From Marivirga aurantiaca (GTDB lineage: Bacteria; Bacteroidota; Bacteroidia; Cytophagales; Cyclobacteriaceae): 64,000 bases of DNA. Shown in pieces: positions 1 through 64,000 of this stretch (positions are counted from its first letter, which is position 1; each line of letters starts with the position of its first letter). Under the pieces are notes generated by a model. The model saw only the letters and a list, made by a program, of their open reading frames with translations, ran no database searches and had not been told where the DNA came from. The translations under genes were made by a program, and so were the position numbers. The stretch covers positions 124,001 to 188,000 of the forward strand of contig NZ_JAEQBW010000002.1 in assembly GCF_016679925.1 (NCBI RefSeq), given 5' to 3'.

Positions 1-96
1 ATTGAATAAATATTTATTCTTTTAGATGTTAAAAAATGCGAGTTACTGGTCTCCTAGAGTTTTTATTGACTATATTAAAGATCAATTTTTATAAAG

Positions 97-858
97 ATGC
101 AAGAGAAAATTTTTAGTACAGGTAATGGTGGTCATTATCATATTTTTGAGATTGGTGAGTTTGAATATTCTGATCCTTTGGAAATCTACCATGAATCGGA
201 AGTTAATTCTATCAAGTCCAAATTTATTTTTTTATTAACAGCAGACTTCCCTAGTGCTCCGAAAGGACTTATCGAAACTAAAGCAAAAAAAGCAGCTCAA
301 GAACACTGGAAGAAGAGACTCAGCGAAGTTGAGAATTGCAAATTGCCTAAAGAATTAGAATTCTTACTTTCAGAAAATAAAAAAGCAAGACAAATAAACT
401 TACTTAAGAACCTAACACTTACAACAGATCAATTATTTAAATTTTATAAAATTACTTCCGAAAGGGGATTTAAAATGAGTCAGTACATCGGAGAATCATT
501 GCCATTAAAAATTGAAGAATCGGAATTGCCAAAGATGACTTACATCGATGGTGATAAGATTGTAAAATTTGGACAGACAAGCTTGTCTGATGGTCAGCTT
601 AGACATATGATAAAATTTAGGAATAAAACAATAGGTAAATTCTTAGACAAAGGAGATCACTGGCATTGCTTCTACATTACATTTCGTAGTATTGCTGGAA
701 AAGAACCTTGGCAAAATGGACAAGCTCATTTACATTATTTATCAAATGCTTTTGGATTATCAAGGGCAGAAGTTGTAGATAGAATAAGGAAAAATAATGC
801 ACCGTCTTCACCTGTTCATATTAATATTACAGATTATGGTAACCAGAGCAATCAATAA
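97..858 (+). CDS. Hypothetical protein (253 aa)
   Basis: I do not recognise this 253-residue protein. It is soluble, with no signal peptide or membrane segment. The N-terminal half is lysine- and glutamate-rich and probably helical. The C-terminal 90 residues look like the conserved core, with aromatic/His-rich stretches such as HWHCFYITFRS and GQAHLHY followed by SRAEVVDRIR. The ATG follows AAAG, and a 22-codon open stretch (26-94) ends two bases before it. Base composition is AT-rich like the chromosome and unlike the island to its right. It lies outside the 17-bp island repeat, so it belongs either to the chromosome or to an older neighbouring element. Confidence 0.6.
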   Translation: MQEKIFSTGNGGHYHIFEIGEFEYSDPLEIYHESEVNSIKSKFIFLLTADFPSAPKGLIETKAKKAAQEHWKKRLSEVENCKLPKELEFLLSENKKARQINLLKNLTLTTDQLFKFYKITSERGFKMSQYIGESLPLKIEESELPKMTYIDGDKIVKFGQTSLSDGQLRHMIKFRNKTIGKFLDKGDHWHCFYITFRSIAGKEPWQNGQAHLHYLSNAFGLSRAEVVDRIRKNNAPSSPVHINITDYGNQSNQ

Positions 859-960
859 ATGATATTGTAACCATAATTAAATGATGAGTATTAGTTATAG
901 TTTTTCATGAATAACAATACTAAAGTAAAAATGGTACTATGATTGGTACTACTAAAATGA

Positions 961-994
961 AAAAAGCCCCATACGTAATGTATGAGGCTTTTAT
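961..994 (-). terminator. Hairpin terminator next to the left island end
   Basis: The arms AAAAGCC-C-CATAC and GTATG-A-GGCTTTT form a stem with one C/A mismatch. The same layout occurs beside the tRNA-Pro gene at 46871-46904. Read on the minus strand it directly follows a tRNA 3' end, so it is probably a displaced tRNA-Pro terminator. Confidence 0.6.
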
Positions 995-995
995 A

Positions 996-1012
996 GTCGG
1001 GGTGGCAGGATT
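996..1012. repeat. Distal attachment site (att) of the island
   Basis: These 17 bases are identical to 46926-46942, the 3' end of tRNA-Pro (part of the T arm, acceptor strand and discriminator base). The match stops at both edges. This is the expected footprint of site-specific integration into a tRNA 3' end by a tyrosine recombinase. Confidence 0.8.
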
Positions 1013-1091
1013 ACTCATACGCACAAAACCATGCCGCACAATCCGTTCTCATCCTGCCTGCAATCTTTAATAAATCAAAAAAATGGACATA

Positions 1092-1123
1092 AAAAAAGCC
1101 AGCAGATTGATCTACTGGCTTAT
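1092..1123 (-). terminator. Second tRNA-type terminator hairpin
   Basis: AAGCCAG and CTGGCTT arms enclose a second short stem AGAT/ATCT. As at 961-994 and 46871-46904, the hairpin stands right beside a tRNA-3'-end sequence (1124-1140). Confidence 0.5.
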
Positions 1124-1140
1124 GTCGGGGTGACTGGATT
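1124..1140. repeat. Second, imperfect att-like copy
   Basis: The sequence matches the 17-bp att core at 15 of 17 positions; the two differences fall where the tRNA T stem would be. It is preceded by its own terminator hairpin. It may be the end of an earlier or nested integration, or the island's own core carried from a different tRNA gene. The 111 bases between the two copies contain no gene I can support. Confidence 0.5.
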
Positions 1141-1378
1141 ACAACCACCCCACGCAAATCTTTATGTATCAGTAAGTTACAAGAACGTATTTCAGCGGGT
1201 TCACCGTTCAGTTCTCAATTTATTCGAACTGGTTTGAGTGCATTTGGTGAACTCCGAAACCTTTGTAAATATACAAAAAAGCCTACGTTTTGGGTTCAAA
1301 TCGTGGCAAAAAGTGCTAAAATTTATTGGCAAAGAGTCATAGATTTTAGTGCCGTTTGACTGCCTTCATCTGGCAAGA

Positions 1379-1579
1379 TCAATCGGTGATGTAACGCTCA
1401 ACAATGGCCGGTGCAAGGCCGGTGAACTCGCAAAATTCATCTATGCTGATGAACTGATGCGGTTCTTTGGAAAGCTCCTCCCTGATCTTGTTTAGGAGCT
1501 TTCTTCCGTAACGCTCGCTCATGCCCGTGATTCGCTGCACGTCTTTTGGATAGATACAGGCTCTTTTGGTTTCAATCAT
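1379..1579 (-). CDS. Small helix-turn-helix protein, excisionase-like
   Basis: This 66-residue protein has a helix-turn-helix-like start (YPKDVQRITGMSERYGRKLLNKIREEL) and a second helical half ending in GLAPAIVERYITD. It is the size of the small DNA-binding proteins found near the ends of Bacteroidota elements, some of which act in excision. The upstream region carries a tandem 10-bp repeat (1585-1594, 1596-1605) that could be an autoregulatory operator, with a TATATTTA -7-like element further upstream. It stands first at the left end, pointing outward. Excision control is an inference. Confidence 0.6.
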   Translation of the reverse strand: MIETKRACIYPKDVQRITGMSERYGRKLLNKIREELSKEPHQFISIDEFCEFTGLAPAIVERYITD

Positions 1580-1584
1580 ACTTT

Positions 1585-1605
1585 ATCTATGCTTCATCTA
1601 TGCTT
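1585..1605 (-). promoter_or_regulatory. Tandem direct repeat before the small HTH gene
   Basis: ATCTATGCTT occurs twice with an 11-bp period, 6 bases upstream of the HTH start codon at 1579. Spacing of one helical turn suits a dimeric DNA-binding protein. An autoregulatory site is inferred. Confidence 0.4.
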
Positions 1606-1770
1606 TTGGTGTACTGTAAATATAGGAAATGCCATTGGCAGTTCATTTTGAACCAATCGGAATAAACGGTATCCAATGTTCCTATGCGGAACCTGTCTTT
1701 TGTCTTCCCTCCTGATTTATCTGATTTTCGGTGAGTTGCAACGAAGCAACAAATCAAAATTTCAAATGAT

Positions 1771-2544
1771 ATGGCAAGACAAGCTGGGATTATCAAGTTG
1801 AAGGGCAAGGTCGGTGACATGTCCTTTTACAAAACTAGAGATGGCTACCTGGCCCGTGAAAAGGGCGGGGTGGACAAGGAACGGATCCAGAACGATCCGG
1901 CTTTTCAGCGTACCCGCGAAAACGGTGCTGAGTTTGGCCGTGCCGGTGCAGCCGGACGGACTTTGAGAACGGCCTTCAGGCCGCTTCTTCTGCGAACCTC
2001 TGATAGCCGGTTGACCTCCAGGCTGACCAGGGAAATGGTGAAGGTCATCAAAGCGGATGCAACCAGTTCCCGGGGAGAACGGAACGTTCTCGATGGTGAA
2101 CTGGAGCTTTTGCAGGGCTTTGAGTTCAATGCAAACGGTCGCTTGGGAGCTACCATGTATGCACCATTCGATGTAAGCATTGACCGGGCAACAGGTGAAG
2201 CTGTAGTGAATGTGCCGGGCTTTGTGCCCCAGAATACCATCGCTGCACCTCAAGGTGCTACGCACCTGAAATTCGTCTCTGCAGGTGCGGAGATTGATTT
2301 TGAGTCGGATGACTTCACGCTGGTGACATCCGAAAGCGGTGAGATTGCGATCGGCCCACAGGCCGAAGCGGCTGTAAGCTTGACCAATGCTTTGCCCGCT
2401 AACAGTACTAAACCCCTATTGTTGGCTTTTGGTGTAGAGTTCTACCAGGAAGTGAACGGGAGCTTTTACCCGTTGAAAAACGGGTCTTACAACGCCCTGG
2501 CGTTGGTGGCTATTGATGGTGCCCCTGCCGTTCAACAAACCTAA
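1771..2544 (+). CDS. Conserved Bacteroidota protein of unknown function
   Basis: This 257-residue protein has a basic N-terminus (MARQAGIIKLKGKVGDMSFY) followed by GYLAREKGGVDKERIQNDPAFQRTREN. I recognise this layout from uncharacterised proteins in Bacteroidota genomes but know no function. The first half is Arg-rich and helical; the second half is Ala/Gly/Val-rich and probably beta. There is no signal peptide. It is the first gene of a plus-strand cassette with a DUF5675 protein and two small membrane proteins, opposite to almost everything else in the island. A structural or exported-particle role is possible but not shown. Confidence 0.7.
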   Translation: MARQAGIIKLKGKVGDMSFYKTRDGYLAREKGGVDKERIQNDPAFQRTRENGAEFGRAGAAGRTLRTAFRPLLLRTSDSRLTSRLTREMVKVIKADATSSRGERNVLDGELELLQGFEFNANGRLGATMYAPFDVSIDRATGEAVVNVPGFVPQNTIAAPQGATHLKFVSAGAEIDFESDDFTLVTSESGEIAIGPQAEAAVSLTNALPANSTKPLLLAFGVEFYQEVNGSFYPLKNGSYNALALVAIDGAPAVQQT

Positions 2545-2555
2545 TCCAGATTCGG

Positions 2556-2963
2556 ATGGAATTGATTCTGACAAGAAACTATCATCCGGAGGGAACGAGT
2601 GGTAGCCTGTTCGATGGGGAGCAGCTGGTTTGCTCCACTATCGAACTTCCCTGGAGGGAAAACCAGCGAATGGTGTCGTGCATCCCGGAAGGGAGGTATG
2701 AGCTTGTAAAGCGATATACCAAAAAACGGGGCTGGCACTTGCTGGTAAAAAATGTGCCCAACAGAAGCGGCATCCTCTTTCACCCCGCCAATGATGCCCT
2801 GAAGGAACTGAAGGGTTGTATAGCCCCGGTTTCACAAGTTGTTGGCCCAGGTAAAGGGACGCAATCCAAAATTGCCGATTCCAAGCTGAAAACCCTTGTG
2901 TTTGAGGCCATGGAAAGAGGCGAAAGTGTATTTCTCATTATTCAAAAAGCAAAAATCGTATGA
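2556..2963 (+). CDS. DUF5675 family protein
   Basis: The 135-residue sequence fits DUF5675: an N-terminal strand, then CSTIELPWRENQRMVSCIPEGRYELV, VPNRSGILFHPAND, and GCIAPVS near residue 90. These match the family pattern of a conserved E-P-W, a C-I-P-x-G-x-Y turn, and an H near the GC-I motif. The family is small, common in phages and Bacteroidota, and has no proven activity; a peptidoglycan-related role has been suggested by context. The stop overlaps the next start by four bases (ATGA), indicating co-translation with the small membrane protein downstream. Confidence 0.75.
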   Translation: MELILTRNYHPEGTSGSLFDGEQLVCSTIELPWRENQRMVSCIPEGRYELVKRYTKKRGWHLLVKNVPNRSGILFHPANDALKELKGCIAPVSQVVGPGKGTQSKIADSKLKTLVFEAMERGESVFLIIQKAKIV

Positions 2964-3190
2964 CAATCATAGAAAGGGCGAAAGCCCCAACCCCCAAGTT
3001 TTTCAGGGTGCTCCGTAATGTAGGTCTGGCACTAGCGGCAGCTGGTGGCGCTTTGTTGGCAGCACCGATCAGTTTACCAGTCGGAATAGTTGCTCTGGGC
3101 GGCTATCTCACCGTAGGCGGGACGGTACTGACTGCAGTCAGTCAAGTGACCGTAGAGGATAGCGCAAAAGCGGACAGGAAAGATGGCTAA
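2960..3190 (+). CDS. Small two-helix membrane protein, holin-like
   Basis: The 76-residue protein has a charged N-terminus and two hydrophobic segments (about residues 20-38 and 40-62), with a charged C-terminal tail. This size and topology resemble phage holins, but there is no family signature I can name. It overlaps DUF5675 by 4 bp and the next small gene by 8 bp, so the three are translated as a unit. Confidence 0.6.
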   Translation: MTIIERAKAPTPKFFRVLRNVGLALAAAGGALLAAPISLPVGIVALGGYLTVGGTVLTAVSQVTVEDSAKADRKDG

Positions 3191-3392
3191 CCTGGTAAGC
3201 GGAGGTGGCACGAAGGCAGGAACTGCCGGAGGCACGTTGCTGAGTGTCCTGGTGAATATCAGCTCCGGGGATATCCTCCACACCTGTGTGTTAGCTGCTG
3301 TTGGAGCGATAGTGAGCTTTACCGTGTCCATTCTGCTAAAGGTGTTATTCCAACGGTTCAAAAGAAAACATCCACCTCCGAAGGGGATGTGA
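3183..3392 (+). CDS. Small membrane protein, holin-like
   Basis: The 69-residue protein has a Gly/Thr-rich start, a hydrophobic stretch (about residues 30-56) and a basic tail (RFKRKHPPPKG). It overlaps the previous small membrane gene and is followed by a strong hairpin terminator, closing the cassette. The function is unknown; the pair of tiny membrane proteins after DUF5675 recalls a lysis module. Confidence 0.55.
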   Translation: MANLVSGGGTKAGTAGGTLLSVLVNISSGDILHTCVLAAVGAIVSFTVSILLKVLFQRFKRKHPPPKGM

Positions 3393-3429
3393 TTCCCGCA
3401 AGTCGGGAAAGTTTGTGTTCCTCTCAATG

Positions 3430-3456
3430 AAAAGGCCTCCTCATGGGGCCTTTTTT
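3430..3456. terminator. Bidirectional hairpin terminator
   Basis: AAAAGGCC and GGCCTTTT arms around a 9-base loop are followed by further T residues on the plus strand. It lies between convergent genes and can serve both. Confidence 0.75.
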
Positions 3457-3878
3457 CATTCCAGGAGTATCTGAAAAATGATGGCTCTCTTGACCTGCTT
3501 TACCAGCTCTACCTGCTTTTGCAGGATCTTAGCTTTCTTCTCAAAGTCCTGAAGGAGTGCCAATGACTTTAGGTACTTCCTACGGTCTTTCAAGGCCTTT
3601 TCCTGCCCTGCCAGCAATACCGCTCTGGCATCACCTATCCTGATGAATGGGACAACAGAACCGGTCAGGTGTGGCATAAACGCCTGTGCCTGCCAAAGAC
3701 CGTAAGAGAGCCAGAAATAAAAGTTCCGTGCCTCCTCCGATTCTGTGGTGATGGTGAAGCAATTGGGACAAGGGGTTTCGAGCGGCTTTCCCGCATTCAG
3801 TCCTTTGGAAAGCATGAAAAAGTGAGGCTTTACCGTGGTTAGTCCATCCCTGTAAGTTTTCATCTGGAAATTGTGCAT
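3456..3878 (-). CDS. Hypothetical protein, DUF6943-like
   Basis: The 140-residue protein opens with MKTYRDGLTTVKPHFFMLSKG (from the internal Met at residue 6), then GKPLETPCPNCF, a central aromatic region and a basic helical C-terminus. It resembles short proteins of Bacteroidota mobile elements that I associate with DUF6943, without full certainty. The CPNC pair could bind metal. The start could be 3878 or 3863. There is no signal peptide and no known function. Confidence 0.55.
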   Translation of the reverse strand: MHNFQMKTYRDGLTTVKPHFFMLSKGLNAGKPLETPCPNCFTITTESEEARNFYFWLSYGLWQAQAFMPHLTGSVVPFIRIGDARAVLLAGQEKALKDRRKYLKSLALLQDFEKKAKILQKQVELVKQVKRAIIFQILLE

Positions 3879-4142
3879 AGTACGAGCATTTAAAGTTTAG
3901 CTCGCTCCGCTTCGCACACATTTCAAAAGAGAAAAGAAAAAAGGGAAAAAAAGAAAAGAGAAAGCCTTTGGTCAGGTGGGCATGGACAGGGCAGTCAAGG
4001 TTTTTTGGAAAAATACTACCCGCCAGTTGGCGGGTGGAGATTTTTTTAAAAACCCGCAGGGCTTGACCTTGACGGTCCTGATCAGGGTTGGCCTTGTGGG
4101 GCCCGCCTAACTTAGCTGCACTCTTTGTTTTGTTCTAATTGG
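3879..4142. other. Non-coding stretch with hairpins, possible transfer or replication origin
   Basis: No gene is visible. The stretch has a long purine-only run (about 3929-3965), a perfect hairpin ACCCGCC-agtt-GGCGGGT followed by a T run (about 4017-4048), and GC-rich short inverted repeats around 4050-4110. Such regions often carry oriT in Bacteroidota elements, but no relaxase gene is adjacent, so this is only a suggestion. Confidence 0.25.
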
Positions 4143-4760
4143 TTATCGGATGTAATTTTCGAATCCCTTCTCATTAAGGTATTGGTTCATCAGATCGAAT
4201 CTCATCTCTTTTATGTCATTGGTTTCTCTTAACTCATCGATCATTTGTCTAAGGGTTCTTTTTCTGGCATCCTTTGCGACAATCTTATTGAACCACTCGA
4301 TCCCATTGAGATTAGGATCAGTTGACTTATTATTAGTGAATTTGATGATGCTTTCGAGTCCTGACTCTGGAATAATATCCCATGAAATACAAAGCATATT
4401 AATTGCGGTAAGTAGCTCCCGATTGAAGGGATGAATTGGTGCTTTGTCTTTGGATCCGGAAGAATTACCATCCCCGGGTACATAATTCCCCTGTTCATGT
4501 ATCAAAGGATTAAAAAGTGGAAGGGGATCGTGTTTGATAATATCAAGGAATTCGTTGGCACAATGAGTACCGACAAAAAAATATTTCGATTGAGCGTTAT
4601 AATCTCCCCTGGGTCTATATGAAAAGATGTAGTATTTATCATCCAAAGACCCGCAACAGCCTTGTTTGTGTTGACCATTAAGAAGTTTCAAGTAGTTAAC
4701 GGGTTGAATATAAAATTTTCGGTTGAGCTCTTCCTTTCTTTTTCTGGTTCTACAATTCAT
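4143..4760 (-). CDS. Hypothetical protein (205 aa)
   Basis: I do not recognise this protein. The N-terminal half has aromatic/Cys motifs (HKQGCCGSLDDKYYIFSYRP, FFVGTHCANEFL) that look like a compact beta-rich domain, possibly metal-binding through Cys and His. The C-terminal half is helical and charged. There is no signal peptide. Base composition is AT-rich, closer to the methyltransferase operon than to the cassette on its left. Confidence 0.55.
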   Translation of the reverse strand: MNCRTRKRKEELNRKFYIQPVNYLKLLNGQHKQGCCGSLDDKYYIFSYRPRGDYNAQSKYFFVGTHCANEFLDIIKHDPLPLFNPLIHEQGNYVPGDGNSSGSKDKAPIHPFNRELLTAINMLCISWDIIPESGLESIIKFTNNKSTDPNLNGIEWFNKIVAKDARKRTLRQMIDELRETNDIKEMRFDLMNQYLNEKGFENYIR

Positions 4761-5592
4761 AACTGTGGCAATGGTTAACTGTGGGATTTAATTTAGTGCG
4801 GGAACGCAGGAAAACCAAAAACGGCTGGCCGGAGGCTGTGGAGCGCAGCGTAATGGACGAACGGCCAAGCCAGCCGGAGAGAGGAACGAACGGAGGCTTG
4901 CGAGCCGTCCTGCGAGTGGAGCAAGGGGGCCAGACCGGAAAGCTGTGAGGAACGAACAGTGGGGGATGGCTATGTGAGTAGTGGAATGCAGGGCTTTTGT
5001 ATTTTGACTTTCGACAAAAGCCCGGAATGGAACGGAACTACACAAGGGCTGGCGAGATTTTTTGCTTTGAGCGTTGGGAAGGTATAAGCGATTGCCTGTG
5101 TGGTGGGATACCATGCGTTGGTGCAAAAAGCATGACAGCCTGCAGCCCGCAGCGACCCGCAGGCGAGCAAAAACACGGGCAGCCGGTGGATGCGTTGCGG
5201 CTGAGCGGAACGAAGCGAAAGCGGAGAGCAGAGAAGCGGCAAGAGCAGACAGAGTAGGCTGCCGTGAGGATGACAACCGAGTTGCAAGCAGCATGACAGG
5301 CTCGGAGCTTCAGCGGAGACCGTAAGGCAACACAGCTTATTTTTTGACCAATAAAAGACAAACACTTTCAAAAAATGGGCTGTGGTGGCCTGGCATGATG
5401 CTATGCCGAGGGCGATAGACGAACACCGCTTTTCCTGCGTGGGGTTTGAGCGTTGGGAAAAGCAAGTGTGGCGCGGTATGAAATGGAGCAAAGCGGAATG
5501 CAATAGCGGGCTACTCTTGCTGTGCGGTGCTGGAAGCTTGTGAGTGCAGCGCAGCGGAATGAGCAGGCTGGAGGCACATGGGTATGGGGAGG
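4761..5592. ncRNA. Unexplained purine-rich non-coding stretch, possible structured RNA
   Basis: About 0.8 kb has no convincing gene. The plus strand is rich in A and G and full of variants of GCGGAAYGAAGCG, GGAACGAAC and GCGCAGCG. A 15-bp direct repeat TTTGAGCGTTGGGAA occurs at 5066-5080 and 5445-5459, and short inverted repeats such as GGCT-tgcg-AGCC (about 4890) are frequent. The long minus-strand open frames here (168 and 208 codons) have Ser/Cys/Leu/His-rich composition typical of chance translation. A transcribed RNA is an inference; it could also be decayed sequence. Confidence 0.35.
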
Positions 5593-6267
5593 TCACCCGT
5601 AAATGTCATCGAACCCTGAGTAATTTTTGTGTCCTTTTCCCTTATTGATCCTGCCCTGTTTTGTGTTGTCAATACGCTTTTGAAGGAATAGACATAACGA
5701 CTCAAATTGTGTTTCGGGGATCTGATAGGCACTTGCCTTAAATTCCTTTTTGATGATACCCCAAATGGCAGCATAATTCATTTTGGATTTGCCAACATCG
5801 CCTTCCTTGTATTCGTTATAACGATCGATTAAATGCTTAATGTAGTTCTTTAGCTCAGCTTTTTTGCCAATGGCCCCATCGGCAAATTCCATCTTTGGTT
5901 TGCTTCGAGATTTATAGACAATTGTCTGTGCACTGATCGAATTGGCCACAGTAGAATTAGCCACATTGCCTTTGATGTTGATGGTATTTGATGATTTTGC
6001 ATTGGCTTTGCCTTTAGCCTTTAACGTGAGATAGTTCTTGATTTGCCTCACTTCCTCCTCGCTAATGTCACCTTTGGTGATTTTGGAATGGCAAATCGGG
6101 CAAATCATCAAAAGGTTCTCAGAAGCATTGTTTTCCGGATTTTCGTCAATATGATGAATTTCAAAATGGTCAACATTTGAATCATCACAGATTGGACACT
6201 GGGAGTTAATCTCTTGTTGTAAAAGAGCTTTAGTTTTTTGGGGTATGGATTTTCGAGTCTTGGTCAT
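5593..6267 (-). CDS. HNH endonuclease-domain protein
   Basis: The 224-residue protein has an HNH fold at residues 24-62: CPIC, then FEIHHIDENPENN, then NLLMICPICH. The four Cys would bind a structural zinc, and H38/H39, the Asn and H60 match the catalytic layout. The middle (about residues 90-115) has a NTINIKGNVANST-type beta-repeat, and the last 90 residues form an unknown helical domain. It is the last gene of the five-gene operon, 7 bp after the receiver-domain gene. It is probably the DNA-cutting effector of the system; the target and trigger are unknown. Confidence 0.8.
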   Translation of the reverse strand: MTKTRKSIPQKTKALLQQEINSQCPICDDSNVDHFEIHHIDENPENNASENLLMICPICHSKITKGDISEEEVRQIKNYLTLKAKGKANAKSSNTINIKGNVANSTVANSISAQTIVYKSRSKPKMEFADGAIGKKAELKNYIKHLIDRYNEYKEGDVGKSKMNYAAIWGIIKKEFKASAYQIPETQFESLCLFLQKRIDNTKQGRINKGKGHKNYSGFDDIYG

Positions 6268-6274
6268 AACGAAT

Positions 6275-7525
6275 TCAATTTATATTCCAATCTCTCACCA
6301 ATGTATGAACAGCAGGCGTACCCACCCTTCCAAGGTGTGAGATGTATCGTTGCCTAAGCTGTTGAATGAAAGGGGAATTTACCTTGAATTTTCTCGGTCT
6401 AATTTTTATTCGTTCCTGAAGGGTTTTCGAATTGATCTTGATAGAATCGGTTGTAAAATCAATGACACAACCCTTATTAAGATCATCTGATAATAGAGGC
6501 AGAGAAGGAAAAAAGTGAAGACTTTGCATGACCTGAAAGAAAATACTCTTTTTATTTTTCTTCACGTGATCCAGCTTAAGTATCTCTTCAAGTGAGTTGT
6601 GGGAAAACTTTAAAAGATCGAAGCTCAATTCCTTGTTGGTCTTTACTTTTTTTATGTCACATTCTGGGGTAATTATTATGCCAAACACATTGTCCTCTAT
6701 TTCACAAATATCTCCTGTCATCAATGGAGCGTCAGGTTTAAGTTCAGAGTAGTGTAGTCGGCTGAACAGTTTAGATAATGACTTTTTCTTGTCGTCCGAG
6801 TCATTTGTTTCAATTTGTCGATCACCTTCATTTTTTAATGCTTCAATTAAACCTGCGTTTTGAACCAAGGACTCAGAGAGTATCAACTGTAAAAGTTCTA
6901 TGACAAAAAGTTCAGGATCAACTCCGTCACCCTGCGCTGATTTATAAATTTCTAATATCCAATCCTTTTCAGCCTCGGAAAGCTCTTTGAATATTTGCTG
7001 GATTGATTCATTAATTGCAACTGTCCATTTAAGAGGTAAGGATAGATTTTTATTAGATTCCTTCCATTCATCAATGCCTTCCAATATTTTCTTTTTGAAT
7101 TCAGACACTCTATCCGTAGTGAAACTCTCATCCTTCTTTTCGATAATAATCCTATTGCCAAATTTCTCACGAAGAGCCTGACCGTAGGTTTCTTCTATAT
7201 CCTTTTCTGAGAAGATATAAATGAGTGAATAAAAATTGTTGGTTAAAAGAAAGTCGTATGCAGCATCTTCTTTTTGTGCAGTTGTAATTGATATTTTTCC
7301 AGCCCCTAATTCCTCGGCAATGTCTTCAAAACTATCATCTTGGGAATATTGCCAATCTAAAACAACTGCGCTAAAGGTGCCAATTGATTGGACTGCCTTG
7401 CTGGCAAGCTCTAATGATTGAACACCTAGCACCGGAAGATCCGACCGTAAAGATTCAAATAAAGCTCTCTCAGGGCGGTTTTCTGAGTAGATATGATCGT
7501 CAGCAAATAAAACAACTCCTTCCAT
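6275..7525 (-). CDS. Receiver (REC)-domain protein with unknown C-terminal domain
   Basis: The first 130 residues look like a response-regulator receiver domain: VLFADD gives the acidic pair D9/D10, AVVLDWQ gives the phospho-acceptor D57, SLIYIFSEKD supplies the Ser after beta-4, and IIIEKKD the Lys after beta-5. No DNA-binding output domain follows. Instead there are about 280 residues with a motif GDICEIEDNVFGIIITPECDI near residue 265 and a basic end. It begins one base after the stop of the dual-ATPase gene, so the two should be made together and probably interact by phosphotransfer. Confidence 0.75.
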   Translation of the reverse strand: MEGVVLFADDHIYSENRPERALFESLRSDLPVLGVQSLELASKAVQSIGTFSAVVLDWQYSQDDSFEDIAEELGAGKISITTAQKEDAAYDFLLTNNFYSLIYIFSEKDIEETYGQALREKFGNRIIIEKKDESFTTDRVSEFKKKILEGIDEWKESNKNLSLPLKWTVAINESIQQIFKELSEAEKDWILEIYKSAQGDGVDPELFVIELLQLILSESLVQNAGLIEALKNEGDRQIETNDSDDKKKSLSKLFSRLHYSELKPDAPLMTGDICEIEDNVFGIIITPECDIKKVKTNKELSFDLLKFSHNSLEEILKLDHVKKNKKSIFFQVMQSLHFFPSLPLLSDDLNKGCVIDFTTDSIKINSKTLQERIKIRPRKFKVNSPFIQQLRQRYISHLGRVGTPAVHTLVRDWNIN

Positions 7526-7526
7526 G

Positions 7527-9731
7527 CTACTTTTCTTCTTTTTTAAACTTAATGATGAAATTGGCTCCCTTTAGAATTCTTAAATTGGGGTTGGTTATGA
7601 GGGAAATTTCAGCATCAATCCTATCAAGTAACTCTTTGACGATGTATAGGCCCAATCCCCTGCCTTCAGATTTCTTTGTATAAAATTCTGTGAATATCAG
7701 ATCTTCTATATCCTCTGGAATGCCAGGGCCAGTATCGGCAAAAATTACAGTGTTATCATCTTCATTAAAAACAATACTAATCTGTTTGTCCTTATCTGAT
7801 AATTGCTCCAGCCAATAAATGGAGTTATCCATGAGGTTGAGGATGACTTGAAGAATTAGTCCTGTATTCGTCTTTACCACTATGTCCTTATTGGAATCTA
7901 GATTCACCTTGATCTTTCCTTCAAGCTCTTTCCTGAAATATTTTATAACCCTCTCGGTAACATTTCGGACGCTTACATCCTTGGTTACTTTTCTGGCCAC
8001 CCGAAACAGTGGCTGGAGTACCTGCAACTCCTGGTACAGAAACTCTAAGTTTTCCTGAAGCTCTACTAAAAAATCCCTGAGTTCCTTGGATTGTATTTTC
8101 CCTTTATCAAAGCGATTGACAAAATCTTCAGTATTGACTTTCAACCTTTTCAAGAGTGACATGGTATCGTGGGTTGCCTTTTCGACAGCCATGCCGGTAC
8201 CGGCCAATTCTTGGGTGATTTTCAAGTCCTCACGAACCTTTTGTATCAGATTGTTGGTGGCATTGAAGAATTTCTTAGAGCGGTCAATTAATTCTGCATC
8301 ATCATATTCTAGCAGTTTCTTTTGAAGGGTGTTGTAACTTTCTTCATAAGATTTGCTGAGGGATTTTATTGCCTTCTGCTTTTTTAATTCCTCCTTTTTG
8401 CGGTCAATGTCGACCTTTGTTTTCATGACTTTTAGAACGGTCTGAACTAGTGCTATAAAGTCGTCCTTAGCTCCATTGATATTCATCAAACCTTCTCTGT
8501 CAGCTGCATCACGGAGTTTTGGGTTCTCATCTTGAGTAATAAAAACAAAACCAAGAAGATCATTATATGTAAAATAATCACCTGCCTTCAACTCTCCCCT
8601 TGATTTACTTAGCTTGAGCCAATCATCACCAATCTCACCGTAAGGATATACCCTAATATTGTCTCGATATAAGTAAACTGAAGTTTCCTTCAGAAACTCA
8701 ATCTCGTCTTTTGTCAATGCTGGATCACGTAAATCATAGGCATAGAAGAAAAACATAAAACCACCAATTTCCGGCTTACGGATTTCTACGATTTCCTTCT
8801 TATCGTATTTGAGAAATTGATCTCTATAGGCTTTTAAGCTCCTTATTCCAGATGATATAATGTCCAATTCATCTTCAAATAGATTAAATTGGATATTAAC
8901 TGTCGATTTGTTATGCGTATAGATTGCATCTAAATTGCCATGGCTATCAAGCATTCCTTCAAAATAATAAGGTGCCAAATCAGAAATTTCATCAAACCTT
9001 TTATAAGTTTTTGGCGGTTTCCGGTGATCCCAGATAACTTCATATTGGAAGTCTTCTGGAATGCTTAGCCCAGGTAGCTTAGGCGGTTTCATTCTGAAAA
9101 AAGCCTTATCTAGTTTTATTAAATCCTCAAACTTCCAATCACTCCTAATATCAGAGATTCTGATAAGTGTACCTTGTTCTTTAGCATTAATGATTTTTTC
9201 AGGCTTATCGTTGACTTCCCATTTATTCAAAATCTCATGTAAATACTTGTCTTGATGTTCACTTTCCTTGAACTCATCATCTGCATAATCATGAAAGTCC
9301 AATGTCAATTTTACTTCACCAGTTGATTTAGTCTTACTGTAAACCTCAACATAATCCCCAAGCTTATAAATCGCAAAGCGACCAACTCCTTTATCCCCTT
9401 GCATTACCCGGCCCTTTTCAGTGAATCTTTTGTCACCAGCCTTTTTTTTGTTGAGTTTGTTTGGTGTAGCTGGCTTCATCCAGACATCCAGTATGGTATC
9501 GATATTCATACCATGTCCGTCATCCTCAATTTCTATTGTTGGCTTTGCAGAAGCACTAGGATTGTCAAAATTCAAAAATCTTACAATTACTTTCTCTGCA
9601 TCAGCATCGTAGCTGTTCTTCACCAATTCAATTACTCCTACCCATTTATCACTGATAAGCTGGTCACCTAATACGCTAATCAGACGGGCATACGCCTGAA
9701 ATGGGGTCTCACCTGACTTTATTATTGCCAT
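7527..9731 (-). CDS. Dual GHKL ATPase (MORC/Hsp90-like plus histidine-kinase-like)
   Basis: The 734-residue protein carries two ATP-binding GHKL modules. The N-terminal one has ELVKNSYDADA (35-45), EDDGHGM (69-75) and QGDKGVGRFA (111-120), the Hsp90/MutL/MORC pattern. A coiled coil (about 435-520) leads to EKATHDTMS, whose His near 521 sits where a kinase phospho-acceptor would. The C-terminal module has ILNLMDNS (about 630), ADTGPGIP (about 665) and GRGLGLY (about 690), the histidine-kinase pattern. Iyer, Abhiman and Aravind (2008) described MutL/MORC-type ATPases in restriction-modification loci. Spacing to both neighbours is one base. Confidence 0.8.
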   Translation of the reverse strand: MAIIKSGETPFQAYARLISVLGDQLISDKWVGVIELVKNSYDADAEKVIVRFLNFDNPSASAKPTIEIEDDGHGMNIDTILDVWMKPATPNKLNKKKAGDKRFTEKGRVMQGDKGVGRFAIYKLGDYVEVYSKTKSTGEVKLTLDFHDYADDEFKESEHQDKYLHEILNKWEVNDKPEKIINAKEQGTLIRISDIRSDWKFEDLIKLDKAFFRMKPPKLPGLSIPEDFQYEVIWDHRKPPKTYKRFDEISDLAPYYFEGMLDSHGNLDAIYTHNKSTVNIQFNLFEDELDIISSGIRSLKAYRDQFLKYDKKEIVEIRKPEIGGFMFFFYAYDLRDPALTKDEIEFLKETSVYLYRDNIRVYPYGEIGDDWLKLSKSRGELKAGDYFTYNDLLGFVFITQDENPKLRDAADREGLMNINGAKDDFIALVQTVLKVMKTKVDIDRKKEELKKQKAIKSLSKSYEESYNTLQKKLLEYDDAELIDRSKKFFNATNNLIQKVREDLKITQELAGTGMAVEKATHDTMSLLKRLKVNTEDFVNRFDKGKIQSKELRDFLVELQENLEFLYQELQVLQPLFRVARKVTKDVSVRNVTERVIKYFRKELEGKIKVNLDSNKDIVVKTNTGLILQVILNLMDNSIYWLEQLSDKDKQISIVFNEDDNTVIFADTGPGIPEDIEDLIFTEFYTKKSEGRGLGLYIVKELLDRIDAEISLITNPNLRILKGANFIIKFKKEEK

Positions 9732-9732
9732 A

Positions 9733-11019
9733 TTACTTTCTTGCTATTAAAATGTACTCCTCAGGATAAACCAGTTTGCTATTCTTATTATCCAACTTTG
9801 AAAATCTACCAGACTTTTTATCTCGTATTGTAGGGATCAATTTGTTTGGAATAGAGCGCTTAATGATATCTACAATCTCAAAACCTTGCATGGTGAGGAT
9901 TTCTGCAAAGACTTCAGATGATTTAATTTTCACATCCATCAATGTCGTATTACCGATCACAATACAAGCGTGACCTCCAGCCCGTAGTACCCGGAACATT
10001 TCCTTTCCTACTGAAAGCATATCGTTAAAATAATTAGCAACTTCTTTTGCTGTGCGCTTGTCCATTTCAAGCAGATTATTAACTATTTCCTGTCCTATAA
10101 ATGATGGTGTACTAGTCTCTTGATTCAGAGAATAAAAAGTTCCGATGAACCCCTTTCTAAATCCGTACAGATCTGTTATATATTCATACCAATATCCCGT
10201 GAGTTGATGGATATCAGCGTACTCGTAGGAGGTGACATATGGGGGAGAAGTAATAATTGCTCCAACACTGTTTGAAGGTATGCTCGTATTTCTAGCATCT
10301 TCAAGTTTTATTTCACATTTTGTCGTGATAAAATGGCTGGTCTCAAGCTGTTCATAGAACTCTTTATTCTTCCTGGCCATTTGATTAACCTGGATGCGAA
10401 ATGCTTTGAACGGATCAACAGGACTCTTTTTAGGGTCAACTTGGGGCTTAGTGCTTGATTGTAACCATTTTGAACAATTCTTTAGGATGTTTGACAGAGC
10501 TACAAGAAAGAAGTCTCTGATTGATGTATTTTGCTCTTCTAATACTTGTTGATATAAGAATGCTATCTTTTGCTTGTGTTCGGGAAAAAACCAATAATCG
10601 ATTCTTTCATGAAGCTTGAGAGTTTTCGATTCAAAGCCACTGAATTTCTCGATTTTATTGAAGACTTTTTGGGTTGTACGTTGTAGCTCATCAGGGTGTA
10701 TAGGAGTCGTCTTTGCCTGAGTAATCAAAATGGCTACAGGGTTAATATCTACTCCAATAGAAGCCCGGCCATGAACTTTGGCTTCTACAAGAGTGGTTCC
10801 GCATCCTGCAAAGAGATCCGCAACCAAATCATTCTGATCTGTGTAATCCTCTATAAGCTTTTTCACCAGATTCGGTAGAAATTTTGCAGGGTATCGATGA
10901 TACCCATGTGTCCACTGTTCAGTTGAACGCACGTTTTTGAAGCACCATTCTGGGCTAACAGGGATTTCCTGGAACTTTCGTCTAATATCGGTGATAGGAT
11001 TATGTATGGCAGTAGTCAT
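9733..11019 (-). CDS. Site-specific DNA methyltransferase (N4-cytosine or N6-adenine)
   Basis: The 428-residue protein has the SAM-binding motif DLFAGCGTTLVEA (68-80) and the catalytic motif TSPPY (257-261), typical of amino-methyltransferases; SPPY fits N4-cytosine or N6-adenine. HGYHRYPAKFLP near residue 40 is also found in related enzymes. The region between the two motifs (about 105-250) would hold target recognition. The start overlaps the XRE gene stop by four bases, and the dual ATPase gene follows one base after its stop. It probably marks host DNA for protection. Its recognition sequence cannot be read from the sequence. Confidence 0.85.
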   Translation of the reverse strand: MTTAIHNPITDIRRKFQEIPVSPEWCFKNVRSTEQWTHGYHRYPAKFLPNLVKKLIEDYTDQNDLVADLFAGCGTTLVEAKVHGRASIGVDINPVAILITQAKTTPIHPDELQRTTQKVFNKIEKFSGFESKTLKLHERIDYWFFPEHKQKIAFLYQQVLEEQNTSIRDFFLVALSNILKNCSKWLQSSTKPQVDPKKSPVDPFKAFRIQVNQMARKNKEFYEQLETSHFITTKCEIKLEDARNTSIPSNSVGAIITSPPYVTSYEYADIHQLTGYWYEYITDLYGFRKGFIGTFYSLNQETSTPSFIGQEIVNNLLEMDKRTAKEVANYFNDMLSVGKEMFRVLRAGGHACIVIGNTTLMDVKIKSSEVFAEILTMQGFEIVDIIKRSIPNKLIPTIRDKKSGRFSKLDNKNSKLVYPEEYILIARK

Positions 11020-11228
11020 TTTCGTTTCGTTGGATTTAATAAGTCACGGATATCAACGTTGAGTACTTTAGCAACCTGATGAAGGGTTTCGAGAGAGGGC
11101 TGAATCTCATTGGTACACCAACGGGATACTGTGGATTCACTTTTGCCCAACTGCTCTGACAGCCACTTGTTTGTTCGGTTTAGCTCTGCTAAAACTACTT
11201 TAAGACGATTTATTGCTATTTTGCTCAT
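11016..11228 (-). CDS. XRE-family helix-turn-helix regulator
   Basis: From the Met at 11228 the product is 70 residues: MSKIAINRLKVVLAELNRTN, a helix-turn-helix with KWLSEQLGKSESTVSRWC, and a tail with VDIRDLLNPTKRK. This start is preferred over the open frame up to 11300 because a consensus promoter lies at 11247-11276. The layout resembles the controller proteins of restriction-modification systems that set the timing between methylase and nuclease. It overlaps the methyltransferase start by four bases. Confidence 0.8.
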   Translation of the reverse strand: MSKIAINRLKVVLAELNRTNKWLSEQLGKSESTVSRWCTNEIQPSLETLHQVAKVLNVDIRDLLNPTKRK

Positions 11229-11246
11229 ATTGATTAGCATCTCATG

Positions 11247-11276
11247 CAAATATATTGAGTTAAATGAAACCGCCAA
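11247..11276 (-). promoter_or_regulatory. Promoter of the methyltransferase-ATPase-HNH operon
   Basis: On the minus strand TTG (11276-11274) is followed after exactly 19 bases by TATATTTG (11254-11247). This is a perfect match to the Bacteroidota sigma-A consensus TTG-N19-TAnnTTTG. The start codon at 11228 is 18 bases further on. Confidence 0.75.
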
Positions 11277-11296
11277 GTAAATGCCAAATAATCTGC

Positions 11297-11959
11297 TCAC
11301 ACCCTCTTATCCTTCGCTTCCTTCTCAAAAGCAATCACGTTCATCATCTCCCTTAATCTGCTTCTAACCCGATTTCCATAGCAGTTTTCAATTTCGCTGG
11401 CAGAAAGGTTGGTGGTGGCGTGTGTGATCATGTGCCGGCTAATGAACATGTCGTAGCGACTGAGGAGGATTTCGGCCAGCACATTTGTTTCGTTTCCATA
11501 ATATTTGATGTTGGACTCTACACCCAGATCATCAAAGCAATAGGCTTTCGGGCACAGCTCTCCACCTGTCTGCTGGAAGGCTGCTTTGGAGTATTTGTTG
11601 ATGACTGAATAGCCATCCTGAATGAATTCCAGCGTAATATCCCGTGTGGACTTGATGAGATATTGCTCTTTGGGTGCGAGCATGAAGCGAAGCAGGGTCA
11701 TCAGGGAGGTTTTGCCACAACCGACCGGACCGGTCAGCAGGATGCCTTTGTGTAAGTCAATGCCGTGCTTTTCAGCATTGGGTTTGTCCTGGTAGAAGTA
11801 GACCAGAAGTTTGAATATAATCAAGTGGTCTTCCTTCCATATCCGGAATTTTGGACTGGTGTAGGCCTTGCCTGCTTTCTCCAGAAATTCAAGGCATTTG
11901 TCGAATTGGATGATGTTGCTTTGAACACTCTCTGAGCAAGACTTAGAGTGGCTCGCCAT
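11297..11959 (-). CDS. DnaC-like AAA+ ATPase
   Basis: The product has Walker A GPVGCGKTS (about residues 77-85 from the chosen start), Walker B YCFDDLG and a sensor region THATTNLS, the pattern of DnaC/IstB-type helicase loaders. The ending NRVRSRLREM also fits that group. The open frame reaches 12037, but the Met at 11959 gives only a 17-bp overlap with the upstream gene. Together with the DnaD-like protein before it, it suggests a replication-initiation pair that could maintain the excised circle. The partner helicase would be the host's. Confidence 0.75.
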   Translation of the reverse strand: MASHSKSCSESVQSNIIQFDKCLEFLEKAGKAYTSPKFRIWKEDHLIIFKLLVYFYQDKPNAEKHGIDLHKGILLTGPVGCGKTSLMTLLRFMLAPKEQYLIKSTRDITLEFIQDGYSVINKYSKAAFQQTGGELCPKAYCFDDLGVESNIKYYGNETNVLAEILLSRYDMFISRHMITHATTNLSASEIENCYGNRVRSRLREMMNVIAFEKEAKDKRV

Positions 11960-12704
11960 AGTCTTTGCCGGTTCCTGAGTGGAGGTTTCCGGGTTTAGGA
12001 CCTGGCTGATGGTTTCGCTGATCTTTTGCATAGGCATTAAATTTTTGGGCGTTCAGCATCCAGTTGCGGGCGGCTGCTTTCCAGTCTTTCATTTTGGAAC
12101 GGCCACCTACCAGCCAGCCATTGCTCTGAAAGTAGTTGTAGAACTTCTCGGCCTCCAATGAAGGATATCCTTTTTCATCAAAGTAGATTTTGACATGTTC
12201 TTCCAGAGGTGGAATGTCCGGGCCATAGCCGGTCATTCTTTCTCTTTTAGCGGAACTTTTCTCTTTCTTCATTTCCGAATCATTTGAACTTGTCTCAAAA
12301 TTTTTAGCTCGCTTACCCAAGTTTGTTTCGTTTTCATAGTTTAAAGGGTTTGTATTGTTTGTATAAGGTCTCACAGCTATTTCACTGCCTGTATCAGTAC
12401 CCTTATCATCACCTTTATCAAAACTGTACAGGTAAATGAGGCTGCCCCGATGCGGATTGTATGACGGTTCATAACGGATATACCCGAATTGATCCAACTG
12501 TTTCAGGCACTTGGTGTAGGTGTTCACCGAACCGATTTTTGACAACCTCATCAACTCGTCCCGCGACACGGATATCGGGTTCTTGAAAAAGTTGAGGTTC
12601 CACCGCCTGAACAAGGCCATATACAGACTGATATGGTAGGGCGTGAGCCTGGTATCTGCATCCATCTGCTGGAACGCTGCGGAAAGGTGCCTGATGTAGT
12701 TCAT
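11943..12704 (-). CDS. Winged-helix, DnaD-like replication/maintenance protein
   Basis: The N-terminal 110 residues look like a winged helix: LTPYHISLYMALFRRWN, SVSRDELMRLSKIGSVNTYTKCL, FGYIRYEPS. The middle (about 120-175) is polar and disordered. The C-terminus has the conserved block FYNYFQSNGW followed by MKDWKAAARNWML, often seen in Bacteroidota plasmid and phage initiator-like proteins. It is translated just before the DnaC-like ATPase. A role in loading helicase at an element origin is inferred. Confidence 0.65.
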   Translation of the reverse strand: MNYIRHLSAAFQQMDADTRLTPYHISLYMALFRRWNLNFFKNPISVSRDELMRLSKIGSVNTYTKCLKQLDQFGYIRYEPSYNPHRGSLIYLYSFDKGDDKGTDTGSEIAVRPYTNNTNPLNYENETNLGKRAKNFETSSNDSEMKKEKSSAKRERMTGYGPDIPPLEEHVKIYFDEKGYPSLEAEKFYNYFQSNGWLVGGRSKMKDWKAAARNWMLNAQKFNAYAKDQRNHQPGPKPGNLHSGTGKDYGEPL

Positions 12705-12719
12705 GCCCGGCCATGTGCT

Positions 12720-13001
12720 TTACCTCAAGCGGTTCTGAAACTTATTGGACTGGAGCATGGACTGAATGTCGGTATAGTCATAGTAGATTACGCCCCCGAT
12801 CTTGGTAAAAGGCAATGTGCCGTTCACCCGCAGGTTCTGCAAGGTGCCGGGTGAAATACCAAGGAGCTTGCGGACTTCATAGGATTTCAGCCATTTCTTG
12901 GTTGGCTGCCCGGAATGTTCTTTGAGTAGCCTTTTGAGATCTTCCAGGAGTTCGATCTTGAACTCACGAAGGTCGTCCGTGGTAATTACTTCTGCTGCCA
13001 T
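12720..13001 (-). CDS. Helix-turn-helix protein (HTH_17, excisionase family)
   Basis: The 93-residue protein has a helical N-terminus (ELLEDLKRLLKEH) and a MerR/excisionase-like domain: SYEVRKLLGISPGTLQNLR, then LPFTKIGGVIYYDYTDIQSML. The family is abundant in CTnDOT-type elements, where members act in excision or gene control. It lies 15 bp upstream of the DnaD-like gene in the same direction and could start that operon. Confidence 0.8.
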   Translation of the reverse strand: MAAEVITTDDLREFKIELLEDLKRLLKEHSGQPTKKWLKSYEVRKLLGISPGTLQNLRVNGTLPFTKIGGVIYYDYTDIQSMLQSNKFQNRLR

Positions 13002-13090
13002 ATCTTAACAAATGTTGATTGAACAGCGAAGATGTTCCCGTTTAGTGGGTTTTATTCACAAGGCAAACCGAAGTTGGGAAAGATTTTATT

Positions 13091-13939
13091 CTATTTCTCA
13101 TCAGCTTCATCCATTCTGCGGATAAGGCTTTCATGCAGGGAATCGAGGAATTTCGTCCTTCCTGTCTTTCTGATACGTATTTCGAGGAATGTGCGGTGGT
13201 ATTGTCCTAAATCAACTCCAAAAGTGTCTTCCATACATTTGGAAATTTCTTTCAAGTCTGCTCTACCATGGTTAAAAACCCCACGGGCATGGAGGGCGTA
13301 CATCAGCTCAATCAACGCTACTTTGGAGTCTGTCCATGTTATTTTCACCTTCGGTTCGACTTGTGATTTTCCGTTGTTTAAATCTGTCAAGCTCAGCTTG
13401 TTCAACTCATCTTCCAGATAGACATTGAGCAGGTCATTGGCCAGGATGTTGGAAACCTTAAAATCATGGCTAGTTGAGAAGTTCGGGTCAGTTTCAAAGA
13501 AGAAAGAATCAAGCGTTAACCTTATGTCCTGTTTGCCCCTTACAAAATATTTGTGATCCAGGTAATTGCTGTGAGTACGGTAATAGCGGTAAAATTCCAG
13601 ATTGTCATCAAAATATCGTTTCAGTTTGTCCAGTTCATTCTGATAGTATTTGCGTCTTACTTTGATACCTCCATTGGGCTTGTTGGTTTCAATGTTGAAC
13701 ACACTAAGATGGTAGATGAGCTTACTGACGAATTTCGGTTTGATCTCCTTGAAAAACAGGATTTCGCTAGCTTGAGAATCTAATGGGTTTTTAGTCAAGC
13801 CCTCCCTTAACTGGTTAATGGCAATCAGGACCATTTGAAAGCTCTGTTCAGATTTTTTGAGGAGGTTATCTTCCTCCAAATCGATCATTCTAAGCTTTTC
13901 TTCTAAATCTTCATATAGTTGGTTATAGTTATCAGACAT
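13091..13939 (-). CDS. rteC: RteC-family regulator
   Basis: The 282-residue protein matches RteC: helical N-terminus, KFVSKLIYHLSVFNIE near residue 90, RYYRTHSNYLDHKYFVRG near 125, and a C-terminal segment WTDSKVALIELMYALHARGVFNHG followed by a helix-turn-helix-like end. In CTnDOT, RteC activates the excision operon. Here no RteA/RteB sensor pair is present, so its input must differ. It stands between the maintenance genes and the metal cargo, reading toward the left end where the excision functions lie. Confidence 0.85.
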   Translation of the reverse strand: MSDNYNQLYEDLEEKLRMIDLEEDNLLKKSEQSFQMVLIAINQLREGLTKNPLDSQASEILFFKEIKPKFVSKLIYHLSVFNIETNKPNGGIKVRRKYYQNELDKLKRYFDDNLEFYRYYRTHSNYLDHKYFVRGKQDIRLTLDSFFFETDPNFSTSHDFKVSNILANDLLNVYLEDELNKLSLTDLNNGKSQVEPKVKITWTDSKVALIELMYALHARGVFNHGRADLKEISKCMEDTFGVDLGQYHRTFLEIRIRKTGRTKFLDSLHESLIRRMDEADEK

Positions 13940-13983
13940 TTAAAAAGTGAGTTTATCATTTCCATAGCTTTAAATATTCCTAA

Positions 13984-15933
13984 TTACTTTTGCATCCTCA
14001 CCGCATTCAATATTGCCAGTAGTGCCACTCCCACATCGGCAAATACGGCTTCCCACATAGTGGCCAGGCCTCCGGCACCCAAGGCAAGGACTATGACTTT
14101 TACACCGAAAGCCAGGCCGATATTTTGCCATACGATCCGTTTAGTCTGTTTACCTATTTGAATAGCAGTAGCAATTTTAGAGGGCTGGTCGGTCTGAATG
14201 ACCACATCGGCTGTCTCGATGGCGGCATCACTACCCAAACCACCCATTGCCATGCCCACATCTGCCAGAGCAAGGACGGGAGCATCGTTGATACCGTCCC
14301 CCACAAAAGCGATGATACGGTTGGTATCCTTTTTCAGTTCTTCAACCTTTTCCACCTTTTGTTCCGGTAACAGATCACCAAAGGCTTTATCTATTCCGAG
14401 TGATTTTGCCACTTGTTGGGTCACTGCATTCTTGTCTCCTGACAGCATGATCAGTTCCCGAACTCCTGATTTGTGTAATGCATTGATTGCCTGGGCAGCA
14501 TCCTCTTTGAGTTCATCTGCTATCACCAGGTAACCGGCATATTTTTGGTCAACGGCTATATGGATGACGGTATTAACCTCTCCGGCAGCATCAGCACAGG
14601 TAACGATCCCCTCCTTGTCCATCAGCTTTTGATTGCCGATGAGCACATGCTTACCATTTACTTTTCCTTTCAGACCGTGCCCGGCTATTTCTTCCTGTTG
14701 CTCGGGTTCTGAAATTTCTTTGCCTTGCTTTTTAGTATATTCTGTAATGGCTTTTGCGATGGGATGGGTGGATTTGCTTTCCATAGCAGCCGCCAGACTA
14801 AGCCAATCTGTAGTAATTCCGTCCATGGTCACGGCTTTCTGAACTTCAAACACTCCCTTGGTCAACGTACCTGTTTTGTCCATCACCACGGTGTTCACTC
14901 TGGTCATGAGGTCAAGAAAGTTGGAACCTTTGAATAATATGCCTTTGCGGGAAGCTGCCCCAATCCCTCCGAAATAACCAAGTGGAATAGAAATGACAAG
15001 CGCACAGGGACATGAGATCACCAAAAAGATTAATGCCCGGTAAAGCCAGTCTTCAAACACATAGTTTTCTACAAAAAAGTAAGGCAGGAAGGTCAATCCC
15101 ACTGCCAGAAAGGTAACAATGGGTGTGTAAACCCGTGCAAACTTACGGATGAACTGCTCGGTTTTTGCCTTGCGGGCGGTGGCGTTCTGCACCAGCTCCA
15201 AGATGCGGGCAAGTGAACTTTCGTTGAACCGTCTGGTTACTTTCAGCTCAATCAGCCTGTCGAGATTCACCATCCCAGCCAGCACATTTTCTCCTTTGTT
15301 GTAGGTGGCAGGTTTACTTTCACCAGTCAGGGCGGAAGTATTGAAGCTGCTTTTTTCACTGATCATTTCCCCATCGAGCGGTACTTTTTCTCCGGGTTTC
15401 ACCTGTATGGTTTCCCCAATTTGTACTTCTTCCGGGTGTACGGACACCATTTGCCCGCTTCTATATACAGAGGCCGAATCCGGGCGTATGTCCAGCAGGG
15501 CTTTGATGTTGCGTTTGGCCCTGTTCACTGCTGCATCCTGAAACAGCTCCCCGATGGCATAGAAAAGCATCACCGCCACCGCCTCAGGATATTCGCCTAT
15601 GGCAAAAGCTCCCAGAGTGGCTATGCCCATGAGGAAAAATTCAGTGAACACATCACCTTTCAGTATGGACTTCCAGCCTTTGACCAATACCGGCCAACCC
15701 ACAGGCAAATAGGCCAGCACATACCAGCCTATGCGGATCCATCCCTGGAAAAATGCAGGCTGTCCCCATTGATCAGCGGCTATTCCTGCAAGCAGAATGA
15801 CAAGGCTTACAATACCACTTCCCCAGGTTTGCAGGAAACTGGAGGAGGTTTTTTCCTCCTGCTTTTTTGGTTTGTCCGGATGCTGGTCGGTGCTGCAGCA
15901 GGCTTTGTTGTCTATATTGTTAGTATTAGTCAT
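13984..15933 (-). CDS. zntA: Zn/Cd/Pb-transporting P1B-type ATPase (ZntA/CadA-like)
   Basis: Motifs include a short N-terminal Cys pair (KACCSTDQ) instead of an HMA domain, TGES at the actuator, the membrane CPC motif (SCPCALVIS), DKTGTLT (phosphorylation Asp), HP (STHPIAKA) and GDGINDAP. The last helix pair (FADVGVALLAILNAVR) is typical of the Zn2+/Cd2+/Pb2+ subgroup. The Met at 15933 is chosen because the longer frame to 15981 would overlap the upstream gene by 35 bp. It exports metal from cytoplasm to periplasm, where the CzcBA-CzcC pump can remove it. It is the last gene of the czc-type operon. Confidence 0.9.
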   Translation of the reverse strand: MTNTNNIDNKACCSTDQHPDKPKKQEEKTSSSFLQTWGSGIVSLVILLAGIAADQWGQPAFFQGWIRIGWYVLAYLPVGWPVLVKGWKSILKGDVFTEFFLMGIATLGAFAIGEYPEAVAVMLFYAIGELFQDAAVNRAKRNIKALLDIRPDSASVYRSGQMVSVHPEEVQIGETIQVKPGEKVPLDGEMISEKSSFNTSALTGESKPATYNKGENVLAGMVNLDRLIELKVTRRFNESSLARILELVQNATARKAKTEQFIRKFARVYTPIVTFLAVGLTFLPYFFVENYVFEDWLYRALIFLVISCPCALVISIPLGYFGGIGAASRKGILFKGSNFLDLMTRVNTVVMDKTGTLTKGVFEVQKAVTMDGITTDWLSLAAAMESKSTHPIAKAITEYTKKQGKEISEPEQQEEIAGHGLKGKVNGKHVLIGNQKLMDKEGIVTCADAAGEVNTVIHIAVDQKYAGYLVIADELKEDAAQAINALHKSGVRELIMLSGDKNAVTQQVAKSLGIDKAFGDLLPEQKVEKVEELKKDTNRIIAFVGDGINDAPVLALADVGMAMGGLGSDAAIETADVVIQTDQPSKIATAIQIGKQTKRIVWQNIGLAFGVKVIVLALGAGGLATMWEAVFADVGVALLAILNAVRMQK

Positions 15934-15946
15934 ACGCTTGTCTGTT

Positions 15947-16564
15947 TTAATGTGTGAAAAAGGAAATGATGCCCGTGACAATGAGGATGCACCCCGAAAC
16001 CAGCCCGGTATTATGCTCCAGCCTGTGCCAGTTGAAACGGTGCAGGCCTTTCTGGGCGAGGTACACCCAAAAGGTGATCCCTAACACGGAAACGATGGTG
16101 TAGAGCAAGCCCACGGTCAGGATCATCGGCCATCCATGAGTCCCTGCCATCAGAAAGTAGGCTTCAATTTCCAGGCAGGGGGAAAGAAACATCATAAATA
16201 CCAGCAAGGTCACTACTTGTGTTGCTCCGGCCTGGTCCAGCTTTTGCTTTTCATTGAAGTGAAAATGATGGTGTCTGTGGTGTTGGATGATGAAATAGAA
16301 CCCTATGGCAATGAGCAAAGCAGGAATGACCCAACGGGTGTAACTGTTAAGCGTTTCTGCCAGTGAAAGGCTGAATAAGCCCAGAAACACGCCCAACAGA
16401 AAGGTACTCAGCGAATGAGCCAGAGCTGCCATAGCCGCAATGCGAACCGTCTTGCTACCTTGCCAGCCAAACCGTTCTTTCAGTGCCAGCACAAGCAACC
16501 AATGGCTGGGGATCAGACCGTGCAGGAGACTGAGCATGATGGTACCGGTGAGTAAGGTGGTCAT
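15947..16564 (-). CDS. NicO/RcnA-like membrane metal transporter
   Basis: The 205-residue protein has about six membrane helices, an early motif SLLHGLIPSHWLLVLAL and a cytoplasmic His loop (HHRHHHFHFNEK). The His loop and the helix motif recall the NicO/RcnA and UreH-like metal transporters that export nickel or cobalt. Placement between the P-type ATPase and the Fur regulator supports a metal-efflux role. The actual ion is not determinable here. Confidence 0.7.
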   Translation of the reverse strand: MTTLLTGTIMLSLLHGLIPSHWLLVLALKERFGWQGSKTVRIAAMAALAHSLSTFLLGVFLGLFSLSLAETLNSYTRWVIPALLIAIGFYFIIQHHRHHHFHFNEKQKLDQAGATQVVTLLVFMMFLSPCLEIEAYFLMAGTHGWPMILTVGLLYTIVSVLGITFWVYLAQKGLHRFNWHRLEHNTGLVSGCILIVTGIISFFTH

Positions 16565-16582
16565 GTTCGGCTTGGGTTAAAT

Positions 16583-16888
16583 CTAGAATTCTATCTCGTT
16601 TTCGATAAATGCTTTTGCTCCACCGGGCCCTGATAGTTCAAGCCAGATAGGAGATCTTGGCCCGGCAACCGTAAGACTGAAAGTGAAAAAGTCACAGCAA
16701 AGCCGTTCGGTTTTGATGAAGTCGCTGATTAGGTCCAGCGTTTGATCCGAGCCATCAAACCTGTACCTGAACCCGTTGACAAGTTCCTGTTTTTCTAATA
16801 CCATCTCTTTTAAGGAAGCTATCACAGTAGCTTTTCTTAACCTCAGCTCCAGAGTAGTGAGCTTGCAAGTGATTTTGTTTTCGTCCAT
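16583..16888 (-). CDS. Conserved Cys-pair protein of unknown function
   Basis: The roughly 100-residue soluble protein has an ITCKLTTLELRLRK start and the conserved block TERLCCDFFTFSLTV, then WLELSGPGGAKAFI. I recognise this pattern from uncharacterised bacterial proteins found beside metal genes. The adjacent Cys could bind a soft metal. The start may instead be at 16918, ten codons earlier. It lies between the Fur-family and NicO-like genes in the same operon. Confidence 0.65.
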   Translation of the reverse strand: MDENKITCKLTTLELRLRKATVIASLKEMVLEKQELVNGFRYRFDGSDQTLDLISDFIKTERLCCDFFTFSLTVAGPRSPIWLELSGPGGAKAFIENEIEF

Positions 16889-17001
16889 AGTGATTGCTTT
16901 AAGAAGTTCGTGGGGCATACATGATTATGAGTATTGAATCTCATCTTGTTAAGTACCTACCTGAAAATACGTGTAAACACAATGCACAGTAATTGCAATT
17001 T

Positions 17002-17418
17002 TCATCCTGCACACTTCCCGCAAACTCCCTTTACCACCAAGTTGGCTTCTTCGCCTTTGAACTTATCTGGCAGGTCAATTTCCGGGATTTTGTACTTGGG
17101 CAAACAGAAGGTTTCGCTACACACCCTGCAATGGAAATGTACGTGCAAATCCCGTTCGATATTGCATTCACAGCCTTCTTCGCATAAGGCGTATTTGGGC
17201 GCTCCGGTACCATCATCTATGCTGTGCACCAGTCCATTTTCCTGAAAGGTCTTCAGGGTGCGGAATAGTGTCACCCTGTCCGACTTTTCAAATGCTTTTT
17301 CCAGGTCAGAAAGGCTGATGGCTGCCTCCTGACTGGTCAGGGCTTCCAGCACCAACAGCCGCATGGCTGTTGGTCGGATGTCCTTTTCTTTGAGTTTATT
17401 TTCGAGTTCTTTGATCAT
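17002..17418 (-). CDS. Fur-family metal-dependent repressor
   Basis: The 138-residue protein has a winged helix (RPTAMRLLVLEALTSQ, DRVTLFRTLKTFQENGLVH) and a metal-binding C-terminal part HVHFHCRVCSETFCLP ending in CGKC. The two C-x2-C pairs form the structural zinc site of Fur/Zur proteins. It follows the czcB homologue by 14 bp, so it belongs to the same operon and probably controls it in response to Zn or a related ion. The palindromes at 23117-23147 and 23599-23637 are candidate binding sites. Confidence 0.85.
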   Translation of the reverse strand: MIKELENKLKEKDIRPTAMRLLVLEALTSQEAAISLSDLEKAFEKSDRVTLFRTLKTFQENGLVHSIDDGTGAPKYALCEEGCECNIERDLHVHFHCRVCSETFCLPKYKIPEIDLPDKFKGEEANLVVKGVCGKCAG

Positions 17419-17432
17419 AGGTGTCCTTTATT

Positions 17433-18632
17433 TTAATGCCCGTGTCCTCCTTCTTCTTCTGTATTTTTGGCTTTCGCCAACAAGGTGAAGGCACCTTCGG
17501 TGACAAGTTGAATGTTGCTCAAGTCCTCCGCTGTATCGGCCAAAGAAATCTGCGTATAGCCGTCTTCGGTATATCCCTTGATGACTTCCAGCATTTGAAA
17601 ATCGTGTACGGTTTCACCGTTCTCTGATTTCTTACCCGCATAAGAAAAAACGTATTGTTTGCCGCCAAACCGCACAATGGAGGCTTCCGGTGCAGTCAAG
17701 GTTTCATTGCTGTCGGTTTCGATCTTAGCCGCCACATACATGCCCGGCTTCAGGTCTTCATGCATCTGCTTTAGGTGGCCGTGTACGGTTACGGAACGGT
17801 CTTCCCTTACTCCACTGCCCACAAGGAACACTTCGGCTTCCCGCCATTCTTCGGGTGAATTTGCAAGGGCAAAACGGATGCGCTGACCTTCATTGACCCG
17901 TGGAATGTCGTTTTCATAAACGGTGAGTTCCACGTGCAGGTCTTCCGAGTTGGTAATGTCCATGATCACGTCCTGTGGGTTGATGTATTTGCCCACATTG
18001 GTGAACACCTCACGAACAGCGCCTGTTACCGGAGAATAGATGTTGACGGACGCAGAAACGGTACCTTCTTTGATCTTGGGGATGCTGAAACCGATTAATT
18101 TCAGCCTTTCCTCCATGCTTTTGATACGGGCTTCATTGGCCAGGAAGTCACTTTTTGCCTGTTGAAAGGATTTGCCGGAGGCTACCTTTTCATCAAACAA
18201 TTCCTTTTGTCGGTCATATTCCGCTTTCAGAAACTCCTGGTTGGCCAGGCTTTCCAAATAGTCCTGTTGAAATTGAATGAACTCCGGGTTTTCAATCACC
18301 ACCAACAACTGCCCTTTTTTCACCTTTGTGCCGGGCAGCATCTCAGTATATTTCACAAAGCCTCCATAGGGCATATTGATAGAAACATTGCTTTGCGGAG
18401 GCACGTCAATAACTCCATTGACCCGAAGTTCTGAGCCAATAACCCGCTGTTCCACGTTTCCTATTTTGATACCTGCCTGCTCAAATTGCGCCTGCGACAG
18501 TTCCACTGTATTTTCACCTTCTTCGTGATGTTCTTCTGTGGCCTCCTCATTTTTTGATCCACAAGATGTTATAGCCATTCCTAAGAGAAGGGCCATCGAA
18601 ATTTTACTAATGTATTTGAATGTATTTTTCAT
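17433..18632 (-). CDS. czcB: RND efflux periplasmic adaptor (CzcB-like lipoprotein)
   Basis: The 399-residue protein starts with a lipoprotein signal (MALLLGMAITSCGS), so it is anchored at Cys24 or nearby. It then has a His/Glu-rich linker (EEHHEEGE), a barrel-sandwich domain (IDVPPQSNVSINMPYGG, KVKKGQLLVVIEN), a helical hairpin (about 120-180) and the beta-barrel and membrane-proximal domains of the HlyD/CusB group. The His-rich end (GGHGH) may bind metal. It links the inner-membrane pump 15 bp upstream with its fused outer-membrane channel. Confidence 0.9.
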   Translation of the reverse strand: MKNTFKYISKISMALLLGMAITSCGSKNEEATEEHHEEGENTVELSQAQFEQAGIKIGNVEQRVIGSELRVNGVIDVPPQSNVSINMPYGGFVKYTEMLPGTKVKKGQLLVVIENPEFIQFQQDYLESLANQEFLKAEYDRQKELFDEKVASGKSFQQAKSDFLANEARIKSMEERLKLIGFSIPKIKEGTVSASVNIYSPVTGAVREVFTNVGKYINPQDVIMDITNSEDLHVELTVYENDIPRVNEGQRIRFALANSPEEWREAEVFLVGSGVREDRSVTVHGHLKQMHEDLKPGMYVAAKIETDSNETLTAPEASIVRFGGKQYVFSYAGKKSENGETVHDFQMLEVIKGYTEDGYTQISLADTAEDLSNIQLVTEGAFTLLAKAKNTEEEGGHGH

Positions 18633-18647
18633 TGTTGATTTCTTTTT

Positions 18648-21600
18648 TTATTGAACACCTGAAATGAACTCGATCTCGATAATGGTTTGATTGTATTGGT
18701 TGAGGATGTCCAGGTAATTAAACCGGACTGTCAATGCCCGGTTAAGCCCCTGAATATATTCCACATAGCCAATTTCACCGCTTTCAAAACCCCTTTGGGC
18801 TTGTTTGAGAATAAGCTCTGCCTGAGGCAGGGCGTTTTGCTCATAATAATCCAGACTGGTTTGAAACTTTTGGTACTGCTGAAAGAGCGACCTGAATCTG
18901 CCTTGCAGTTCATTGGTTATAGCTTGCAGCCTTGCCTCACTTTCCTGTTTTCTGAGTTCAGCAGCTTTGATGACCGAGCCTTGTGCCTTTGCTCCAAAAA
19001 GGGGAATGGCTATAGCCACCTGAAAACCTGTGAAGCGGTCGCTGGAAGAGAAAGTGACCGGATTGCCATCCAGATCTTGATTCGGCCCATTGAGCGACTG
19101 GTTGAAATAACCCACCGTAAGGTCGGGTAGCAGCCTTGACTTTTCCACCGACTTTTCCCTTTCGGCTACTTCTATTTGTTGCCGGAACCATGCCAGGGTA
19201 GGGTTGTTGGCAATACTTGTGGTATCAAGAAGGACAGTGCTTTCCCGTACTTCGAGCTTGCCAACCGTGATGTCCACCGGGCTTTCCACATTGAGCAGGG
19301 TTTGTAACTGCGTCTGGTAAATCTCGATATCTGACAAGTTTTGCTGTAACATGGCTTTGATCTCAGCTACCTGCGATTCGGCTGTTGCTTTTTCAAGCAG
19401 GTTGCTTTCCCCGGTTTCATAGCGAAGGTTGGCAGCCCGCACAAAGCGTTGGTAAATACTGTCCTGCTCCAGCAATAACTGCCTTTTGCTTTTCTCCAGC
19501 CAGAGGATGTACCAGGTAGCCTTTACCTGCTGCACCAGTTCATTTTGGGTGGCGTTTTTTCGCCACTCGCTGGCTTCCATTCTCGCTTTGGCCAACTTGC
19601 TTTGGTTGGTATAAACCGTTGGAAAGGCTATGGATTGTGAAATATTGAACTGGTTGTCATTATTGTAAATACTGTTGTACTGCCCGTGCGTGAGGCTGAA
19701 ACTGGTCTTAGACAGATTCCAACTTGCCCCTTTTAGCGCCCGTTCCTGCTGGGTTTGCAGGTCTGCTGCTTTCAGGTTAGGATTGTTCTGTATAGCTATT
19801 TGAATCGCCTCATCCAGCGATTGGTAGTTGGCCGGTGATTCCTGCGCCTTTACTTCCGTAAACTGGAAGAAAAGCAGGCCGATGATCAACAAAGGTGCTA
19901 CTGCTCCCGGTTTTACTTTTATTCCTCTTTCAAAATAGTAGTAAAGGATGGGCAGCACCACAAGCGTTAAGAAGGTAGCCGTAATTAAGCCGCCAATTAC
20001 CACAGTGGCCAGTGGACGTTGTACTTCCGCACCGCCCGATTGGGAAAGCGCCATAGGCAAAAAGCCCAGGGAAGCTACGGAAGCCGTCATTATTACCGGG
20101 CGCAGACGTATGCTTGTTCCTTTGTAAATCCGTTCGAAAATATCGGTAATGCCGTCCTTTTTCAGGTGGTTGAACTCGCTGATGAGCACTATCCCATTCA
20201 AAACGGCTACCCCAAACAAGGCAATAAAACCGACCCCCGCGGAAATGCTGAAAGGCATGTCCCTGAACCATAAGGCGAAGATGCCCCCGATAGCAGAAAG
20301 TGGGATGGCTGTAAAAATGAGGATGCCCTGCTTGATAGAACCAAAGGTGAAATAGAGCAATACAAAAATCAGTAGTAAAGCCAACGGTACGGCAAAAGCC
20401 AATCGTTCACGGGCTTCTACCAGGTTTTCAAACTGACCTCCATAGGTTACAGTGTAGCCCGGAGCAAACACCACCGACTCATCAATTTTTTGCTGAAGTT
20501 CTGTGACTATGCTCTCCACGTCCCGGTTGCGAACGTTGAATGCGACAATGATCCTTCTTCGGGTATCGTCACGCTGGATCTGGTAGGGGCCTTCCCTGAT
20601 TTCCACTTCTGCCACCTGGTAGAGCGGAATCTGGTGGCCATCCTTACGAGCGATGTACAGGTTGCGGACTGATTCCACATCCTCCCGGTTGGTCTTATCC
20701 AATCTCACCACCAGGTCAAAGCGTCTTTCATTTTCATACACCAGGCCTGCTGATGATCCTGCAAAAGCAGCTTGTACCGAGCGGTTTACATCCCGGATGC
20801 TGAGTCCGTATTTGGCCAATTGATCCCTCTTGTAGTTGATGACAATTTGCGGAACTCCTGTTACCTCTTCAATGTAGAGGTCAACTGCGCCTTCCACACC
20901 GGAAGCAAGCTGACCGATCTGTTGGGCATATTCGGAAAGCTCGTTCAGGTTTTCCCCGTAAATTTTCACAGCCACATCCTGACGAACACCGGTCATCAGC
21001 TCATTAAAACGCATTTGGATAGGTTGCTGAAATCCAAAGGTTACCCCGGGTATTACTTCCAAAGCTTCAGCCATTTTATTCGCCAATTCTTCCCGATTGG
21101 AGGCCGTGACCCATTCGTCCTTATTCTTTAAGATGATCATCAAATCTGCCGCTTCTACGGGCATAGGATCAGTTGGAATTTCACCTGCTCCAATTTTTGA
21201 AACCACTTGTGTTACCTCAGGAAATTGTTCCAATAGGATTTTTTCTGCCTGAGTAGTAGCCTGTATGGTATTTTGAAGAGAGCTTCCGGTAATTACCCTG
21301 GTCTCAACGGCAAAGTCGCCCTCCTCCAGGGTAGGTACAAACTCACCGCCCATATTGGAAAATACCCAAAGCGATACCCCAAACAATCCAAGTGCAACAC
21401 CTAACATCAGTGGTCGTTTGTGCATGGCCCATCGGATGGCAGGATCGTAGAGGCGGTGAAAAAAGGCCATGATCTTATCGGAAATATTGGGCTTGTATTT
21501 AGTTTTTTTGCTTAGTACAAGTGCTGACATCATGGGCACATAAGTGAGTGAAAGAATAAAAGCCCCAAGAATGGCAAAGCTTACGGTTTGCGCCATTGGG

Positions 21601-23024
21601 CCGAACATCTTGCCTTCTACACCCACTAAAGCCAAAATGGGGAGATAAACGATTAAAATGATGATTTCCCCGAATGCGGCTGAATTTCGGATCTTGCTGG
21701 CAGATTGATACACTTCCATGTCCATTTCCTGCTGGGTGAGTTTCCTGCCCAGCTTTAGCAAACCTAAGTGGTGCAGTGTGGCTTCAACAATGATCACCGC
21801 TCCGTCCACAATGAGGCCAAAGTCAATTGCCCCGAGGCTCATCAGATTACCCGACACGCCAAAGAGGTTCATCATGCCAAAGGCGAAGATGAGCGCAAGG
21901 GGAATGACCGAAGCAACTATGAGACCTGCCCGGAGGTTGCCCAACAACAAGAGCAGTACGAAAATCACAATTAAAGCCCCTTCAGTCAGGTTTTTGGTTA
22001 CCGTCCCTATGGCGGTATCGACCAGTTTGGTGCGGTCGAGAAATGGTTCTATTGTAACGCCTTCCGGCAATGTTTTGCGGATTTCCGCAATCCGGCTTTT
22101 TACGTTCTCGATAACTTCAGCTGAGTTTTCTCCTTTCAACATCATCACAATGGCACTAACTACCTCGCCTTCACCATTGCGGGTAGTAGCTCCATATCGA
22201 ACGGCACTACCAAGCTGTACTTTGGCCACATCTTTTATGAGGACAGGGATACCATCTTCATTGCTTTTAACAAGCATGTTTCGGATGTCGTCCAAGTCGC
22301 CCACCAAGCCTTCACTTCGGATAAAGTAGGCATTGAGGTTTTTCTCGATATAAGCACCTCCGGTGTTTTCATTGTTTTCTTCCAAAGCCTGAAAAATATC
22401 TGCAATGGAGACGTTCATGGCCTTGAGCCTGTCCGGGTCTATGGCGATTTCGTACTGCTTGAGATAGCCACCAAAGCTACTTACATCGGCAACACCGGGC
22501 GTACCCAGCAACTGCCTGCGAACTATCCAGTCCTGAATGGTTCGTAGTTCACGGGCATCATATTGATCTTCATAGCCGGGTTCGGTACCTACCACATATT
22601 GGTAGATTTCGCCCAACCCAGTGGTAATGGGAGCCATGCCCGGTTGACCGACTCCCGGTGGGATTTGGGCTTGCACATCGGCCAGGCGTTCGTTTACCTG
22701 CTGACGTGCCCAATACACGTCCACATCTTCTTTAAACACAATGGTCACCACCGACAGCCCAAAGCGGGAGAAAGAACGGATTTCGTCCAGCTCCGGGATG
22801 GTGGCCATGGTGATCTCTATTGGGAAAGTGATTAAACGTTCTACCTCCTCAGCGGCCAGCGAAGGGGAAGTGGTTATGACCTGTACCTGGTTATTGGTAA
22901 TATCCGGTACGGCATCAATGGGAAGCCTCGTCAGTGAGTAGCCTCCCCAAATGACCAGGCCTAGCGTAAGCAGGCCAATGATCAGTTTGTTCTTGACCGA
23001 AAATTGAATGATTTTATCCAGCAT
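18648..23024 (-). CDS. czcA: CzcA-type RND pump fused to a CzcC/TolC-like outer-membrane factor
   Basis: The 1458-residue product is about 400 longer than a normal CzcA. Residues 1 to about 1035 are a full heavy-metal RND pump; the TM4 motif DFGLIVDGAVIIVE is the HME1 (Zn/Co/Cd) signature. After a final hydrophobic segment (LLIIGLLFFQFTEVKAQES, near residue 1045-1065) the rest is a complete TolC-family protein with two helical repeats and beta strands. The junction has the form of a signal peptide with a V-K-A-Q cleavage site, so the chain may be cut to release the channel. Fusions of this kind occur in other Bacteroidota. Confidence 0.9.
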   Translation of the reverse strand: MLDKIIQFSVKNKLIIGLLTLGLVIWGGYSLTRLPIDAVPDITNNQVQVITTSPSLAAEEVERLITFPIEITMATIPELDEIRSFSRFGLSVVTIVFKEDVDVYWARQQVNERLADVQAQIPPGVGQPGMAPITTGLGEIYQYVVGTEPGYEDQYDARELRTIQDWIVRRQLLGTPGVADVSSFGGYLKQYEIAIDPDRLKAMNVSIADIFQALEENNENTGGAYIEKNLNAYFIRSEGLVGDLDDIRNMLVKSNEDGIPVLIKDVAKVQLGSAVRYGATTRNGEGEVVSAIVMMLKGENSAEVIENVKSRIAEIRKTLPEGVTIEPFLDRTKLVDTAIGTVTKNLTEGALIVIFVLLLLLGNLRAGLIVASVIPLALIFAFGMMNLFGVSGNLMSLGAIDFGLIVDGAVIIVEATLHHLGLLKLGRKLTQQEMDMEVYQSASKIRNSAAFGEIIILIVYLPILALVGVEGKMFGPMAQTVSFAILGAFILSLTYVPMMSALVLSKKTKYKPNISDKIMAFFHRLYDPAIRWAMHKRPLMLGVALGLFGVSLWVFSNMGGEFVPTLEEGDFAVETRVITGSSLQNTIQATTQAEKILLEQFPEVTQVVSKIGAGEIPTDPMPVEAADLMIILKNKDEWVTASNREELANKMAEALEVIPGVTFGFQQPIQMRFNELMTGVRQDVAVKIYGENLNELSEYAQQIGQLASGVEGAVDLYIEEVTGVPQIVINYKRDQLAKYGLSIRDVNRSVQAAFAGSSAGLVYENERRFDLVVRLDKTNREDVESVRNLYIARKDGHQIPLYQVAEVEIREGPYQIQRDDTRRRIIVAFNVRNRDVESIVTELQQKIDESVVFAPGYTVTYGGQFENLVEARERLAFAVPLALLLIFVLLYFTFGSIKQGILIFTAIPLSAIGGIFALWFRDMPFSISAGVGFIALFGVAVLNGIVLISEFNHLKKDGITDIFERIYKGTSIRLRPVIMTASVASLGFLPMALSQSGGAEVQRPLATVVIGGLITATFLTLVVLPILYYYFERGIKVKPGAVAPLLIIGLLFFQFTEVKAQESPANYQSLDEAIQIAIQNNPNLKAADLQTQQERALKGASWNLSKTSFSLTHGQYNSIYNNDNQFNISQSIAFPTVYTNQSKLAKARMEASEWRKNATQNELVQQVKATWYILWLEKSKRQLLLEQDSIYQRFVRAANLRYETGESNLLEKATAESQVAEIKAMLQQNLSDIEIYQTQLQTLLNVESPVDITVGKLEVRESTVLLDTTSIANNPTLAWFRQQIEVAEREKSVEKSRLLPDLTVGYFNQSLNGPNQDLDGNPVTFSSSDRFTGFQVAIAIPLFGAKAQGSVIKAAELRKQESEARLQAITNELQGRFRSLFQQYQKFQTSLDYYEQNALPQAELILKQAQRGFESGEIGYVEYIQGLNRALTVRFNYLDILNQYNQTIIEIEFISGVQ

Positions 23025-23116
23025 TTATTTTGCATTTTGAATCCTGATTTTAATGAATTGAATGGGGCGAAAATGCCCATCGGAGGGATGCCGGACGGCA
23101 ATAAAAAGACTAAATC

Positions 23117-23147
23117 TTTACTTCATTGCGCAGTGCAATGAAGTAAA
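23117..23147. promoter_or_regulatory. Perfect palindrome upstream of the czc operon
   Basis: Thirteen-base arms TTTACTTCATTGC and GCAATGAAGTAAA surround a 5-base spacer. The site lies 93-123 bp before the czcA start and just after the previous gene's stop. No T run follows on the minus strand, so an operator is more likely than a terminator. It contains GTGCAATG, also found at 23599-23637. Confidence 0.5.
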
Positions 23148-23173
23148 AGGCTCATATTAAAGTGTCCGGTAAA

Positions 23174-23572
23174 TCAGGCCTTGGGGGGCTGGAAAGGAGA
23201 TTCTGAGTACTCAGAACAAAGAGAAAAATTATAATGACTACCCTTGGTTTGGGTAGAAAAGTGTAAAGTGGCTATTTCTGGCTGCCCCAGTAAAGGGGTC
23301 ATGAAAATGTGGACGTGACAGCACTGGTGCTGGCCATGAAAGGGTAGATCATCGTGATCAGAATCATCGTGGTGCCCTTGAGCATCACCCGTATCATTGA
23401 AATAATCTTCAGCCAAAAAATCCAAAAATGAATCCCCATCAAATTCCTGATGTTCTTCGTAGTGATCAAAAAGGTTGGGGAGCTTTTGCAGCTCGCAACA
23501 TAAATCCATACCAGGTGCCATTGCCTGCATCAGGAACAGAAAACTGAACGATATGGATAAGATGGAATTCAT
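23174..23572 (-). CDS. Exported His/Cys-rich small protein
   Basis: From the Met at 23572 the product is 132 residues with a signal peptide (MNSILSISFSFLFLMQAMAPG). The mature part has LCCEL, an acidic/His stretch (GDAQGHHDDSDHDD) and HQCCHVH, all likely metal ligands, and a Ser/Tyr-rich end. A TATATTTG -7 element at 23580-23587 places the transcription start almost at the ATG. It resembles the small periplasmic proteins found before czc and cus genes in this phylum. A periplasmic metal-binding or sensing role is inferred. Confidence 0.65.
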   Translation of the reverse strand: MNSILSISFSFLFLMQAMAPGMDLCCELQKLPNLFDHYEEHQEFDGDSFLDFLAEDYFNDTGDAQGHHDDSDHDDLPFHGQHQCCHVHIFMTPLLGQPEIATLHFSTQTKGSHYNFSLCSEYSESPFQPPKA

Positions 23573-23579
23573 TTGCCTG

Positions 23580-23637
23580 CAAATATACGCAAAATAAAGG
23601 TGCAAGGGTAGTGCATTTTTTTTCACTACCATTGCAC
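23580..23637 (-). promoter_or_regulatory. Regulated promoter with an inverted-repeat operator
   Basis: TATATTTG (23587-23580, minus strand) is a perfect -7 element, but no TTG stands 19-21 bases before it. That region instead has an imperfect 14-bp inverted repeat (23599-23613 with 23624-23637) containing GTGCAAKGGTAGTG. A weak -33 with a palindrome over it suggests control by a DNA-binding regulator. Confidence 0.5.
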
Positions 23638-23664
23638 TATCCTTATTTCAAAAAAATAGCAGCG

Positions 23665-25719
23665 TTATAACAACATCTTCCTTTTCAGCAATTGCGCATT
23701 AATGGCCACAATGACCGTACTCAGGCTCATGAATACTGCACCTATTGCAGGACTGATCACCAGACCTGGAATAAAGCCTGTGGCCAGCGGCAATGCAATC
23801 GCGTTGTAGCCGGTAGCCCAAGCGAGGTTCTGGATCATTTTGTTGTAAGTGGCCCTGCCAAACAGTACCAGGTTGGCAATGTCTTTTGGGTTGCTGTTGA
23901 CCAATATGATATCGGCTGTCTCGGCAGCCACATCGGTACCGGAACCTACAGCAATGCCCACATTGGCTTGTGCCAATGCAGGGGCATCATTTACCCCATC
24001 ACCCGTCATAGCCACAAAGTGGCCTTCCTTCTGAAGCTTCTTGATAATCTCTACTTTTTGGTGTGGAAGCACCTCGCTATAGTAGCCATCCAGCCCAAGT
24101 TTATCGCTTACTGCTTTGGCCGTTTTCTCATTGTCACCAGTGGCCATATACAGTTTCATACCTTTTTCCCGAAGCGTTTCGATGGCCTTGGAGCTTTCTT
24201 CCCTGATCTTATCCGACAGGGCAATGAACCCAATAAGTTTTTCTTCCCTGAGGGCAAACACTATGGTTTCAGCTGCATCAGAGCCAGCTTTTTCTGGTAT
24301 CTCTATTTTGTTTTCCTTCAGGTACCTTGGGCTGACCACCTTCCAGCTTTTCCCATCGATCTTGCCCTGAATACCCTTGGCCGTCAGCGATTCAAAATTT
24401 TCTACCTTTTTCAGTTTTAGTTTTGCCTCTTTCGCTGCTTTCACAATTCCCTGCGCTATGGGATGCTCCGATTGCTGTTCTAGCGAAGCGACAAATGACA
24501 AAAGCTCCTCTTTGGCTATGTCATCCGACAGACTCTCATGGCGGGAAACCCCAAACTTTCCTTCGGTCAGTGTCCCGGTTTTGTCAAATACCATTGCGGT
24601 AATCTTCCGGGCATTTTCAAAAGCGGTACGGTTACGGATCAGCAAGCCTTTGCTTGCGGAAACAGCTGTGGAAATTGCTACGACCAATGGAATGGCCAAA
24701 CCCAATGCGTGTGGACAGGAAATGACCATGACGGTCACCATTCGTTCAAGGGCAAAATCAAGTGGTTTACCCAAGCTGATCCAGGTCACCAGCGTAGCTG
24801 TACCGGCACCAATGGCGATGAACGTGAGCCATCTGGCGGCAATGTTGGCCAGGTTTTGGGTTTTCGATTTGGCTTTCTGAGCCTCTTCCACCAGCGTGAT
24901 CACTTTATTGAGGTAGCTTTCTTTCCCGGTTTTGGACACCTTAACTTTGATGGATTGGCTGCCATTTACCGATCCGCCAATGACCTGGTCTCCTTTGGAT
25001 TTTTTCACCGGCTTGCTTTCACCGGTGAGCATGCTTTCGTCCAGATGACTTTCTCCATCCACCACTGTGCCGTCCGCAGGTATTTTCTCATTGGCTTTTA
25101 TTAGGATGATGTCTTCTTTTTTCAGTTCATCCACTTTGATGTCCTTGATTTGGTCTCCATGTACCAGGTGCGCTTCGGAAGGCATCATTTGCACCAGCAA
25201 TTCAAGTGCCCTTGATGCTCCCATTACCGATTTCATTTCGATCCAGTGCCCCAGCAGCATGATGACAATCAGTGTGACCAGCTCCCAGAAGAAGTCCATC
25301 CCTTCCAAACCAAACACCACGGCCGAGCTGTACACGTAAGCCACGGTTATGGCCACTGCAATCAAGGTCATCATGCCGGGGTTTTTGTCTTTCAGCTCGT
25401 CCCAAAGTCCTTTGAGAAAAGGCCAGCCCCCATAAAAGAAGACAATAGTGGAAAGCCCAAAAAGGACGTACTGATCACCAAAAAAGGTCAGCTCAAATCC
25501 CAGTAATTGTTGGATCATGTGAGACAATGCAAGGATTGGCACAGTGAGCACCAGAGATATCCAAAAACGCTTTTTGAAATCTTCGATCATCATGGCATGA
25601 TGGTCGTGGTGTCCATGCTGATGATCTGATTTGCTGGTGGTTTGATGATCTGATGATTGGATTTTTTGGTGATCCTCGTGTGTATGATGCTTGTGGTGTT
25701 CGTGATTATGCTTTTCCAT
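23665..25719 (-). CDS. copB: Copper/silver-transporting P1B-type ATPase, CopB type (CPH motif)
   Basis: The 684-residue protein has a very His-rich N-terminus (MEKHNHEHHKHHTHEDHQ and HQHGHHDHH) in place of HMA domains. The membrane motif is SCPHALGLAIP (CPH rather than CPC), which marks the CopB subgroup. TGES, DKTGTLTEG, the HP motif (SEHPIAQG) and GDGVNDAPAL are all intact. CopB enzymes export copper or silver to the periplasm. It ends the long copper operon that begins at cusA, 18 bp after the DUF2911 gene. Confidence 0.92.
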   Translation of the reverse strand: MEKHNHEHHKHHTHEDHQKIQSSDHQTTSKSDHQHGHHDHHAMMIEDFKKRFWISLVLTVPILALSHMIQQLLGFELTFFGDQYVLFGLSTIVFFYGGWPFLKGLWDELKDKNPGMMTLIAVAITVAYVYSSAVVFGLEGMDFFWELVTLIVIMLLGHWIEMKSVMGASRALELLVQMMPSEAHLVHGDQIKDIKVDELKKEDIILIKANEKIPADGTVVDGESHLDESMLTGESKPVKKSKGDQVIGGSVNGSQSIKVKVSKTGKESYLNKVITLVEEAQKAKSKTQNLANIAARWLTFIAIGAGTATLVTWISLGKPLDFALERMVTVMVISCPHALGLAIPLVVAISTAVSASKGLLIRNRTAFENARKITAMVFDKTGTLTEGKFGVSRHESLSDDIAKEELLSFVASLEQQSEHPIAQGIVKAAKEAKLKLKKVENFESLTAKGIQGKIDGKSWKVVSPRYLKENKIEIPEKAGSDAAETIVFALREEKLIGFIALSDKIREESSKAIETLREKGMKLYMATGDNEKTAKAVSDKLGLDGYYSEVLPHQKVEIIKKLQKEGHFVAMTGDGVNDAPALAQANVGIAVGSGTDVAAETADIILVNSNPKDIANLVLFGRATYNKMIQNLAWATGYNAIALPLATGFIPGLVISPAIGAVFMSLSTVIVAINAQLLKRKMLL

Positions 25720-25737
25720 GAGTAAAAATTTTAGTGG

Positions 25738-26322
25738 TTAATCTGTTTTAAATGGAAGGGAAACACTTAGCTTCTCCCATGACATGCGTATAGCGCCTGA
25801 GCCCTCTCCCTTGTCTTCAATGGTATAAGTAAGCCGCTCGGCAAGGGGCATTCCTGTTTCAGGAGTTACTTCTATCCTGATGACATCCTCTGCCTGATCG
25901 TAATCATCAGCCAGGTGCTGCTCCCAGTTTTTGTTCAGGATCAATGTCCAGCGTTCCTGTCCGGGAATGGTAAAGAAGGCATATTTGCCTTTGGGGATGG
26001 TCGTACCTGCTATCTTGATTGCTTTGGAAAACTCCACGCTGGTAGCACTGTGGGCACCCGCAACCCAAACTTCTTCATAAGGTACCAGGCCGCCCCAAAT
26101 GACCCTACTTCGAACCGCAGGTGAGTGGTAGTACACAGAAACATGGGCATTACCCACATTGCCATGCGCTTCCTGAGGGATGCTCTTTTTTGAATTTTCG
26201 GGTTGCGTGGCGGATGCAGCTTCAGGCTGGTGGTGTTCGTGACCATCGTGACCGCTTTTTTTGTTTTGGCAAGATGCGATCAGCAATGCCAGCGCAAGAG
26301 TGTAAATCAGTTTTTTCATCAT
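25738..26322 (-). CDS. DUF2911 lipoprotein
   Basis: The 194-residue protein has a lipoprotein signal (LALALLIASCQNKK), a His-rich linker (GHDGHEHHQPE) and a DUF2911 domain recognisable by YYHSPAVRSRVIWGGLVPYE, VWVAGAHSATSVEFS, GKYAFFTIPG and EWTLILNK-like WTLILNKNWEQHLADDYDQ. DUF2911 is a Bacteroidota periplasmic family of unknown function. The His cluster and the operon position suggest periplasmic copper binding. It overlaps the PepSY gene by four bases. Confidence 0.85.
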   Translation of the reverse strand: MMKKLIYTLALALLIASCQNKKSGHDGHEHHQPEAASATQPENSKKSIPQEAHGNVGNAHVSVYYHSPAVRSRVIWGGLVPYEEVWVAGAHSATSVEFSKAIKIAGTTIPKGKYAFFTIPGQERWTLILNKNWEQHLADDYDQAEDVIRIEVTPETGMPLAERLTYTIEDKGEGSGAIRMSWEKLSVSLPFKTD

Positions 26323-27032
26323 TTATTCTTTTTAAGTTTTGAAGTGGTTTTTAAGAAAGTTTTAGAGGATACTGCGTAAAGTGTAAAGCCTGAAAGCACT
26401 GTAAAAAGGCCAAAGACTGAAAATGCCCTGAGCAGCCAATTGTTAAAGTTGTCCCGCCCGGCATAATCCATGGTGTGAAACATCCAGAGAAAATCGAACC
26501 AACGCCAACTGTTGTGCCTTACCCGCTCAAAGCGGCCATTGGAGGCATCAATATACGCTACCAGTTTTTCGGGATGATCAAAGTGGACAGCCCAGGCTGG
26601 TAGCGGCCTGCCACGGTATTCATGATGGTTGTCGGTTTCAGTAATCCATTCGGTTTTCAGGATTTTCAGGTTTTTTACGAGATGGTTCTGTGCGATTTCG
26701 ACCGCCTCCGTTTCGGTTATGCCCTTTTTGATTTGCCCGGTCTGGGCATTGTAGAGCAGACTATCGTTGACCCAATAATGCGGTTGGTGATTGATGTAGC
26801 GAAGCTCAAGGGATGAAATACCAAGCGTTGAATCTAACTGAGCCGGACTGATTAAGTCCGGGGGTGAATGCGTCATTACATGTTCACGATGGAACTGGTC
26901 TCCATGGATTTTGTCAATATCCGTCCAACTAAAATAGAGGCCACTGATCGTCCACCCAATAAACTGAATGCCTATAAAAAGCCCCAGATACCGGTGCGTT
27001 TTGCGGATGTAGTAGTTTCTGTTGCGCTTCAT
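26319..27032 (-). CDS. PepSY-domain membrane protein
   Basis: The 237-residue protein has an N-terminal helix (YIRKTHRYLGLFIGIQFIGWTI), a periplasmic PepSY-like region (TEAVEIAQNHLVKN, GRPLPAWAVHFDHPEKLVAYID) and a C-terminal helix (LLRAFSVFGLFTVLSGFTLY) preceded by WLFDFL-like RWFDFLWMFHTMDY. This is the PepSY-associated transmembrane type, linked elsewhere to reductive metal handling. It overlaps both neighbours by four bases, so it is part of the copper operon. Confidence 0.8.
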   Translation of the reverse strand: MKRNRNYYIRKTHRYLGLFIGIQFIGWTISGLYFSWTDIDKIHGDQFHREHVMTHSPPDLISPAQLDSTLGISSLELRYINHQPHYWVNDSLLYNAQTGQIKKGITETEAVEIAQNHLVKNLKILKTEWITETDNHHEYRGRPLPAWAVHFDHPEKLVAYIDASNGRFERVRHNSWRWFDFLWMFHTMDYAGRDNFNNWLLRAFSVFGLFTVLSGFTLYAVSSKTFLKTTSKLKKNK

Positions 27033-28342
27033 TTTTGGGTGGATTTATCTGCCCGACTTAAGAACCATTTTTCACCTGCGAAAACTATTAGCATCACAGA
27101 TGCAGAAACAATAAGAACCAAAAGGTCAGATGATGCCTTGATCCATAAGAAAGCTGCCAATACGATGAAATCCAACACCATCGCTGTGAGTACAATTGTT
27201 CCATTGGCTTTCACCTCTTTCCTCAAATACTTATATACACCCCAATGAATAATGATGTCCATCACCAAATAAAAAATGGCTCCTATGGAAGCAATTCTGG
27301 ACAGATCAAAGAAAATAGTCAGGATGATAGCGATAAACACCACATACACCAACATATGCTTCTGTATTCGGCCTGACATGCCCAAATGACTATGTGGAAT
27401 AAGTTCCATATCTGTAAGCATAGCCGTCATACGAGAGACTGCAAAAATGCTGGCAATCACTCCCGAAATAGTAGCTATTATGGCAATAGCAACGGTAAAA
27501 TGAAGACCAAAATCTCCAAAAGCAGGTCTGGCAGCTTCAGCAAGGGAGTAATCTTTGGCTTGAATAATTTCAGAGATTGTAAGGCTTGAGTTTACAGCGA
27601 AAGCAACCAGAAAATACACCACTGTGCATATCAACAAAGAAATAATAATAGACAGGCCAACATTTTTTTGAGGTTCTGTAATTTCGCCACCACTATTAGT
27701 TATTGTAGTGAATCCTTTGTAGGCCAAAATGGAAAGTGCTAAAGCCCCAATATAACTGGTTGCTGAATAATCAGTGTTTTTGATGGCTTTTGGTATCAAC
27801 CCTTCCAGAGAAAAACCCACTGCCCAGAGAGCTCCTATGGCAAAAATCAGAATTCCGATAATTTTGATAAATGACATGAACTGTGATGACTTTCCTATCA
27901 GCTTGTTGCCAGATATGTTAATCAAAAAAGCGCTAACCAAAAGAGCAACACCCAATATGGGAATCCAAAGTTCCTTGTTTTCAACTTCGAACAGTTGTAG
28001 GGTATAAGAGCCAAAAGTTCTGGCAACCAGGCTTTCGTTGATTACCATGGATAGTGCCATTAATAATGATGCAGAAGCTGTTATTGTTGATTTACCATAA
28101 GCTTTTTTCAAAATCATGGCTATCCCCCCAGCCGAAGGATACGTATTTGAAACTTTGATGTAGGAGTAAGCACTAAATGCTGAAATGAGAGCTCCCAAAA
28201 CGAAAATGTAAGGAAACCAGGTCCCTGACAGTTCAGCCACCTGGCCCAATAATGCAAAGATTCCTGCACCGATCATTACACCAGTGCCTAAAGCAATTGA
28301 TCCTAATAAACTTAAACTTCCTTTTTTATAACTTTCTTCCAT
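27029..28342 (-). CDS. APC-family permease
   Basis: The 437-residue protein has about twelve membrane helices and the APC signature near the start: LLGSIALGTGVMIGAGIFALLGQVAEL. The helix-6 region ALALSILAYKGFTTITNSGGEITEPQKNV is also typical of amino-acid/polyamine permeases. An amino-acid transporter inside a copper operon is unusual; it might move an amino-acid ligand or a metal-amino-acid complex. The substrate is unknown. Base composition looks slightly more AT-rich than its neighbours. Confidence 0.8.
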   Translation of the reverse strand: MEESYKKGSLSLLGSIALGTGVMIGAGIFALLGQVAELSGTWFPYIFVLGALISAFSAYSYIKVSNTYPSAGGIAMILKKAYGKSTITASASLLMALSMVINESLVARTFGSYTLQLFEVENKELWIPILGVALLVSAFLINISGNKLIGKSSQFMSFIKIIGILIFAIGALWAVGFSLEGLIPKAIKNTDYSATSYIGALALSILAYKGFTTITNSGGEITEPQKNVGLSIIISLLICTVVYFLVAFAVNSSLTISEIIQAKDYSLAEAARPAFGDFGLHFTVAIAIIATISGVIASIFAVSRMTAMLTDMELIPHSHLGMSGRIQKHMLVYVVFIAIILTIFFDLSRIASIGAIFYLVMDIIIHWGVYKYLRKEVKANGTIVLTAMVLDFIVLAAFLWIKASSDLLVLIVSASVMLIVFAGEKWFLSRADKSTQK

Positions 28343-28352
28343 AACTTCCTAA

Positions 28353-30707
28353 TTAAAACATGACAGATAATCCGCCCCCTGCTCCGAAGCGGTTGTCATA
28401 GCTTGTCATCAGTGAAAAATTCTTAGAAAGCATGTATTGTGCACCGGCACTCCATACAATTTCTTCTTTGTAATTTTGGCCGGCCTCCAGACCGTTTACC
28501 AATCCTGCATCAATTTGATATTCGTAATAGCCAAAAATTGATAACTTCGGAAATATCATCAGCGATCGACCGATTCCAATTCTAGGCCGAAGCTCATTAT
28601 CTATCCTTAGGTCAACATTGAACATATAAGGTGTAAACCACCGGATACCAGCCACGGCAATTGTCTTCATATCATCCAAACTATTCCTGGTGGTATTCTC
28701 AACATTAATACCTCCAAAAACCCTCAAATAATCGTACAGATAATACTCATAAGAAAATTCAGCTTCCAGGTTCTGATTCCATCCGTATTCCATTGATAAA
28801 TTGAATTGATTGCGAATGTTTGAAGTGGTCAGATTGACTGTTGTATTATGTGAGGCAACATCTGCCATTCCCCAACTATAGAAGCGGTTGGTTTCGTGAA
28901 TCAGTTTGGAAATTGGAAAGGGTTTCATTCTAGGGTCTTCCGGTGTATCATAGCTGACTACCCGTGCCATACCACCCATCATATGATAGAGAATATGACA
29001 ATGAAAGAACCAATCCCCATATTCGTTCCCGTAAAACTCAATGGTTACTTTTTGCATGGGGGGCACATTCACCGTGTGCTTCAGGGGTGAGTAATCACCG
29101 CTTTCGTTGATGACACGGAAAAAATGACCATGCAGGTGCATGGGATGGTGCATCATCGTCAGGTTGTTAAGGGTGATTCGGGTAATTTGCCCCTCTTTGA
29201 TTTTTATTTTATCGGTTTCAGATAGGGGAATACCATTCATGCTCCAGATGTAGCGGTTCATATTCCCAGTAAGATTGAGGAGGATTTCATTGACTGGAAC
29301 ATCCTTACCATAAACCGTTTTTTCAGGTGATTTCAGATAATTGTAATTGAATTCTGAAAACATGTCCATGTTTTCCATCCCGGGCATTTCAGCCATGGGA
29401 GCACTTGGCGGATCCATTTTGGAGTTTTTATCATCAGACATATCCATTGAGGAATGATCCATTTGGGAGACCTCTTCCTTATTTCCGGCCATATTCATAC
29501 CCGGCATATCATTATCCGGGTTTTTGTCGCCTTTCATTTGCATTCCCCAGTTCTCCATCATTTTTTGGGGATCGTCCTTTTTAGGATTAAATTTTAGGGC
29601 AGGAGCCCCCATGCGCATGTCCATTTTTGCCATTTGCATCATCATCCCTATTTTATCAGGGCGGGGAACATCTTCGGCTGCTAAAACTTCACCTTGGCCC
29701 AAAAAAGCAGAGGCTGTTCCCGAACCATCCTGAGCGGTGGCCCGAAATTCCATCTTTCCACTTTCCGGAATACTTACAATAAAATCGTAGGTCTCCGCAA
29801 TGGCAATAAATGTTTTATTGCGCTTGACCGGCTCAACATTTAGTCCATCAGCTGCAACTAAAGTCGGCTCTTCACCACCAAACGTCATCCAAAACGAGGT
29901 AGAAGCTGCCCCGTTAATAATTCTAAGCCTAACCTTTTCTCCGGGTTTGAAATTGGAATATTCCTGAACTTGTTCACCATTAACTAAAAAGGCCGGGTAA
30001 TATATATCGGCAATGTCTGCACTTTCCATTCTCTGCCTCCAGAAATTTAACTGGGCTCCCATTGCACCTCTGGCAATAACGCGGTTGAGGGGTGTGGCCG
30101 TACCTTTTCGCCAGTTGTACCATTCGGTTCCTCGTTTCAAGAAACGAAGTACGTTCATAGGCTTTTCATTTGTCCAGTCCGAAAGTATTATAACAAGCTC
30201 TTTGTCATAGGCCAGGGTTTCTTCTTTAGGATGGATGACGATAGAGCCAAAAACACCACTCTGCTCTTGCAGCATGGTATGTGAATGATACCAATAGGTA
30301 CCGGCTTGTTTCAGGGGAAATTCGTACTTCTGTGTTTCCCCAGGCGCGATGGGCGGAGTGGTGAGGTAAGGAACCCCGTCATAAAAATTTGGCAACAACA
30401 AACCGTGCCAGTGAATGGAAGTTTCTTCATCCATCTCGTTTTTTACATATATTACGGCATATTCACCTTCAGTAAAAGTAAGTGTGGGTCCCGGGACACT
30501 GCCATTAATGGCCATTCCCATGACTTCTTTGCCTGCCTTGTTCACTGCCAGCTCATTTATGGAAATGGCATATTCTCTTACAGGAAGATTATCAGTGTTG
30601 CCTTCGACTGATTTTTGAGTGAGGTTTTGCGCATTAGTTAGCCCTGATAATAAAAAAGACAAGGCAAATGCGAAAATTGCTAAAATTATATTAGGGAATT
30701 TTTTCAT
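28353..30707 (-). CDS. copA: Multicopper oxidase (CopA-like) fused to a CopB-like outer-membrane barrel
   Basis: The Met at 30707 gives a clean signal peptide (MKKFPNIILAIFAFALSF...). Copper sites are HWHG and WYHSH in the first domain, and HPMHLHGHFF and WFFHCHILYHMMGGM in the last. A Met/Asp-rich loop (about residues 345-460: MMMQMAKMDMRM, MPGMNMAG, MPGMENMDM) is typical of Cu(I) oxidases. After about residue 610 the sequence turns into amphipathic beta strands ending in Phe, like the outer-membrane protein CopB/PcoB. It would oxidise Cu(I) at the outer membrane. The fusion is discussed as a finding. Confidence 0.88.
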   Translation of the reverse strand: MKKFPNIILAIFAFALSFLLSGLTNAQNLTQKSVEGNTDNLPVREYAISINELAVNKAGKEVMGMAINGSVPGPTLTFTEGEYAVIYVKNEMDEETSIHWHGLLLPNFYDGVPYLTTPPIAPGETQKYEFPLKQAGTYWYHSHTMLQEQSGVFGSIVIHPKEETLAYDKELVIILSDWTNEKPMNVLRFLKRGTEWYNWRKGTATPLNRVIARGAMGAQLNFWRQRMESADIADIYYPAFLVNGEQVQEYSNFKPGEKVRLRIINGAASTSFWMTFGGEEPTLVAADGLNVEPVKRNKTFIAIAETYDFIVSIPESGKMEFRATAQDGSGTASAFLGQGEVLAAEDVPRPDKIGMMMQMAKMDMRMGAPALKFNPKKDDPQKMMENWGMQMKGDKNPDNDMPGMNMAGNKEEVSQMDHSSMDMSDDKNSKMDPPSAPMAEMPGMENMDMFSEFNYNYLKSPEKTVYGKDVPVNEILLNLTGNMNRYIWSMNGIPLSETDKIKIKEGQITRITLNNLTMMHHPMHLHGHFFRVINESGDYSPLKHTVNVPPMQKVTIEFYGNEYGDWFFHCHILYHMMGGMARVVSYDTPEDPRMKPFPISKLIHETNRFYSWGMADVASHNTTVNLTTSNIRNQFNLSMEYGWNQNLEAEFSYEYYLYDYLRVFGGINVENTTRNSLDDMKTIAVAGIRWFTPYMFNVDLRIDNELRPRIGIGRSLMIFPKLSIFGYYEYQIDAGLVNGLEAGQNYKEEIVWSAGAQYMLSKNFSLMTSYDNRFGAGGGLSVMF

Positions 30708-30717
30708 TATCTGATGT

Positions 30718-31404
30718 TTAATGTTCATGCTCCAGTTCCAAAAAATCACCTTGCGGTCCTACACCTTCTATGTGTACTAATTGTGCTCCGTAATGTCCTG
30801 CCTGTGCCACAGCATAAGCTGCACCCAATAACACCACTGCCACAATAGCCATTGCCCACCTTTTCGATTTGAAAATGAATAGGTTGATTCCTTGCAATAG
30901 CAGGCCGATAAACCCAAGATTGATTGTCCAGTCAGCCCAGAAGTCGTGTTGTTCCAATACGAGCCTGGCATGTTCAGTGAGGCCGTGCGTATGCGGATGG
31001 AAGTTTCTGCCGGCCAAGTACGCAGCTACAAAACCTACCAGCACCAGGGCAAAGGCTGTCCACGCCAATTCCTTTTTGATGAAATAGATGTTGACAACCG
31101 CCAGAATGGCCCCCACAATCAGTAATACGATAGCGAAATGCACAATTAGCGGATGGATTGTGGGAAAGTCCGCAAGATCAGCCGTGACCTTTTTTTCGTG
31201 GTGTGCATCTTTCTCATGCGCATCGTGGCTCACTGCCTCACTGGTATGTTCATGTTCACTTTGATCTGCCTCGCTGGTGGGGGTGGTCATCACAGTATCC
31301 GCTTGTTGGGCGGTGCTGTCTTGTTTGCTTTTGTGGCCGTCATGAGCCGATACGGTTGCCGTAGTGAATAGTAGCAATACGACTGCTTTTAGAATATTTT
31401 TCAT
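30718..31404 (-). CDS. DUF2231-type membrane protein with His-rich exported region
   Basis: The 228-residue protein has a signal-like start (VVLLLFTTATVSAHDGHKS), a His/Glu-rich exported part (QSEHEHTSEAVSHDAHEKDAHHEKK), then FPTIHPLIVHFAIVLLIVGAIL, the mark of DUF2231, and three further helices. It ends in HEH. DUF2231 proteins are often found with copper and haem membrane proteins. The multicopper oxidase gene starts 10 bp after its stop. Confidence 0.8.
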   Translation of the reverse strand: MKNILKAVVLLLFTTATVSAHDGHKSKQDSTAQQADTVMTTPTSEADQSEHEHTSEAVSHDAHEKDAHHEKKVTADLADFPTIHPLIVHFAIVLLIVGAILAVVNIYFIKKELAWTAFALVLVGFVAAYLAGRNFHPHTHGLTEHARLVLEQHDFWADWTINLGFIGLLLQGINLFIFKSKRWAMAIVAVVLLGAAYAVAQAGHYGAQLVHIEGVGPQGDFLELEHEH

Positions 31405-31423
31405 TGTTAAATTATTTAGGTGA

Positions 31424-31888
31424 TTAATGATTGGTCTGTGGTCTTCTTGCTGACGAATGAGTTTGCCATATTTTCCATTGACCGTTTTCTTTTTTCAAAA
31501 TGCTGGTGGCAACTCCTTTTCGCTCAATAACTGATTTGTCATTGCTTAGCACAATTGTGTATATGTAGGTTTCAGTGGCAAAGGCAAATGGCAAAGCGAC
31601 TTCTATGGCTACTTCATAGTCACTAAACTTGAAAGATTCGAAATGATGGAGCTCCGGGCCCAGGTGGTTAGCTAGATAGTCCTGATATCGGCCTTCAACT
31701 TTGCCTGATTCAACAACAATTGATTGTGATACAAATAAATTACCTGTGCCCGTTGTGTCGAGGCTTTCAATGGCCTGTTTGTATGATTCCAGTACTTGTT
31801 TTACCTGGTTAATTTCATCCGACTGTTGCGCTTGAGTCTTCACGGCCACTATGGCAGCAAGACTTAAAAAAAGCAGGTTCAATTTCAT
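31424..31888 (-). CDS. Exported NTF2/SnoaL-like protein
   Basis: The 154-residue protein has a signal peptide (LLFLSLAAIVAVKTQAQ) and a single alpha-beta domain with VLESYKQAIESLDTTGTGNLF, a central HHFESFKFSDYEV and an ending GVATSILKKENGQWKIWQTHSSARRP. This is the NTF2-like/DUF4440 fold, a small hollow barrel. In copper clusters of this phylum such proteins are recurrent, without known function. Confidence 0.75.
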   Translation of the reverse strand: MKLNLLFLSLAAIVAVKTQAQQSDEINQVKQVLESYKQAIESLDTTGTGNLFVSQSIVVESGKVEGRYQDYLANHLGPELHHFESFKFSDYEVAIEVALPFAFATETYIYTIVLSNDKSVIERKGVATSILKKENGQWKIWQTHSSARRPQTNH

Positions 31889-31916
31889 GGATTTTTTGGG
31901 GTTAAATGATTGTCAA

Positions 31917-32354
31917 TTATTCTTTCTTAAATGCGCTGTAATTAGCCTCTGATTCAAAGTATGCAACTGCGCCTTGCGTGTTAGTCACTACAATAAATGC
32001 TTCCGATTTATCTACCTGATTGCCACTAAAAGGGTCGATGGCGATCCTTGCACTTTCTATATTGTTGAGCTTATCCACGCACATTTCGCAGCAACCATAA
32101 TAGGTTTTGCCATTGACCGGTACCGGGATTTGCGGCTTGCCCATGTAGGCGTCATTCACCATGCATACCAGGCTTGGTTCCACCGGTCGTTCAATTTCAT
32201 CTGGGCTATAGCCTATAGAAGGCTGTAGCTGCTGATGGTTAATCCAATACACCAATGCTGTGGCTGTCACTAATAATGCCGCAATGGTCAGGTAGGCATA
32301 CACCAGATTCCGGGTAGATGTCTTAGGGTTGTCCTTGTTGCTTTTCTTCTTCAT
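31917..32354 (-). CDS. Membrane-anchored TRASH-like Cys-rich protein
   Basis: From the Met at 32354 the product is 145 residues with one N-terminal helix (YAYLTIAALLVTATALVYW). The periplasmic part has LVCMVNDAYMGKPQIPVPV and YYGCCEMCVDKL, a C-x2-C pair in a TRASH/YHS-like setting, and a C-terminal FSGNQVDKSEAFIVV with VAYFESEANYSAF. Such domains bind soft metals. It probably handles copper in the periplasm near the membrane. Confidence 0.7.
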   Translation of the reverse strand: MKKKSNKDNPKTSTRNLVYAYLTIAALLVTATALVYWINHQQLQPSIGYSPDEIERPVEPSLVCMVNDAYMGKPQIPVPVNGKTYYGCCEMCVDKLNNIESARIAIDPFSGNQVDKSEAFIVVTNTQGAVAYFESEANYSAFKKE

Positions 32355-32446
32355 GACTTTTCCGTTTGGTGCCTGATGGAAGAGTGGCGGCAGGATTGTA
32401 TGCATGACAACCTACACAAGGGCCACTCTCCAACAGGGCTTTAATT

Positions 32447-32899
32447 TTACTTATCTTCCTCTTTTTTCATTTCCTGTTCCAAGAAGAAACAGTGTGTAGC
32501 ACACGCATGAAGCTTATAGTTTTTGTGTACTGTGCCTTTCTTGTGACCTTCCGGATCCAGAATCTCGCATTTATCCCCTATCGTTTTGGTGCTCAGGATG
32601 AAGACTCCATCGTTGTTGTAATAGCGGCCATCTTTTTTAGCCTTTCCTAATGAATTGCCTTCCGCATCGTAAACCCTGCCGCCTTTGATGAAGCCCAGTT
32701 TTTGACCTTGGTTGTTAAAGACTATGTCTTCTTTACTGATGTGCCCGAGTTTGGTGCCCCGGTCATCCGATACCTCTCCTTTTCCATTGATGTGAATAAG
32801 GCGTTGCTCTGTCTTGCTACTTGGCTGTGCCAAGACCCCATGTGCTACCAGCAGCATTCCTCCAAGGAATACGATGCTGAAAATGATGTGCTTGTTCAT
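32447..32899 (-). CDS. Exported protein with short beta repeats
   Basis: From the Met at 32899 there is a signal peptide (IIFSIVFLGGMLLVAHGVLA). The mature chain has about four or five repeats of roughly 20 residues with G-x-x-L-G or G-x-x-x-G turns: RGTKLGHIS, QGQKLGFIK, EGNSLGKAK, DGRYYNNDG, EGHKKGTVH. The end has CATHC, a possible metal site. I cannot name the family. The operon context suggests periplasmic metal binding. Confidence 0.65.
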   Translation of the reverse strand: MNKHIIFSIVFLGGMLLVAHGVLAQPSSKTEQRLIHINGKGEVSDDRGTKLGHISKEDIVFNNQGQKLGFIKGGRVYDAEGNSLGKAKKDGRYYNNDGVFILSTKTIGDKCEILDPEGHKKGTVHKNYKLHACATHCFFLEQEMKKEEDK

Positions 32900-32979
32900 G
32901 ATACATTTAATTTGTACCTGCATGAAAAGGAGGGAGTAGTACAAAAGTCCATTCCATCCGATTCATACAGGTCTTTGAT

Positions 32980-33492
32980 TCAATTGATCGTCTCTTTCAC
33001 GCTTCCGCACTTCAGCATTTTGTCACCGAAGTAGGGATTGCGGATTTCCTTTTCGTTGGATAGCCAATAGCCTCCGGTGTTGCCGTTGGCCATGGGGCAG
33101 TATTCCAGATAGAGTTCTCCCATGCTGATATCAGCTCCCTTCACCAAGGTGGCCATCTCATTGCTTAAGGCGGTAAAAGCCTTTCGCTGGTTTTCCAGTG
33201 AACCTGCTTGCGCAACATTGGCCGCCTCTGTATGGACTTTATCACTTCCTTTGATATTGTGAAGGGCCTTCACCAAAGATTCAGAAGCAGACTTTGCATT
33301 CTGAAAATCAGACGCCACCAAAGCATTCTTCAAATGGATGTAGTGCGTGTAGGAAGAACCCAGTGCCTTGTCTTTAAACATTGGTTCCATCGTTTGACTG
33401 CTTGTTTGTGCACCATGCGCTGCATGGTCGTGTTGTGCGGTTGCTCCCCAGCTTACTAAAGCCAGGTATAGCATGATCATTGTTTTTTTCAT
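32980..33492 (-). CDS. DUF3347 exported protein, free-standing
   Basis: The 170-residue protein has a signal peptide and His motif (QHDHAAHG), then a helical DUF3347 domain: YTHYIHLKNALVASDFQNAKSA and a C-terminal block YCPMANGNTGGYWLSNEKE with YFGDKMLKCG. The Cys, Met and His residues of that block are the likely copper ligands. The same domain is fused to the C-terminus of the CusB-like adaptor upstream, so the two may share copper. Confidence 0.85.
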   Translation of the reverse strand: MKKTMIMLYLALVSWGATAQHDHAAHGAQTSSQTMEPMFKDKALGSSYTHYIHLKNALVASDFQNAKSASESLVKALHNIKGSDKVHTEAANVAQAGSLENQRKAFTALSNEMATLVKGADISMGELYLEYCPMANGNTGGYWLSNEKEIRNPYFGDKMLKCGSVKETIN

Positions 33493-33504
33493 TTTTCTAT
33501 TTGT

Positions 33505-33636
33505 TTAAAGGTTAAATACTTGAATCAGGGCTAAACCAGTGACCAGAAGAATGACTACTCCCCAGACCATCCGGCTGACCCATTTTTTTATTGTTGAAGG
33601 AGCTTTTTCATCTCCGGTTTTACAGCAACTTTTCAT
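33505..33636 (-). CDS. 43-residue Cys-pair membrane peptide
   Basis: This gene reads MKSCCKTGDEKAPSTIKKWV, then a single hydrophobic helix (VVILLVTGLALIQVF) and a short end. It starts three bases after the CusB stop and ends 12 bases before the DUF3347 start, so spacing fits an operon member. The Cys pair is on the cytoplasmic side if the positive residues stay inside. It may pass copper to, or stabilise, the Cus pump. No family is known to me. Confidence 0.6.
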   Translation of the reverse strand: MKSCCKTGDEKAPSTIKKWVSRMVWGVVILLVTGLALIQVFNL

Positions 33637-33639
33637 CTC

Positions 33640-35427
33640 TTAATGGTTATGTCCACTGGCTGCTTGCTTGGCAGGCCCTCCATCCTCAAAGACTTTTTGA
33701 CCTTTGAGATACGTCTCTTTTACTTCCCCACAGGAAAGCATAGCCTCACCGAAATAGGGGTTGAGAATCTCTTCCGATTCACTGAGCCAAAAAGCCCCTT
33801 TATTGTCAAAAGCCATGGGGCAGAAATCTTTGTATACTTTATCTTTCTCCAACCCGAAGGACTCTGTCACTTCCAGTATGCTTTCTGAAAGCATAGCGAA
33901 GTGCTGACGAAGTGCTTCCAGGTCTTTTGCTCCTTTCATCATGGTGACAGCTACTGCCAATTGTTCCTTTAGCGCCATCCAATGATCATGCGCTTTCCCT
34001 TTGAGGTTACGCATTTCTACTTTTGCCAATGCATTTTCCACTTCTACCAAACCGGATCGGGCTTCCTGAAAATCATCTTTCACCAGGGCGTTCTTCACTG
34101 GGAAATAAGCATCGGCTATGGCAGTCATTTGCTGACGAAATTCCTGAGGCACCTCCATAGTCTTTGTTTCAGGGCGCATCAGCATGCTGTAGTTACCGGA
34201 AAGTTGGGCTGCAGCATCAATGGCAAACACACCATTGGTCACTATTTCCTCCCCGGCCTCCAGCCCAGCTTCCACCAACCACATTTCACCCATTCGGGGG
34301 CCTATGGTGATTTCACGCATTTCGTAAGTTGGAAATTCAGTATCAGGTACTTTTACATACACGATTGAACGCTTGCCCGACCAAAGCAGAGCGGTGCGAG
34401 TTATGGCCAAAGAGGATTGCCCTTTGCGTAAAGTGGTCCGCACCCTGGCGTTGATGAACATTTCAGGTCGCAGCTCTCCGTTGCTGTTGGAGGCCTCAGC
34501 CCTCACAGAGGCTGCACGGGTTGAAGAATTTATGACCGGATCTATGTAGGTAATCTTAGCTTTAAAGGTCTCTCCGGGAATGCCTGCTGCGGTAAAGTTG
34601 ACCTCATCACCGATTTTTACAAATGGGAGATCGGATTCATACGCATCAATCATTATCCATACCCGGTTCAGGTCAACTATATCAAATAAAACTGATCCAG
34701 TGTTCACATAATCACCAACTGAAATATTCCGCTGGGTTACAATACCACTTTTGTCGGCCAGCACATCAAATTGATCCTGCACTTTTCCAGAACCTTCAAG
34801 ATCGTCAATTTGCTTCTCATTAAGTTTCCATAAGCGCAGTTTTTCCCTGGCTGCCTGATAAAGTTCGGGATAGGTGGATTTGGTAGAAGCAGCCTCCAAA
34901 AGTTCCTTTTGTGCTGTAACCAGCTCGGGTGAATAAATGGTGGCCAACCTTTCGCCCTGCCGGACAACCTGGCCGGTGAAATTGACAAAAAGCTGATCGA
35001 TACGTCCCGGAAATTTGGCCGTGACAGAAGCCAGTTGGCGTTCATCGGCTTTCACTTTTCCGGTTAGAAAAAGCTCCCCTTCAGGAGATACTCCTGTAAC
35101 CAGGGAAGTATGGACATTGGCCATGGCCACTGCTTCGGGTGTCATCTCATGCATAAGTGGACTGGCCGAGGCAGCAGACCGTTTACTTGAAGCTGGGATC
35201 AGGTCCATCCCGCAGATTGGACAACTGCCCGGTTCTGAAAGCCGTATCTGTGGGTGCATGGAGCAAGTCCATATTTGATCAGAATCTTCATCATGTACGT
35301 GAACAGCTTCTTCCGTCTCCTGATGACCTGAAGATGGTTTTACCATCCAGCCGAGTACGCCTCCCAATGTCAGCGCTACGAGCACGATCAGTAGGAGTTT
35401 TTTATTTTTAAATATTTCTTTCATCAT
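33640..35427 (-). CDS. cusB: CusB-like RND adaptor with metal-binding N-terminus and DUF3347 C-terminus
   Basis: The 595-residue protein has a membrane anchor (LLLIVLVALTLGGVLGWMV), a heavy-metal-binding domain (WTCSMHPQIRLSEPGSCPICGMDLIP, residues about 53-78), then the HlyD/CusB adaptor body with LTGKVKADERQLASVTAKFPG and barrel-sandwich strands, and from about residue 430 a DUF3347 domain with FCPMAFDNKGAFWLSESEEI and YFGEAMLSCG. The N-terminal domain matches YHS-like Cu/Ag sensors and the C-terminus likely gives a second copper site. It works with CusC (35446) and CusA (36881). Confidence 0.92.
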   Translation of the reverse strand: MMKEIFKNKKLLLIVLVALTLGGVLGWMVKPSSGHQETEEAVHVHDEDSDQIWTCSMHPQIRLSEPGSCPICGMDLIPASSKRSAASASPLMHEMTPEAVAMANVHTSLVTGVSPEGELFLTGKVKADERQLASVTAKFPGRIDQLFVNFTGQVVRQGERLATIYSPELVTAQKELLEAASTKSTYPELYQAAREKLRLWKLNEKQIDDLEGSGKVQDQFDVLADKSGIVTQRNISVGDYVNTGSVLFDIVDLNRVWIMIDAYESDLPFVKIGDEVNFTAAGIPGETFKAKITYIDPVINSSTRAASVRAEASNSNGELRPEMFINARVRTTLRKGQSSLAITRTALLWSGKRSIVYVKVPDTEFPTYEMREITIGPRMGEMWLVEAGLEAGEEIVTNGVFAIDAAAQLSGNYSMLMRPETKTMEVPQEFRQQMTAIADAYFPVKNALVKDDFQEARSGLVEVENALAKVEMRNLKGKAHDHWMALKEQLAVAVTMMKGAKDLEALRQHFAMLSESILEVTESFGLEKDKVYKDFCPMAFDNKGAFWLSESEEILNPYFGEAMLSCGEVKETYLKGQKVFEDGGPAKQAASGHNH

Positions 35428-35445
35428 TTTAACTTTTTAGATCAA

Positions 35446-36870
35446 TTAATTCAGTTCTGTTGCTGCCAGGTTTTCCAGCATGGCAATGGTGACGTGCTGA
35501 TCTACTATTGAAGTGATCAGCTTGAGTTGATAATCGAGCAATTGCTGTTGTACCCGCAGCACTTCCTCGAAATCCCGTCCGTCAGTAGCGTAGCTGGTCA
35601 TCAGCAGGTTCAGGGTTTGCCCGGCCAGGTCGGTTTGCTCCCGGTACAGCTTTGTCCTTCTGGTTGCATCGTCCAAATCCCGCAAGGCGGTTGACCATCG
35701 GGTGGTCAACTGATTGACGGTGTTTTCCCTGCGCTGCTGAACGGCCAATTGTTTCAATTCCGCCTCTTTCTGTAAAGCATTGTACTTTTTCCGATAGATG
35801 GGTATAGTCAGCCTCAACATGGGCATCACCATGTCATTGCCGCCCATCGGCATTCCATTTTCTGTCCTTGGACTAAAGGGCATATAGTTGACGCCTGCCC
35901 CCAACATAGGCCTGCCTTCCAGCCGAGCCATCTTTTTCTGTGCCTCATAGGCTTCTTCCTCGGCATCCAGCATTTTCAACATGGGATTGTTCTGCGTAAT
36001 GCTGTCCAGCAAAGCCTGGCGCTCCCAAGAGACTACTGATCCGCTCAATGAATCGGCTATGCTTACCACTTCATTGATATCCCGGTTAAGCAACTGATTG
36101 AATTCGGCTTTAATGGGCAGTCGGGAGTCTTCAAGCAAGGCAAGTGTGTTTTCCAGTTCCTTGATCTGAATCCTTACCCTGAGCACATCACTCATGCCTG
36201 ACCCGCCCCCGTTCATTGATGAGGAAGTACCCATTGAAGAACCACCTTTTGAACTGCTTTTACCGGAAGTGCCACTGGTCATTCCACCGCTCATTCCACC
36301 CATTGACGATGCTGATGAGGTGGAGGAACCGCTGTTCATGCTTGTAGCTTGCTGCATATTGCTAGGGCCGGAACCGGTTCCTATATCTGCACTCTGAAAA
36401 CGAATGAGCGCCAGCCGCTCATACTGTTTAAGAATCTCAAGGTTTTCCTCCGTAATGCGGATTTCCTCTTCTAGCCGATACAGTTGATACCAGGTGTTTT
36501 TTACCTGATAAAACAAGCGGTATTTGGCATCCTGAAACACTTCGTACTGCGCCAGTGCCATTTTGCTTGCTTCATCCTTTTGGGTTTTCAGCATGCCGAA
36601 CCAGGGAAACATCTGCATCAACTGGATGTCGGCTTGCTGGTTGCCCATGAACCGCTCCATTGGTTGAAAGAAGAAACCCATGGTCAGTTCAGGATCAGGA
36701 AGTGCTCCCACCTGAGGTACTTTTTCCAAAGAGGCCAGATATTCATTGAAGTAGGCTTTTAACTCCGGGTTGTTTTCTGCTGCTACTTTCAGGTATTCAT
36801 CCAGGCTTTGTGAAAAGCTTGTGGACTGAACTCCTAAAAACAACAGGAATATGATTGCTATTTTTTTCAT
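35446..36870 (-). CDS. cusC: TolC-family outer-membrane factor (CusC-like)
   Basis: The 474-residue protein has a signal peptide (IFLLFLGVQSTSFS) and the two-repeat helical barrel of TolC proteins (NPELKAYFNEYLASLEKV; NPMLKMLDAEEEAYEAQKK). Between the repeats (about residues 165-230) is a Ser/Gly/Met-rich insertion such as MGGMSGGMTSGTSGKSSSKG, which is unusual and could bind copper through Met. It lies 19 bp from cusB and 10 bp from cusA. Confidence 0.88.
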   Translation of the reverse strand: MKKIAIIFLLFLGVQSTSFSQSLDEYLKVAAENNPELKAYFNEYLASLEKVPQVGALPDPELTMGFFFQPMERFMGNQQADIQLMQMFPWFGMLKTQKDEASKMALAQYEVFQDAKYRLFYQVKNTWYQLYRLEEEIRITEENLEILKQYERLALIRFQSADIGTGSGPSNMQQATSMNSGSSTSSASSMGGMSGGMTSGTSGKSSSKGGSSMGTSSSMNGGGSGMSDVLRVRIQIKELENTLALLEDSRLPIKAEFNQLLNRDINEVVSIADSLSGSVVSWERQALLDSITQNNPMLKMLDAEEEAYEAQKKMARLEGRPMLGAGVNYMPFSPRTENGMPMGGNDMVMPMLRLTIPIYRKKYNALQKEAELKQLAVQQRRENTVNQLTTRWSTALRDLDDATRRTKLYREQTDLAGQTLNLLMTSYATDGRDFEEVLRVQQQLLDYQLKLITSIVDQHVTIAMLENLAATELN

Positions 36871-36880
36871 CTTCCTCTAT

Positions 36881-39800
36881 TTATGATTCAGTAAATACTT
36901 CGGGATTGCGTTTAATCTTGCGCTCTGCCCACCAACAGTATAGGACTGGCACCAGCAGAACCGTCATAATTTCGATGATCATGCCCCCGAATGAAGGAAT
37001 GGCCATGGGTATCATAATGTCGGATCCTCGCCCGGAAGATGTGAGTACAGGTAAGAGGGCCAGTAAAGTGGTGGCGGTGGTCATCATGGCCGGGAGTACC
37101 CGCTTTTGACCAGCCTCCAATACAGCTTTGCGAACCTCCTTCACGTTTTCAGGTTCCCGTTTCTCAAAGCTTTGCTTGAGGTAAGTAGCCACCACTACGC
37201 CATCATCGGTAGCGATTCCAAACAGTGCTATGAAGCCTACCCAGACGGCCACACTCAGGTTGTAGGTCTTCATCTGGAAGAGTTCTCTCATATTGGTGTC
37301 AAAGACCGAAAAATCCATGAACCAACCCTGACTATACAGCCAGAGCATCAAGAACCCACCTGAAAAAGCCATAGCAATGCCTGAGAATACAAATAAGGTG
37401 GTAGAGATGGCTCGAAACTGAAAATACAGGATCAGGAAAATGGCCATAAGGCATAGCGGGACTACAATTGCGAGTCGTTTCTCTGCCCGCACCTGGTTTT
37501 CGTAGCTTCCCGAAAATTCATAGCGGACACCAGCAGGAATGGTCAGTTCACCTGCATCTATCTTTGATCTCAGGTAGCGTTGCGCATCCTCTACTACGGT
37601 AACCTCTGCAAACTCCTTTTTCCTGTCCAATAGCACATAGCCTACAAGGAAGCTGTTCTCCCCACGGATCATTTCGGGCCCGGGGCGATAGGTGATTTTC
37701 GCTAATTGACCCAACGGAATGTAGTTGCCTAAGGGCGTGGGCACCTGCATGTTTTCAATGGATGAAGGATCATCACGGTATTCACGGGCATAGCGTACCC
37801 TTATCGGAAAGCGCTCCCTTCCTTCCACCGTGGTGCTCAGCTTCATGCCACCGATGGCTGTTTCTATATAGTCTTGCACGTCCCGTACGTTCAATCCGTA
37901 GCGGGAAATCTGATCCCGGTCTATGTCAATCTCCAAATAAGGTTTTCCCACAATCCGGTCAGCAAAGACAGCTTCACTTTTTACCGATGGCACTTCTTTC
38001 AGGTATTTCTCGAGTTGAAGGCCGAATTCTTCAATGGTCTTCAAATCAGGTCCATACACCTTAATACCCATAGGGGCCCGCATACCCGTTTGCAACATCA
38101 CCAGGCGTGTCTCAATAGGCTGTAATTTGGGAGAGGAGGTTACGCCCGGAATATTGACGACACCAACAATTTCGTCCCAAATGTCATCCGGTGTTTTGAT
38201 GTGATCCCGCCACTGGCGGAAATATTCTCCATCAGGATCAGGAGTGAGATGCTTTATATCTATTTGCTCAGGGGACATGGTTTCCGGGTCATAAACGTCT
38301 CCATTTTGAAGCAGAAACTGACCATCATCATTCACCCGAAAGCGTTGCTTGGTTCCATCGATATCCGAAACATATTCGCTTTTGTAGCTGATGGTATTTT
38401 CAAACATGGACATAGGGGCCGGATCAATGGCCGTTTCCGCACGGCCTGCCTTACCTACCACCATTTCCACTTCGGGAATGGCTGTTACCATCATATCCAG
38501 TTTTTGCAGTACCTCACGGTTTACTTCTATGCCGGAGTGCGGCATGGATGTGGGCATCAGGAGAAATGAACCCTCATTGAGAGACGGCATGAACTCTTCG
38601 CCTAAGCCCGGAAACACGCCCATCATGGTTTCCCAGCCGGAGGTTTCCCTCAGGTTCCATCCCAGTTTTTCTGTGGTCTTTGGGATGATACCAAAAACCC
38701 GGTCAAAGCCCAGCCACACATTCGCACCTATCAGAATAATGATTACAGGAGTAATAAGAAAAAGCCCTTTGTTATCCAGGCACCACATGAGGATTTTAGG
38801 ATACAGGCGCAGAAATAAGGCAAATGTGCCCAGCACAAAACCCAGTATGGCCGCAATGAACAGGAAGTTGACCAGCAAGCTGTTGGACACACCCAGCGGA
38901 ACCCATTCGGTGGCCAACAGCCAAGCAACCGCAACCACTGTAACTCCTACCATCATCAGGTCACGGTACTTACCTAATCTTTCAGGAAAATGATGCAGCA
39001 GCACATTGATCAAACCAAAACCAAACAGCAACCATCCTGCCCAAGACCAGACGGTGAAGGCTATTACCGGGCCAGCAATGAGTAACAGGTAATTCAGGTA
39101 CAGACTTGTTTTGCCTTTGCCTTTTTTCATGGAGAATATCCAGTGAGAAAAGGCAGGCATGATGATGAGGGTAAATATCAGAGCAGCAACCAAAGCAAAG
39201 GTTTTGGTGTAGGCCAATGGCCCGAAGAGCTTACCCTCAGCTGCCTGCAAGGTGAAAACTGGTAAAAAACTGACAATGGTGGTACTCACTGCGGTAACAA
39301 TGGCGGAAGCTACCTCTGTAGTGGCATCATAGACAGTTTTTAACTTGGACTGGCCTTCCGGGGCAATTTCCAGGTGCCGGAGAATGTTTTCATTGAGGAT
39401 AATACCAAGATCGACCATGGTGCCGATGGCAATGGCAATACCGGACAGGGCTACAATGTTGGCATCTACTCCGAAGTATTTCATGAATATGAAGCACATG
39501 AGTACCGCCAGTGGCAAAAGCGCTGAAATGAGGATAGATGCCCGCAGGTTGTACACCATCACAATGATCACAATGATGGTAATCAATATTTGCAGGCTGA
39601 TGGCTTCATACAAAGTACCAAGGGTTTCGTAAATCAAGCCGGTGCGATCATAGAAGGGTACTATCGTTACTTTAGAAACCGTGCCGTCTGCCAGTGTTTT
39701 GGACGGAAGTCCATCGGCTATTTTTTCAATTTCCGCTTTTGTCGCATTGATGATTTTCAAGGGGTTGTCACCGTAGCGGGCAATGACCACTCCGCCCACA

Positions 39801-40705
39801 GCTTCAGCTCCTGATTTGTCCAGGATGCCGCTCATGTTTCTTGGTTGGGGGCCAATGTTTACCTTGGCAACATCTTTTACCCGGATCGGGACATTGTCCG
39901 TTACTTTTACTACAGCCTTGTCCAGATCAGCCAGCTCTTCTACATAACCCAGGCCTCTTACGAAATAATCCACCCGGTTTACTTCAATGGTGTTGGCTCC
40001 CACATCGATATTGCTGTTTCTTACGGCCTGCATCACATCCATGAGGCTAACCCCATGCGCTTTCAGTGCGGCAGGGTCAACATCTACCTGGTATTCTTTG
40101 ACATATCCACCCACAGAAGCCACCTCTGCCACCCCTTCCACTGCAGTGAGGGCGTAGCGTATGTAATAGTCCTGGATGGTGCGCAGTTCGTGGAGATCCC
40201 AACCTCCGGTAGGGTTTCCGTCTTTGTCCCGGCCTTCCAGCGTGTACCAATACACCTGCCCCAGGGCGGTAGCATCAGGGCCAAGTTTTGGCTGCACATC
40301 CGGTGGAAGCAAACCTGCCGGTAAAGAGTTGAGTTTTTCCAGCACCCGTGACCGGCTCCAGTAGAACTCAATGTCTTCATTAAAAATGATGTAGATGCTA
40401 GAAAAGCCAAAAGCTGAACTACTCCGCACACTTTTTACACCGGGAAGGCCCAGCAAAGCCGTGGTGAGCGGATAGGTGATCTGGTCTTCCACATCCTGCG
40501 GAGACCGCCCCATCCATTCGGTAAAAACGATTTGCTGGTTTTCTCCAATATCCGGGATGGCATCTACAGGCACAGGATCACGAGGGAGGAAGCCCACCTC
40601 CCAGTTGAACGGGGCTGTAACAATGCCCCAGGCTACAATGAGTAGCAATACGAGAACGGTAACGAGCTTATTCTCGAGAAAGAATTTGATTATGGAATTG
40701 AGCAT
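36881..40705 (-). CDS. cusA: CusA-type copper/silver RND efflux pump
   Basis: The 1274-residue protein is a heavy-metal RND pump, about 200 longer than Escherichia coli CusA because of an extra hydrophobic part and a periplasmic insertion near residues 530-720. The TM4 sequence GIAIAIGTMVDLGIILNENILRHLE is the HME4 (Cu+/Ag+) signature. Met residues needed for Cu(I) are plentiful in the periplasmic region. The TonB-free proton path residues Asp and Glu of TM4 are present. It is the first gene of the cus/cop operon, and its start codon adjoins an inverted repeat. Confidence 0.92.
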   Translation of the reverse strand: MLNSIIKFFLENKLVTVLVLLLIVAWGIVTAPFNWEVGFLPRDPVPVDAIPDIGENQQIVFTEWMGRSPQDVEDQITYPLTTALLGLPGVKSVRSSSAFGFSSIYIIFNEDIEFYWSRSRVLEKLNSLPAGLLPPDVQPKLGPDATALGQVYWYTLEGRDKDGNPTGGWDLHELRTIQDYYIRYALTAVEGVAEVASVGGYVKEYQVDVDPAALKAHGVSLMDVMQAVRNSNIDVGANTIEVNRVDYFVRGLGYVEELADLDKAVVKVTDNVPIRVKDVAKVNIGPQPRNMSGILDKSGAEAVGGVVIARYGDNPLKIINATKAEIEKIADGLPSKTLADGTVSKVTIVPFYDRTGLIYETLGTLYEAISLQILITIIVIIVMVYNLRASILISALLPLAVLMCFIFMKYFGVDANIVALSGIAIAIGTMVDLGIILNENILRHLEIAPEGQSKLKTVYDATTEVASAIVTAVSTTIVSFLPVFTLQAAEGKLFGPLAYTKTFALVAALIFTLIIMPAFSHWIFSMKKGKGKTSLYLNYLLLIAGPVIAFTVWSWAGWLLFGFGLINVLLHHFPERLGKYRDLMMVGVTVVAVAWLLATEWVPLGVSNSLLVNFLFIAAILGFVLGTFALFLRLYPKILMWCLDNKGLFLITPVIIILIGANVWLGFDRVFGIIPKTTEKLGWNLRETSGWETMMGVFPGLGEEFMPSLNEGSFLLMPTSMPHSGIEVNREVLQKLDMMVTAIPEVEMVVGKAGRAETAIDPAPMSMFENTISYKSEYVSDIDGTKQRFRVNDDGQFLLQNGDVYDPETMSPEQIDIKHLTPDPDGEYFRQWRDHIKTPDDIWDEIVGVVNIPGVTSSPKLQPIETRLVMLQTGMRAPMGIKVYGPDLKTIEEFGLQLEKYLKEVPSVKSEAVFADRIVGKPYLEIDIDRDQISRYGLNVRDVQDYIETAIGGMKLSTTVEGRERFPIRVRYAREYRDDPSSIENMQVPTPLGNYIPLGQLAKITYRPGPEMIRGENSFLVGYVLLDRKKEFAEVTVVEDAQRYLRSKIDAGELTIPAGVRYEFSGSYENQVRAEKRLAIVVPLCLMAIFLILYFQFRAISTTLFVFSGIAMAFSGGFLMLWLYSQGWFMDFSVFDTNMRELFQMKTYNLSVAVWVGFIALFGIATDDGVVVATYLKQSFEKREPENVKEVRKAVLEAGQKRVLPAMMTTATTLLALLPVLTSSGRGSDIMIPMAIPSFGGMIIEIMTVLLVPVLYCWWAERKIKRNPEVFTES

Positions 40706-40809
40706 TTTTCATTCAATTTTCTTTAAAACTGGATTGACTTGAGCGCATACAAATGCATGCACTTGTGGCGCAGCATAATGCTATGCCTAGTGAAAGAATT
40801 GAATGAAAA
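40706..40809 (-). promoter_or_regulatory. Long inverted repeat abutting the cusA start codon
   Basis: TTTTCATTCAATT (40706-40718) and its perfect complement AATTGAATGAAAA (40797-40809) enclose 78 bases with smaller hairpins such as GCATA-gcat-TATGC. In the minus-strand transcript the second arm ends exactly at the cusA ATG. The 13-bp stem could hide the translation start, or the repeat could be an operator pair. Confidence 0.45.
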
Positions 40810-40811
40810 GC

Positions 40812-41246
40812 TTAAATAAGGAAGGATTGAACGAGCACAGGTATGTCACGCTCAATCAGAGGGGGGGAATAATCGTTATACGAATAATAATCAACTGCAG
40901 GAGCGCTGAAAAGAAACGATACCACAGCGTAGAGCACTGCGATCATTTGAAAATCAGGAACTGCAACTTTGGTCACTTGCGTAAGATCTTCATGACCCTC
41001 AATTACAACAGTCTGGTCTTCACAGCACCCTTTCTTAGTCACCTGCTGGTGTTCACAATCCGGATCATGCTTATCATTGGCACAAGGGGATTTTTGAGTG
41101 GCCATTTCGCAGGGCTCAGCCCCGGCAAAAAGTGCAATGCTCTCTAGCTGGCCCATACAGAAATGCATGCCAAAGGTGAAGCTCGTGGAACTGAGCAGCA
41201 CCAGAATGGAAAGCAGGATGGCCGATATTTTTCTAAAACGTTGCAC
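40812..41246 (-). CDS. HYC_CC_PP-type small exported metal protein
   Basis: The 144-residue protein has a signal peptide (ISAILLSILVLLSSTSFTFG) followed by MHFCMGQ, a Cys/His-rich stretch (CEMATQKSPCANDKHDPDCEHQQ, GCCEDQTVV) and the ending YSPPLIERDIPVLVQSFLI. This set of motifs (H-x-C, CC, PP) defines a small family upstream of cus genes in Bacteroidota. The metal-binding function is inferred. It stands immediately before cusA on the same strand. Confidence 0.75.
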   Translation of the reverse strand: MQRFRKISAILLSILVLLSSTSFTFGMHFCMGQLESIALFAGAEPCEMATQKSPCANDKHDPDCEHQQVTKKGCCEDQTVVIEGHEDLTQVTKVAVPDFQMIAVLYAVVSFLFSAPAVDYYSYNDYSPPLIERDIPVLVQSFLI

Positions 41247-41433
41247 TTTGGAGAAGATCTAATGCGAATATACGGAATTTAGTTCAGAATGTTCGATTTT
41301 AACGTCAAAAATGACGGTTTGCATTTCAAATACTTTAACATGTGGATGTTTATGCTTTATTTCTATTGGAAAATCATAGTTTGCTGATGCTTATTTTTGG
41401 AGTCATTATCTTTTACACAGCAGTAGAAAGAAT

Positions 41434-41460
41434 CCCGTGTGGATGAGTCACCCACACGGG
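41434..41460 (-). terminator. Hairpin terminator of the porin gene
   Basis: CCCGTGTGG and CCACACGGG arms with a 9-base loop follow the gene's stop, with a T-rich run (TTCTTTC) after the stem on the minus strand. Confidence 0.75.
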
Positions 41461-41467
41461 AGTTCCG

Positions 41468-42766
41468 TCAGAAACTAATCACCGCTTCAACCACGACTCC
41501 ACTGAACTCAGCCCCGGCAAAACGCCCTGTCCAGGCATTGCCTTCATACTGCTGCTTCATGTACTCAACTTTTGTTAAAACGTTCTTTGAAAGATACCAG
41601 CCTCCACCAAAATTGACCCTGCTGATTTCCAAATCTTCTGTGGCACTTTCACGCATCTTGCCACTCACTGTATTGTATCTGCCACCAAGATAGAAACGTT
41701 CATCAGCTCCAAACCTATACAATACCTCTGCGGCTATTTGTGTGAATGCACCCTCTGTGTCGGCTTGAGGTGTTGTGAATTCATTGCTTCCATCAGCCAG
41801 CTCATAAATACCAAAGAACTCCAAGCCTTTGTACTTGATGAATGGGTTAATCTGCAAGGCTGTGAGTTTTGTGAACCTTGCATTGAACTGCCCATCACGA
41901 GGACCACCTTCTGTATTGCCATCCACATCCGGTACTGTAAAAAGCACATTGTAATACCTGGAGCCTCCTCGGTCACCACCATACAGATATGTGCCTGTTG
42001 AGGTGCCTTTATTGATGTACCAGGATCCGGTCAATCGTACTCTCAGATCCTCGTTCAGTTGTTTATCGTATCCCAACTTTCCGAAGAAAGAAGGCTTATT
42101 GTCCGTATTGTCATTCACCGTTACATTTTGATTGAGCTTACCGTTCGTCAACCCAACCACTGCCAATAAACCATTCTTTTGAACGGTGATCTCTCCGAAT
42201 GCTTCGGTGGAGAATGCATCCATAAGATAGTTCCCCACAAAAGGGTTGAAAATACCTCTCGCATTGTCTGTTCTCCTGAAATGTGCGTCCCCATAGTTAA
42301 ACTCATCTAGCCCTATGGTGATGCTTGTATATTTCATGACTCCCTCCAGAAACCCGGGTTTAACAAAGTCAAGATTATCCACTCTCATGTATCCACCCTT
42401 AATCCATGCTTCGTTGTGTGCTCTGGAAGAAAGATAGGTTCTGAGGTGCATCCGAACACCTTCCATTACCTGTACATCAAGGTTGAGGTTAGCTGAAGGT
42501 AAATTGAAATCGGAACCAAGCTCAACCAAGGTACCTGCATCATTACTTTGGTTGAGGCCCTGAAATTGCATGGCGAAATCACCGCCTACTCTTACTTTGA
42601 GGCCATCAAAGATGATTGTATCCTCTTTTGAGGGCTCAAATACATTCAGGCCGTTTTTATCGTTTGGCCTAAAAAACTGCAAGCCTGGTTGTTGGGCGTA
42701 TGTGGTATTGATCACCATCAGTGTCAAGGCAATAAATACCAATTGAATTTTATGAAATGTTTTCAT
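41468..42766 (-). CDS. Outer-membrane porin-like protein
   Basis: The 432-residue protein has a signal peptide (VFIALTLMVINTTYAQ) and many amphipathic beta strands (VRVGGDFAMQFQGLNQS, RLTGSWYINKGT, RRVNFGGGWYLS-like ISRVNFGGGWYLSKN). It ends in ISF, the C-terminal Phe of outer-membrane barrels. It resembles the putative porins that Bacteroidota place next to metal genes. It may provide a passage for metal ions or ligands. It has its own terminator and lies between the cus and mer-type clusters. Confidence 0.7.
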   Translation of the reverse strand: MKTFHKIQLVFIALTLMVINTTYAQQPGLQFFRPNDKNGLNVFEPSKEDTIIFDGLKVRVGGDFAMQFQGLNQSNDAGTLVELGSDFNLPSANLNLDVQVMEGVRMHLRTYLSSRAHNEAWIKGGYMRVDNLDFVKPGFLEGVMKYTSITIGLDEFNYGDAHFRRTDNARGIFNPFVGNYLMDAFSTEAFGEITVQKNGLLAVVGLTNGKLNQNVTVNDNTDNKPSFFGKLGYDKQLNEDLRVRLTGSWYINKGTSTGTYLYGGDRGGSRYYNVLFTVPDVDGNTEGGPRDGQFNARFTKLTALQINPFIKYKGLEFFGIYELADGSNEFTTPQADTEGAFTQIAAEVLYRFGADERFYLGGRYNTVSGKMRESATEDLEISRVNFGGGWYLSKNVLTKVEYMKQQYEGNAWTGRFAGAEFSGVVVEAVISF

Positions 42767-42938
42767 GATTTTAACATTTTGTTGAAAGTCTGATTAAAGA
42801 AACTTGATGATAGTTTTGTCGGATAGATCGTGTCTAATGCTGTTTAAATATCCCGGAACAGCTATATTTCACAGAACCATTTCCGACATTGCCCGAAGGT
42901 TTTGTAACCCGGACAACTAACTGATAATCAGATGTTAG

Positions 42939-43319
42939 CTAAAGAAGAAATGACTGGAACAGGATAGAGCGATACCGCCCTGACCAGCCGGGGGGAGCCT
43001 TTTTAGAAGTTGTGTAGTTTCTTGACTCGAAAAATTGTGTAGAAGGCAAATGAAAAGATGGCTGAGCCAATGCCGCTGGTGAAGAAGCAATGACCGGAAT
43101 GTCAGAATGAGGTGTCCTGAAATCATCGAGAGAGAAGATGGTTTCCTGATCCTCACAACCATCACAAGGGTTGCTGTGATCGTCACAGCATGGTTCGTGG
43201 TGTTTTAGAAAAAGCTCGAAGCTGATCAGTTCGCCCCCGCAAAAGTGCTGAAACACTGCCATCCCTTTGCCAGGGAGAAGCATTACAATGAGCAGGACGA
43301 TATATAAGTTGCGCTTCAT
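42939..43319 (-). CDS. Second HYC_CC_PP-like exported protein
   Basis: From the Met at 43319 the product is 126 residues with a signal peptide (MKRNLYIVLLIVMLLPGKGMA), then VFQHFCGGELISFELF, PCCDDHSNPCDGC, and the ending PPGWSGRYRSILFQSFLL. Order and spacing of H-x-C, CC, and a late PP match the HYC_CC_PP protein at 40812, so the two are distant paralogues. A TACTTTTG -7 element and a TGACAT-N5-ATGTCA palindrome (43417-43433) lie upstream. Confidence 0.65.
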   Translation of the reverse strand: MKRNLYIVLLIVMLLPGKGMAVFQHFCGGELISFELFLKHHEPCCDDHSNPCDGCEDQETIFSLDDFRTPHSDIPVIASSPAALAQPSFHLPSTQFFESRNYTTSKKAPPGWSGRYRSILFQSFLL

Positions 43320-43416
43320 GAGCCTTTTGATGTAAAATGCCATTCATTGAAAGGGTATCTATTTAGTATTCCCTTCAATATGACCCAAAAGTACGCAACG
43401 GTTATTGAGAGGGCTA

Positions 43417-43433
43417 TGACATTGCACATGTCA
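43417..43433 (-). promoter_or_regulatory. Palindrome upstream of the second HYC_CC_PP gene
   Basis: TGACAT-tgcac-ATGTCA is a perfect 6-bp inverted repeat and also holds the word GTGCAATG on the minus strand, as do the palindromes near 23130 and 23630. An operator for a shared metal regulator is an inference. Confidence 0.35.
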
Positions 43434-43468
43434 AAACATGATGTATGTCACATAAAGCATTGTCTACC

Positions 43469-43681
43469 CTAGCAACATGCTTGATCAGAATCCAATTGTA
43501 CTGGTGGACAAGGTGCTGAACCATAGCTGCAATACACGCAGCAATCCCCTTCCTTTGGTTTTAGCACCTGGTGGCAGTTTTCACATTCATAGAAATACTG
43601 ACAGGCGTCAGTCGGCATAGTTTCTTCTTTCTGATGTCCGCAGTTGGGGCAAGTGATGGTAGATTCTAAGATGATTTCCAT
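43469..43681 (-). CDS. Cys-rich zinc-ribbon protein (GDCCVYCSYG type)
   Basis: The 70-residue protein has a zinc ribbon (TCPNCGHQKEETMPTD, YECENCHQVL) followed by GDCCVYCSYGSAPCPPVQ and a CC end. This motif set recurs in mercury gene clusters. It starts directly at the stop of merTP and is probably its co-transcribed partner. A cytoplasmic metal-binding role is inferred. Confidence 0.75.
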   Translation of the reverse strand: MEIILESTITCPNCGHQKEETMPTDACQYFYECENCHQVLKPKEGDCCVYCSYGSAPCPPVQLDSDQACC

Positions 43682-44296
43682 TTATTTCTCTGTTTTATTG
43701 GTCACTGAATATCCGGTTGAGTTGATGGCTTGTTCAATTTCAAGGACGTCCGTTTTGGATTTATCAAATTCTACGATGGCATTGCCCTGGTCGTAGGAGG
43801 CGGTTACATTCAGGATGCCGCTGAGCATATTTACTTCATGCACTACATGCGCTGCGCACCCCTGACAAGTCATGCCTTTGATTTGAAAATTTACGGTCTG
43901 AATGTCTGACTTATCAACGATGATCACTTGCTTTTCAGATTTAGGGTAGAAAATGTGAGCATAAAGCGGGAACGCCAACATCAGGGCAGCAAAGACCGTG
44001 ATTATTGAAAGGAACTTTCTTGTTTGCCAAAAGGAGGGCTGAAGGTTCTCCTCACAGGCACATTCTTTTTCCTTTTTGGCCTTTGGTTTGAGTTTCTGAT
44101 ACCAGGCAAAGCCTAATACAACCACTGTGATGCCGACAAAAAAAGGCCTTGCCGGATCGAGCCATGAGAAAGTGGACGCAATCCCGCTTGCACCGGCCAC
44201 TAATGCAAGCACCGGGCTGATGCAGCAAAGGGAGCTTACTAAAGCGGCTAAAAGGCCGCTGGTTAAAAGGGAATTTTTCATATACTTAATTTTCAA
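43682..44296 (-). CDS. merTP: Mercuric transport protein MerTP
   Basis: The 204-residue protein joins a MerT-like part (LLAALVSSLCCISPVLALVAG with the essential Cys pair, then CACEE) and a periplasmic MerP/HMA part after about residue 130 (VNFQIKGMTCQGCAAHVVHEV, with the C-x2-C metal site). Fused MerTP proteins are known in Bacteroidota. The start may be 44296 or the Met at 44281. MerT normally delivers Hg(II) to a reductase, but no merA lies in the window. Confidence 0.85.
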   Translation of the reverse strand: MKIKYMKNSLLTSGLLAALVSSLCCISPVLALVAGASGIASTFSWLDPARPFFVGITVVVLGFAWYQKLKPKAKKEKECACEENLQPSFWQTRKFLSIITVFAALMLAFPLYAHIFYPKSEKQVIIVDKSDIQTVNFQIKGMTCQGCAAHVVHEVNMLSGILNVTASYDQGNAIVEFDKSKTDVLEIEQAINSTGYSVTNKTEK

Positions 44297-44323
44297 AAAA
44301 AGAAGGGCTCTGCGCCCTCCCAG

Positions 44324-44527
44324 TTACTTTTTCTTACAGCAGGCGGGTACTTCCGCCACTTTCATGTCATAAGGACATTCAGGAGTGCCTGCCAAAGGGC
44401 AGGTAACTTTTGGACAATCTGGAGTACCTTCCAAAGGACAAGCTTTTGGAGATGAGTTGATCCCGTAGGCAAGGCCACCAATTGCGAGAATACTCGCTGT
44501 TGCGAAAATCATGAGTTTACTTTTCAT
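44324..44527 (-). CDS. Small Cys-rich exported protein
   Basis: The 67-residue protein has a signal-like start (MIFATASILAIGGLAYG), then CPLEGTPDCPKVTCPLAGTPECPYD, a repeat of C-P-L-x-G-T-P-x-C-P, and a PACCKKK end. It is likely an exported metal-binding peptide. It precedes merTP by 27 bp on the same strand. The family is familiar only from similar mer clusters. Confidence 0.65.
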   Translation of the reverse strand: MKSKLMIFATASILAIGGLAYGINSSPKACPLEGTPDCPKVTCPLAGTPECPYDMKVAEVPACCKKK

Positions 44528-44561
44528 ATCAATCTATTTTAATGAAACATCTCTCCAAAGG

Positions 44562-44951
44562 TCAGTCACGGGGGGAGGGGGTATCCAAACGTTCGGATAA
44601 AAATTTCTTCAATTCTTCTTCCACCATGCGGGCTTCTCGTAGTTTTTTAGGCACTTCTTCGAGTTTAAGCTCTGGAAATAGTTTTCTCAGCTTTTCTATT
44701 GTTTCTTCATTGCCACAGTCGCCAGGGCAGCTCTGGTAAGCTGACGAGATCCTTTCTGCTAGTGCTTTCCTGTAGGCATCATCCAATAACTCGTAAGTAG
44801 TCTTAGCAAGCATGGATTGCACAGCTTTTAGCTGCAAAAGGATATTTTCAACCTGGTCCACATCATCTATTTTGCTAAGGATGTATCCCAGCTGACCTGT
44901 TGCTGTTTTTAGTGAAACCTTTATGCTTTGAGTGAGATCATGGGGTATCAT
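44562..44951 (-). CDS. CsoR/RcnR-like protein with altered metal ligands
   Basis: The 129-residue protein is all-helical with KVSLKTATGQLGYILSKIDDVDQVENILLQLKAVQSMLAKTTYELL, like the DUF156 (CsoR/RcnR/FrmR) repressors. The canonical Cys-His-Cys ligands are not at their usual places; instead CPGDC occurs later (about residue 74). It may therefore sense another ligand or have lost sensing. It overlaps the ArsR-family gene by four bases and so shares its promoter. Confidence 0.65.
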   Translation of the reverse strand: MIPHDLTQSIKVSLKTATGQLGYILSKIDDVDQVENILLQLKAVQSMLAKTTYELLDDAYRKALAERISSAYQSCPGDCGNEETIEKLRKLFPELKLEEVPKKLREARMVEEELKKFLSERLDTPSPRD

Positions 44952-45316
44952 AAGGTAGGAATTGAATTTGGGAGCTTAAACAAATCGAGCACAGATGAAA
45001 TGATTCGCTGACTTTGCGCTTCTACTGAATAGAATATGGTTTGTCCCGATTTTTTAGTCGTCACGATTCTTGCATCCTTCAGTTTTTTCAAATGCTGTGA
45101 GACGGCCGGCACGGTCATGCCCAGGATGTCTGACAAGTCGCACGGACAAAGTTCATTTTCCTGCTTCAAGAGGTACAGGATTTTGAGGCGGACCGCATTA
45201 CCGGCAAGATTCAGTACATCTGCCAGTTCTAAAAGTCCTTCCTCCTTGCTTTTCAAGTCTTCCCTGCACCTATTGATCTGGTCGCTATCGGCAAAGACAC
45301 GAATACATGTATTCAT
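44948..45316 (-). CDS. ArsR/SmtB-family repressor of the mer-type operon
   Basis: The Met at 45316 (MNTCIRVFADSDQ) is chosen because it puts a palindrome (45327-45342) upstream of the gene rather than across the start. The winged helix is LANVL-like LNLAGNAVRLKILYLL, and MTVPAVSQHLKKLKDARIV is the recognition helix. ELCPCDLSD places Cys residues at the alpha-3 metal site, as in ArsR and CadC. In Bacteroidota mer operons an ArsR-type protein replaces MerR. Two palindromes frame its promoter, so self-repression is likely. Confidence 0.85.
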   Translation of the reverse strand: MNTCIRVFADSDQINRCREDLKSKEEGLLELADVLNLAGNAVRLKILYLLKQENELCPCDLSDILGMTVPAVSQHLKKLKDARIVTTKKSGQTIFYSVEAQSQRIISSVLDLFKLPNSIPTL

Positions 45317-45326
45317 AACTTCGTAT

Positions 45327-45386
45327 TTAAGCATTTGCTTAACAAAGCTAAGGAATTAAATGTATTTAAGCAAGCACTTAAATACA
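45327..45386 (-). promoter_or_regulatory. Mer-type promoter framed by two palindromic operators
   Basis: On the minus strand TTG (45373-45371), 20 bases, and TAGCTTTG (45350-45343) form a Bacteroidota promoter. TGTATTTAAG-caagca-CTTAAATACA (45361-45386) overlaps the -33 side, and TTAAGCA-tt-TGCTTAA (45327-45342) lies just downstream. Both share TTTAAGCA, so one repressor can bind both sites. Confidence 0.7.
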
Positions 45387-45394
45387 GAAAAGGG

Positions 45395-46642
45395 CTATTT
45401 CGCCCTTCTCATCAATTTTGGTGCTGCCAGCTTCTCCCGGAGAGTGTGCATGTCTTCACTTACCTTCTTCTCCACCACTTTTGCGTAAACCTGTGTAGTA
45501 GTAATTTTTGAATGGCCGAGCATTTTGCTTACGGTCTCCAACGGGACACCATTGCAAAGGGTAACGGTGGTGGCAAATGTATGCCTGGCCAAGTGGAAAG
45601 TCAGGTTCTTTTCAATCCCACACAGGTCGGCAATTTCTTTCAAATAGGAATTGAGCTTCTGGTTGGAGATCACTGGAAATACTGTTCCCTTCTGTAAAGC
45701 CCTTGGATGGGTTTTGTATTTCTCTATGATCTCCCAGGCTTTGGGAAGAATGGGAACCCTTACAGGCTGGTCAGTCTTTTGCCTGCAGGTGGAGAGCCAG
45801 TATTCTCCGTCTATGCCTATGGTGATGTTGGAAGGTGTTAGGTTCATAGCATCGATGTAAGCCAGTCCAGTGTAGCAGCTGAATACAAACAGATCTCTTA
45901 CCCACTGCAAACGCACAATTTTGAAGTCCCTGTTTTCCAATGTTTCCAATTCTTCGGCATCTAAGAAACCCCTATCCACTCGGTGAAATTTGAGCTGGTA
46001 TTTATCAAATGGATCCCGGCTTACCCATTCCATTTTTACAGCCATGGTCACCATCTTCCGGAAACGCTCCAAGTGCTTCATCACTCCATTGTTGCCAAGT
46101 GGCTTCTGGTGGTCTTTGGGTTTGTAGTTACGGAGGTAGAATTCAAAATCGGTGATGAACTTGTACGACAGTTCTGAAAGGAACATGTCAGTTGTACCGA
46201 ACCGCTCTTTCAAAAATCTGTGGATGTACTTCTGAGTGGTGAAGTAGTTTTTCATCGTGCCCCAAGCCAGTGTATCTCGCATAGCCTGGTTGTGATAATC
46301 CACCAGCTTGCATAAAGTGAAGTCCTTTTGGTCTGTACCCAGGAACATGCTTTTGATAGCATCTGCGGTGATCAGTCGCTTTTGCACTTGCATTTCCTGG
46401 TAGCATTCCATGATACGGGCCTGGACTTCATCCAAATAATGATTGAGCGATTTGATTTCTTCCCGGCTGCCCTTGGCCATGCCTTTGCTACCATTCCAGT
46501 CGCCTGGTTTGATCCAGCGTTTCAATGATATTTCTACCCTGCGGCCATCAACGGTGACCCTGGCATAGATTGGGAGTAGGCCATCTTTGGCCTTGTTCGT
46601 TCTTGTGATGAACTGAACTCCGAAGGTGTTTGTAGTTCTCAT
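45395..46642 (-). CDS. int: Tyrosine recombinase / integrase of the island
   Basis: The 415-residue protein has an SAM-like core-binding part (about 105-210) and a catalytic domain. CRQKTD has the Lys, HLARHTFAT the His-x2-Arg box, LGHS the second His and YAKV the nucleophile Tyr. The first catalytic Arg is replaced: the motif is CYTGLAYID, with Ala where most recombinases have Arg. IntDOT also lacks this Arg, so the change is typical of this group. It lies 284 bp from tRNA-Pro and is the likely enzyme for integration and excision. Confidence 0.92.
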   Translation of the reverse strand: MRTTNTFGVQFITRTNKAKDGLLPIYARVTVDGRRVEISLKRWIKPGDWNGSKGMAKGSREEIKSLNHYLDEVQARIMECYQEMQVQKRLITADAIKSMFLGTDQKDFTLCKLVDYHNQAMRDTLAWGTMKNYFTTQKYIHRFLKERFGTTDMFLSELSYKFITDFEFYLRNYKPKDHQKPLGNNGVMKHLERFRKMVTMAVKMEWVSRDPFDKYQLKFHRVDRGFLDAEELETLENRDFKIVRLQWVRDLFVFSCYTGLAYIDAMNLTPSNITIGIDGEYWLSTCRQKTDQPVRVPILPKAWEIIEKYKTHPRALQKGTVFPVISNQKLNSYLKEIADLCGIEKNLTFHLARHTFATTVTLCNGVPLETVSKMLGHSKITTTQVYAKVVEKKVSEDMHTLREKLAAPKLMRRAK

Positions 46643-46925
46643 GACAATTCAGCTTTTGAGTGTTTGTGTTAAAATGATTCCTCTCGTGGTGAACTGCTTC
46701 CACAAGGTCACTCAAACAGACCTAAAACAGTTCAAATTATGCGATGCAACTATCTGTTTTACAGCTATTTGCATCAATCTGGTGAACTAAAATAAACCAT
46801 TCATTTGGTTCACCGGATAGGTCTCATTTTTGCTGAAATTGTCTAAATCGAACTGATACGTAAAAAATAAAAAAGCCCGCAAATCGTAAGATTTGCAGGC
46901 TTTTGGGTTCTGATGAACCTTTGTT
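46643..46925. other. Right terminal non-coding arm of the island
   Basis: No gene is seen. The words GGTGAACT (46688-46695, 46781-46788) and GGTTCACCG (46807-46815) repeat those in the left arm, which suits arm-type sites for the integrase. The tRNA-Pro terminator hairpin ends the segment. Confidence 0.45.
46871..46904 (-). terminator. Terminator after tRNA-Pro
   Basis: AAAAGCC-C-GCAAATC and GATTTGC-A-GGCTTTT form a long stem with one C/A mismatch, the same architecture as at 961-994. On the minus strand it follows the tRNA-Pro 3' end by 22 bases. Confidence 0.7.
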
Positions 46926-46942
46926 GTCGGGGTGGCAGGATT
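46926..46942. repeat. Proximal attachment site (att) in tRNA-Pro
   Basis: This is the tRNA-side copy of the 17-bp repeat found at 996-1012. Integration here keeps the tRNA complete. Confidence 0.8.
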
Positions 46943-47000
46943 CGAACCTACGACCTCCTCGTCCCAAACGAGGCGCGATACCGGGCTACGCTACACCCCG
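46927..47000 (-). tRNA. tRNA-Pro (TGG)
   Basis: The minus strand folds as a standard tRNA: acceptor CGGGGTG/CACCCCG, anticodon loop TTTGGGA with TGG, T loop TTCGAAT, discriminator A. CCA is not encoded. Its 3' end is the core of the island attachment site (46926-46942). Confidence 0.92.
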
Positions 47001-47053
47001 CGACATTATCTTTAATTCTTTATTTCTCTGAAACGCTTTTTCAGAACCCCGTG

Positions 47054-47142
47054 CGGAGGAGGGGGGATTCGAACCCCCGGAACCTATTACTAAGTTCGGC
47101 AGTTTAGCAAACTACTGGTTTCAGCCACTCACCCACTCCTCC
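47054..47142 (-). tRNA. tRNA-Ser (GCT)
   Basis: The minus strand gives GGAGGAG/CTCCTCC acceptor arms, the long variable arm expected of tRNA-Ser, anticodon GCT in TTGCTAA, T loop TTCGAAT and discriminator G. It is the next gene after tRNA-Pro. Confidence 0.92.
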
Positions 47143-47357
47143 AAATCGTTAGATATTGCTATCTCTTTCCGAATTGGAATGCAAATATAAGGGAATGATT
47201 TAAACTTATACAAATGACACCAGTCATATTTTTATAAAAAATTCAATATACTTTCTAAATAATTGATAATCAAATATTAATGCTTGTCGTTCAATTAATA
47301 TTATTTTTTGCGGCTCATTTATATTTTAAATTAAATAGATTCCTTTTCAACATACTG

Positions 47358-47387
47358 TTGGCCTTTCCGTTTCGTTTTATATTTTTG
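47358..47387 (+). promoter_or_regulatory. Promoter of batB
   Basis: TTG (47358-47360), 19 bases, then TATTTTTG (47380-47387) matches TTG-N19-TAnnTTTG. The start codon follows after 15 bases, so the leader is very short. Confidence 0.7.
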
Positions 47388-47402
47388 TGCAAAACATAAA
47401 CT

Positions 47403-48371
47403 ATGACGTGGATAAATTCTCTGGGAACAGAGGAAATTGTTTTTATTGTACTTTTCCTGGGACTCTATCTGGCATATACCTTCAGGGTGTTCCGTATAGC
47501 CAAAAGAATGGGACAGGCCTATTCAAATGTGCTGCCTAAATTTCTTTTAAGATCTGTGATATTTGCATTGCTTATTATGGCATTAATGGGACCCTCATTT
47601 GGGGAAGACAAGCAAGAAGTGAAGGCAGTAGGAAAGGATATTATGATTGCGGTGGATTTATCCCAATCAATGAATGCATTTGATATTGCACCTACCCGGC
47701 TGGAAAAAGTAAAGTACGAGTTGAAAAACATTGTTGATGCTTTCAGTTCCGACAGAATAGGATTGTTGATTTTTTCCTCGGAGGCTTTTGTTCAGTGTCC
47801 TTTAACATACGATCAAAATGCACTCAACCTTTTTATAGAAACATTAAACACAGGTTTGGTGCCAAGTACTGGTACTGATTTTGGCGCAGCACTTTCTATG
47901 GCTTATGATAAATTGACCAAAGATGAAGAACCGGCTGGTAATCAAAAATCCAAAATAATTATACTGATAAGTGATGGGGAAGATTTTGGAGATGAAACCG
48001 ATAAAGCCGTTTCAAAAATAAATGATTCAGGTATTAGGCTTTTTACATTAGGTGTAGGTACTGAGAAGGGGAGTAAAATCAGTACCCGTACAGGCTATAA
48101 AAAGGACAGAAATGGAAATGAGGTAATTTCTCAGCTTAATTCTAAATCGTTAAAAGATATTGCCTATGATGCTGATGGTAAATATTTTGAGATCAATTAC
48201 CTTGACAATGAAGTAGGAAGGTTAATTGCCACTGTTAATGCCATTGAAGGGGAATTAAAAGACACAAAAGTTGTTGATGTATCAGCAAACAAATTTCATT
48301 ATTTCCTGGGTATAGCATTTTTGCTTTTGCTTCTGGATGTTTTTACTACTGTAAAAATTATAAAAATATGA
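47403..48371 (+). CDS. batB: BatB-like von Willebrand factor A protein
   Basis: The 322-residue protein has membrane helices at both ends (near 10-25 and 300-318) and a VWA domain between them. The metal-ion site is DLSQSMN (D-x-S-x-S), with STGTDFG and SDGEDFG completing it. This is the BatA/BatB type, linked to oxygen tolerance and cell-envelope stress in Bacteroidota. It overlaps batC by four bases. The usual upstream partners (MoxR, BatA) are not seen here, as tRNA genes occupy that side. Confidence 0.85.
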   Translation: MTWINSLGTEEIVFIVLFLGLYLAYTFRVFRIAKRMGQAYSNVLPKFLLRSVIFALLIMALMGPSFGEDKQEVKAVGKDIMIAVDLSQSMNAFDIAPTRLEKVKYELKNIVDAFSSDRIGLLIFSSEAFVQCPLTYDQNALNLFIETLNTGLVPSTGTDFGAALSMAYDKLTKDEEPAGNQKSKIIILISDGEDFGDETDKAVSKINDSGIRLFTLGVGTEKGSKISTRTGYKKDRNGNEVISQLNSKSLKDIAYDADGKYFEINYLDNEVGRLIATVNAIEGELKDTKVVDVSANKFHYFLGIAFLLLLLDVFTTVKIIKI

Positions 48372-49279
48372 ACAGTAAAATTATTTTCATCATCTTATTG
48401 GGCTTCATTTTCAGTCTAAATGTGTTGGCCATTGATCCGGTGAGCAAAATTGCCAAGGCCAATAAAGCAAAGGAGTTAGCTAAAGAAGCCTATATCAATG
48501 GAAAATATCAGGAAGCCATCAAACATTATTCGTACCTGCTGGACTCTCTCAATTATGAGAGCGAAGAGGCACAGTTGAACAGGGCACATTCTTATTTCCA
48601 GTTGAAAGATACCATTAATGCTTTCGATAATTACAGAAGTTTGAGTACAGCCAGCTCTAAAGATATTCAATCCAGGGCTTTTTTACAGATGGGGAATCTG
48701 TCTGAACAACAAAAGGAGTATGAGAATGCTCTTTCTTATTTTAAAGAAGCCCTGAAAGCAAATCCGGCTAATCAAGAGGCCCGTTACAATTATGAGCTCT
48801 TGAAGAAAAAAATGAAAGAGCAGGAAGAAAATCAGGATCAACAACAAGACCAGCAAGATCAGGACAAGGACCAGCAAGATAAAAAAGAAGAAAATAAAGA
48901 GCAGGAAAGCAAGGAAGATCAGGATTCTGAGAGCCAGCAGCAAAAGGACGATCAGGAGAAATCTCAGGAAGACAAGGAAGCTGAGCAGAACCAACAAAAA
49001 GAAGATGGTGAGCAGAGCAAGGATGAGCAGGAGCAAAAATCTGATGCTGAACAGAAAAAGGACCAGGAACAAAAACAAAATGAAGATACCCAGGAGGTAG
49101 AAAGCGAAGAACAACAACCTATGGAGCCTTCTACTCGTGAAAAGTTGGAACAGATGAATGTTTCTGAAGAAAAGGCCAAAATGATATTAGAGGCTTTAAG
49201 AAATAAAGAAGCCCAATATTTTCAGCAAATGAGAAAAAAGGCTACAGAAAGACCAAAATCTAATAAGCCGGATTGGTAA
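48368..49279 (+). CDS. batC: BatC-like TPR protein with charged Gln-rich region
   Basis: The 303-residue protein has a signal peptide (IIFIILLGFIFSLNVLA), about three TPR units (residues 30-155; EYENALSYFKEALKANPANQEARY) and then about 110 residues of almost only Gln, Glu, Asp, Lys and Ser (from residue 155 to about 265). The end has STREKLEQMNVSEEKAKMILEALRNKEAQY. This is the standard BatC layout in which the periplasmic TPR works with BatB. The low-complexity part gives long but meaningless open frames on the opposite strand. Confidence 0.85.
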   Translation: MNSKIIFIILLGFIFSLNVLAIDPVSKIAKANKAKELAKEAYINGKYQEAIKHYSYLLDSLNYESEEAQLNRAHSYFQLKDTINAFDNYRSLSTASSKDIQSRAFLQMGNLSEQQKEYENALSYFKEALKANPANQEARYNYELLKKKMKEQEENQDQQQDQQDQDKDQQDKKEENKEQESKEDQDSESQQQKDDQEKSQEDKEAEQNQQKEDGEQSKDEQEQKSDAEQKKDQEQKQNEDTQEVESEEQQPMEPSTREKLEQMNVSEEKAKMILEALRNKEAQYFQQMRKKATERPKSNKPDW

Positions 49280-49352
49280 TCATGATGAACTCTCTTTTTA
49301 TCACTGGCCTTTTTCATTAATTTTACTTTTACAAAAATCAAAATAATCAACA

Positions 49353-50531
49353 ATGAAAGAAGTATATATTATATCTGCAGTAAGAACCCCCATTGGTAGT
49401 TTTGGAGGAAGTCTATCGAGCTTAACTGCTATAGAATTAGGATCTGCTGCTATTAAGGGTGCTTTAAAAAAAGCCAATGTGGAAGCTAAGGAAGTGGATG
49501 AAGTTTTTATGGGCAATGTAGTTTCTGCTAATTTGGGCCAGGCTCCTGCCCGCCAGGCAGCTGTTGGTGCAGGTTTAGGTTTCAATGTACCATGTACTAC
49601 TATCAATAAAGTTTGTTCATCAGGAATGAAGTCTGTCATGTTTGGTGCACAGAGTATTATGCTGGGCCATGCGGACACTGTTGTGGCTGGAGGAATGGAA
49701 AGTATGTCCAACATCCCTTATTATATTCCGAAAGCCCGATATGGCTATAAATATGGAAACGGAGAATTGGTTGATGGTTTATTGAAAGATGGTCTTTGGG
49801 AAGTGTATTATAAATTTCCGATGGGTAATTGTGCTGATAATACCGCCAAAGAAATGAATATTAGCCGTGAAATGCAGGATGAATATGCCATCAATTCATA
49901 CAAAAAAGTTGCAGCTGCTACAGAGGCAGGCCATTTTAAGGATGAAATTGTTCCTGTGGAAGTGCCACAAAGAAAAGGTGATCCTATCATGGTGACCGAG
50001 GATGAGGAATATAAAAATGTAAACTTTGATAAAATTCCTGGTTTAAGACCTGTTTTCTCTAAAGAAGGTACTGTAACTGCAGCCAATGCTTCCACCATTA
50101 ATGATGGCGCCTCTGCATTAATCCTGATGAGCAAGGAAAAAGCAGATGCTTTAGGATTAAAACCTATTGCAAAAATAAGAGGTTTTGGTGATGCTGCACA
50201 AGATCCTATCTGGTTTACTACAGCGCCTTCATTGGCAATTCCTATTGCTATGAAAAGGGCAGGTGTTTCCCAGAGTGAAGTTGATTATTTTGAAATAAAT
50301 GAAGCATTTTCGGCTGTAGCTATTGCCAATAACCAGCAACTCAATTTAGATCCATCTAAAGTGAATGTATTTGGTGGTGCTGTAGCTCTTGGGCATCCAT
50401 TAGGTGCTTCAGGCGCAAGGATCATGTCAACATTACACTCTGTGTTGAGAAACAAAGGAGGAAATATTGGTGTGGCCGGTATTTGTAATGGTGGTGGAGG
50501 TGCTTCCGCTATTGTTATTGAGAAAATGTAA
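49353..50531 (+). CDS. Acetyl-CoA acetyltransferase (thiolase)
   Basis: The 392-residue protein is a type II thiolase. The active-site Cys lies in KVCSSGMKSV (about residue 90), the substrate-binding His in GGAVALGHPLGASGARI (about 349), and the second Cys in GICNGGGGASA (about 379). It condenses two acetyl-CoA to acetoacetyl-CoA or cleaves 3-ketoacyl-CoA. It stands alone, without fad or phb genes nearby, so its direction and pathway cannot be told. Confidence 0.92.
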   Translation: MKEVYIISAVRTPIGSFGGSLSSLTAIELGSAAIKGALKKANVEAKEVDEVFMGNVVSANLGQAPARQAAVGAGLGFNVPCTTINKVCSSGMKSVMFGAQSIMLGHADTVVAGGMESMSNIPYYIPKARYGYKYGNGELVDGLLKDGLWEVYYKFPMGNCADNTAKEMNISREMQDEYAINSYKKVAAATEAGHFKDEIVPVEVPQRKGDPIMVTEDEEYKNVNFDKIPGLRPVFSKEGTVTAANASTINDGASALILMSKEKADALGLKPIAKIRGFGDAAQDPIWFTTAPSLAIPIAMKRAGVSQSEVDYFEINEAFSAVAIANNQQLNLDPSKVNVFGGAVALGHPLGASGARIMSTLHSVLRNKGGNIGVAGICNGGGGASAIVIEKM

Positions 50532-50768
50532 AAAAATCATTCACAACAACTTGATTTGTTTCTGAACAATATTTCCCAATTCTGATCTTTATATGATTAG
50601 GATTGGGTTTTTTATTAAGTAATTATTAAAAAAAAATGAGAAGAGAGGAACAAGTCCTGCGTTAGAGAGGTTCTGCTTTAAATTTTCCTCCCATTTTTTT
50701 CTAACTTAGAAACTGAAATTTAGTTGGTTGAGAAAATCTGCTTTGTCATTTATAAAATTCAATTGCCC

Positions 50769-52124
50769 TTGAACAATTCAAATCACCACCATAAAATTAT
50801 TTTCTCTTTTTTATTGATGTTTTTACTTTGCTTCAGCGCGAGGAGTCAAGAGCTAAAAAAGGTAACTAATTATTACGATAGTGCCCAAAGCATTCCTAAA
50901 GAAGTGTATTTTATTGCCAATAATGATAGTACTCATATAGAAGGGGAATATAAAAAATACTATCAGTCAGGAGAGCTATTGGCAGAAGGTCAGTTTCAAA
51001 ATGGCAAAGAAGAAGGTGTGTTTGAAATGTACTATCCAAATGGTAAGTTGATGCGTACTACTGAATTTGAAGAAGGTAGACGTGCCGGAAAAACCATTGT
51101 CTTTAGTGAGGGAAATAAAAAACTACAAGAAGCAACCTTCTTAAATGATACATTAAATGGCAAGCTCAAAGTGTATTATAATTCAGGCCAAATAAAAAGT
51201 GAAAGTAATTTTTTAAAAGGGAAACCTGATGGCCTTGTGTTGGAGTATTTTGAGGATGGCACTTTAGCCCAAAAAATCACTTATAAAAATGGGAAACCAA
51301 ATGGTCTGACAGAAAGATACTATGCCAATGGACAGCTAAAAACCAGGGAGAATTATGTGAATGGGGATTTGAACGGAGCTTTTGAAACCTATTTTGATAA
51401 TGGTCAGCAAGAAACGGTTTTTGAGACTTCGAAAGGCAAAAAATCCGGGGAGTTGAGAAGCTTCGACAGGCAGGGAAATTTGTTGCTAAAAAGCAATTAT
51501 GTGAATGGCAATTTGCATGGTGAAAATATCAGTTACTATCCAAATGGTCTTACAAAAACCATCAGAAATTATAAGAATGGATTTCTTTCCGGTGAGGTAT
51601 TTGATTTTGGTACTGATAGTGTGTTGGTTTTAAAAACTTCTTATAGTAACGAACAGGAAACTAAGGAAGTAATTGAGTATTATTCAAACGGAAAGGAAAA
51701 ATCCATTACTTATTTCCGAAATGATAAGCCTGAGGGAGAATGGAAATACTTCTACGAAAGTGGTTTTGTGAAAAAGGTGGAAAACTATAGTAATGGTATG
51801 CTTCAGGGCGGCAATACTACTTATTACCCTAATGAAAAAATAAAATCTGAAGTGGAATACCAGGCGGGTAAGAAAACCGGGATGGAGCAGACTTATCATG
51901 AGAACGGTAATCAGAAGTCTTCAAAAATCTTCAAATTTGGTAAGGCTCATGGAGAATATATCCAATACCATGAGAATGGGATTAAAGCTTTACAAGGAGA
52001 ATATGCCGGAGATAAGAAAGTAGGTAAATGGCTCTATTATAATGAGAAAAACCAGTTAGTGAAAACAGCAATTTACTTCAATGATCAATTGAAAGAAACC
52101 ATACTTCCTGAAGAGGAAAAGTAA
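50769..52124 (+). CDS. YwqK-like MORN-repeat exported protein
   Basis: The product has about fifteen repeats of 20-24 residues with the form YYxNGxLxxExxYxNGKxxG (e.g. YYPNGKLMRTTEFEEGRRAG, YYANGQLKTRENYVNGDLNG), the pattern of YwqK antitoxin/MORN proteins. A signal peptide (KIIFSFLLMFLLCFSARSQ) marks it as exported. No ATG fits the start; a TTG at 50769 gives the signal peptide, and an earlier TTG at 50724 is also open. No partner toxin is adjacent. A cell-surface binding role is likely. Confidence 0.75.
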   Translation: MNNSNHHHKIIFSFLLMFLLCFSARSQELKKVTNYYDSAQSIPKEVYFIANNDSTHIEGEYKKYYQSGELLAEGQFQNGKEEGVFEMYYPNGKLMRTTEFEEGRRAGKTIVFSEGNKKLQEATFLNDTLNGKLKVYYNSGQIKSESNFLKGKPDGLVLEYFEDGTLAQKITYKNGKPNGLTERYYANGQLKTRENYVNGDLNGAFETYFDNGQQETVFETSKGKKSGELRSFDRQGNLLLKSNYVNGNLHGENISYYPNGLTKTIRNYKNGFLSGEVFDFGTDSVLVLKTSYSNEQETKEVIEYYSNGKEKSITYFRNDKPEGEWKYFYESGFVKKVENYSNGMLQGGNTTYYPNEKIKSEVEYQAGKKTGMEQTYHENGNQKSSKIFKFGKAHGEYIQYHENGIKALQGEYAGDKKVGKWLYYNEKNQLVKTAIYFNDQLKETILPEEEK

Positions 52125-52492
52125 GTGCTAAAACTACTTAAATCTTCTCTCACATAAGCTTTTATAGGCTACTCCTTATTAATAAATCTTATTTAAAAAC
52201 CAGTTCTCTTTTTGTTTGATTGCTGTTTTTAAAATTTCGAACTAGTTACAAAACCTCAACAACTAGAATTTCACTGCATATTTAGGTTTAACTTAAGTTT
52301 TAAAGCTTATTAAAACCAAATTTTATTCTTTATCTTTTGTCTTGATACAAAAGATACAAAAAATCAAGACAAAAAGATGCTCCTACGCTATAATTCAGCC
52401 CATTCCCCGCCTTTTTGTCGCCCAGCCCGCCCGTTCGTAGCAAATATTGTTTGGTTTTCTAACATTATAGTATTTATCATGAGCTCCCTACT
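52125..52492. repeat. Intergenic mobile repeat, copy A, with 22-bp flanking direct repeat
   Basis: No gene is present. A perfect 22-bp direct repeat lies at 52145-52166 and 52496-52517, the second copy inside the 3' end of the DUF1573 gene. The 329 bases between them resemble 57528-58215: TACAAAACCTCAA (52247-52259), CTTGATACAAAAGAT (52341-52355), AAGACAAAAAGATG (52366-52379), CCCCGCCTTTTTGTC (52405-52419). This is what an inserted non-autonomous element with a target duplication looks like. Confidence 0.65.
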
Positions 52493-53593
52493 TTATTCTC
52501 TCACATAAGCTTTTATAATTATATCCTTAGCAGGGGCAGTGGGGTCATTGGTAAACAAGGTAATTCTTTTTACCTGTGAGCCACTTAAACCTGAAGTGTC
52601 AAAATTCACATTTAGCTCACCATCTGCTCCGCCTTCATAATCCATTTTCTTTAAATCGGTAACTGTGCATCCGCAGGTAGTTTTGGTTTTTCTGATATTA
52701 AGAGGCTCTTTACCAGTATTTTTAAATAGGAAAGTGTGCTTTAATAAATCGCCCCTATTAACATGTCCGAAATCATAAGTTTCTTCTTCGAATAATATAT
52801 GTGGTGCATTGGCTAGTTCTTTTTCACTCATTGGCGGAAAATACTCCAGAATGGTGGCAATTACGGATAAGGATTTATTACTGTTTTCCAGTTCATCAGT
52901 GAATAAAGTCAACTGATCATTGAGGAATCCCAGGTCATCCCTCATTTTAGGGGCATAGGTCACTTGTATTTCGGCCTGTTCTTTTGGAGGAATAGCAGAA
53001 GGAATAACTTTGGCACTTATAAAATCACCTGAAACCACCCTGTCAAAAAAAGTCACTGTATCTTCCGATTGATTATAAATAACAAAAGTTTTTGTTACAG
53101 GTTCTTTGGTGGTAATGGTACTAAAGTTTAAAAATTTGCTTTTGAACCTGATGTCTCCTATCTCTGTAGGGAAATTATCCTCTACAGTTAGGGTTTTGGG
53201 AGTCACAAAGCCTGAGATTTTTAAAATTTTCAATCCCGGTTCGGCATTACTGGTTACGGTAACAGTTTTGTCAAACTTTCCGGGCCTGTTCAATGGGTTG
53301 TAGGCCACAACAATTTTACCTGTATCACCAGGCATTAGTGCAGTTTTTTCCCAAAAGGGTGTAGTACAACCGCATGAAGCCCTTACGGAAGATAGTTGAA
53401 TAGAATCCTTTCCAATGTTGATGAATTGGAAGACATGTTTGACTTCTCCCTGCTGTTCTTGAAGAGTGCCGAAATCATAGGATTCTTCCAGAAATGTGAT
53501 TTTGCGTTCATTTTCTTGTGCGAAACTAAAACTGTGGATAAAAAACACAAAAACAATACAGATAGAATTCTTAAGCAAATGAATATTCTTCAT
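52493..53593 (-). CDS. Exported protein with two DUF1573 domains
   Basis: From the Met at 53593 the protein has a signal peptide (IHLLKNSICIVFVFFIHSFSFA) and two DUF1573 domains near residues 25-130 and 255-366 (YDFGTLQEQQGEVKHVFQFIN, YDFGHVNRGDLLKHTFLFKN; RASCGCTTPFW, KTTCGCTVTDL). The middle domain lacks the CGCT motif. These Ig-like domains are common exported proteins of Bacteroidota. Its last codons lie in a 22-bp direct repeat, and the stop codon comes from the adjoining repeat element. Confidence 0.85.
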   Translation of the reverse strand: MKNIHLLKNSICIVFVFFIHSFSFAQENERKITFLEESYDFGTLQEQQGEVKHVFQFINIGKDSIQLSSVRASCGCTTPFWEKTALMPGDTGKIVVAYNPLNRPGKFDKTVTVTSNAEPGLKILKISGFVTPKTLTVEDNFPTEIGDIRFKSKFLNFSTITTKEPVTKTFVIYNQSEDTVTFFDRVVSGDFISAKVIPSAIPPKEQAEIQVTYAPKMRDDLGFLNDQLTLFTDELENSNKSLSVIATILEYFPPMSEKELANAPHILFEEETYDFGHVNRGDLLKHTFLFKNTGKEPLNIRKTKTTCGCTVTDLKKMDYEGGADGELNVNFDTSGLSGSQVKRITLFTNDPTAPAKDIIIKAYVRE

Positions 53594-53767
53594 AAATTCG
53601 TTTTTTATTAATAATGCTAAGTTAAACATTTCTTCTCTGAAGCTTAATGATACAACGCAGATATTACTGATTTCATGCTAAGTGAAAAATATTACTCATT
53701 TTAATTGCATGGCGGTTCTATCTGATCTTTTTAGAGAAAGAGACTCAATAAATAACAAATATAAATT

Positions 53768-54145
53768 ATGAAGAATGCTAATATAAGCCTCCTGATTGTA
53801 AGGGTTGCGGCTGGTGGAATGATGTTAACCCACGGGTATCCAAAGTTTCTAAAACTTATCAGTGGTGATTTTGGATTTGCTGACCCGATAGGGATTGGTC
53901 AGGAACTCTCATTAATTTTAACTGTGCTGGCTGAATTTGGCTGCTCTATTTTCCTGGTTTTAGGTTTATTTACCCGTTGGGTAGCTATTCCTTTAGCTTT
54001 TACTATGGTAGTAGCTGTGTTTATTGTACATGGTGATGATCCATTTTCTAAGCAGGAGTTCGGTTTATTGTATTTATCTTTATTTTTAGTGGCAGCTTTA
54101 AGTGGTCCCGGGAAATACAGTATCGATCATTACAGAGGGAAATAA
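53768..54145 (+). CDS. DoxX-family membrane protein
   Basis: The 125-residue protein has four membrane helices and the DoxX pattern: LLIVRVAAGGMMLTHGYPKFL, LVAEFG-like LTVLAEFGCSIFLVLGLFTRW, and FVVHGDDPF-like FIVHGDDPFSKQEFGLLYLSLFLV. DoxX proteins act in redox and stress responses of the membrane, often without known partners. It lies 27 bp before trpS but has no functional link to it that I know. Confidence 0.85.
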   Translation: MKNANISLLIVRVAAGGMMLTHGYPKFLKLISGDFGFADPIGIGQELSLILTVLAEFGCSIFLVLGLFTRWVAIPLAFTMVVAVFIVHGDDPFSKQEFGLLYLSLFLVAALSGPGKYSIDHYRGK

Positions 54146-54172
54146 AATTTTAAGCATTTTAAATTCAGTAAC

Positions 54173-55147
54173 ATGTCACGTATTTTAACAGGTATTCAAA
54201 GTTCAGGTAAACCACATTTGGGCAATTTAATGGGGGCCATCATTCCTGCCATTAAATTATCTCAGGACCCTAAAAATGAATCTTTCTTTTTTATAGCAGA
54301 TTTACATTCACTCACAACCATTAAAGACGCTGAAAGCAGGGTCAATAATGTAAATGCTGTGGCAGCTGCCTGGTTAGCTTTTGGTTTTGATACTGAGAAG
54401 AATCTTTTTTATCGTCAGTCACGAGTGCCTCAGGTAACCGAATTGAGTTGGTATCTAAGCTGTTTCACACCTTTCCCCATGCTATCCAATGCACACTCAT
54501 TTAAGGATAAATCTGATAGATTGGCAGACGTGAATGCAGGTTTGTTTACTTACCCTGTTCTCATGGCTTGTGATATATTAATGTATGATGCTGATATAGT
54601 TCCTGTGGGGAAAGATCAAAAACAGCATTTGGAAATGGCCAGAGATATTGCCAGTTCTTTTAATCATCAATATGGAGAAGTATTTGTTTTACCGGAAGCA
54701 AAAATTGATGAGGATATTATGACAATTCCAGGCACGGATGGGCAAAAAATGAGTAAGTCCTATGGTAATACCATCGACATCTTTTTAAATGATAAACAGT
54801 TGCGAAAAAATGTAATGAGTATCGTTACAGATAGTACACCCATGGAATCCCCTAAAAATCCTGATGTATGCAATGTGTTCAATATCTATAAATTATTGGC
54901 AGATAAAGAACAAATTGTAGAAATGAGAAAGAATTATGAGGGCGGAAATTATGGCTACGGACATGCTAAGCAAGCTTTATTTGAATTGATTGTAGATAAG
55001 TATGCCAAAGAACGTGAAGCGTTCAACCGTTTGATGGAAAATCCTGATGAGTTGAACAGGAAATTAGAAAAAGGAGAAGAAAGGGCAGCCGAAATTGCGA
55101 ATAAGACACTGGAAAAAGTAAGGAAAGTGTTAGGGTTCGGAAGGTAA
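54173..55147 (+). CDS. trpS: Tryptophanyl-tRNA synthetase
   Basis: The 324-residue protein is a class I aminoacyl-tRNA synthetase. The HIGH-type motif is GIQSSGKPHLGNLMGAI (residues 6-22) and the KMSKS motif is GQKMSKSYGNTI (about residue 194). Asp-rich VNAGLFTYPVLMACDILMYDADIVPVGKDQKQHLEM is the Trp-binding region. It charges tRNA-Trp. Length is normal for the bacterial enzyme. Confidence 0.95.
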   Translation: MSRILTGIQSSGKPHLGNLMGAIIPAIKLSQDPKNESFFFIADLHSLTTIKDAESRVNNVNAVAAAWLAFGFDTEKNLFYRQSRVPQVTELSWYLSCFTPFPMLSNAHSFKDKSDRLADVNAGLFTYPVLMACDILMYDADIVPVGKDQKQHLEMARDIASSFNHQYGEVFVLPEAKIDEDIMTIPGTDGQKMSKSYGNTIDIFLNDKQLRKNVMSIVTDSTPMESPKNPDVCNVFNIYKLLADKEQIVEMRKNYEGGNYGYGHAKQALFELIVDKYAKEREAFNRLMENPDELNRKLEKGEERAAEIANKTLEKVRKVLGFGR

Positions 55148-55216
55148 TTCTGATAATGATCTATTCACCACTTGCAGGAAAAAATATTTTATAGTAAGAA
55201 TAATTAGTAATTAAGA

Positions 55217-57460
55217 ATGAATAACATACACAAAATAGCCGGGGAATTATCTGTTCAAATTAAGCAAGTAGAGGCCGTAGTGGAACTATTGGAATCGGGT
55301 GCTACAGTCCCTTTTATTTCCCGCTATAGAAAAGAAATGACAGGCAGTCTTGATGAGGTGGCTGTAGCAGCTATCAGAGATAGAAGTCAGCAGTTACAGG
55401 ATCTGGACAAAAGGAAAGAGGCTATCTTGAAATCTATTAAAGAGCAAGAAAAGTTAACCCCTGAACTGGAAAAAGAAATTAATGCTGCCGAGACTATGGC
55501 AAGGTTGGAAGATATTTATCTTCCTTATAAACCAAAAAGAAGAACCAAAGGCACCATTGCCAAAGAAAAAGGATTGGAGCCTTTGGCTAAAAAGGTATTT
55601 GAACAGATTCCTTTCGACCTTCAGACAGAGGCTGCTCATTATATTGATGAAGAGAAAGAGGTAGTCACTATTGAAGATGCACTACATGGTGCCAGGGATA
55701 TTATGGCGGAGTGGATCAATGAAAATGCTGTAGTGCGTGAAGCTTTGCGAAAACTTTTCTATGAAAAAGGGAGGTTTTATGCTAAGGTATTAACAGGAAA
55801 AGAGCAAGAGGGACATAAATACAAAGATTATTTTGAATGGGATGAAGCGGTGAAAACGGCACCTTCGCATAGAGTTTTAGCGATGAGGAGGGGAGAAAAA
55901 GAGATGATTCTCATGCTGGACATCAAGCCTGAGGAAGAGGATGCCATAGCTTTACTTGAAAGACATTTTGTAAAGGCAGAGAATGATTTGGGAGAGCAGG
56001 TAAGGATCACGATAGCGGATGCTTATAAGCGATTGCTAAAACCTTCTATGGAAACAGAAATCAGGATTCTGACCAAGAAAAAAGCAGATGAAGAAGCAAT
56101 TAAAGTGTTCTCTGAAAACCTCAGGCAACTCTTATTATCTGCTCCATTGGGACAGAAAAATGTAATGGCTGTCGATCCTGGTTTCAGAACAGGTTGTAAG
56201 CTGGTATGTCTTGACAAACAAGGCAAGCTGCTATTTAATGAAGCCATTTATCCTCATGAACCACAGAGACAAGTGCAGAAATCTGCTGCTTTGATTTTAC
56301 AACTGGTGAGTAAGTACAATATAGAGGCCATTGCTATTGGCAACGGTACTGCGGGCAGGGAAACAGAGAAATTCATGAATGAAATTGGCTTGCCCAAGAA
56401 TGTGATGGTAGTGATGGTGAATGAAAGTGGTGCTTCTATCTATTCTGCATCGGACATTGCAAGAGAGGAATTTTCCGATTATGATTTAACAGTGCGTGGT
56501 GCAGTTTCCATTGGCAGAAGGTTAATGGATCCGTTGGCTGAACTAGTGAAAATAGATGCCAAATCAATAGGAGTAGGGCAGTATCAGCATGATGTGGATC
56601 AGAATTTATTGAAATCCGGACTTGATGACACAGTGATGAGCTGTGTAAATGCAGTAGGTGTGGAGGTAAATACAGCCAGTAAACAATTATTAACTTATGT
56701 TTCAGGATTAGGTCCCCAGATAGCTCAAAATATTGTTGATTACAGGAATGAGAATGGCCCTTTTAAAAGTAAAAATGAGTTAAAGAAAGTACCTCGACTG
56801 GGTGATAAAGCTTACGAACAGGCTGCGGGCTTTCTTAGAATTGGTGATGCTGCCAATCCATTGGACAGTAGTGCTGTACACCCGGAAAGCTATAATATAG
56901 TAGAGCAAATGGCCAAAGATGTACAAGCTTCAGTAAAGGATTTAATGACAGGTAAAGAATTGCGAGAGCAGTTGGATATGAAAAAATATATTACTGAAAC
57001 TATTGGTTTGCCTACCCTGAAAGATATTATGCAGGAATTGGCTAAGCCAGGCCGTGATCCAAGGGAGCAGTTTGAGGCTTTCTCTTTTACAGAGGGGGTT
57101 AACAAAATATCAGAACTGAAAGTAGGAATGAAGCTGCCAGGTATCATTACTAACATCACCAACTTCGGAGCTTTTGTAGATGTGGGGGTTCATCAGGATG
57201 GATTGGTGCATGTGAGCCATTTGGCCGATAAATTTGTAAGCAATCCGGCAGAGGTAGTTTCTGTTCAGCAAAAAGTGCAGGTAACAGTTCTGGAAGTAGA
57301 TGAATCACGAAAGAGAATTTCCTTGTCATTAAAGAAGGATCCCTTTAGCAAAGAAGCAGAACATAAACCAAAAGGAAAATTCAACAAGAAAAAAGAAGAA
57401 AAAACTCCAGAGGGGGATTTTCAGTCTAAGTTGGCTGCTCTCAAAGGTAAATTTGGTTGA
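55217..57460 (+). CDS. tex: Tex-family RNA-binding protein
   Basis: The 747-residue protein has the Tex order: N-terminal helical part (VPFISRYRKEMTGSLDEV), a YqgF/RNase-H-like domain (AVDPGFRTGCKLVCLD, about residue 320), helix-hairpin-helix motifs (YRNENGPFKSKNELKKVPRLGDKAYEQAAGF, about 510-540) and an S1 domain (GMKLPGIITNITNFGAFVDVGVHQDGLVHVSHL, about 640). It ends in a basic tail. Tex binds nucleic acid and affects transcription. A hairpin terminator follows at 57479-57512. Confidence 0.95.
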   Translation: MNNIHKIAGELSVQIKQVEAVVELLESGATVPFISRYRKEMTGSLDEVAVAAIRDRSQQLQDLDKRKEAILKSIKEQEKLTPELEKEINAAETMARLEDIYLPYKPKRRTKGTIAKEKGLEPLAKKVFEQIPFDLQTEAAHYIDEEKEVVTIEDALHGARDIMAEWINENAVVREALRKLFYEKGRFYAKVLTGKEQEGHKYKDYFEWDEAVKTAPSHRVLAMRRGEKEMILMLDIKPEEEDAIALLERHFVKAENDLGEQVRITIADAYKRLLKPSMETEIRILTKKKADEEAIKVFSENLRQLLLSAPLGQKNVMAVDPGFRTGCKLVCLDKQGKLLFNEAIYPHEPQRQVQKSAALILQLVSKYNIEAIAIGNGTAGRETEKFMNEIGLPKNVMVVMVNESGASIYSASDIAREEFSDYDLTVRGAVSIGRRLMDPLAELVKIDAKSIGVGQYQHDVDQNLLKSGLDDTVMSCVNAVGVEVNTASKQLLTYVSGLGPQIAQNIVDYRNENGPFKSKNELKKVPRLGDKAYEQAAGFLRIGDAANPLDSSAVHPESYNIVEQMAKDVQASVKDLMTGKELREQLDMKKYITETIGLPTLKDIMQELAKPGRDPREQFEAFSFTEGVNKISELKVGMKLPGIITNITNFGAFVDVGVHQDGLVHVSHLADKFVSNPAEVVSVQQKVQVTVLEVDESRKRISLSLKKDPFSKEAEHKPKGKFNKKKEEKTPEGDFQSKLAALKGKFG

Positions 57461-57478
57461 TAGGCTCCAGGTGACTGA

Positions 57479-57512
57479 GTTCTGCTTTATTAGGATAGAA
57501 ATAAAGCAGAAC
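57479..57512 (+). terminator. Terminator after tex
   Basis: GTTCTGCTTTAT and ATAAAGCAGAAC form a perfect 12-bp stem with a 10-base loop, followed by T-rich sequence. Confidence 0.75.
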
Positions 57513-57527
57513 TTAGTTCCTTCTTTT

Positions 57528-58215
57528 AGGCTCCTCATGAAAAATAAATTTCACCTATAAACCGGATATCCTTGCTTTTATTAGTGTTTCTTTAAATTTA
57601 AAACTAAGTACAAAACCTCAAAAAACAGGAATTTCATTTAGTATTGAGCTTAACTTAATGTCCGGTTTTTTGTTGCAAGTCCATACTATATAACTAGCTC
57701 TGTTAGCCAGTTGCTAAGCAGCCTTTTATAACTCACCCCTGATTCATCTTCGACAAATCTGTCCCCTCTCTCCCGAGGAAAGAGGGGAGAAATCCCGTAT
57801 AAATTAACGCTTTCCTTAATATTTGTTAGAAGCACAAAGATTCTTTATTCAAGAATGGTTGAAATCAATATTCCCTTCTCTTCCTAACCTGTCCCGACCC
57901 ATCGGGAAAAAGAGAAGAGTGGTCCCGAGTATCGGGATCGGGATGAGTTGGGAAAAGCTGAAGTAAGCAATTGCTGATTAGGTTCAAGTTATCTCCTTTG
58001 AAGTTCAGTTCAAAGACTGCGATGACTTGATACAAAAGATAGAATTCCGATAGCTATCGGAACAAGACAAAAAGATGTCAGCCTTTGGCTGGCTTCCACG
58101 CTACAGTCCCACGCGCTCCCCGCCTTTTTGTCCACCCACGCGCATACTCCGAGCAAATTTTATTTGGCTCTCAAACATTGAAGCATTTATCAAGGGCTCC
58201 CTCTTTTATTTGCTA
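57528..58215. repeat. Intergenic repeat, copy B, with internal hairpins
   Basis: No gene is present. Shared words with copy A are TACAAAACCTCAA (57609-57621), CTTGATACAAAAGAT (58026-58040), AAGACAAAAAGATG (58064-58077) and CCCCGCCTTTTTGTC (58118-58132). Between the first two, copy B holds about 360 extra bases with hairpins CCCCTCT/AGAGGGG (57763-57787), CTTCTCTT/AAGAGAAG (57875-57917) around TCCCGA/TCGGGA words. A perfect 18-bp palindrome TTCCGATAGCTATCGGAA is at 58045-58062. It looks like an older, larger relative of the element in copy A. Confidence 0.6.
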
Positions 58216-58252
58216 CAATTAACCATTTAATAAGGCTCTGGAAATGATTTTG

Positions 58253-60286
58253 CTAGAATCTAATTCCAGCCAAAGTAATATCATCCGTCTGTTCTTTATT
58301 GCCTTTCCAATTAAATAGGATTTCTTCCAAATTTGTTTCCTGGTGTTGCATAGGTAGTTTGTTCATGCTGCACAATAGGTTTTTAAGCCGCTTTTTCATG
58401 AATTTTTTATCATCTGGCCCTCCAAATTGGTCAGGATAACCATCTGTATAGAGATAAAGTTGATCATCTTCCTCCATTTTTAATTCTACATTTATGGCTT
58501 TTTTATCAATACCATCTGCAAAACCACCTATAGAAAAACGTTCTCCTTTAATTTCCTCCCATGTGTTTTTCCTGCACAATAGCAGGTTACTGTTAGCTCC
58601 TGAGAAGGTCAGTTTTCGTTTTTTTTCTTCCCAACATATCAATGCAATGTCCAATCCATCATTGGCTGAGTTTTCCTTGTACTGTAAGCTGTTGAGTACG
58701 GCCTCATCAAGCATTTTTAAAATCTGGCTACAATCGTTGATATCTCTCTGGATAATAATGCTATTCAGTAAATCATTGGCCATTACTGTCATGAAAGCAC
58801 CGGGTATGCCATGGCCTGTACAATCTGCTACAGCGAAAAATACTTTTTCCTTCTTTTTGGTGTACCAATAAAAATCACCACTTACAATTGATTTAGGTAG
58901 GTAGATCATGAATATTTCTTTGAAGTATTCCCTAATCTGGTTCATGTCAGGGAGAATAGCCCTTTGAATATTTTGAGCATACCAAATACTTTCCATAATT
59001 TCAGTGCTGGCCTCTTCCAGGGCTTGCTTTTGGGAATAAATATTATCACGCTGTGTTTCTATTTCGTCTTTTTGCTCTTTGATCTCGGATTTTTGTAGAT
59101 TAATTTCTTCATTTTTTAACCGTAGCAGGTCATTGGCTCGTTGTTTGATTTTATACCTATTGTAGCTGATTCCCGCTATCATCGCCAAAAGAGCTCCCAG
59201 TGCATATAAAAAATAGTTAGTGTTTTTTCTTCTGCTTAACTGCAAGCCTGTGATATCAGCTTCGTTTTTTAGCATCAGGATTTCCTTCTCCTTCTCCTGT
59301 ATTTCATGATTCTTTTCAAGTTGGGAGACCTGTCGATTGAAATCTTCATTAAAGATAGAATCATTCAGTGCTTTGAACATTTGAAAGGCCAATAAGGAGT
59401 TTTTGTAATCTCCATTCTTTTCATAAATTTCCGACAATCCCTCATAAGCTTCTTTAAGTACATCTATGGCTTCTACTTTGGTGGCCAGTTCAATTGATTG
59501 TTTGAAATATTTTTCTGCCTCGGTATGCTTTTGTTGTTTTGAAAGAGACTGTGCCATGCTTTTGATGATATAGGCTTTGTCATAATGTTCCTCATCTTCA
59601 GGTATAGCAGATAGAGATTGATGCATATAATAGACAGCAGAATCGATATCTCCATAGCTTCTGTGGTAGAGCCCAATATTGTGAAGAGAGTTATAAATTC
59701 CTGTGATATTATTTCTCATACTATCCAGCATCAAACTTTCTCTGAAGAAAATGATTGCTTTTTCAGGCAAGTTTCTTTTCATATAAACTAAGCCCAGGTT
59801 ACTCATTGTATTGGAAATTCCGGCTGTGTCTTTAAGTTCTCTTTTAATATCGAGTGATTCCTGATAATAAAAGCTGGACTTATCCAGCCTTCCGATTTCA
59901 TCATAGATAATTCCCAGGTTGTTGAGTGCACGGGATTTTGATTGAGGATTATTCAATTCATTTTCCTTGTCTAATACCAATAAGAAAAAATCAAGTGTTT
60001 TCTTATAATCTCCAAGGCTATAATAAGCAATTCCTAAATTATTAAGTAGCTGAATTTCAGAATTGGTGTCTTTAATTTTCCGTGAAAGTTCCAATCCTTC
60101 CAATCCATAAAGTATTGATTGAGAGGGCTCTTTAGTGTTATTTAAATATAATAGCTCCTTTAAAACTTTAACGCGACTACTATCAGGAAGCTTTTGTTTT
60201 AATAAAAACTGCAAACTGTCAGTTCCTGTAGCAAAAGCAGGTAAAAGGAGAAGGGACATGAAAATGCTACAAATTAATCTACACAT
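58253..60286 (-). CDS. TPR-containing PP2C (SpoIIE-type) phosphatase
   Basis: The 677-residue protein has a signal peptide, about seven TPR repeats (residues 60-340), one membrane helix (YFLYALGALLAMIAGISY, about 362-380), a coiled coil (390-440) and a SpoIIE/PP2C domain (450-677). Metal-binding residues appear in SGDFYWY, AVADCTGHGIPGAFM, LYTDGYPDQ and QTDDITL. The layout is that of two-component-like regulators in which a periplasmic TPR part controls a cytoplasmic Ser/Thr phosphatase. The substrate, probably an anti-sigma-type protein, is not here. Confidence 0.9.
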   Translation of the reverse strand: MCRLICSIFMSLLLLPAFATGTDSLQFLLKQKLPDSSRVKVLKELLYLNNTKEPSQSILYGLEGLELSRKIKDTNSEIQLLNNLGIAYYSLGDYKKTLDFFLLVLDKENELNNPQSKSRALNNLGIIYDEIGRLDKSSFYYQESLDIKRELKDTAGISNTMSNLGLVYMKRNLPEKAIIFFRESLMLDSMRNNITGIYNSLHNIGLYHRSYGDIDSAVYYMHQSLSAIPEDEEHYDKAYIIKSMAQSLSKQQKHTEAEKYFKQSIELATKVEAIDVLKEAYEGLSEIYEKNGDYKNSLLAFQMFKALNDSIFNEDFNRQVSQLEKNHEIQEKEKEILMLKNEADITGLQLSRRKNTNYFLYALGALLAMIAGISYNRYKIKQRANDLLRLKNEEINLQKSEIKEQKDEIETQRDNIYSQKQALEEASTEIMESIWYAQNIQRAILPDMNQIREYFKEIFMIYLPKSIVSGDFYWYTKKKEKVFFAVADCTGHGIPGAFMTVMANDLLNSIIIQRDINDCSQILKMLDEAVLNSLQYKENSANDGLDIALICWEEKKRKLTFSGANSNLLLCRKNTWEEIKGERFSIGGFADGIDKKAINVELKMEEDDQLYLYTDGYPDQFGGPDDKKFMKKRLKNLLCSMNKLPMQHQETNLEEILFNWKGNKEQTDDITLAGIRF

Positions 60287-60633
60287 GGGGATTACTGGTT
60301 TACTTATTCAATTCAAATTATCATAGTAAGACAGAAAAATTTACAATAAGTCGAGTGTAAAAAAAATAATAGCTTTGTCAGCTGTTGTGTCTCAAAAAAT
60401 GGTTGTCAGTACTATTTTTGCTTTATTACTTTATATAGTTCACTGATATGTTTATAAACATAAAATAAAATTATTAAATAGCCTATTAATGATGAAATGT
60501 TTCGATGGGACGGGATTATAGAGAGGTGAAACCCGGATCCACTTGACAAACTCTATATAATTATTTAGAGAACATTAGTTTGGAAAAAGCAATGAAAATC
60601 AAAGAGCTTATCCGGGTAGATTGCTGTAAAAAC
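60287..60633. other. AT-rich intergenic stretch
   Basis: I see no gene, RNA or clear promoter motif here. The phosphatase gene starts at one side and the gap terminator lies at the other. Confidence 0.5.
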
Positions 60634-60669
60634 AATAAAGGCAAGCCATATAAATAGCTTGCCTTTATT
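60634..60669. terminator. Bidirectional terminator after gap
   Basis: AATAAAGGCAAGC and GCTTGCCTTTATT make a perfect 13-bp stem with a 10-base loop. It follows the gap stop on the minus strand. Confidence 0.8.
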
Positions 60670-60685
60670 ATATATATGGGTTTTC

Positions 60686-61745
<1,060 letters not shown>

Positions 61746-61850
61746 ATTAGAAGGCTATTCCTTTCCGGTGAAAAATAAATATTATCTTTTTTAGGCCGAT
61801 ACTTTGCAATTAAAATTTAGCCATCTATATTTGCATCTCCATTTAAAAAT

Positions 61851-61922
61851 GGCCCGTTCATCTAGGGGTTAGGATATCAGGTTTTCATCCTGGAAACAGG
61901 GGTTCGATTCCCCTACGGGCTA
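61851..61922 (+). tRNA. tRNA-Glu (TTC), copy 1
   Basis: GGCCCGT/ACGGGCT acceptor arms, anticodon TTC in TTTTCAT, T loop TTCGATT and discriminator A fit tRNA-Glu. CCA is not encoded. Confidence 0.93.
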
Positions 61923-62014
61923 CTTTTTTAATGGGTTAATTGAGCAGACGGCTCAATCATCTGAGCAGATTTTTAGTCGTAGATTAATGTCTGTAAGGAT
62001 TAATAAAATATCAT

Positions 62015-62086
62015 GGCCCGTTCATCTAGGGGTTAGGATATCAGGTTTTCATCCTGGAAACAGGGGTTCGATTCCCCTACGGGCTA
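62015..62086 (+). tRNA. tRNA-Glu (TTC), copy 2
   Basis: This copy is identical over all 72 bases to 61851-61922 and lies 92 bases after it, a recent tandem duplication or gene-converted pair. A terminator follows. Confidence 0.93.
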
Positions 62087-62087
62087 C

Positions 62088-62118
62088 AAAGGCTGTCAGA
62101 AATGGCAGCCTTTTTTTA
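62088..62118 (+). terminator. Terminator after the tRNA-Glu pair
   Basis: AAAGGCTG and CAGCCTTT arms with a 10-base loop are followed by a run of T. Confidence 0.75.
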
Positions 62119-62559
62119 TTTCCACTAAATCAATTACTTTAGTATTTAAAAATAAGATTTATAAGCCTGAGTCAAGGATTCTCAATTATCGAAAATCCGT
62201 AAAGCCCTGCGGAACTCTACAGATAGGTGAGGTGAATAGAGTATAGTTCCTTCTTTGAAGCCTGTCAAAAAGAGCGTTTGATGGCCGTCTCAGAACGTCC
62301 CTGAAGCTCCTCTTTAAGTTAAGCCAAGGAACAAATCATTTCCCCATCGATAATGATTTGTTCATCCAAGCTTCCAGACTAAGATGCTCTTTGTGTGCAT
62401 TCATTTTAGATAACCATTTTGCAAAAAAAAAGTCCCACATTTCAGTACTTTTTGCAAATTATTACGCTTTAATTCTTCTAGGCCAATATTTATAGACTCG
62501 TTCAAAATTAATTATTTATTGAGGTGTTAATATATTCAACCTACCTATTGGTAGCCTAA
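62119..62559. other. Intergenic stretch with a perfect hairpin
   Basis: No gene is supported. GAACAAATCATT (62329-62340) and AATGATTTGTTC (62352-62363) form a perfect 12-bp stem with an 11-base loop. The minus strand near 62230-62320 reads like a short decayed coding remnant, but it is broken by stops. The rest is AT-rich without features I can name. Confidence 0.4.
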
Positions 62560-62982
62560 TTACTCACTCATTAAAAAATCAACTACTTCTTCTTCACTTC
62601 CACAAAGTTTGAAGGGTAAATTGAATTTATTAACAGATTTGAGAAGCATGTTTAAATAATATCTTTTAAAGATACTTGCATCACTTATGGTTCCGGCCCT
62701 TTTTAAACCTGATTCTATTGCTTTAGGCAACATAACCTGCTCAAACCATTTTCTATTTTCTGGTCCAATTACCCCTTGCTCTCGTGTGTCGGTATAAAAT
62801 CTCTTAACAGGATAGCCAGATTGTGCATGTTTTAGAGCAGCCTCAAATGCACTTCTATACTGCTCGTTGGTCACAGAGCCTTTCCATTTTATCCTTACCA
62901 TTTGCCTGGATGGGAAATATGCCACTTCAGCATATGATGCATCTATTAGTATTTCGATATCATTGGTTTCAGAATTATCCAT
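62560..62982 (-). CDS. Hypothetical protein, possibly SpoIIAA-like
   Basis: The 140-residue soluble protein begins with acidic residues, then YAEVAYFPSRQMVRIKWKGSVTNEQYRSAFEAALKHAQ, YPVKRFYTDTREQGVIGPENRKWFEQVMLPKAIESGLKRAG and an ending with SEEEVVDFLMSE. The strand-helix order and a conserved D-T-R turn resemble the STAS/SpoIIAA-like fold seen in many unannotated Bacteroidota proteins. The function is unknown and no neighbour gives a hint. Confidence 0.6.
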   Translation of the reverse strand: MDNSETNDIEILIDASYAEVAYFPSRQMVRIKWKGSVTNEQYRSAFEAALKHAQSGYPVKRFYTDTREQGVIGPENRKWFEQVMLPKAIESGLKRAGTISDASIFKRYYLNMLLKSVNKFNLPFKLCGSEEEVVDFLMSE

Positions 62983-63143
62983 ATTGTCAAATCTCTCTCT
63001 TTAAATTATCAATTACTTTATAATTTAACAATTTATAATCGACCAACAATAGAATTTGAGTGATCAATTTCTACTTGTATTAAGCTTTGAGTATTGTTGA
63101 TGGTATTGGGAGGCAAGGTTCATTATTCTAAGGAAGCTAATGA

Positions 63144-64000
63144 TCACTCAACGGCATCAGCTAAATCCCTTAAATCTACAGGAACTACCCTGGAAACGCC
63201 CTGTTCTATCATGGTTACTCCGTAAATTACGTCAGTGCTGGACATGGTACGTTTGTTATGGGTTACCACTATAAATTGAGATTCATTTGAAAATTCCCGG
63301 ATGATATTGTTGAACTTATCAATGTTGGCATCATCCAAAGGTGCATCCACTTCGTCAAAAATACAAAATGGAGCAGGTTTTAAAAGGTAAATAGCAAATA
63401 GGAGGGAAATGGCTGTTAAAGTTTTTTCACCACCGGAAAGCTGATTAATGGTTAGTGGTCTTTTCCCTTTGGGTTTCGCCATGATCTCAATCTTGGACTC
63501 AAGTGGATTATCCGGATCTGAAAGTTGTAAGTCGCATTCGTCTTCTTCAGTGAAGAGAGCGCGGAACACTTTCATGAAATTTTCTTTGATTTTTTCGTAA
63601 GCTTCAATGAAATTGACTCTTGCTACTTCGTCAATTTCACTGATGGTAGATAAGAGTGATTCCTTGGCATTTCGTAAATCTTCTCTTTGGGTGATGATGA
63701 AGTCATTTCTTTCTTTTATTTCCTCATACGCTTCCATGGCCATAGGATTAACAGGTCCCATTCGCTCCATCTTTTCTTTCAGACGCGAAACTTCTTCTCT
63801 TAAATCATCAGCATTTGTGTTGTCCTCAGTTTCTTCCTCTTCCTGAGCCATGATTTTGTCCAAATCAATATCAAACTCTACAGAAAGCCTTTCTTTCACG
63901 CTGTTAAGTTGCAGTTTGGTTTCATTGAGGTTGTTCTGCATCTCCATCAAAAGAGTGTCTACCTGCTCTTTATTACGCTGTATCTGGCGTGTTTCCTTCT
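63144..64000 (-). CDS. smc: Chromosome segregation ATPase SMC, C-terminal part
   Basis: The reading frame stays open to the window edge, so the 5' part lies beyond 64000. The visible 285 residues hold the end of the coiled coil (LREEVSRLKEKMERMGPVNPMAMEAYEEI) and the C-terminal head with the ABC signature NQLSGGEKTL and Walker B CIFDEVDAPLDD, then the D-loop. SMC forms a ring with ScpA/ScpB that organises the chromosome. The stop is at 63144-63146. Confidence 0.92.
   Translation of the reverse strand, partial: KETRQIQRNKEQVDTLLMEMQNNLNETKLQLNSVKERLSVEFDIDLDKIMAQEEEETEDNTNADDLREEVSRLKEKMERMGPVNPMAMEAYEEIKERNDFIITQREDLRNAKESLLSTISEIDEVARVNFIEAYEKIKENFMKVFRALFTEEDECDLQLSDPDNPLESKIEIMAKPKGKRPLTINQLSGGEKTLTAISLLFAIYLLKPAPFCIFDEVDAPLDDANIDKFNNIIREFSNESQFIVVTHNKRTMSSTDVIYGVTMIEQGVSRVVPVDLRDLADAVE

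Follow-up and report, generated by a model that had tools for sequence, protein, structure and literature searches.

A four-gene methyltransferase, paraMORC/histidine kinase and receiver cassette in Marivirga aurantiaca as a candidate methylation-guarded phosphorelay with a putative MazF-like output domain

In a 64,000-nucleotide stretch of the Marivirga aurantiaca genome (contig NZ_JAEQBW010000002.1, positions 124,001 to 188,000; the window), we found a cassette that we read, with moderate confidence, as a methylation-guarded phosphorelay with swappable effectors, the effector being fused here to the receiver. The unit consists of four genes (XRE regulator, DNA methyltransferase, paraMORC/histidine kinase and receiver; 6268–11296) and, in our judgement, excludes the adjacent HNH gene. 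The pairing of a paraMORC kinase and a receiver beside restriction-modification (R-M) genes belongs to a class predicted in 2021 (Bellieny-Rabelo et al., PMC8011034), and neither cassette borders nor the replacement of effectors is a topic in the parts of that paper available to us. What is new here is the receiver's unnamed C-terminal domain, together with the downstream effector-like genes behind REC-only receivers.

The preliminary description of this DNA had joined the four genes and the HNH gene into one tightly spaced operon, and all five open reading frames were confirmed on the minus strand, separated by 7, 1 and 1 bp, with a single overlap of 4 bp. As it had claimed, Pfam recovered an XRE/Cro-type regulator (11016–11300; HTH_26, E 6e-11; HTH_3, E 1.5e-10), a SPPY-type DNA methyltransferase (9733–11019; N6_N4_Mtase, E 6e-25), two GHKL modules in a paraMORC-type GHKL, DHp and HATPase_c kinase (7527–9731; HATPase_c_3, E 6e-18; HATPase_c, E 4e-22) and an HNH endonuclease-like gene (5593–6267; Pfam HNH), the last of which we assign to the mobile element, outside the cassette. 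The receiver protein (6275–7525) was recognised from conserved receiver residues, a structure model and Foldseek. For the XRE gene, the ATG at 11228 is a more likely start than the GTG at 11300; its product probably regulates the cassette, and an HTH frame also lies directly 5′ of the methyltransferase in L028, L031, L109 and L033 among the 12 clade loci inspected. In the methyltransferase, motif I (DLFAGCGTT) precedes motif IV (TSPPY), and the enzyme is of the N4-cytosine or N6-adenine type. A candidate Bacteroidota-type promoter 5′ of the XRE gene (11247–11277, minus strand; CTTG, 19 bp, TATATTTG) fits the Bacteroidota-type box. The single consensus promoter proposed earlier fared less well, given that the TTGGCG-16-TATATT at this place upstream of the XRE gene is one of 16 sigma-70-like sites in the window, no excess over chance (16.9 ± 4.0 in shuffles). 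The block is AT-rich as described (37.7% GC, compared with 42.7% in the window and 45–47% in the measured element stretches), but equally low GC occurs in 20 of 118 windows of its size. Rfam matches in the window were four tRNAs only, none close to the cassette.

Sequence comparison supports the four-gene block as separately acquired, horizontally moved cargo in a slot of an integrative element, and here blastn borders and the identity pattern against G056 both agree with the earlier claim of separate acquisition. Matches stop at 6267 and restart at 11297 in L170, L176 and L177 (at 11303 in L175), and the interval 6268–11296 is missing from elements that have a Fic gene instead. Compared with G056, the four-gene block is ∼99.7% identical and the HNH gene differs at 56 of 675 bases, with the break at the HNH start. 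The cassette, carried on an integrative element, is near-identical in three genera; plasmids and viral contigs also carry relatives, and in G460 the same cargo slot is occupied by AbiEii and Schlafen AlbA_2 genes.

The HNH gene next to the cassette seems to be a bystander that belongs to the mobile element, because it keeps its place, behind Fic genes, in elements that lack the four cassette genes. It lies directly 3′ of a Fic gene in five of nine related elements (its own among the nine), these five other elements having copies 87–89% identical at the same site, each 3 bp from the Fic gene before it, and four of the five genomes with this arrangement had no methyltransferase relative at E 1e-5. 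A five-gene unit was rejected on this recurrence of the same gene behind Fic. The HNH gene was also rejected as a conserved partner, since relatives at E 1e-6 were found in four of the 291 genomes of the order (its own included, and one matching the N-terminal part only) and a protein scan of viral contigs gave two partial relatives. Among the open reading frames of 155 loci, the sole HNH relative was the G056 copy, and the 14 clade loci that do not belong to the window's lineage all lacked one, although several of these end at most 0.9 kb behind the receiver. The preliminary description had cast this gene as the nuclease licensed by the receiver, a role with which its Fic-linked copies and its distribution disagree; of the proposed operon, methyltransferase, GHKL protein and receiver proved to be conserved together, while the HNH gene is independent. 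Counting against the bystander reading are the gene's GC content of 39.1%, low like that of the cassette, and its packing 7 bp behind the receiver gene.

The kinase comprises a paraMORC-type GHKL domain (residues ∼10–160), a linker, a DHp helix with His521 and a HATPase_c domain (626–732); intact GHKL motifs and the R-M setting are paraMORC features. His521 was kept in 131 of 131 aligned kinases, 21 of 151 loci having been left out by length or score. Residues 518–709 aligned with a solved histidine kinase, His on His (E 4e-11); this match came from the whole kinase, whereas the DHp region alone had no significant match in the PDB. HEF_HK (PF19191) reached 15.4 bits, against a cut-off of 24.1, at residues 513–580 around His521 (E 0.027).

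The search for co-occurrence proposed earlier recovered the methyltransferase-kinase-receiver triplet repeatedly, but without the HNH gene in clade loci outside the window's lineage. The methyltransferase lies directly 5′ of the kinase in all 15 testable members of the kinase clade (support 0.974), counting the window and the near-identical G056 copy as two members; in L109 it was detected by tblastn only, and a 16th member, L108, ends at the methyltransferase position and has a kinase for which no receiver was found. An adjacent protein with receiver residues was present in the window and in 119 of 151 loci. Across 13 members, distances correlated most strongly between kinase and receiver (r = 0.93; 0 of 5000 permutations as high), followed by kinase and methyltransferase (0.58; 0 of 5000) and methyltransferase and receiver (0.45; 2 of 5000), and between L029 and the window the methyltransferases are 70% and the kinases 34% identical. 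These correlations and identities suggest that kinase and receiver are cognate and that the methyltransferase is exchangeable. The methyltransferase family extends beyond the cassette, because most relatives adjoin other genes: a kinase lay within ∼1.5 kb behind only 3 (its own included) of 17 methyltransferase-relative sites in 16 of the 395 genomes of the class. The methyltransferase was discarded as a system marker, since the remaining sites adjoin genes other than the kinase. The methyltransferase component of a Type II R-M system is present at family level only, and no cognate restriction endonuclease was found, given that the HNH gene occurs without the methyltransferase and that clade members with downstream sequence have no nuclease gene in common. 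Many wider kinase relatives, among them another copy in the same genome, adjoin C5 methyltransferases and some adjoin Vsr genes.

The receiver consists of a receiver domain (residues 1–136), a helical linker (137–258) and a C-terminal output domain (259–416). The earlier identification of a receiver-domain protein is borne out by its family profile, which hits response regulators of solved structure (from E 2e-10 for natural ones), even though the window protein has no Pfam model at E 0.01 or better. Its structure model (pLDDT 86.8) was matched by receiver domains in Foldseek, and the family keeps Asp57 in 80, S/T106 in 81 and K131 in 74 of 81 members, so that the His-Asp relay residues are near-invariant across both the kinase and the receiver families. 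Response_reg matched 16 of the 81 receivers; Response_reg_2 (PF19192) matched two of them and not the window receiver.

Structure modelling suggests that the output domain probably has a MazF/PemK-like, toxin-like fold. In a Foldseek search of the PDB, 24 of the best 50 of 396 matches had a probability of at least 0.6, although at E-values of 0.02 or more, of which 21 were titled MazF or MazEF and three toxin-antitoxin or endoribonuclease. TM-scores among the matches listed were 0.51–0.72 by target and 0.25–0.32 by query; the best MazF E-value was 0.021, and the top-ranked match was an unrelated protein of low probability. Sequence similarity to MazF/PemK was absent by Pfam over the 81 receivers, by hhalign against 29 PemK-family proteins and in a profile search of PDB sequences. 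A viral fold library gave no match above 0.15 probability among the matches listed. A known nuclease as output domain was discarded, as neither Pfam over the 81 receivers nor the fold search supported it.

Sister lineages with REC-only receivers place a separate gene where the window's receiver has this domain. A tightly spaced downstream gene was present behind 19 of 19 REC-only receivers and 34 of 90 long receivers (10 of 119 loci with less than 300 bp behind the receiver left out). The associated Fisher test (P 1.5e-7) overstates the difference, because 18 of the 19 REC-only receivers fall in four clades; the 19th, L099, was dropped from the tree by length. In these ∼four lineages, the receiver is directly followed by an HNH, metallo-beta-lactamase-fold or caspase-like gene, with labels assigned by eye beside Pfam tallies; the caspase-like label denotes an HG...SC pattern seen by eye, for which Pfam had no such match in the four genes concerned. 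Two of these genes match models from known defence systems, one HNH gene that of PtuB (E 7.5e-23) and one metallo-beta-lactamase gene that of LmuA (E 2e-12). The best reading of these arrangements is that the neighbouring gene serves as the effector where the receiver is REC-only. The fused domain does not always substitute for a downstream gene, given the 34 long receivers that have one, and the slot is not reserved for effectors, because the 75 genes behind receivers include eight C5 methyltransferases and three Vsr genes. In L028, the nearest relative, a 336-aa gene behind the receiver had no match in Pfam or PADLOC; by eye, its product has a PD-(D/E)xK look.

In the phosphorelay that we propose, the methyltransferase would mark self DNA and set sequence specificity, as its family suggests. 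The kinase, presumably soluble as reported for the class, would engage DNA or the methyltransferase through its MutL/MORC-like GHKL domain, and unmarked DNA would trigger its C-terminal half. Phosphate is predicted to pass from His521 to Asp57 of the receiver, two residues whose conservation is observed, and the phosphorylated receiver would release its own modelled MazF/PemK-like domain as effector, probably acting on nucleic acid. Sister lineages without the output domain would use the neighbouring HNH, metallo-beta-lactamase-fold or caspase-like gene. From the neighbouring genes, we infer that the cassette may function in defence. More tentatively, exchangeable methyltransferases may feed the kinase of a modular immune relay that fires either a fused MazF-fold domain or a separate effector of these three kinds.

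If so, this two-component system would take missing DNA methylation as its input and give cell-level toxicity rather than transcription as its output, joining the standard sensing logic of bacteria to the classic self/non-self logic of R-M systems. The class predicted in 2021 would gain a concrete output side, and the cassette would allow a direct test of whether a phosphorelay can read an absent methyl mark. Cloning all five genes could credit the system with effects of the element-borne HNH gene.

A transcriptional role, in which the output domain tunes methyltransferase and nuclease expression in an R-M locus by binding to DNA or RNA, is unlikely in our judgement. It is raised as a possibility in the parts of PMC8011034 available to us and suits the two-component-like kinase and receiver and the HTH gene, but neither Pfam over the 81 receivers nor the confident fold matches yielded a DNA-binding output domain, effector-like genes stand immediately behind all 19 REC-only receivers despite the lack of an output domain in these proteins, and clade members with downstream sequence have no nuclease gene in common. 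That the cassette serves to addict the cell to the mobile element, so that losing the element, and with it the methyltransferase, sets off a lethal relay and phage defence is secondary, we regard as rather improbable. The near-identity of the cassette in three genera on an integrative element, the presence of relatives on plasmids and viral contigs and the predicted toxin-like fold are consistent with such a role, as is the selfish behaviour of which R-M systems are capable (PMC8011034, in part); the AbiEii and Schlafen AlbA_2 genes of G460 in the same slot, however, fit defence equally.

Quite improbable too is the reading of all five genes as one system, with the HNH nuclease next door licensed by the receiver. 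Besides its packing and GC content, the HNH gene is under purifying selection (dN 0.029, dS 0.39 against the G056 copy) and present in all three cassette-bearing elements, and in one sister lineage the REC-only receivers are followed by other HNH genes; its Fic-linked copies, its absence from the 14 other clade loci and the identity break at its start speak against this arrangement. Very improbable, finally, is a function of the repair type, with the GHKL protein acting as a MutL-like clamp together with the methyltransferase and its kinase half having only a regulatory part. The C5 methyltransferase and Vsr settings of many relatives would suit it, but a motif search found neither gene beside clade members, and the relay residues show little or no variation.

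Several described systems come close to the cassette. PADLOC returned MTase_II, HTH and weak HNH or REase models and no named-system model, and in the open-licence literature we found no published report of an R-M cassette whose receiver is MazF-like. Detocs is a two-component-like phage defence system with a receiver-linked effector, and the likeness is one of description only. The earlier view that the set is not a recognised system holds for named defence models, but not for the class reported in 2021: as far as the available parts of PMC8011034 go, HEF_HK/Response_reg_2 loci share the HATPase_c_3, DHp and HATPase_c kinase, the adjacent receiver-like gene and the upstream methyltransferase, and their neighbours include HNH, Vsr and N6/N4 methyltransferase genes. 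The window proteins fall below the Pfam cut-offs of both domains, and those receivers are reported, in the same parts, to have no other known domain, in contrast to the modelled MazF-like domain here. According to the portions of Iyer et al. (2008, PMC2292703) at hand, paraMORC ATPases of R-M operons have the same N-terminal GHKL ATPase with a DNA methyltransferase; in the present cassette, the ATPase shares its chain with a histidine-kinase module, and a separate receiver carries the output. Fusions of some paraMORCs to a nuclease or to an HEPN domain set a precedent for RNA-directed output (PMC2292703 and PMC3710099, in part). VapKSC/CapKS likewise use a GHKL kinase to control a toxin or immune operon through phosphorylation, but of serine in STAS proteins rather than by a His-Asp relay, and the available text does not mention a methyltransferase (PMC13373217). 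A figure legend in PMC13092281, the part available, names HATPase + REC in connection with predicted, unvalidated systems. The BbrUII/HgiDII GHKL restriction enzyme (NCBIfam NF050001) has a similar N-terminal GHKL domain (E 7e-18), but the match scores 64 bits where the cut-off is 550, and it covers kinase residues 20–199 only.

Five head-to-tail genes occupy the minus strand at 5593-11300. For four, Pfam supplies an identity: HNH, dual HATPase, N6_N4 methyltransferase and XRE. At a threshold of E 0.01, Pfam recognizes nothing in the window's receiver protein itself; the profile of its family (81 sequences) matches solved response regulators, natural ones from E 2e-10 with a designed protein as the best row, and its AlphaFold model (mean pLDDT 86.8) is matched by receiver domains. 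The preliminary description gave the gaps and overlaps between these genes correctly and rightly called the block AT-rich, although measured GC makes this only moderate; its consensus promoter is no better than chance would give for sigma-70 sites.

That description had also included the HNH gene in a five-gene candidate defence operon, a grouping that related elements contradict. The replication-like protein adjoining the cassette served as query against 390 genomes from the family, nine of which have it, our own included, at an observed identity of at least 81%. In three of these (our own, G000, with G056 and G349) the order is XRE, methyltransferase, kinase, receiver and then HNH. In five (G311, G391, G032, G475 and G365) a Fic/DOC protein, which scored E 2.5e-16 against Pfam Fic in the one copy tested, is followed 3 bp on by the same HNH gene, at 87-89% protein identity to the window's. 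The ninth, G460, has different cargo, AbiEii and Schlafen AlbA_2 genes among it, and HNH was not found in the 12.5 kb read. Three fetched loci (L170, L176 and L177) match the window's DNA as far as 6267, where HNH begins, and again from 11297, where the upstream ATPase gene ends; the exchanged unit is therefore 6268-11296 and excludes HNH. Between the window and G056, this 5-kb unit has 12 to 16 base differences; the left flank (1136-4136) differs by about 10%, and the right flank by about 4% as far as 13.0 kb and by 13% past that point.

The HNH gene remains with the element when the cargo is exchanged. It differs from the G056 copy at 56 of 675 bases, and a dN of 0.029 against a dS of 0.39 indicates purifying selection and hence a working gene. 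Given that its GC content (39.1%) is nearer that of the cassette than that of the element, the gene may have been acquired in its own right at an earlier time. At a cut-off of E 1e-5, the methyltransferase is without relatives in four of the five Fic-carrying genomes, and the fifth has one that is 23% identical; an HNH enzyme restrained solely by the window's methyltransferase would not be expected to persist in such genomes.

Across the related loci, the slot behind the ATPase gene is filled by Fic in L170, L171, L175, L176 and L177 and by AbiEii, Schlafen AlbA_2 and a GHKL protein in L178, and Vsr-, C5 methyltransferase- and GHKL-looking genes lie near it in the more distant L179. For six related elements (L157, L170, L171, L174, L175 and L177), similarity to the window begins within 1115-1136, which probably marks one end of the integrative element. 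The stretch between HNH and the next gene (4788-5592) is without convincing genes or an Rfam match, and related elements retain most of it, with about 90% identity. The same element holds a P-type metal ATPase-like gene at 13984-15981, labelled by eye from its translation; its neighbour at 13091-13939 is an RteC gene (Pfam E 3e-87).

Scanning bacterial genomes and viral contigs yielded 127 loci (the best 80 of at least 343 relatives, plus 47), and with plasmid, phage and related-genome loci added the set came to 155. A kinase-like match was present in 151, of which 119 had a receiver of one connected profile family within three genes; among the other 32, several have a gene with a receiver-like start unlinked by profile, and some kinase-like matches resemble ordinary histidine kinases. 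A tree of 131 kinases placed the window and its G056 copy in a clade of 16 (support 0.974), in which a methyltransferase of one type immediately precedes the kinase in all 15 testable members and a receiver is present in 15 of 16; L108 is cut off upstream, and no receiver was found in it. In the wider set, with each family counted separately, the gene directly upstream of the kinase was a C5 methyltransferase in 34, N6_N4 type in 15 and N6_Mtase in 12 of 94. Over 13 clade members, distances correlated at 0.93 for kinase and receiver, 0.58 for kinase and methyltransferase, and 0.45 for methyltransferase and receiver. The lower values are illustrated by L029, whose methyltransferase (7700-8971) is 70% identical to the window's and whose kinase (8971-11217) only 34%, pointing to a methyltransferase swap between cassettes and to the methyltransferase as the exchangeable part. 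Our genome also contains a second system of this class (L156, 5023-10197, contig C11), with a Vsr-like gene, a C5 methyltransferase matching PADLOC DrmMII (E 2.9e-172), a dual GHKL kinase 30% identical to the window's, and a receiver.

A solved histidine kinase can be aligned to the kinase half (E 4e-11) with its His on His521, a residue kept in 131/131 sequences. Each of ten residues checked in the N-terminal GHKL module is kept in at least 129, and the N- and G-box residues checked in the C-terminal kinase in 122 to 130; only 72 have Phe at position 683. Among the receivers, Asp57 is conserved in 80/81, S/T106 in 81/81 and Lys131 in 74/81, with position 9 acidic in 81/81 and Asp10 in 72/81. 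His and Asp occur together in 79 of the 80 aligned loci with kinase and long receiver, the remaining one having Glu for Asp. Such conservation is what the predicted His-Asp relay would require to work.

Of the 119 receiver loci, ten have too little sequence after the receiver for an assessment. Receivers without a C-terminal output domain (REC-only) were followed in 19/19 cases by a gene starting within 12 bp or overlapping; long receivers, with an extra C-terminal part, had a gene within 30 bp in 34/90. Read from their sequences, the 19 genes encode HNH (8), metallo-beta-lactamase fold (7) and caspase-like (4, by motif judged by eye) proteins, and the REC-only receivers present in the tree form four clades with one effector type each. 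Together, these observations suggest that the place just downstream of a bare receiver belongs to an effector, a role that in long receivers the fused domain would most simply take. Both kinds of receiver together have 75 genes on the same strand no more than 250 bp downstream, among which Pfam recognized HNH (9, counting that of the window's lineage), Lactamase_B (6), C5 methyltransferase (8) and Vsr (3); one HNH tested matched PtuB of Septu (E 7.5e-23) and one metallo-beta-lactamase protein LmuA (E 2e-12). Within the window's clade, tight downstream genes among the 14 loci listed, several with less than 0.9 kb behind the receiver, were HNH in the G056 copy and a 336-aa protein without family in L028.

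Residues 259-416 of the window's receiver match no Pfam family and carry a conserved GD...TPxCD...RxG pattern. We compared a separate model of residues 137-416 (pLDDT 87.4) with the PDB, and among the 50 matches listed (396 in all), 24 reached a probability of 0.6 or higher: 21 bear MazF or MazEF in their titles, and three are toxin-antitoxin or endoribonuclease entries. TM-scores of these 24 were 0.51-0.72 by target and 0.25-0.32 by query, the latter low because only about half of the query is covered. Given that the best E-value among the 24 was 0.021 and that sequence comparisons, against 29 PemK-family proteins and against PDB sequences, yielded no similarity, we describe the modelled output domain as MazF/PemK-like in fold, not as a MazF.

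The cassette belongs to a kind already predicted: a 2021 paper predicted that the class might be a two-component system connected with R-M genes (PMC8011034), and another source links it to paraMORCs (PMC2292703). A 2026 figure legend names HATPase and REC among the domains of predicted, unvalidated defence systems (PMC13092281). What is new is the proposed output side and the corrected borders. Precedents for a toxin output appear in accounts of a paraMORC fused to a HEPN domain in R-M neighbourhoods (PMC3710099) and of a VapC toxin freed by a GHKL kinase (PMC13373217). The proposed mechanism draws on conservation, linkage and the modelled fold; its remaining steps we infer.

A further possible partner is an HPLYHLxFGG-like gene of about 235-270 aa, without a Pfam match in the one tested, which lies behind the long receivers of L082 (12327-13136), L092 (12297-13055), L102 (4637-5350) and L138 (12431-13198). 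Genes of similar size, judged by length, also follow in L083, L084, L105, L132, L139 and L140.
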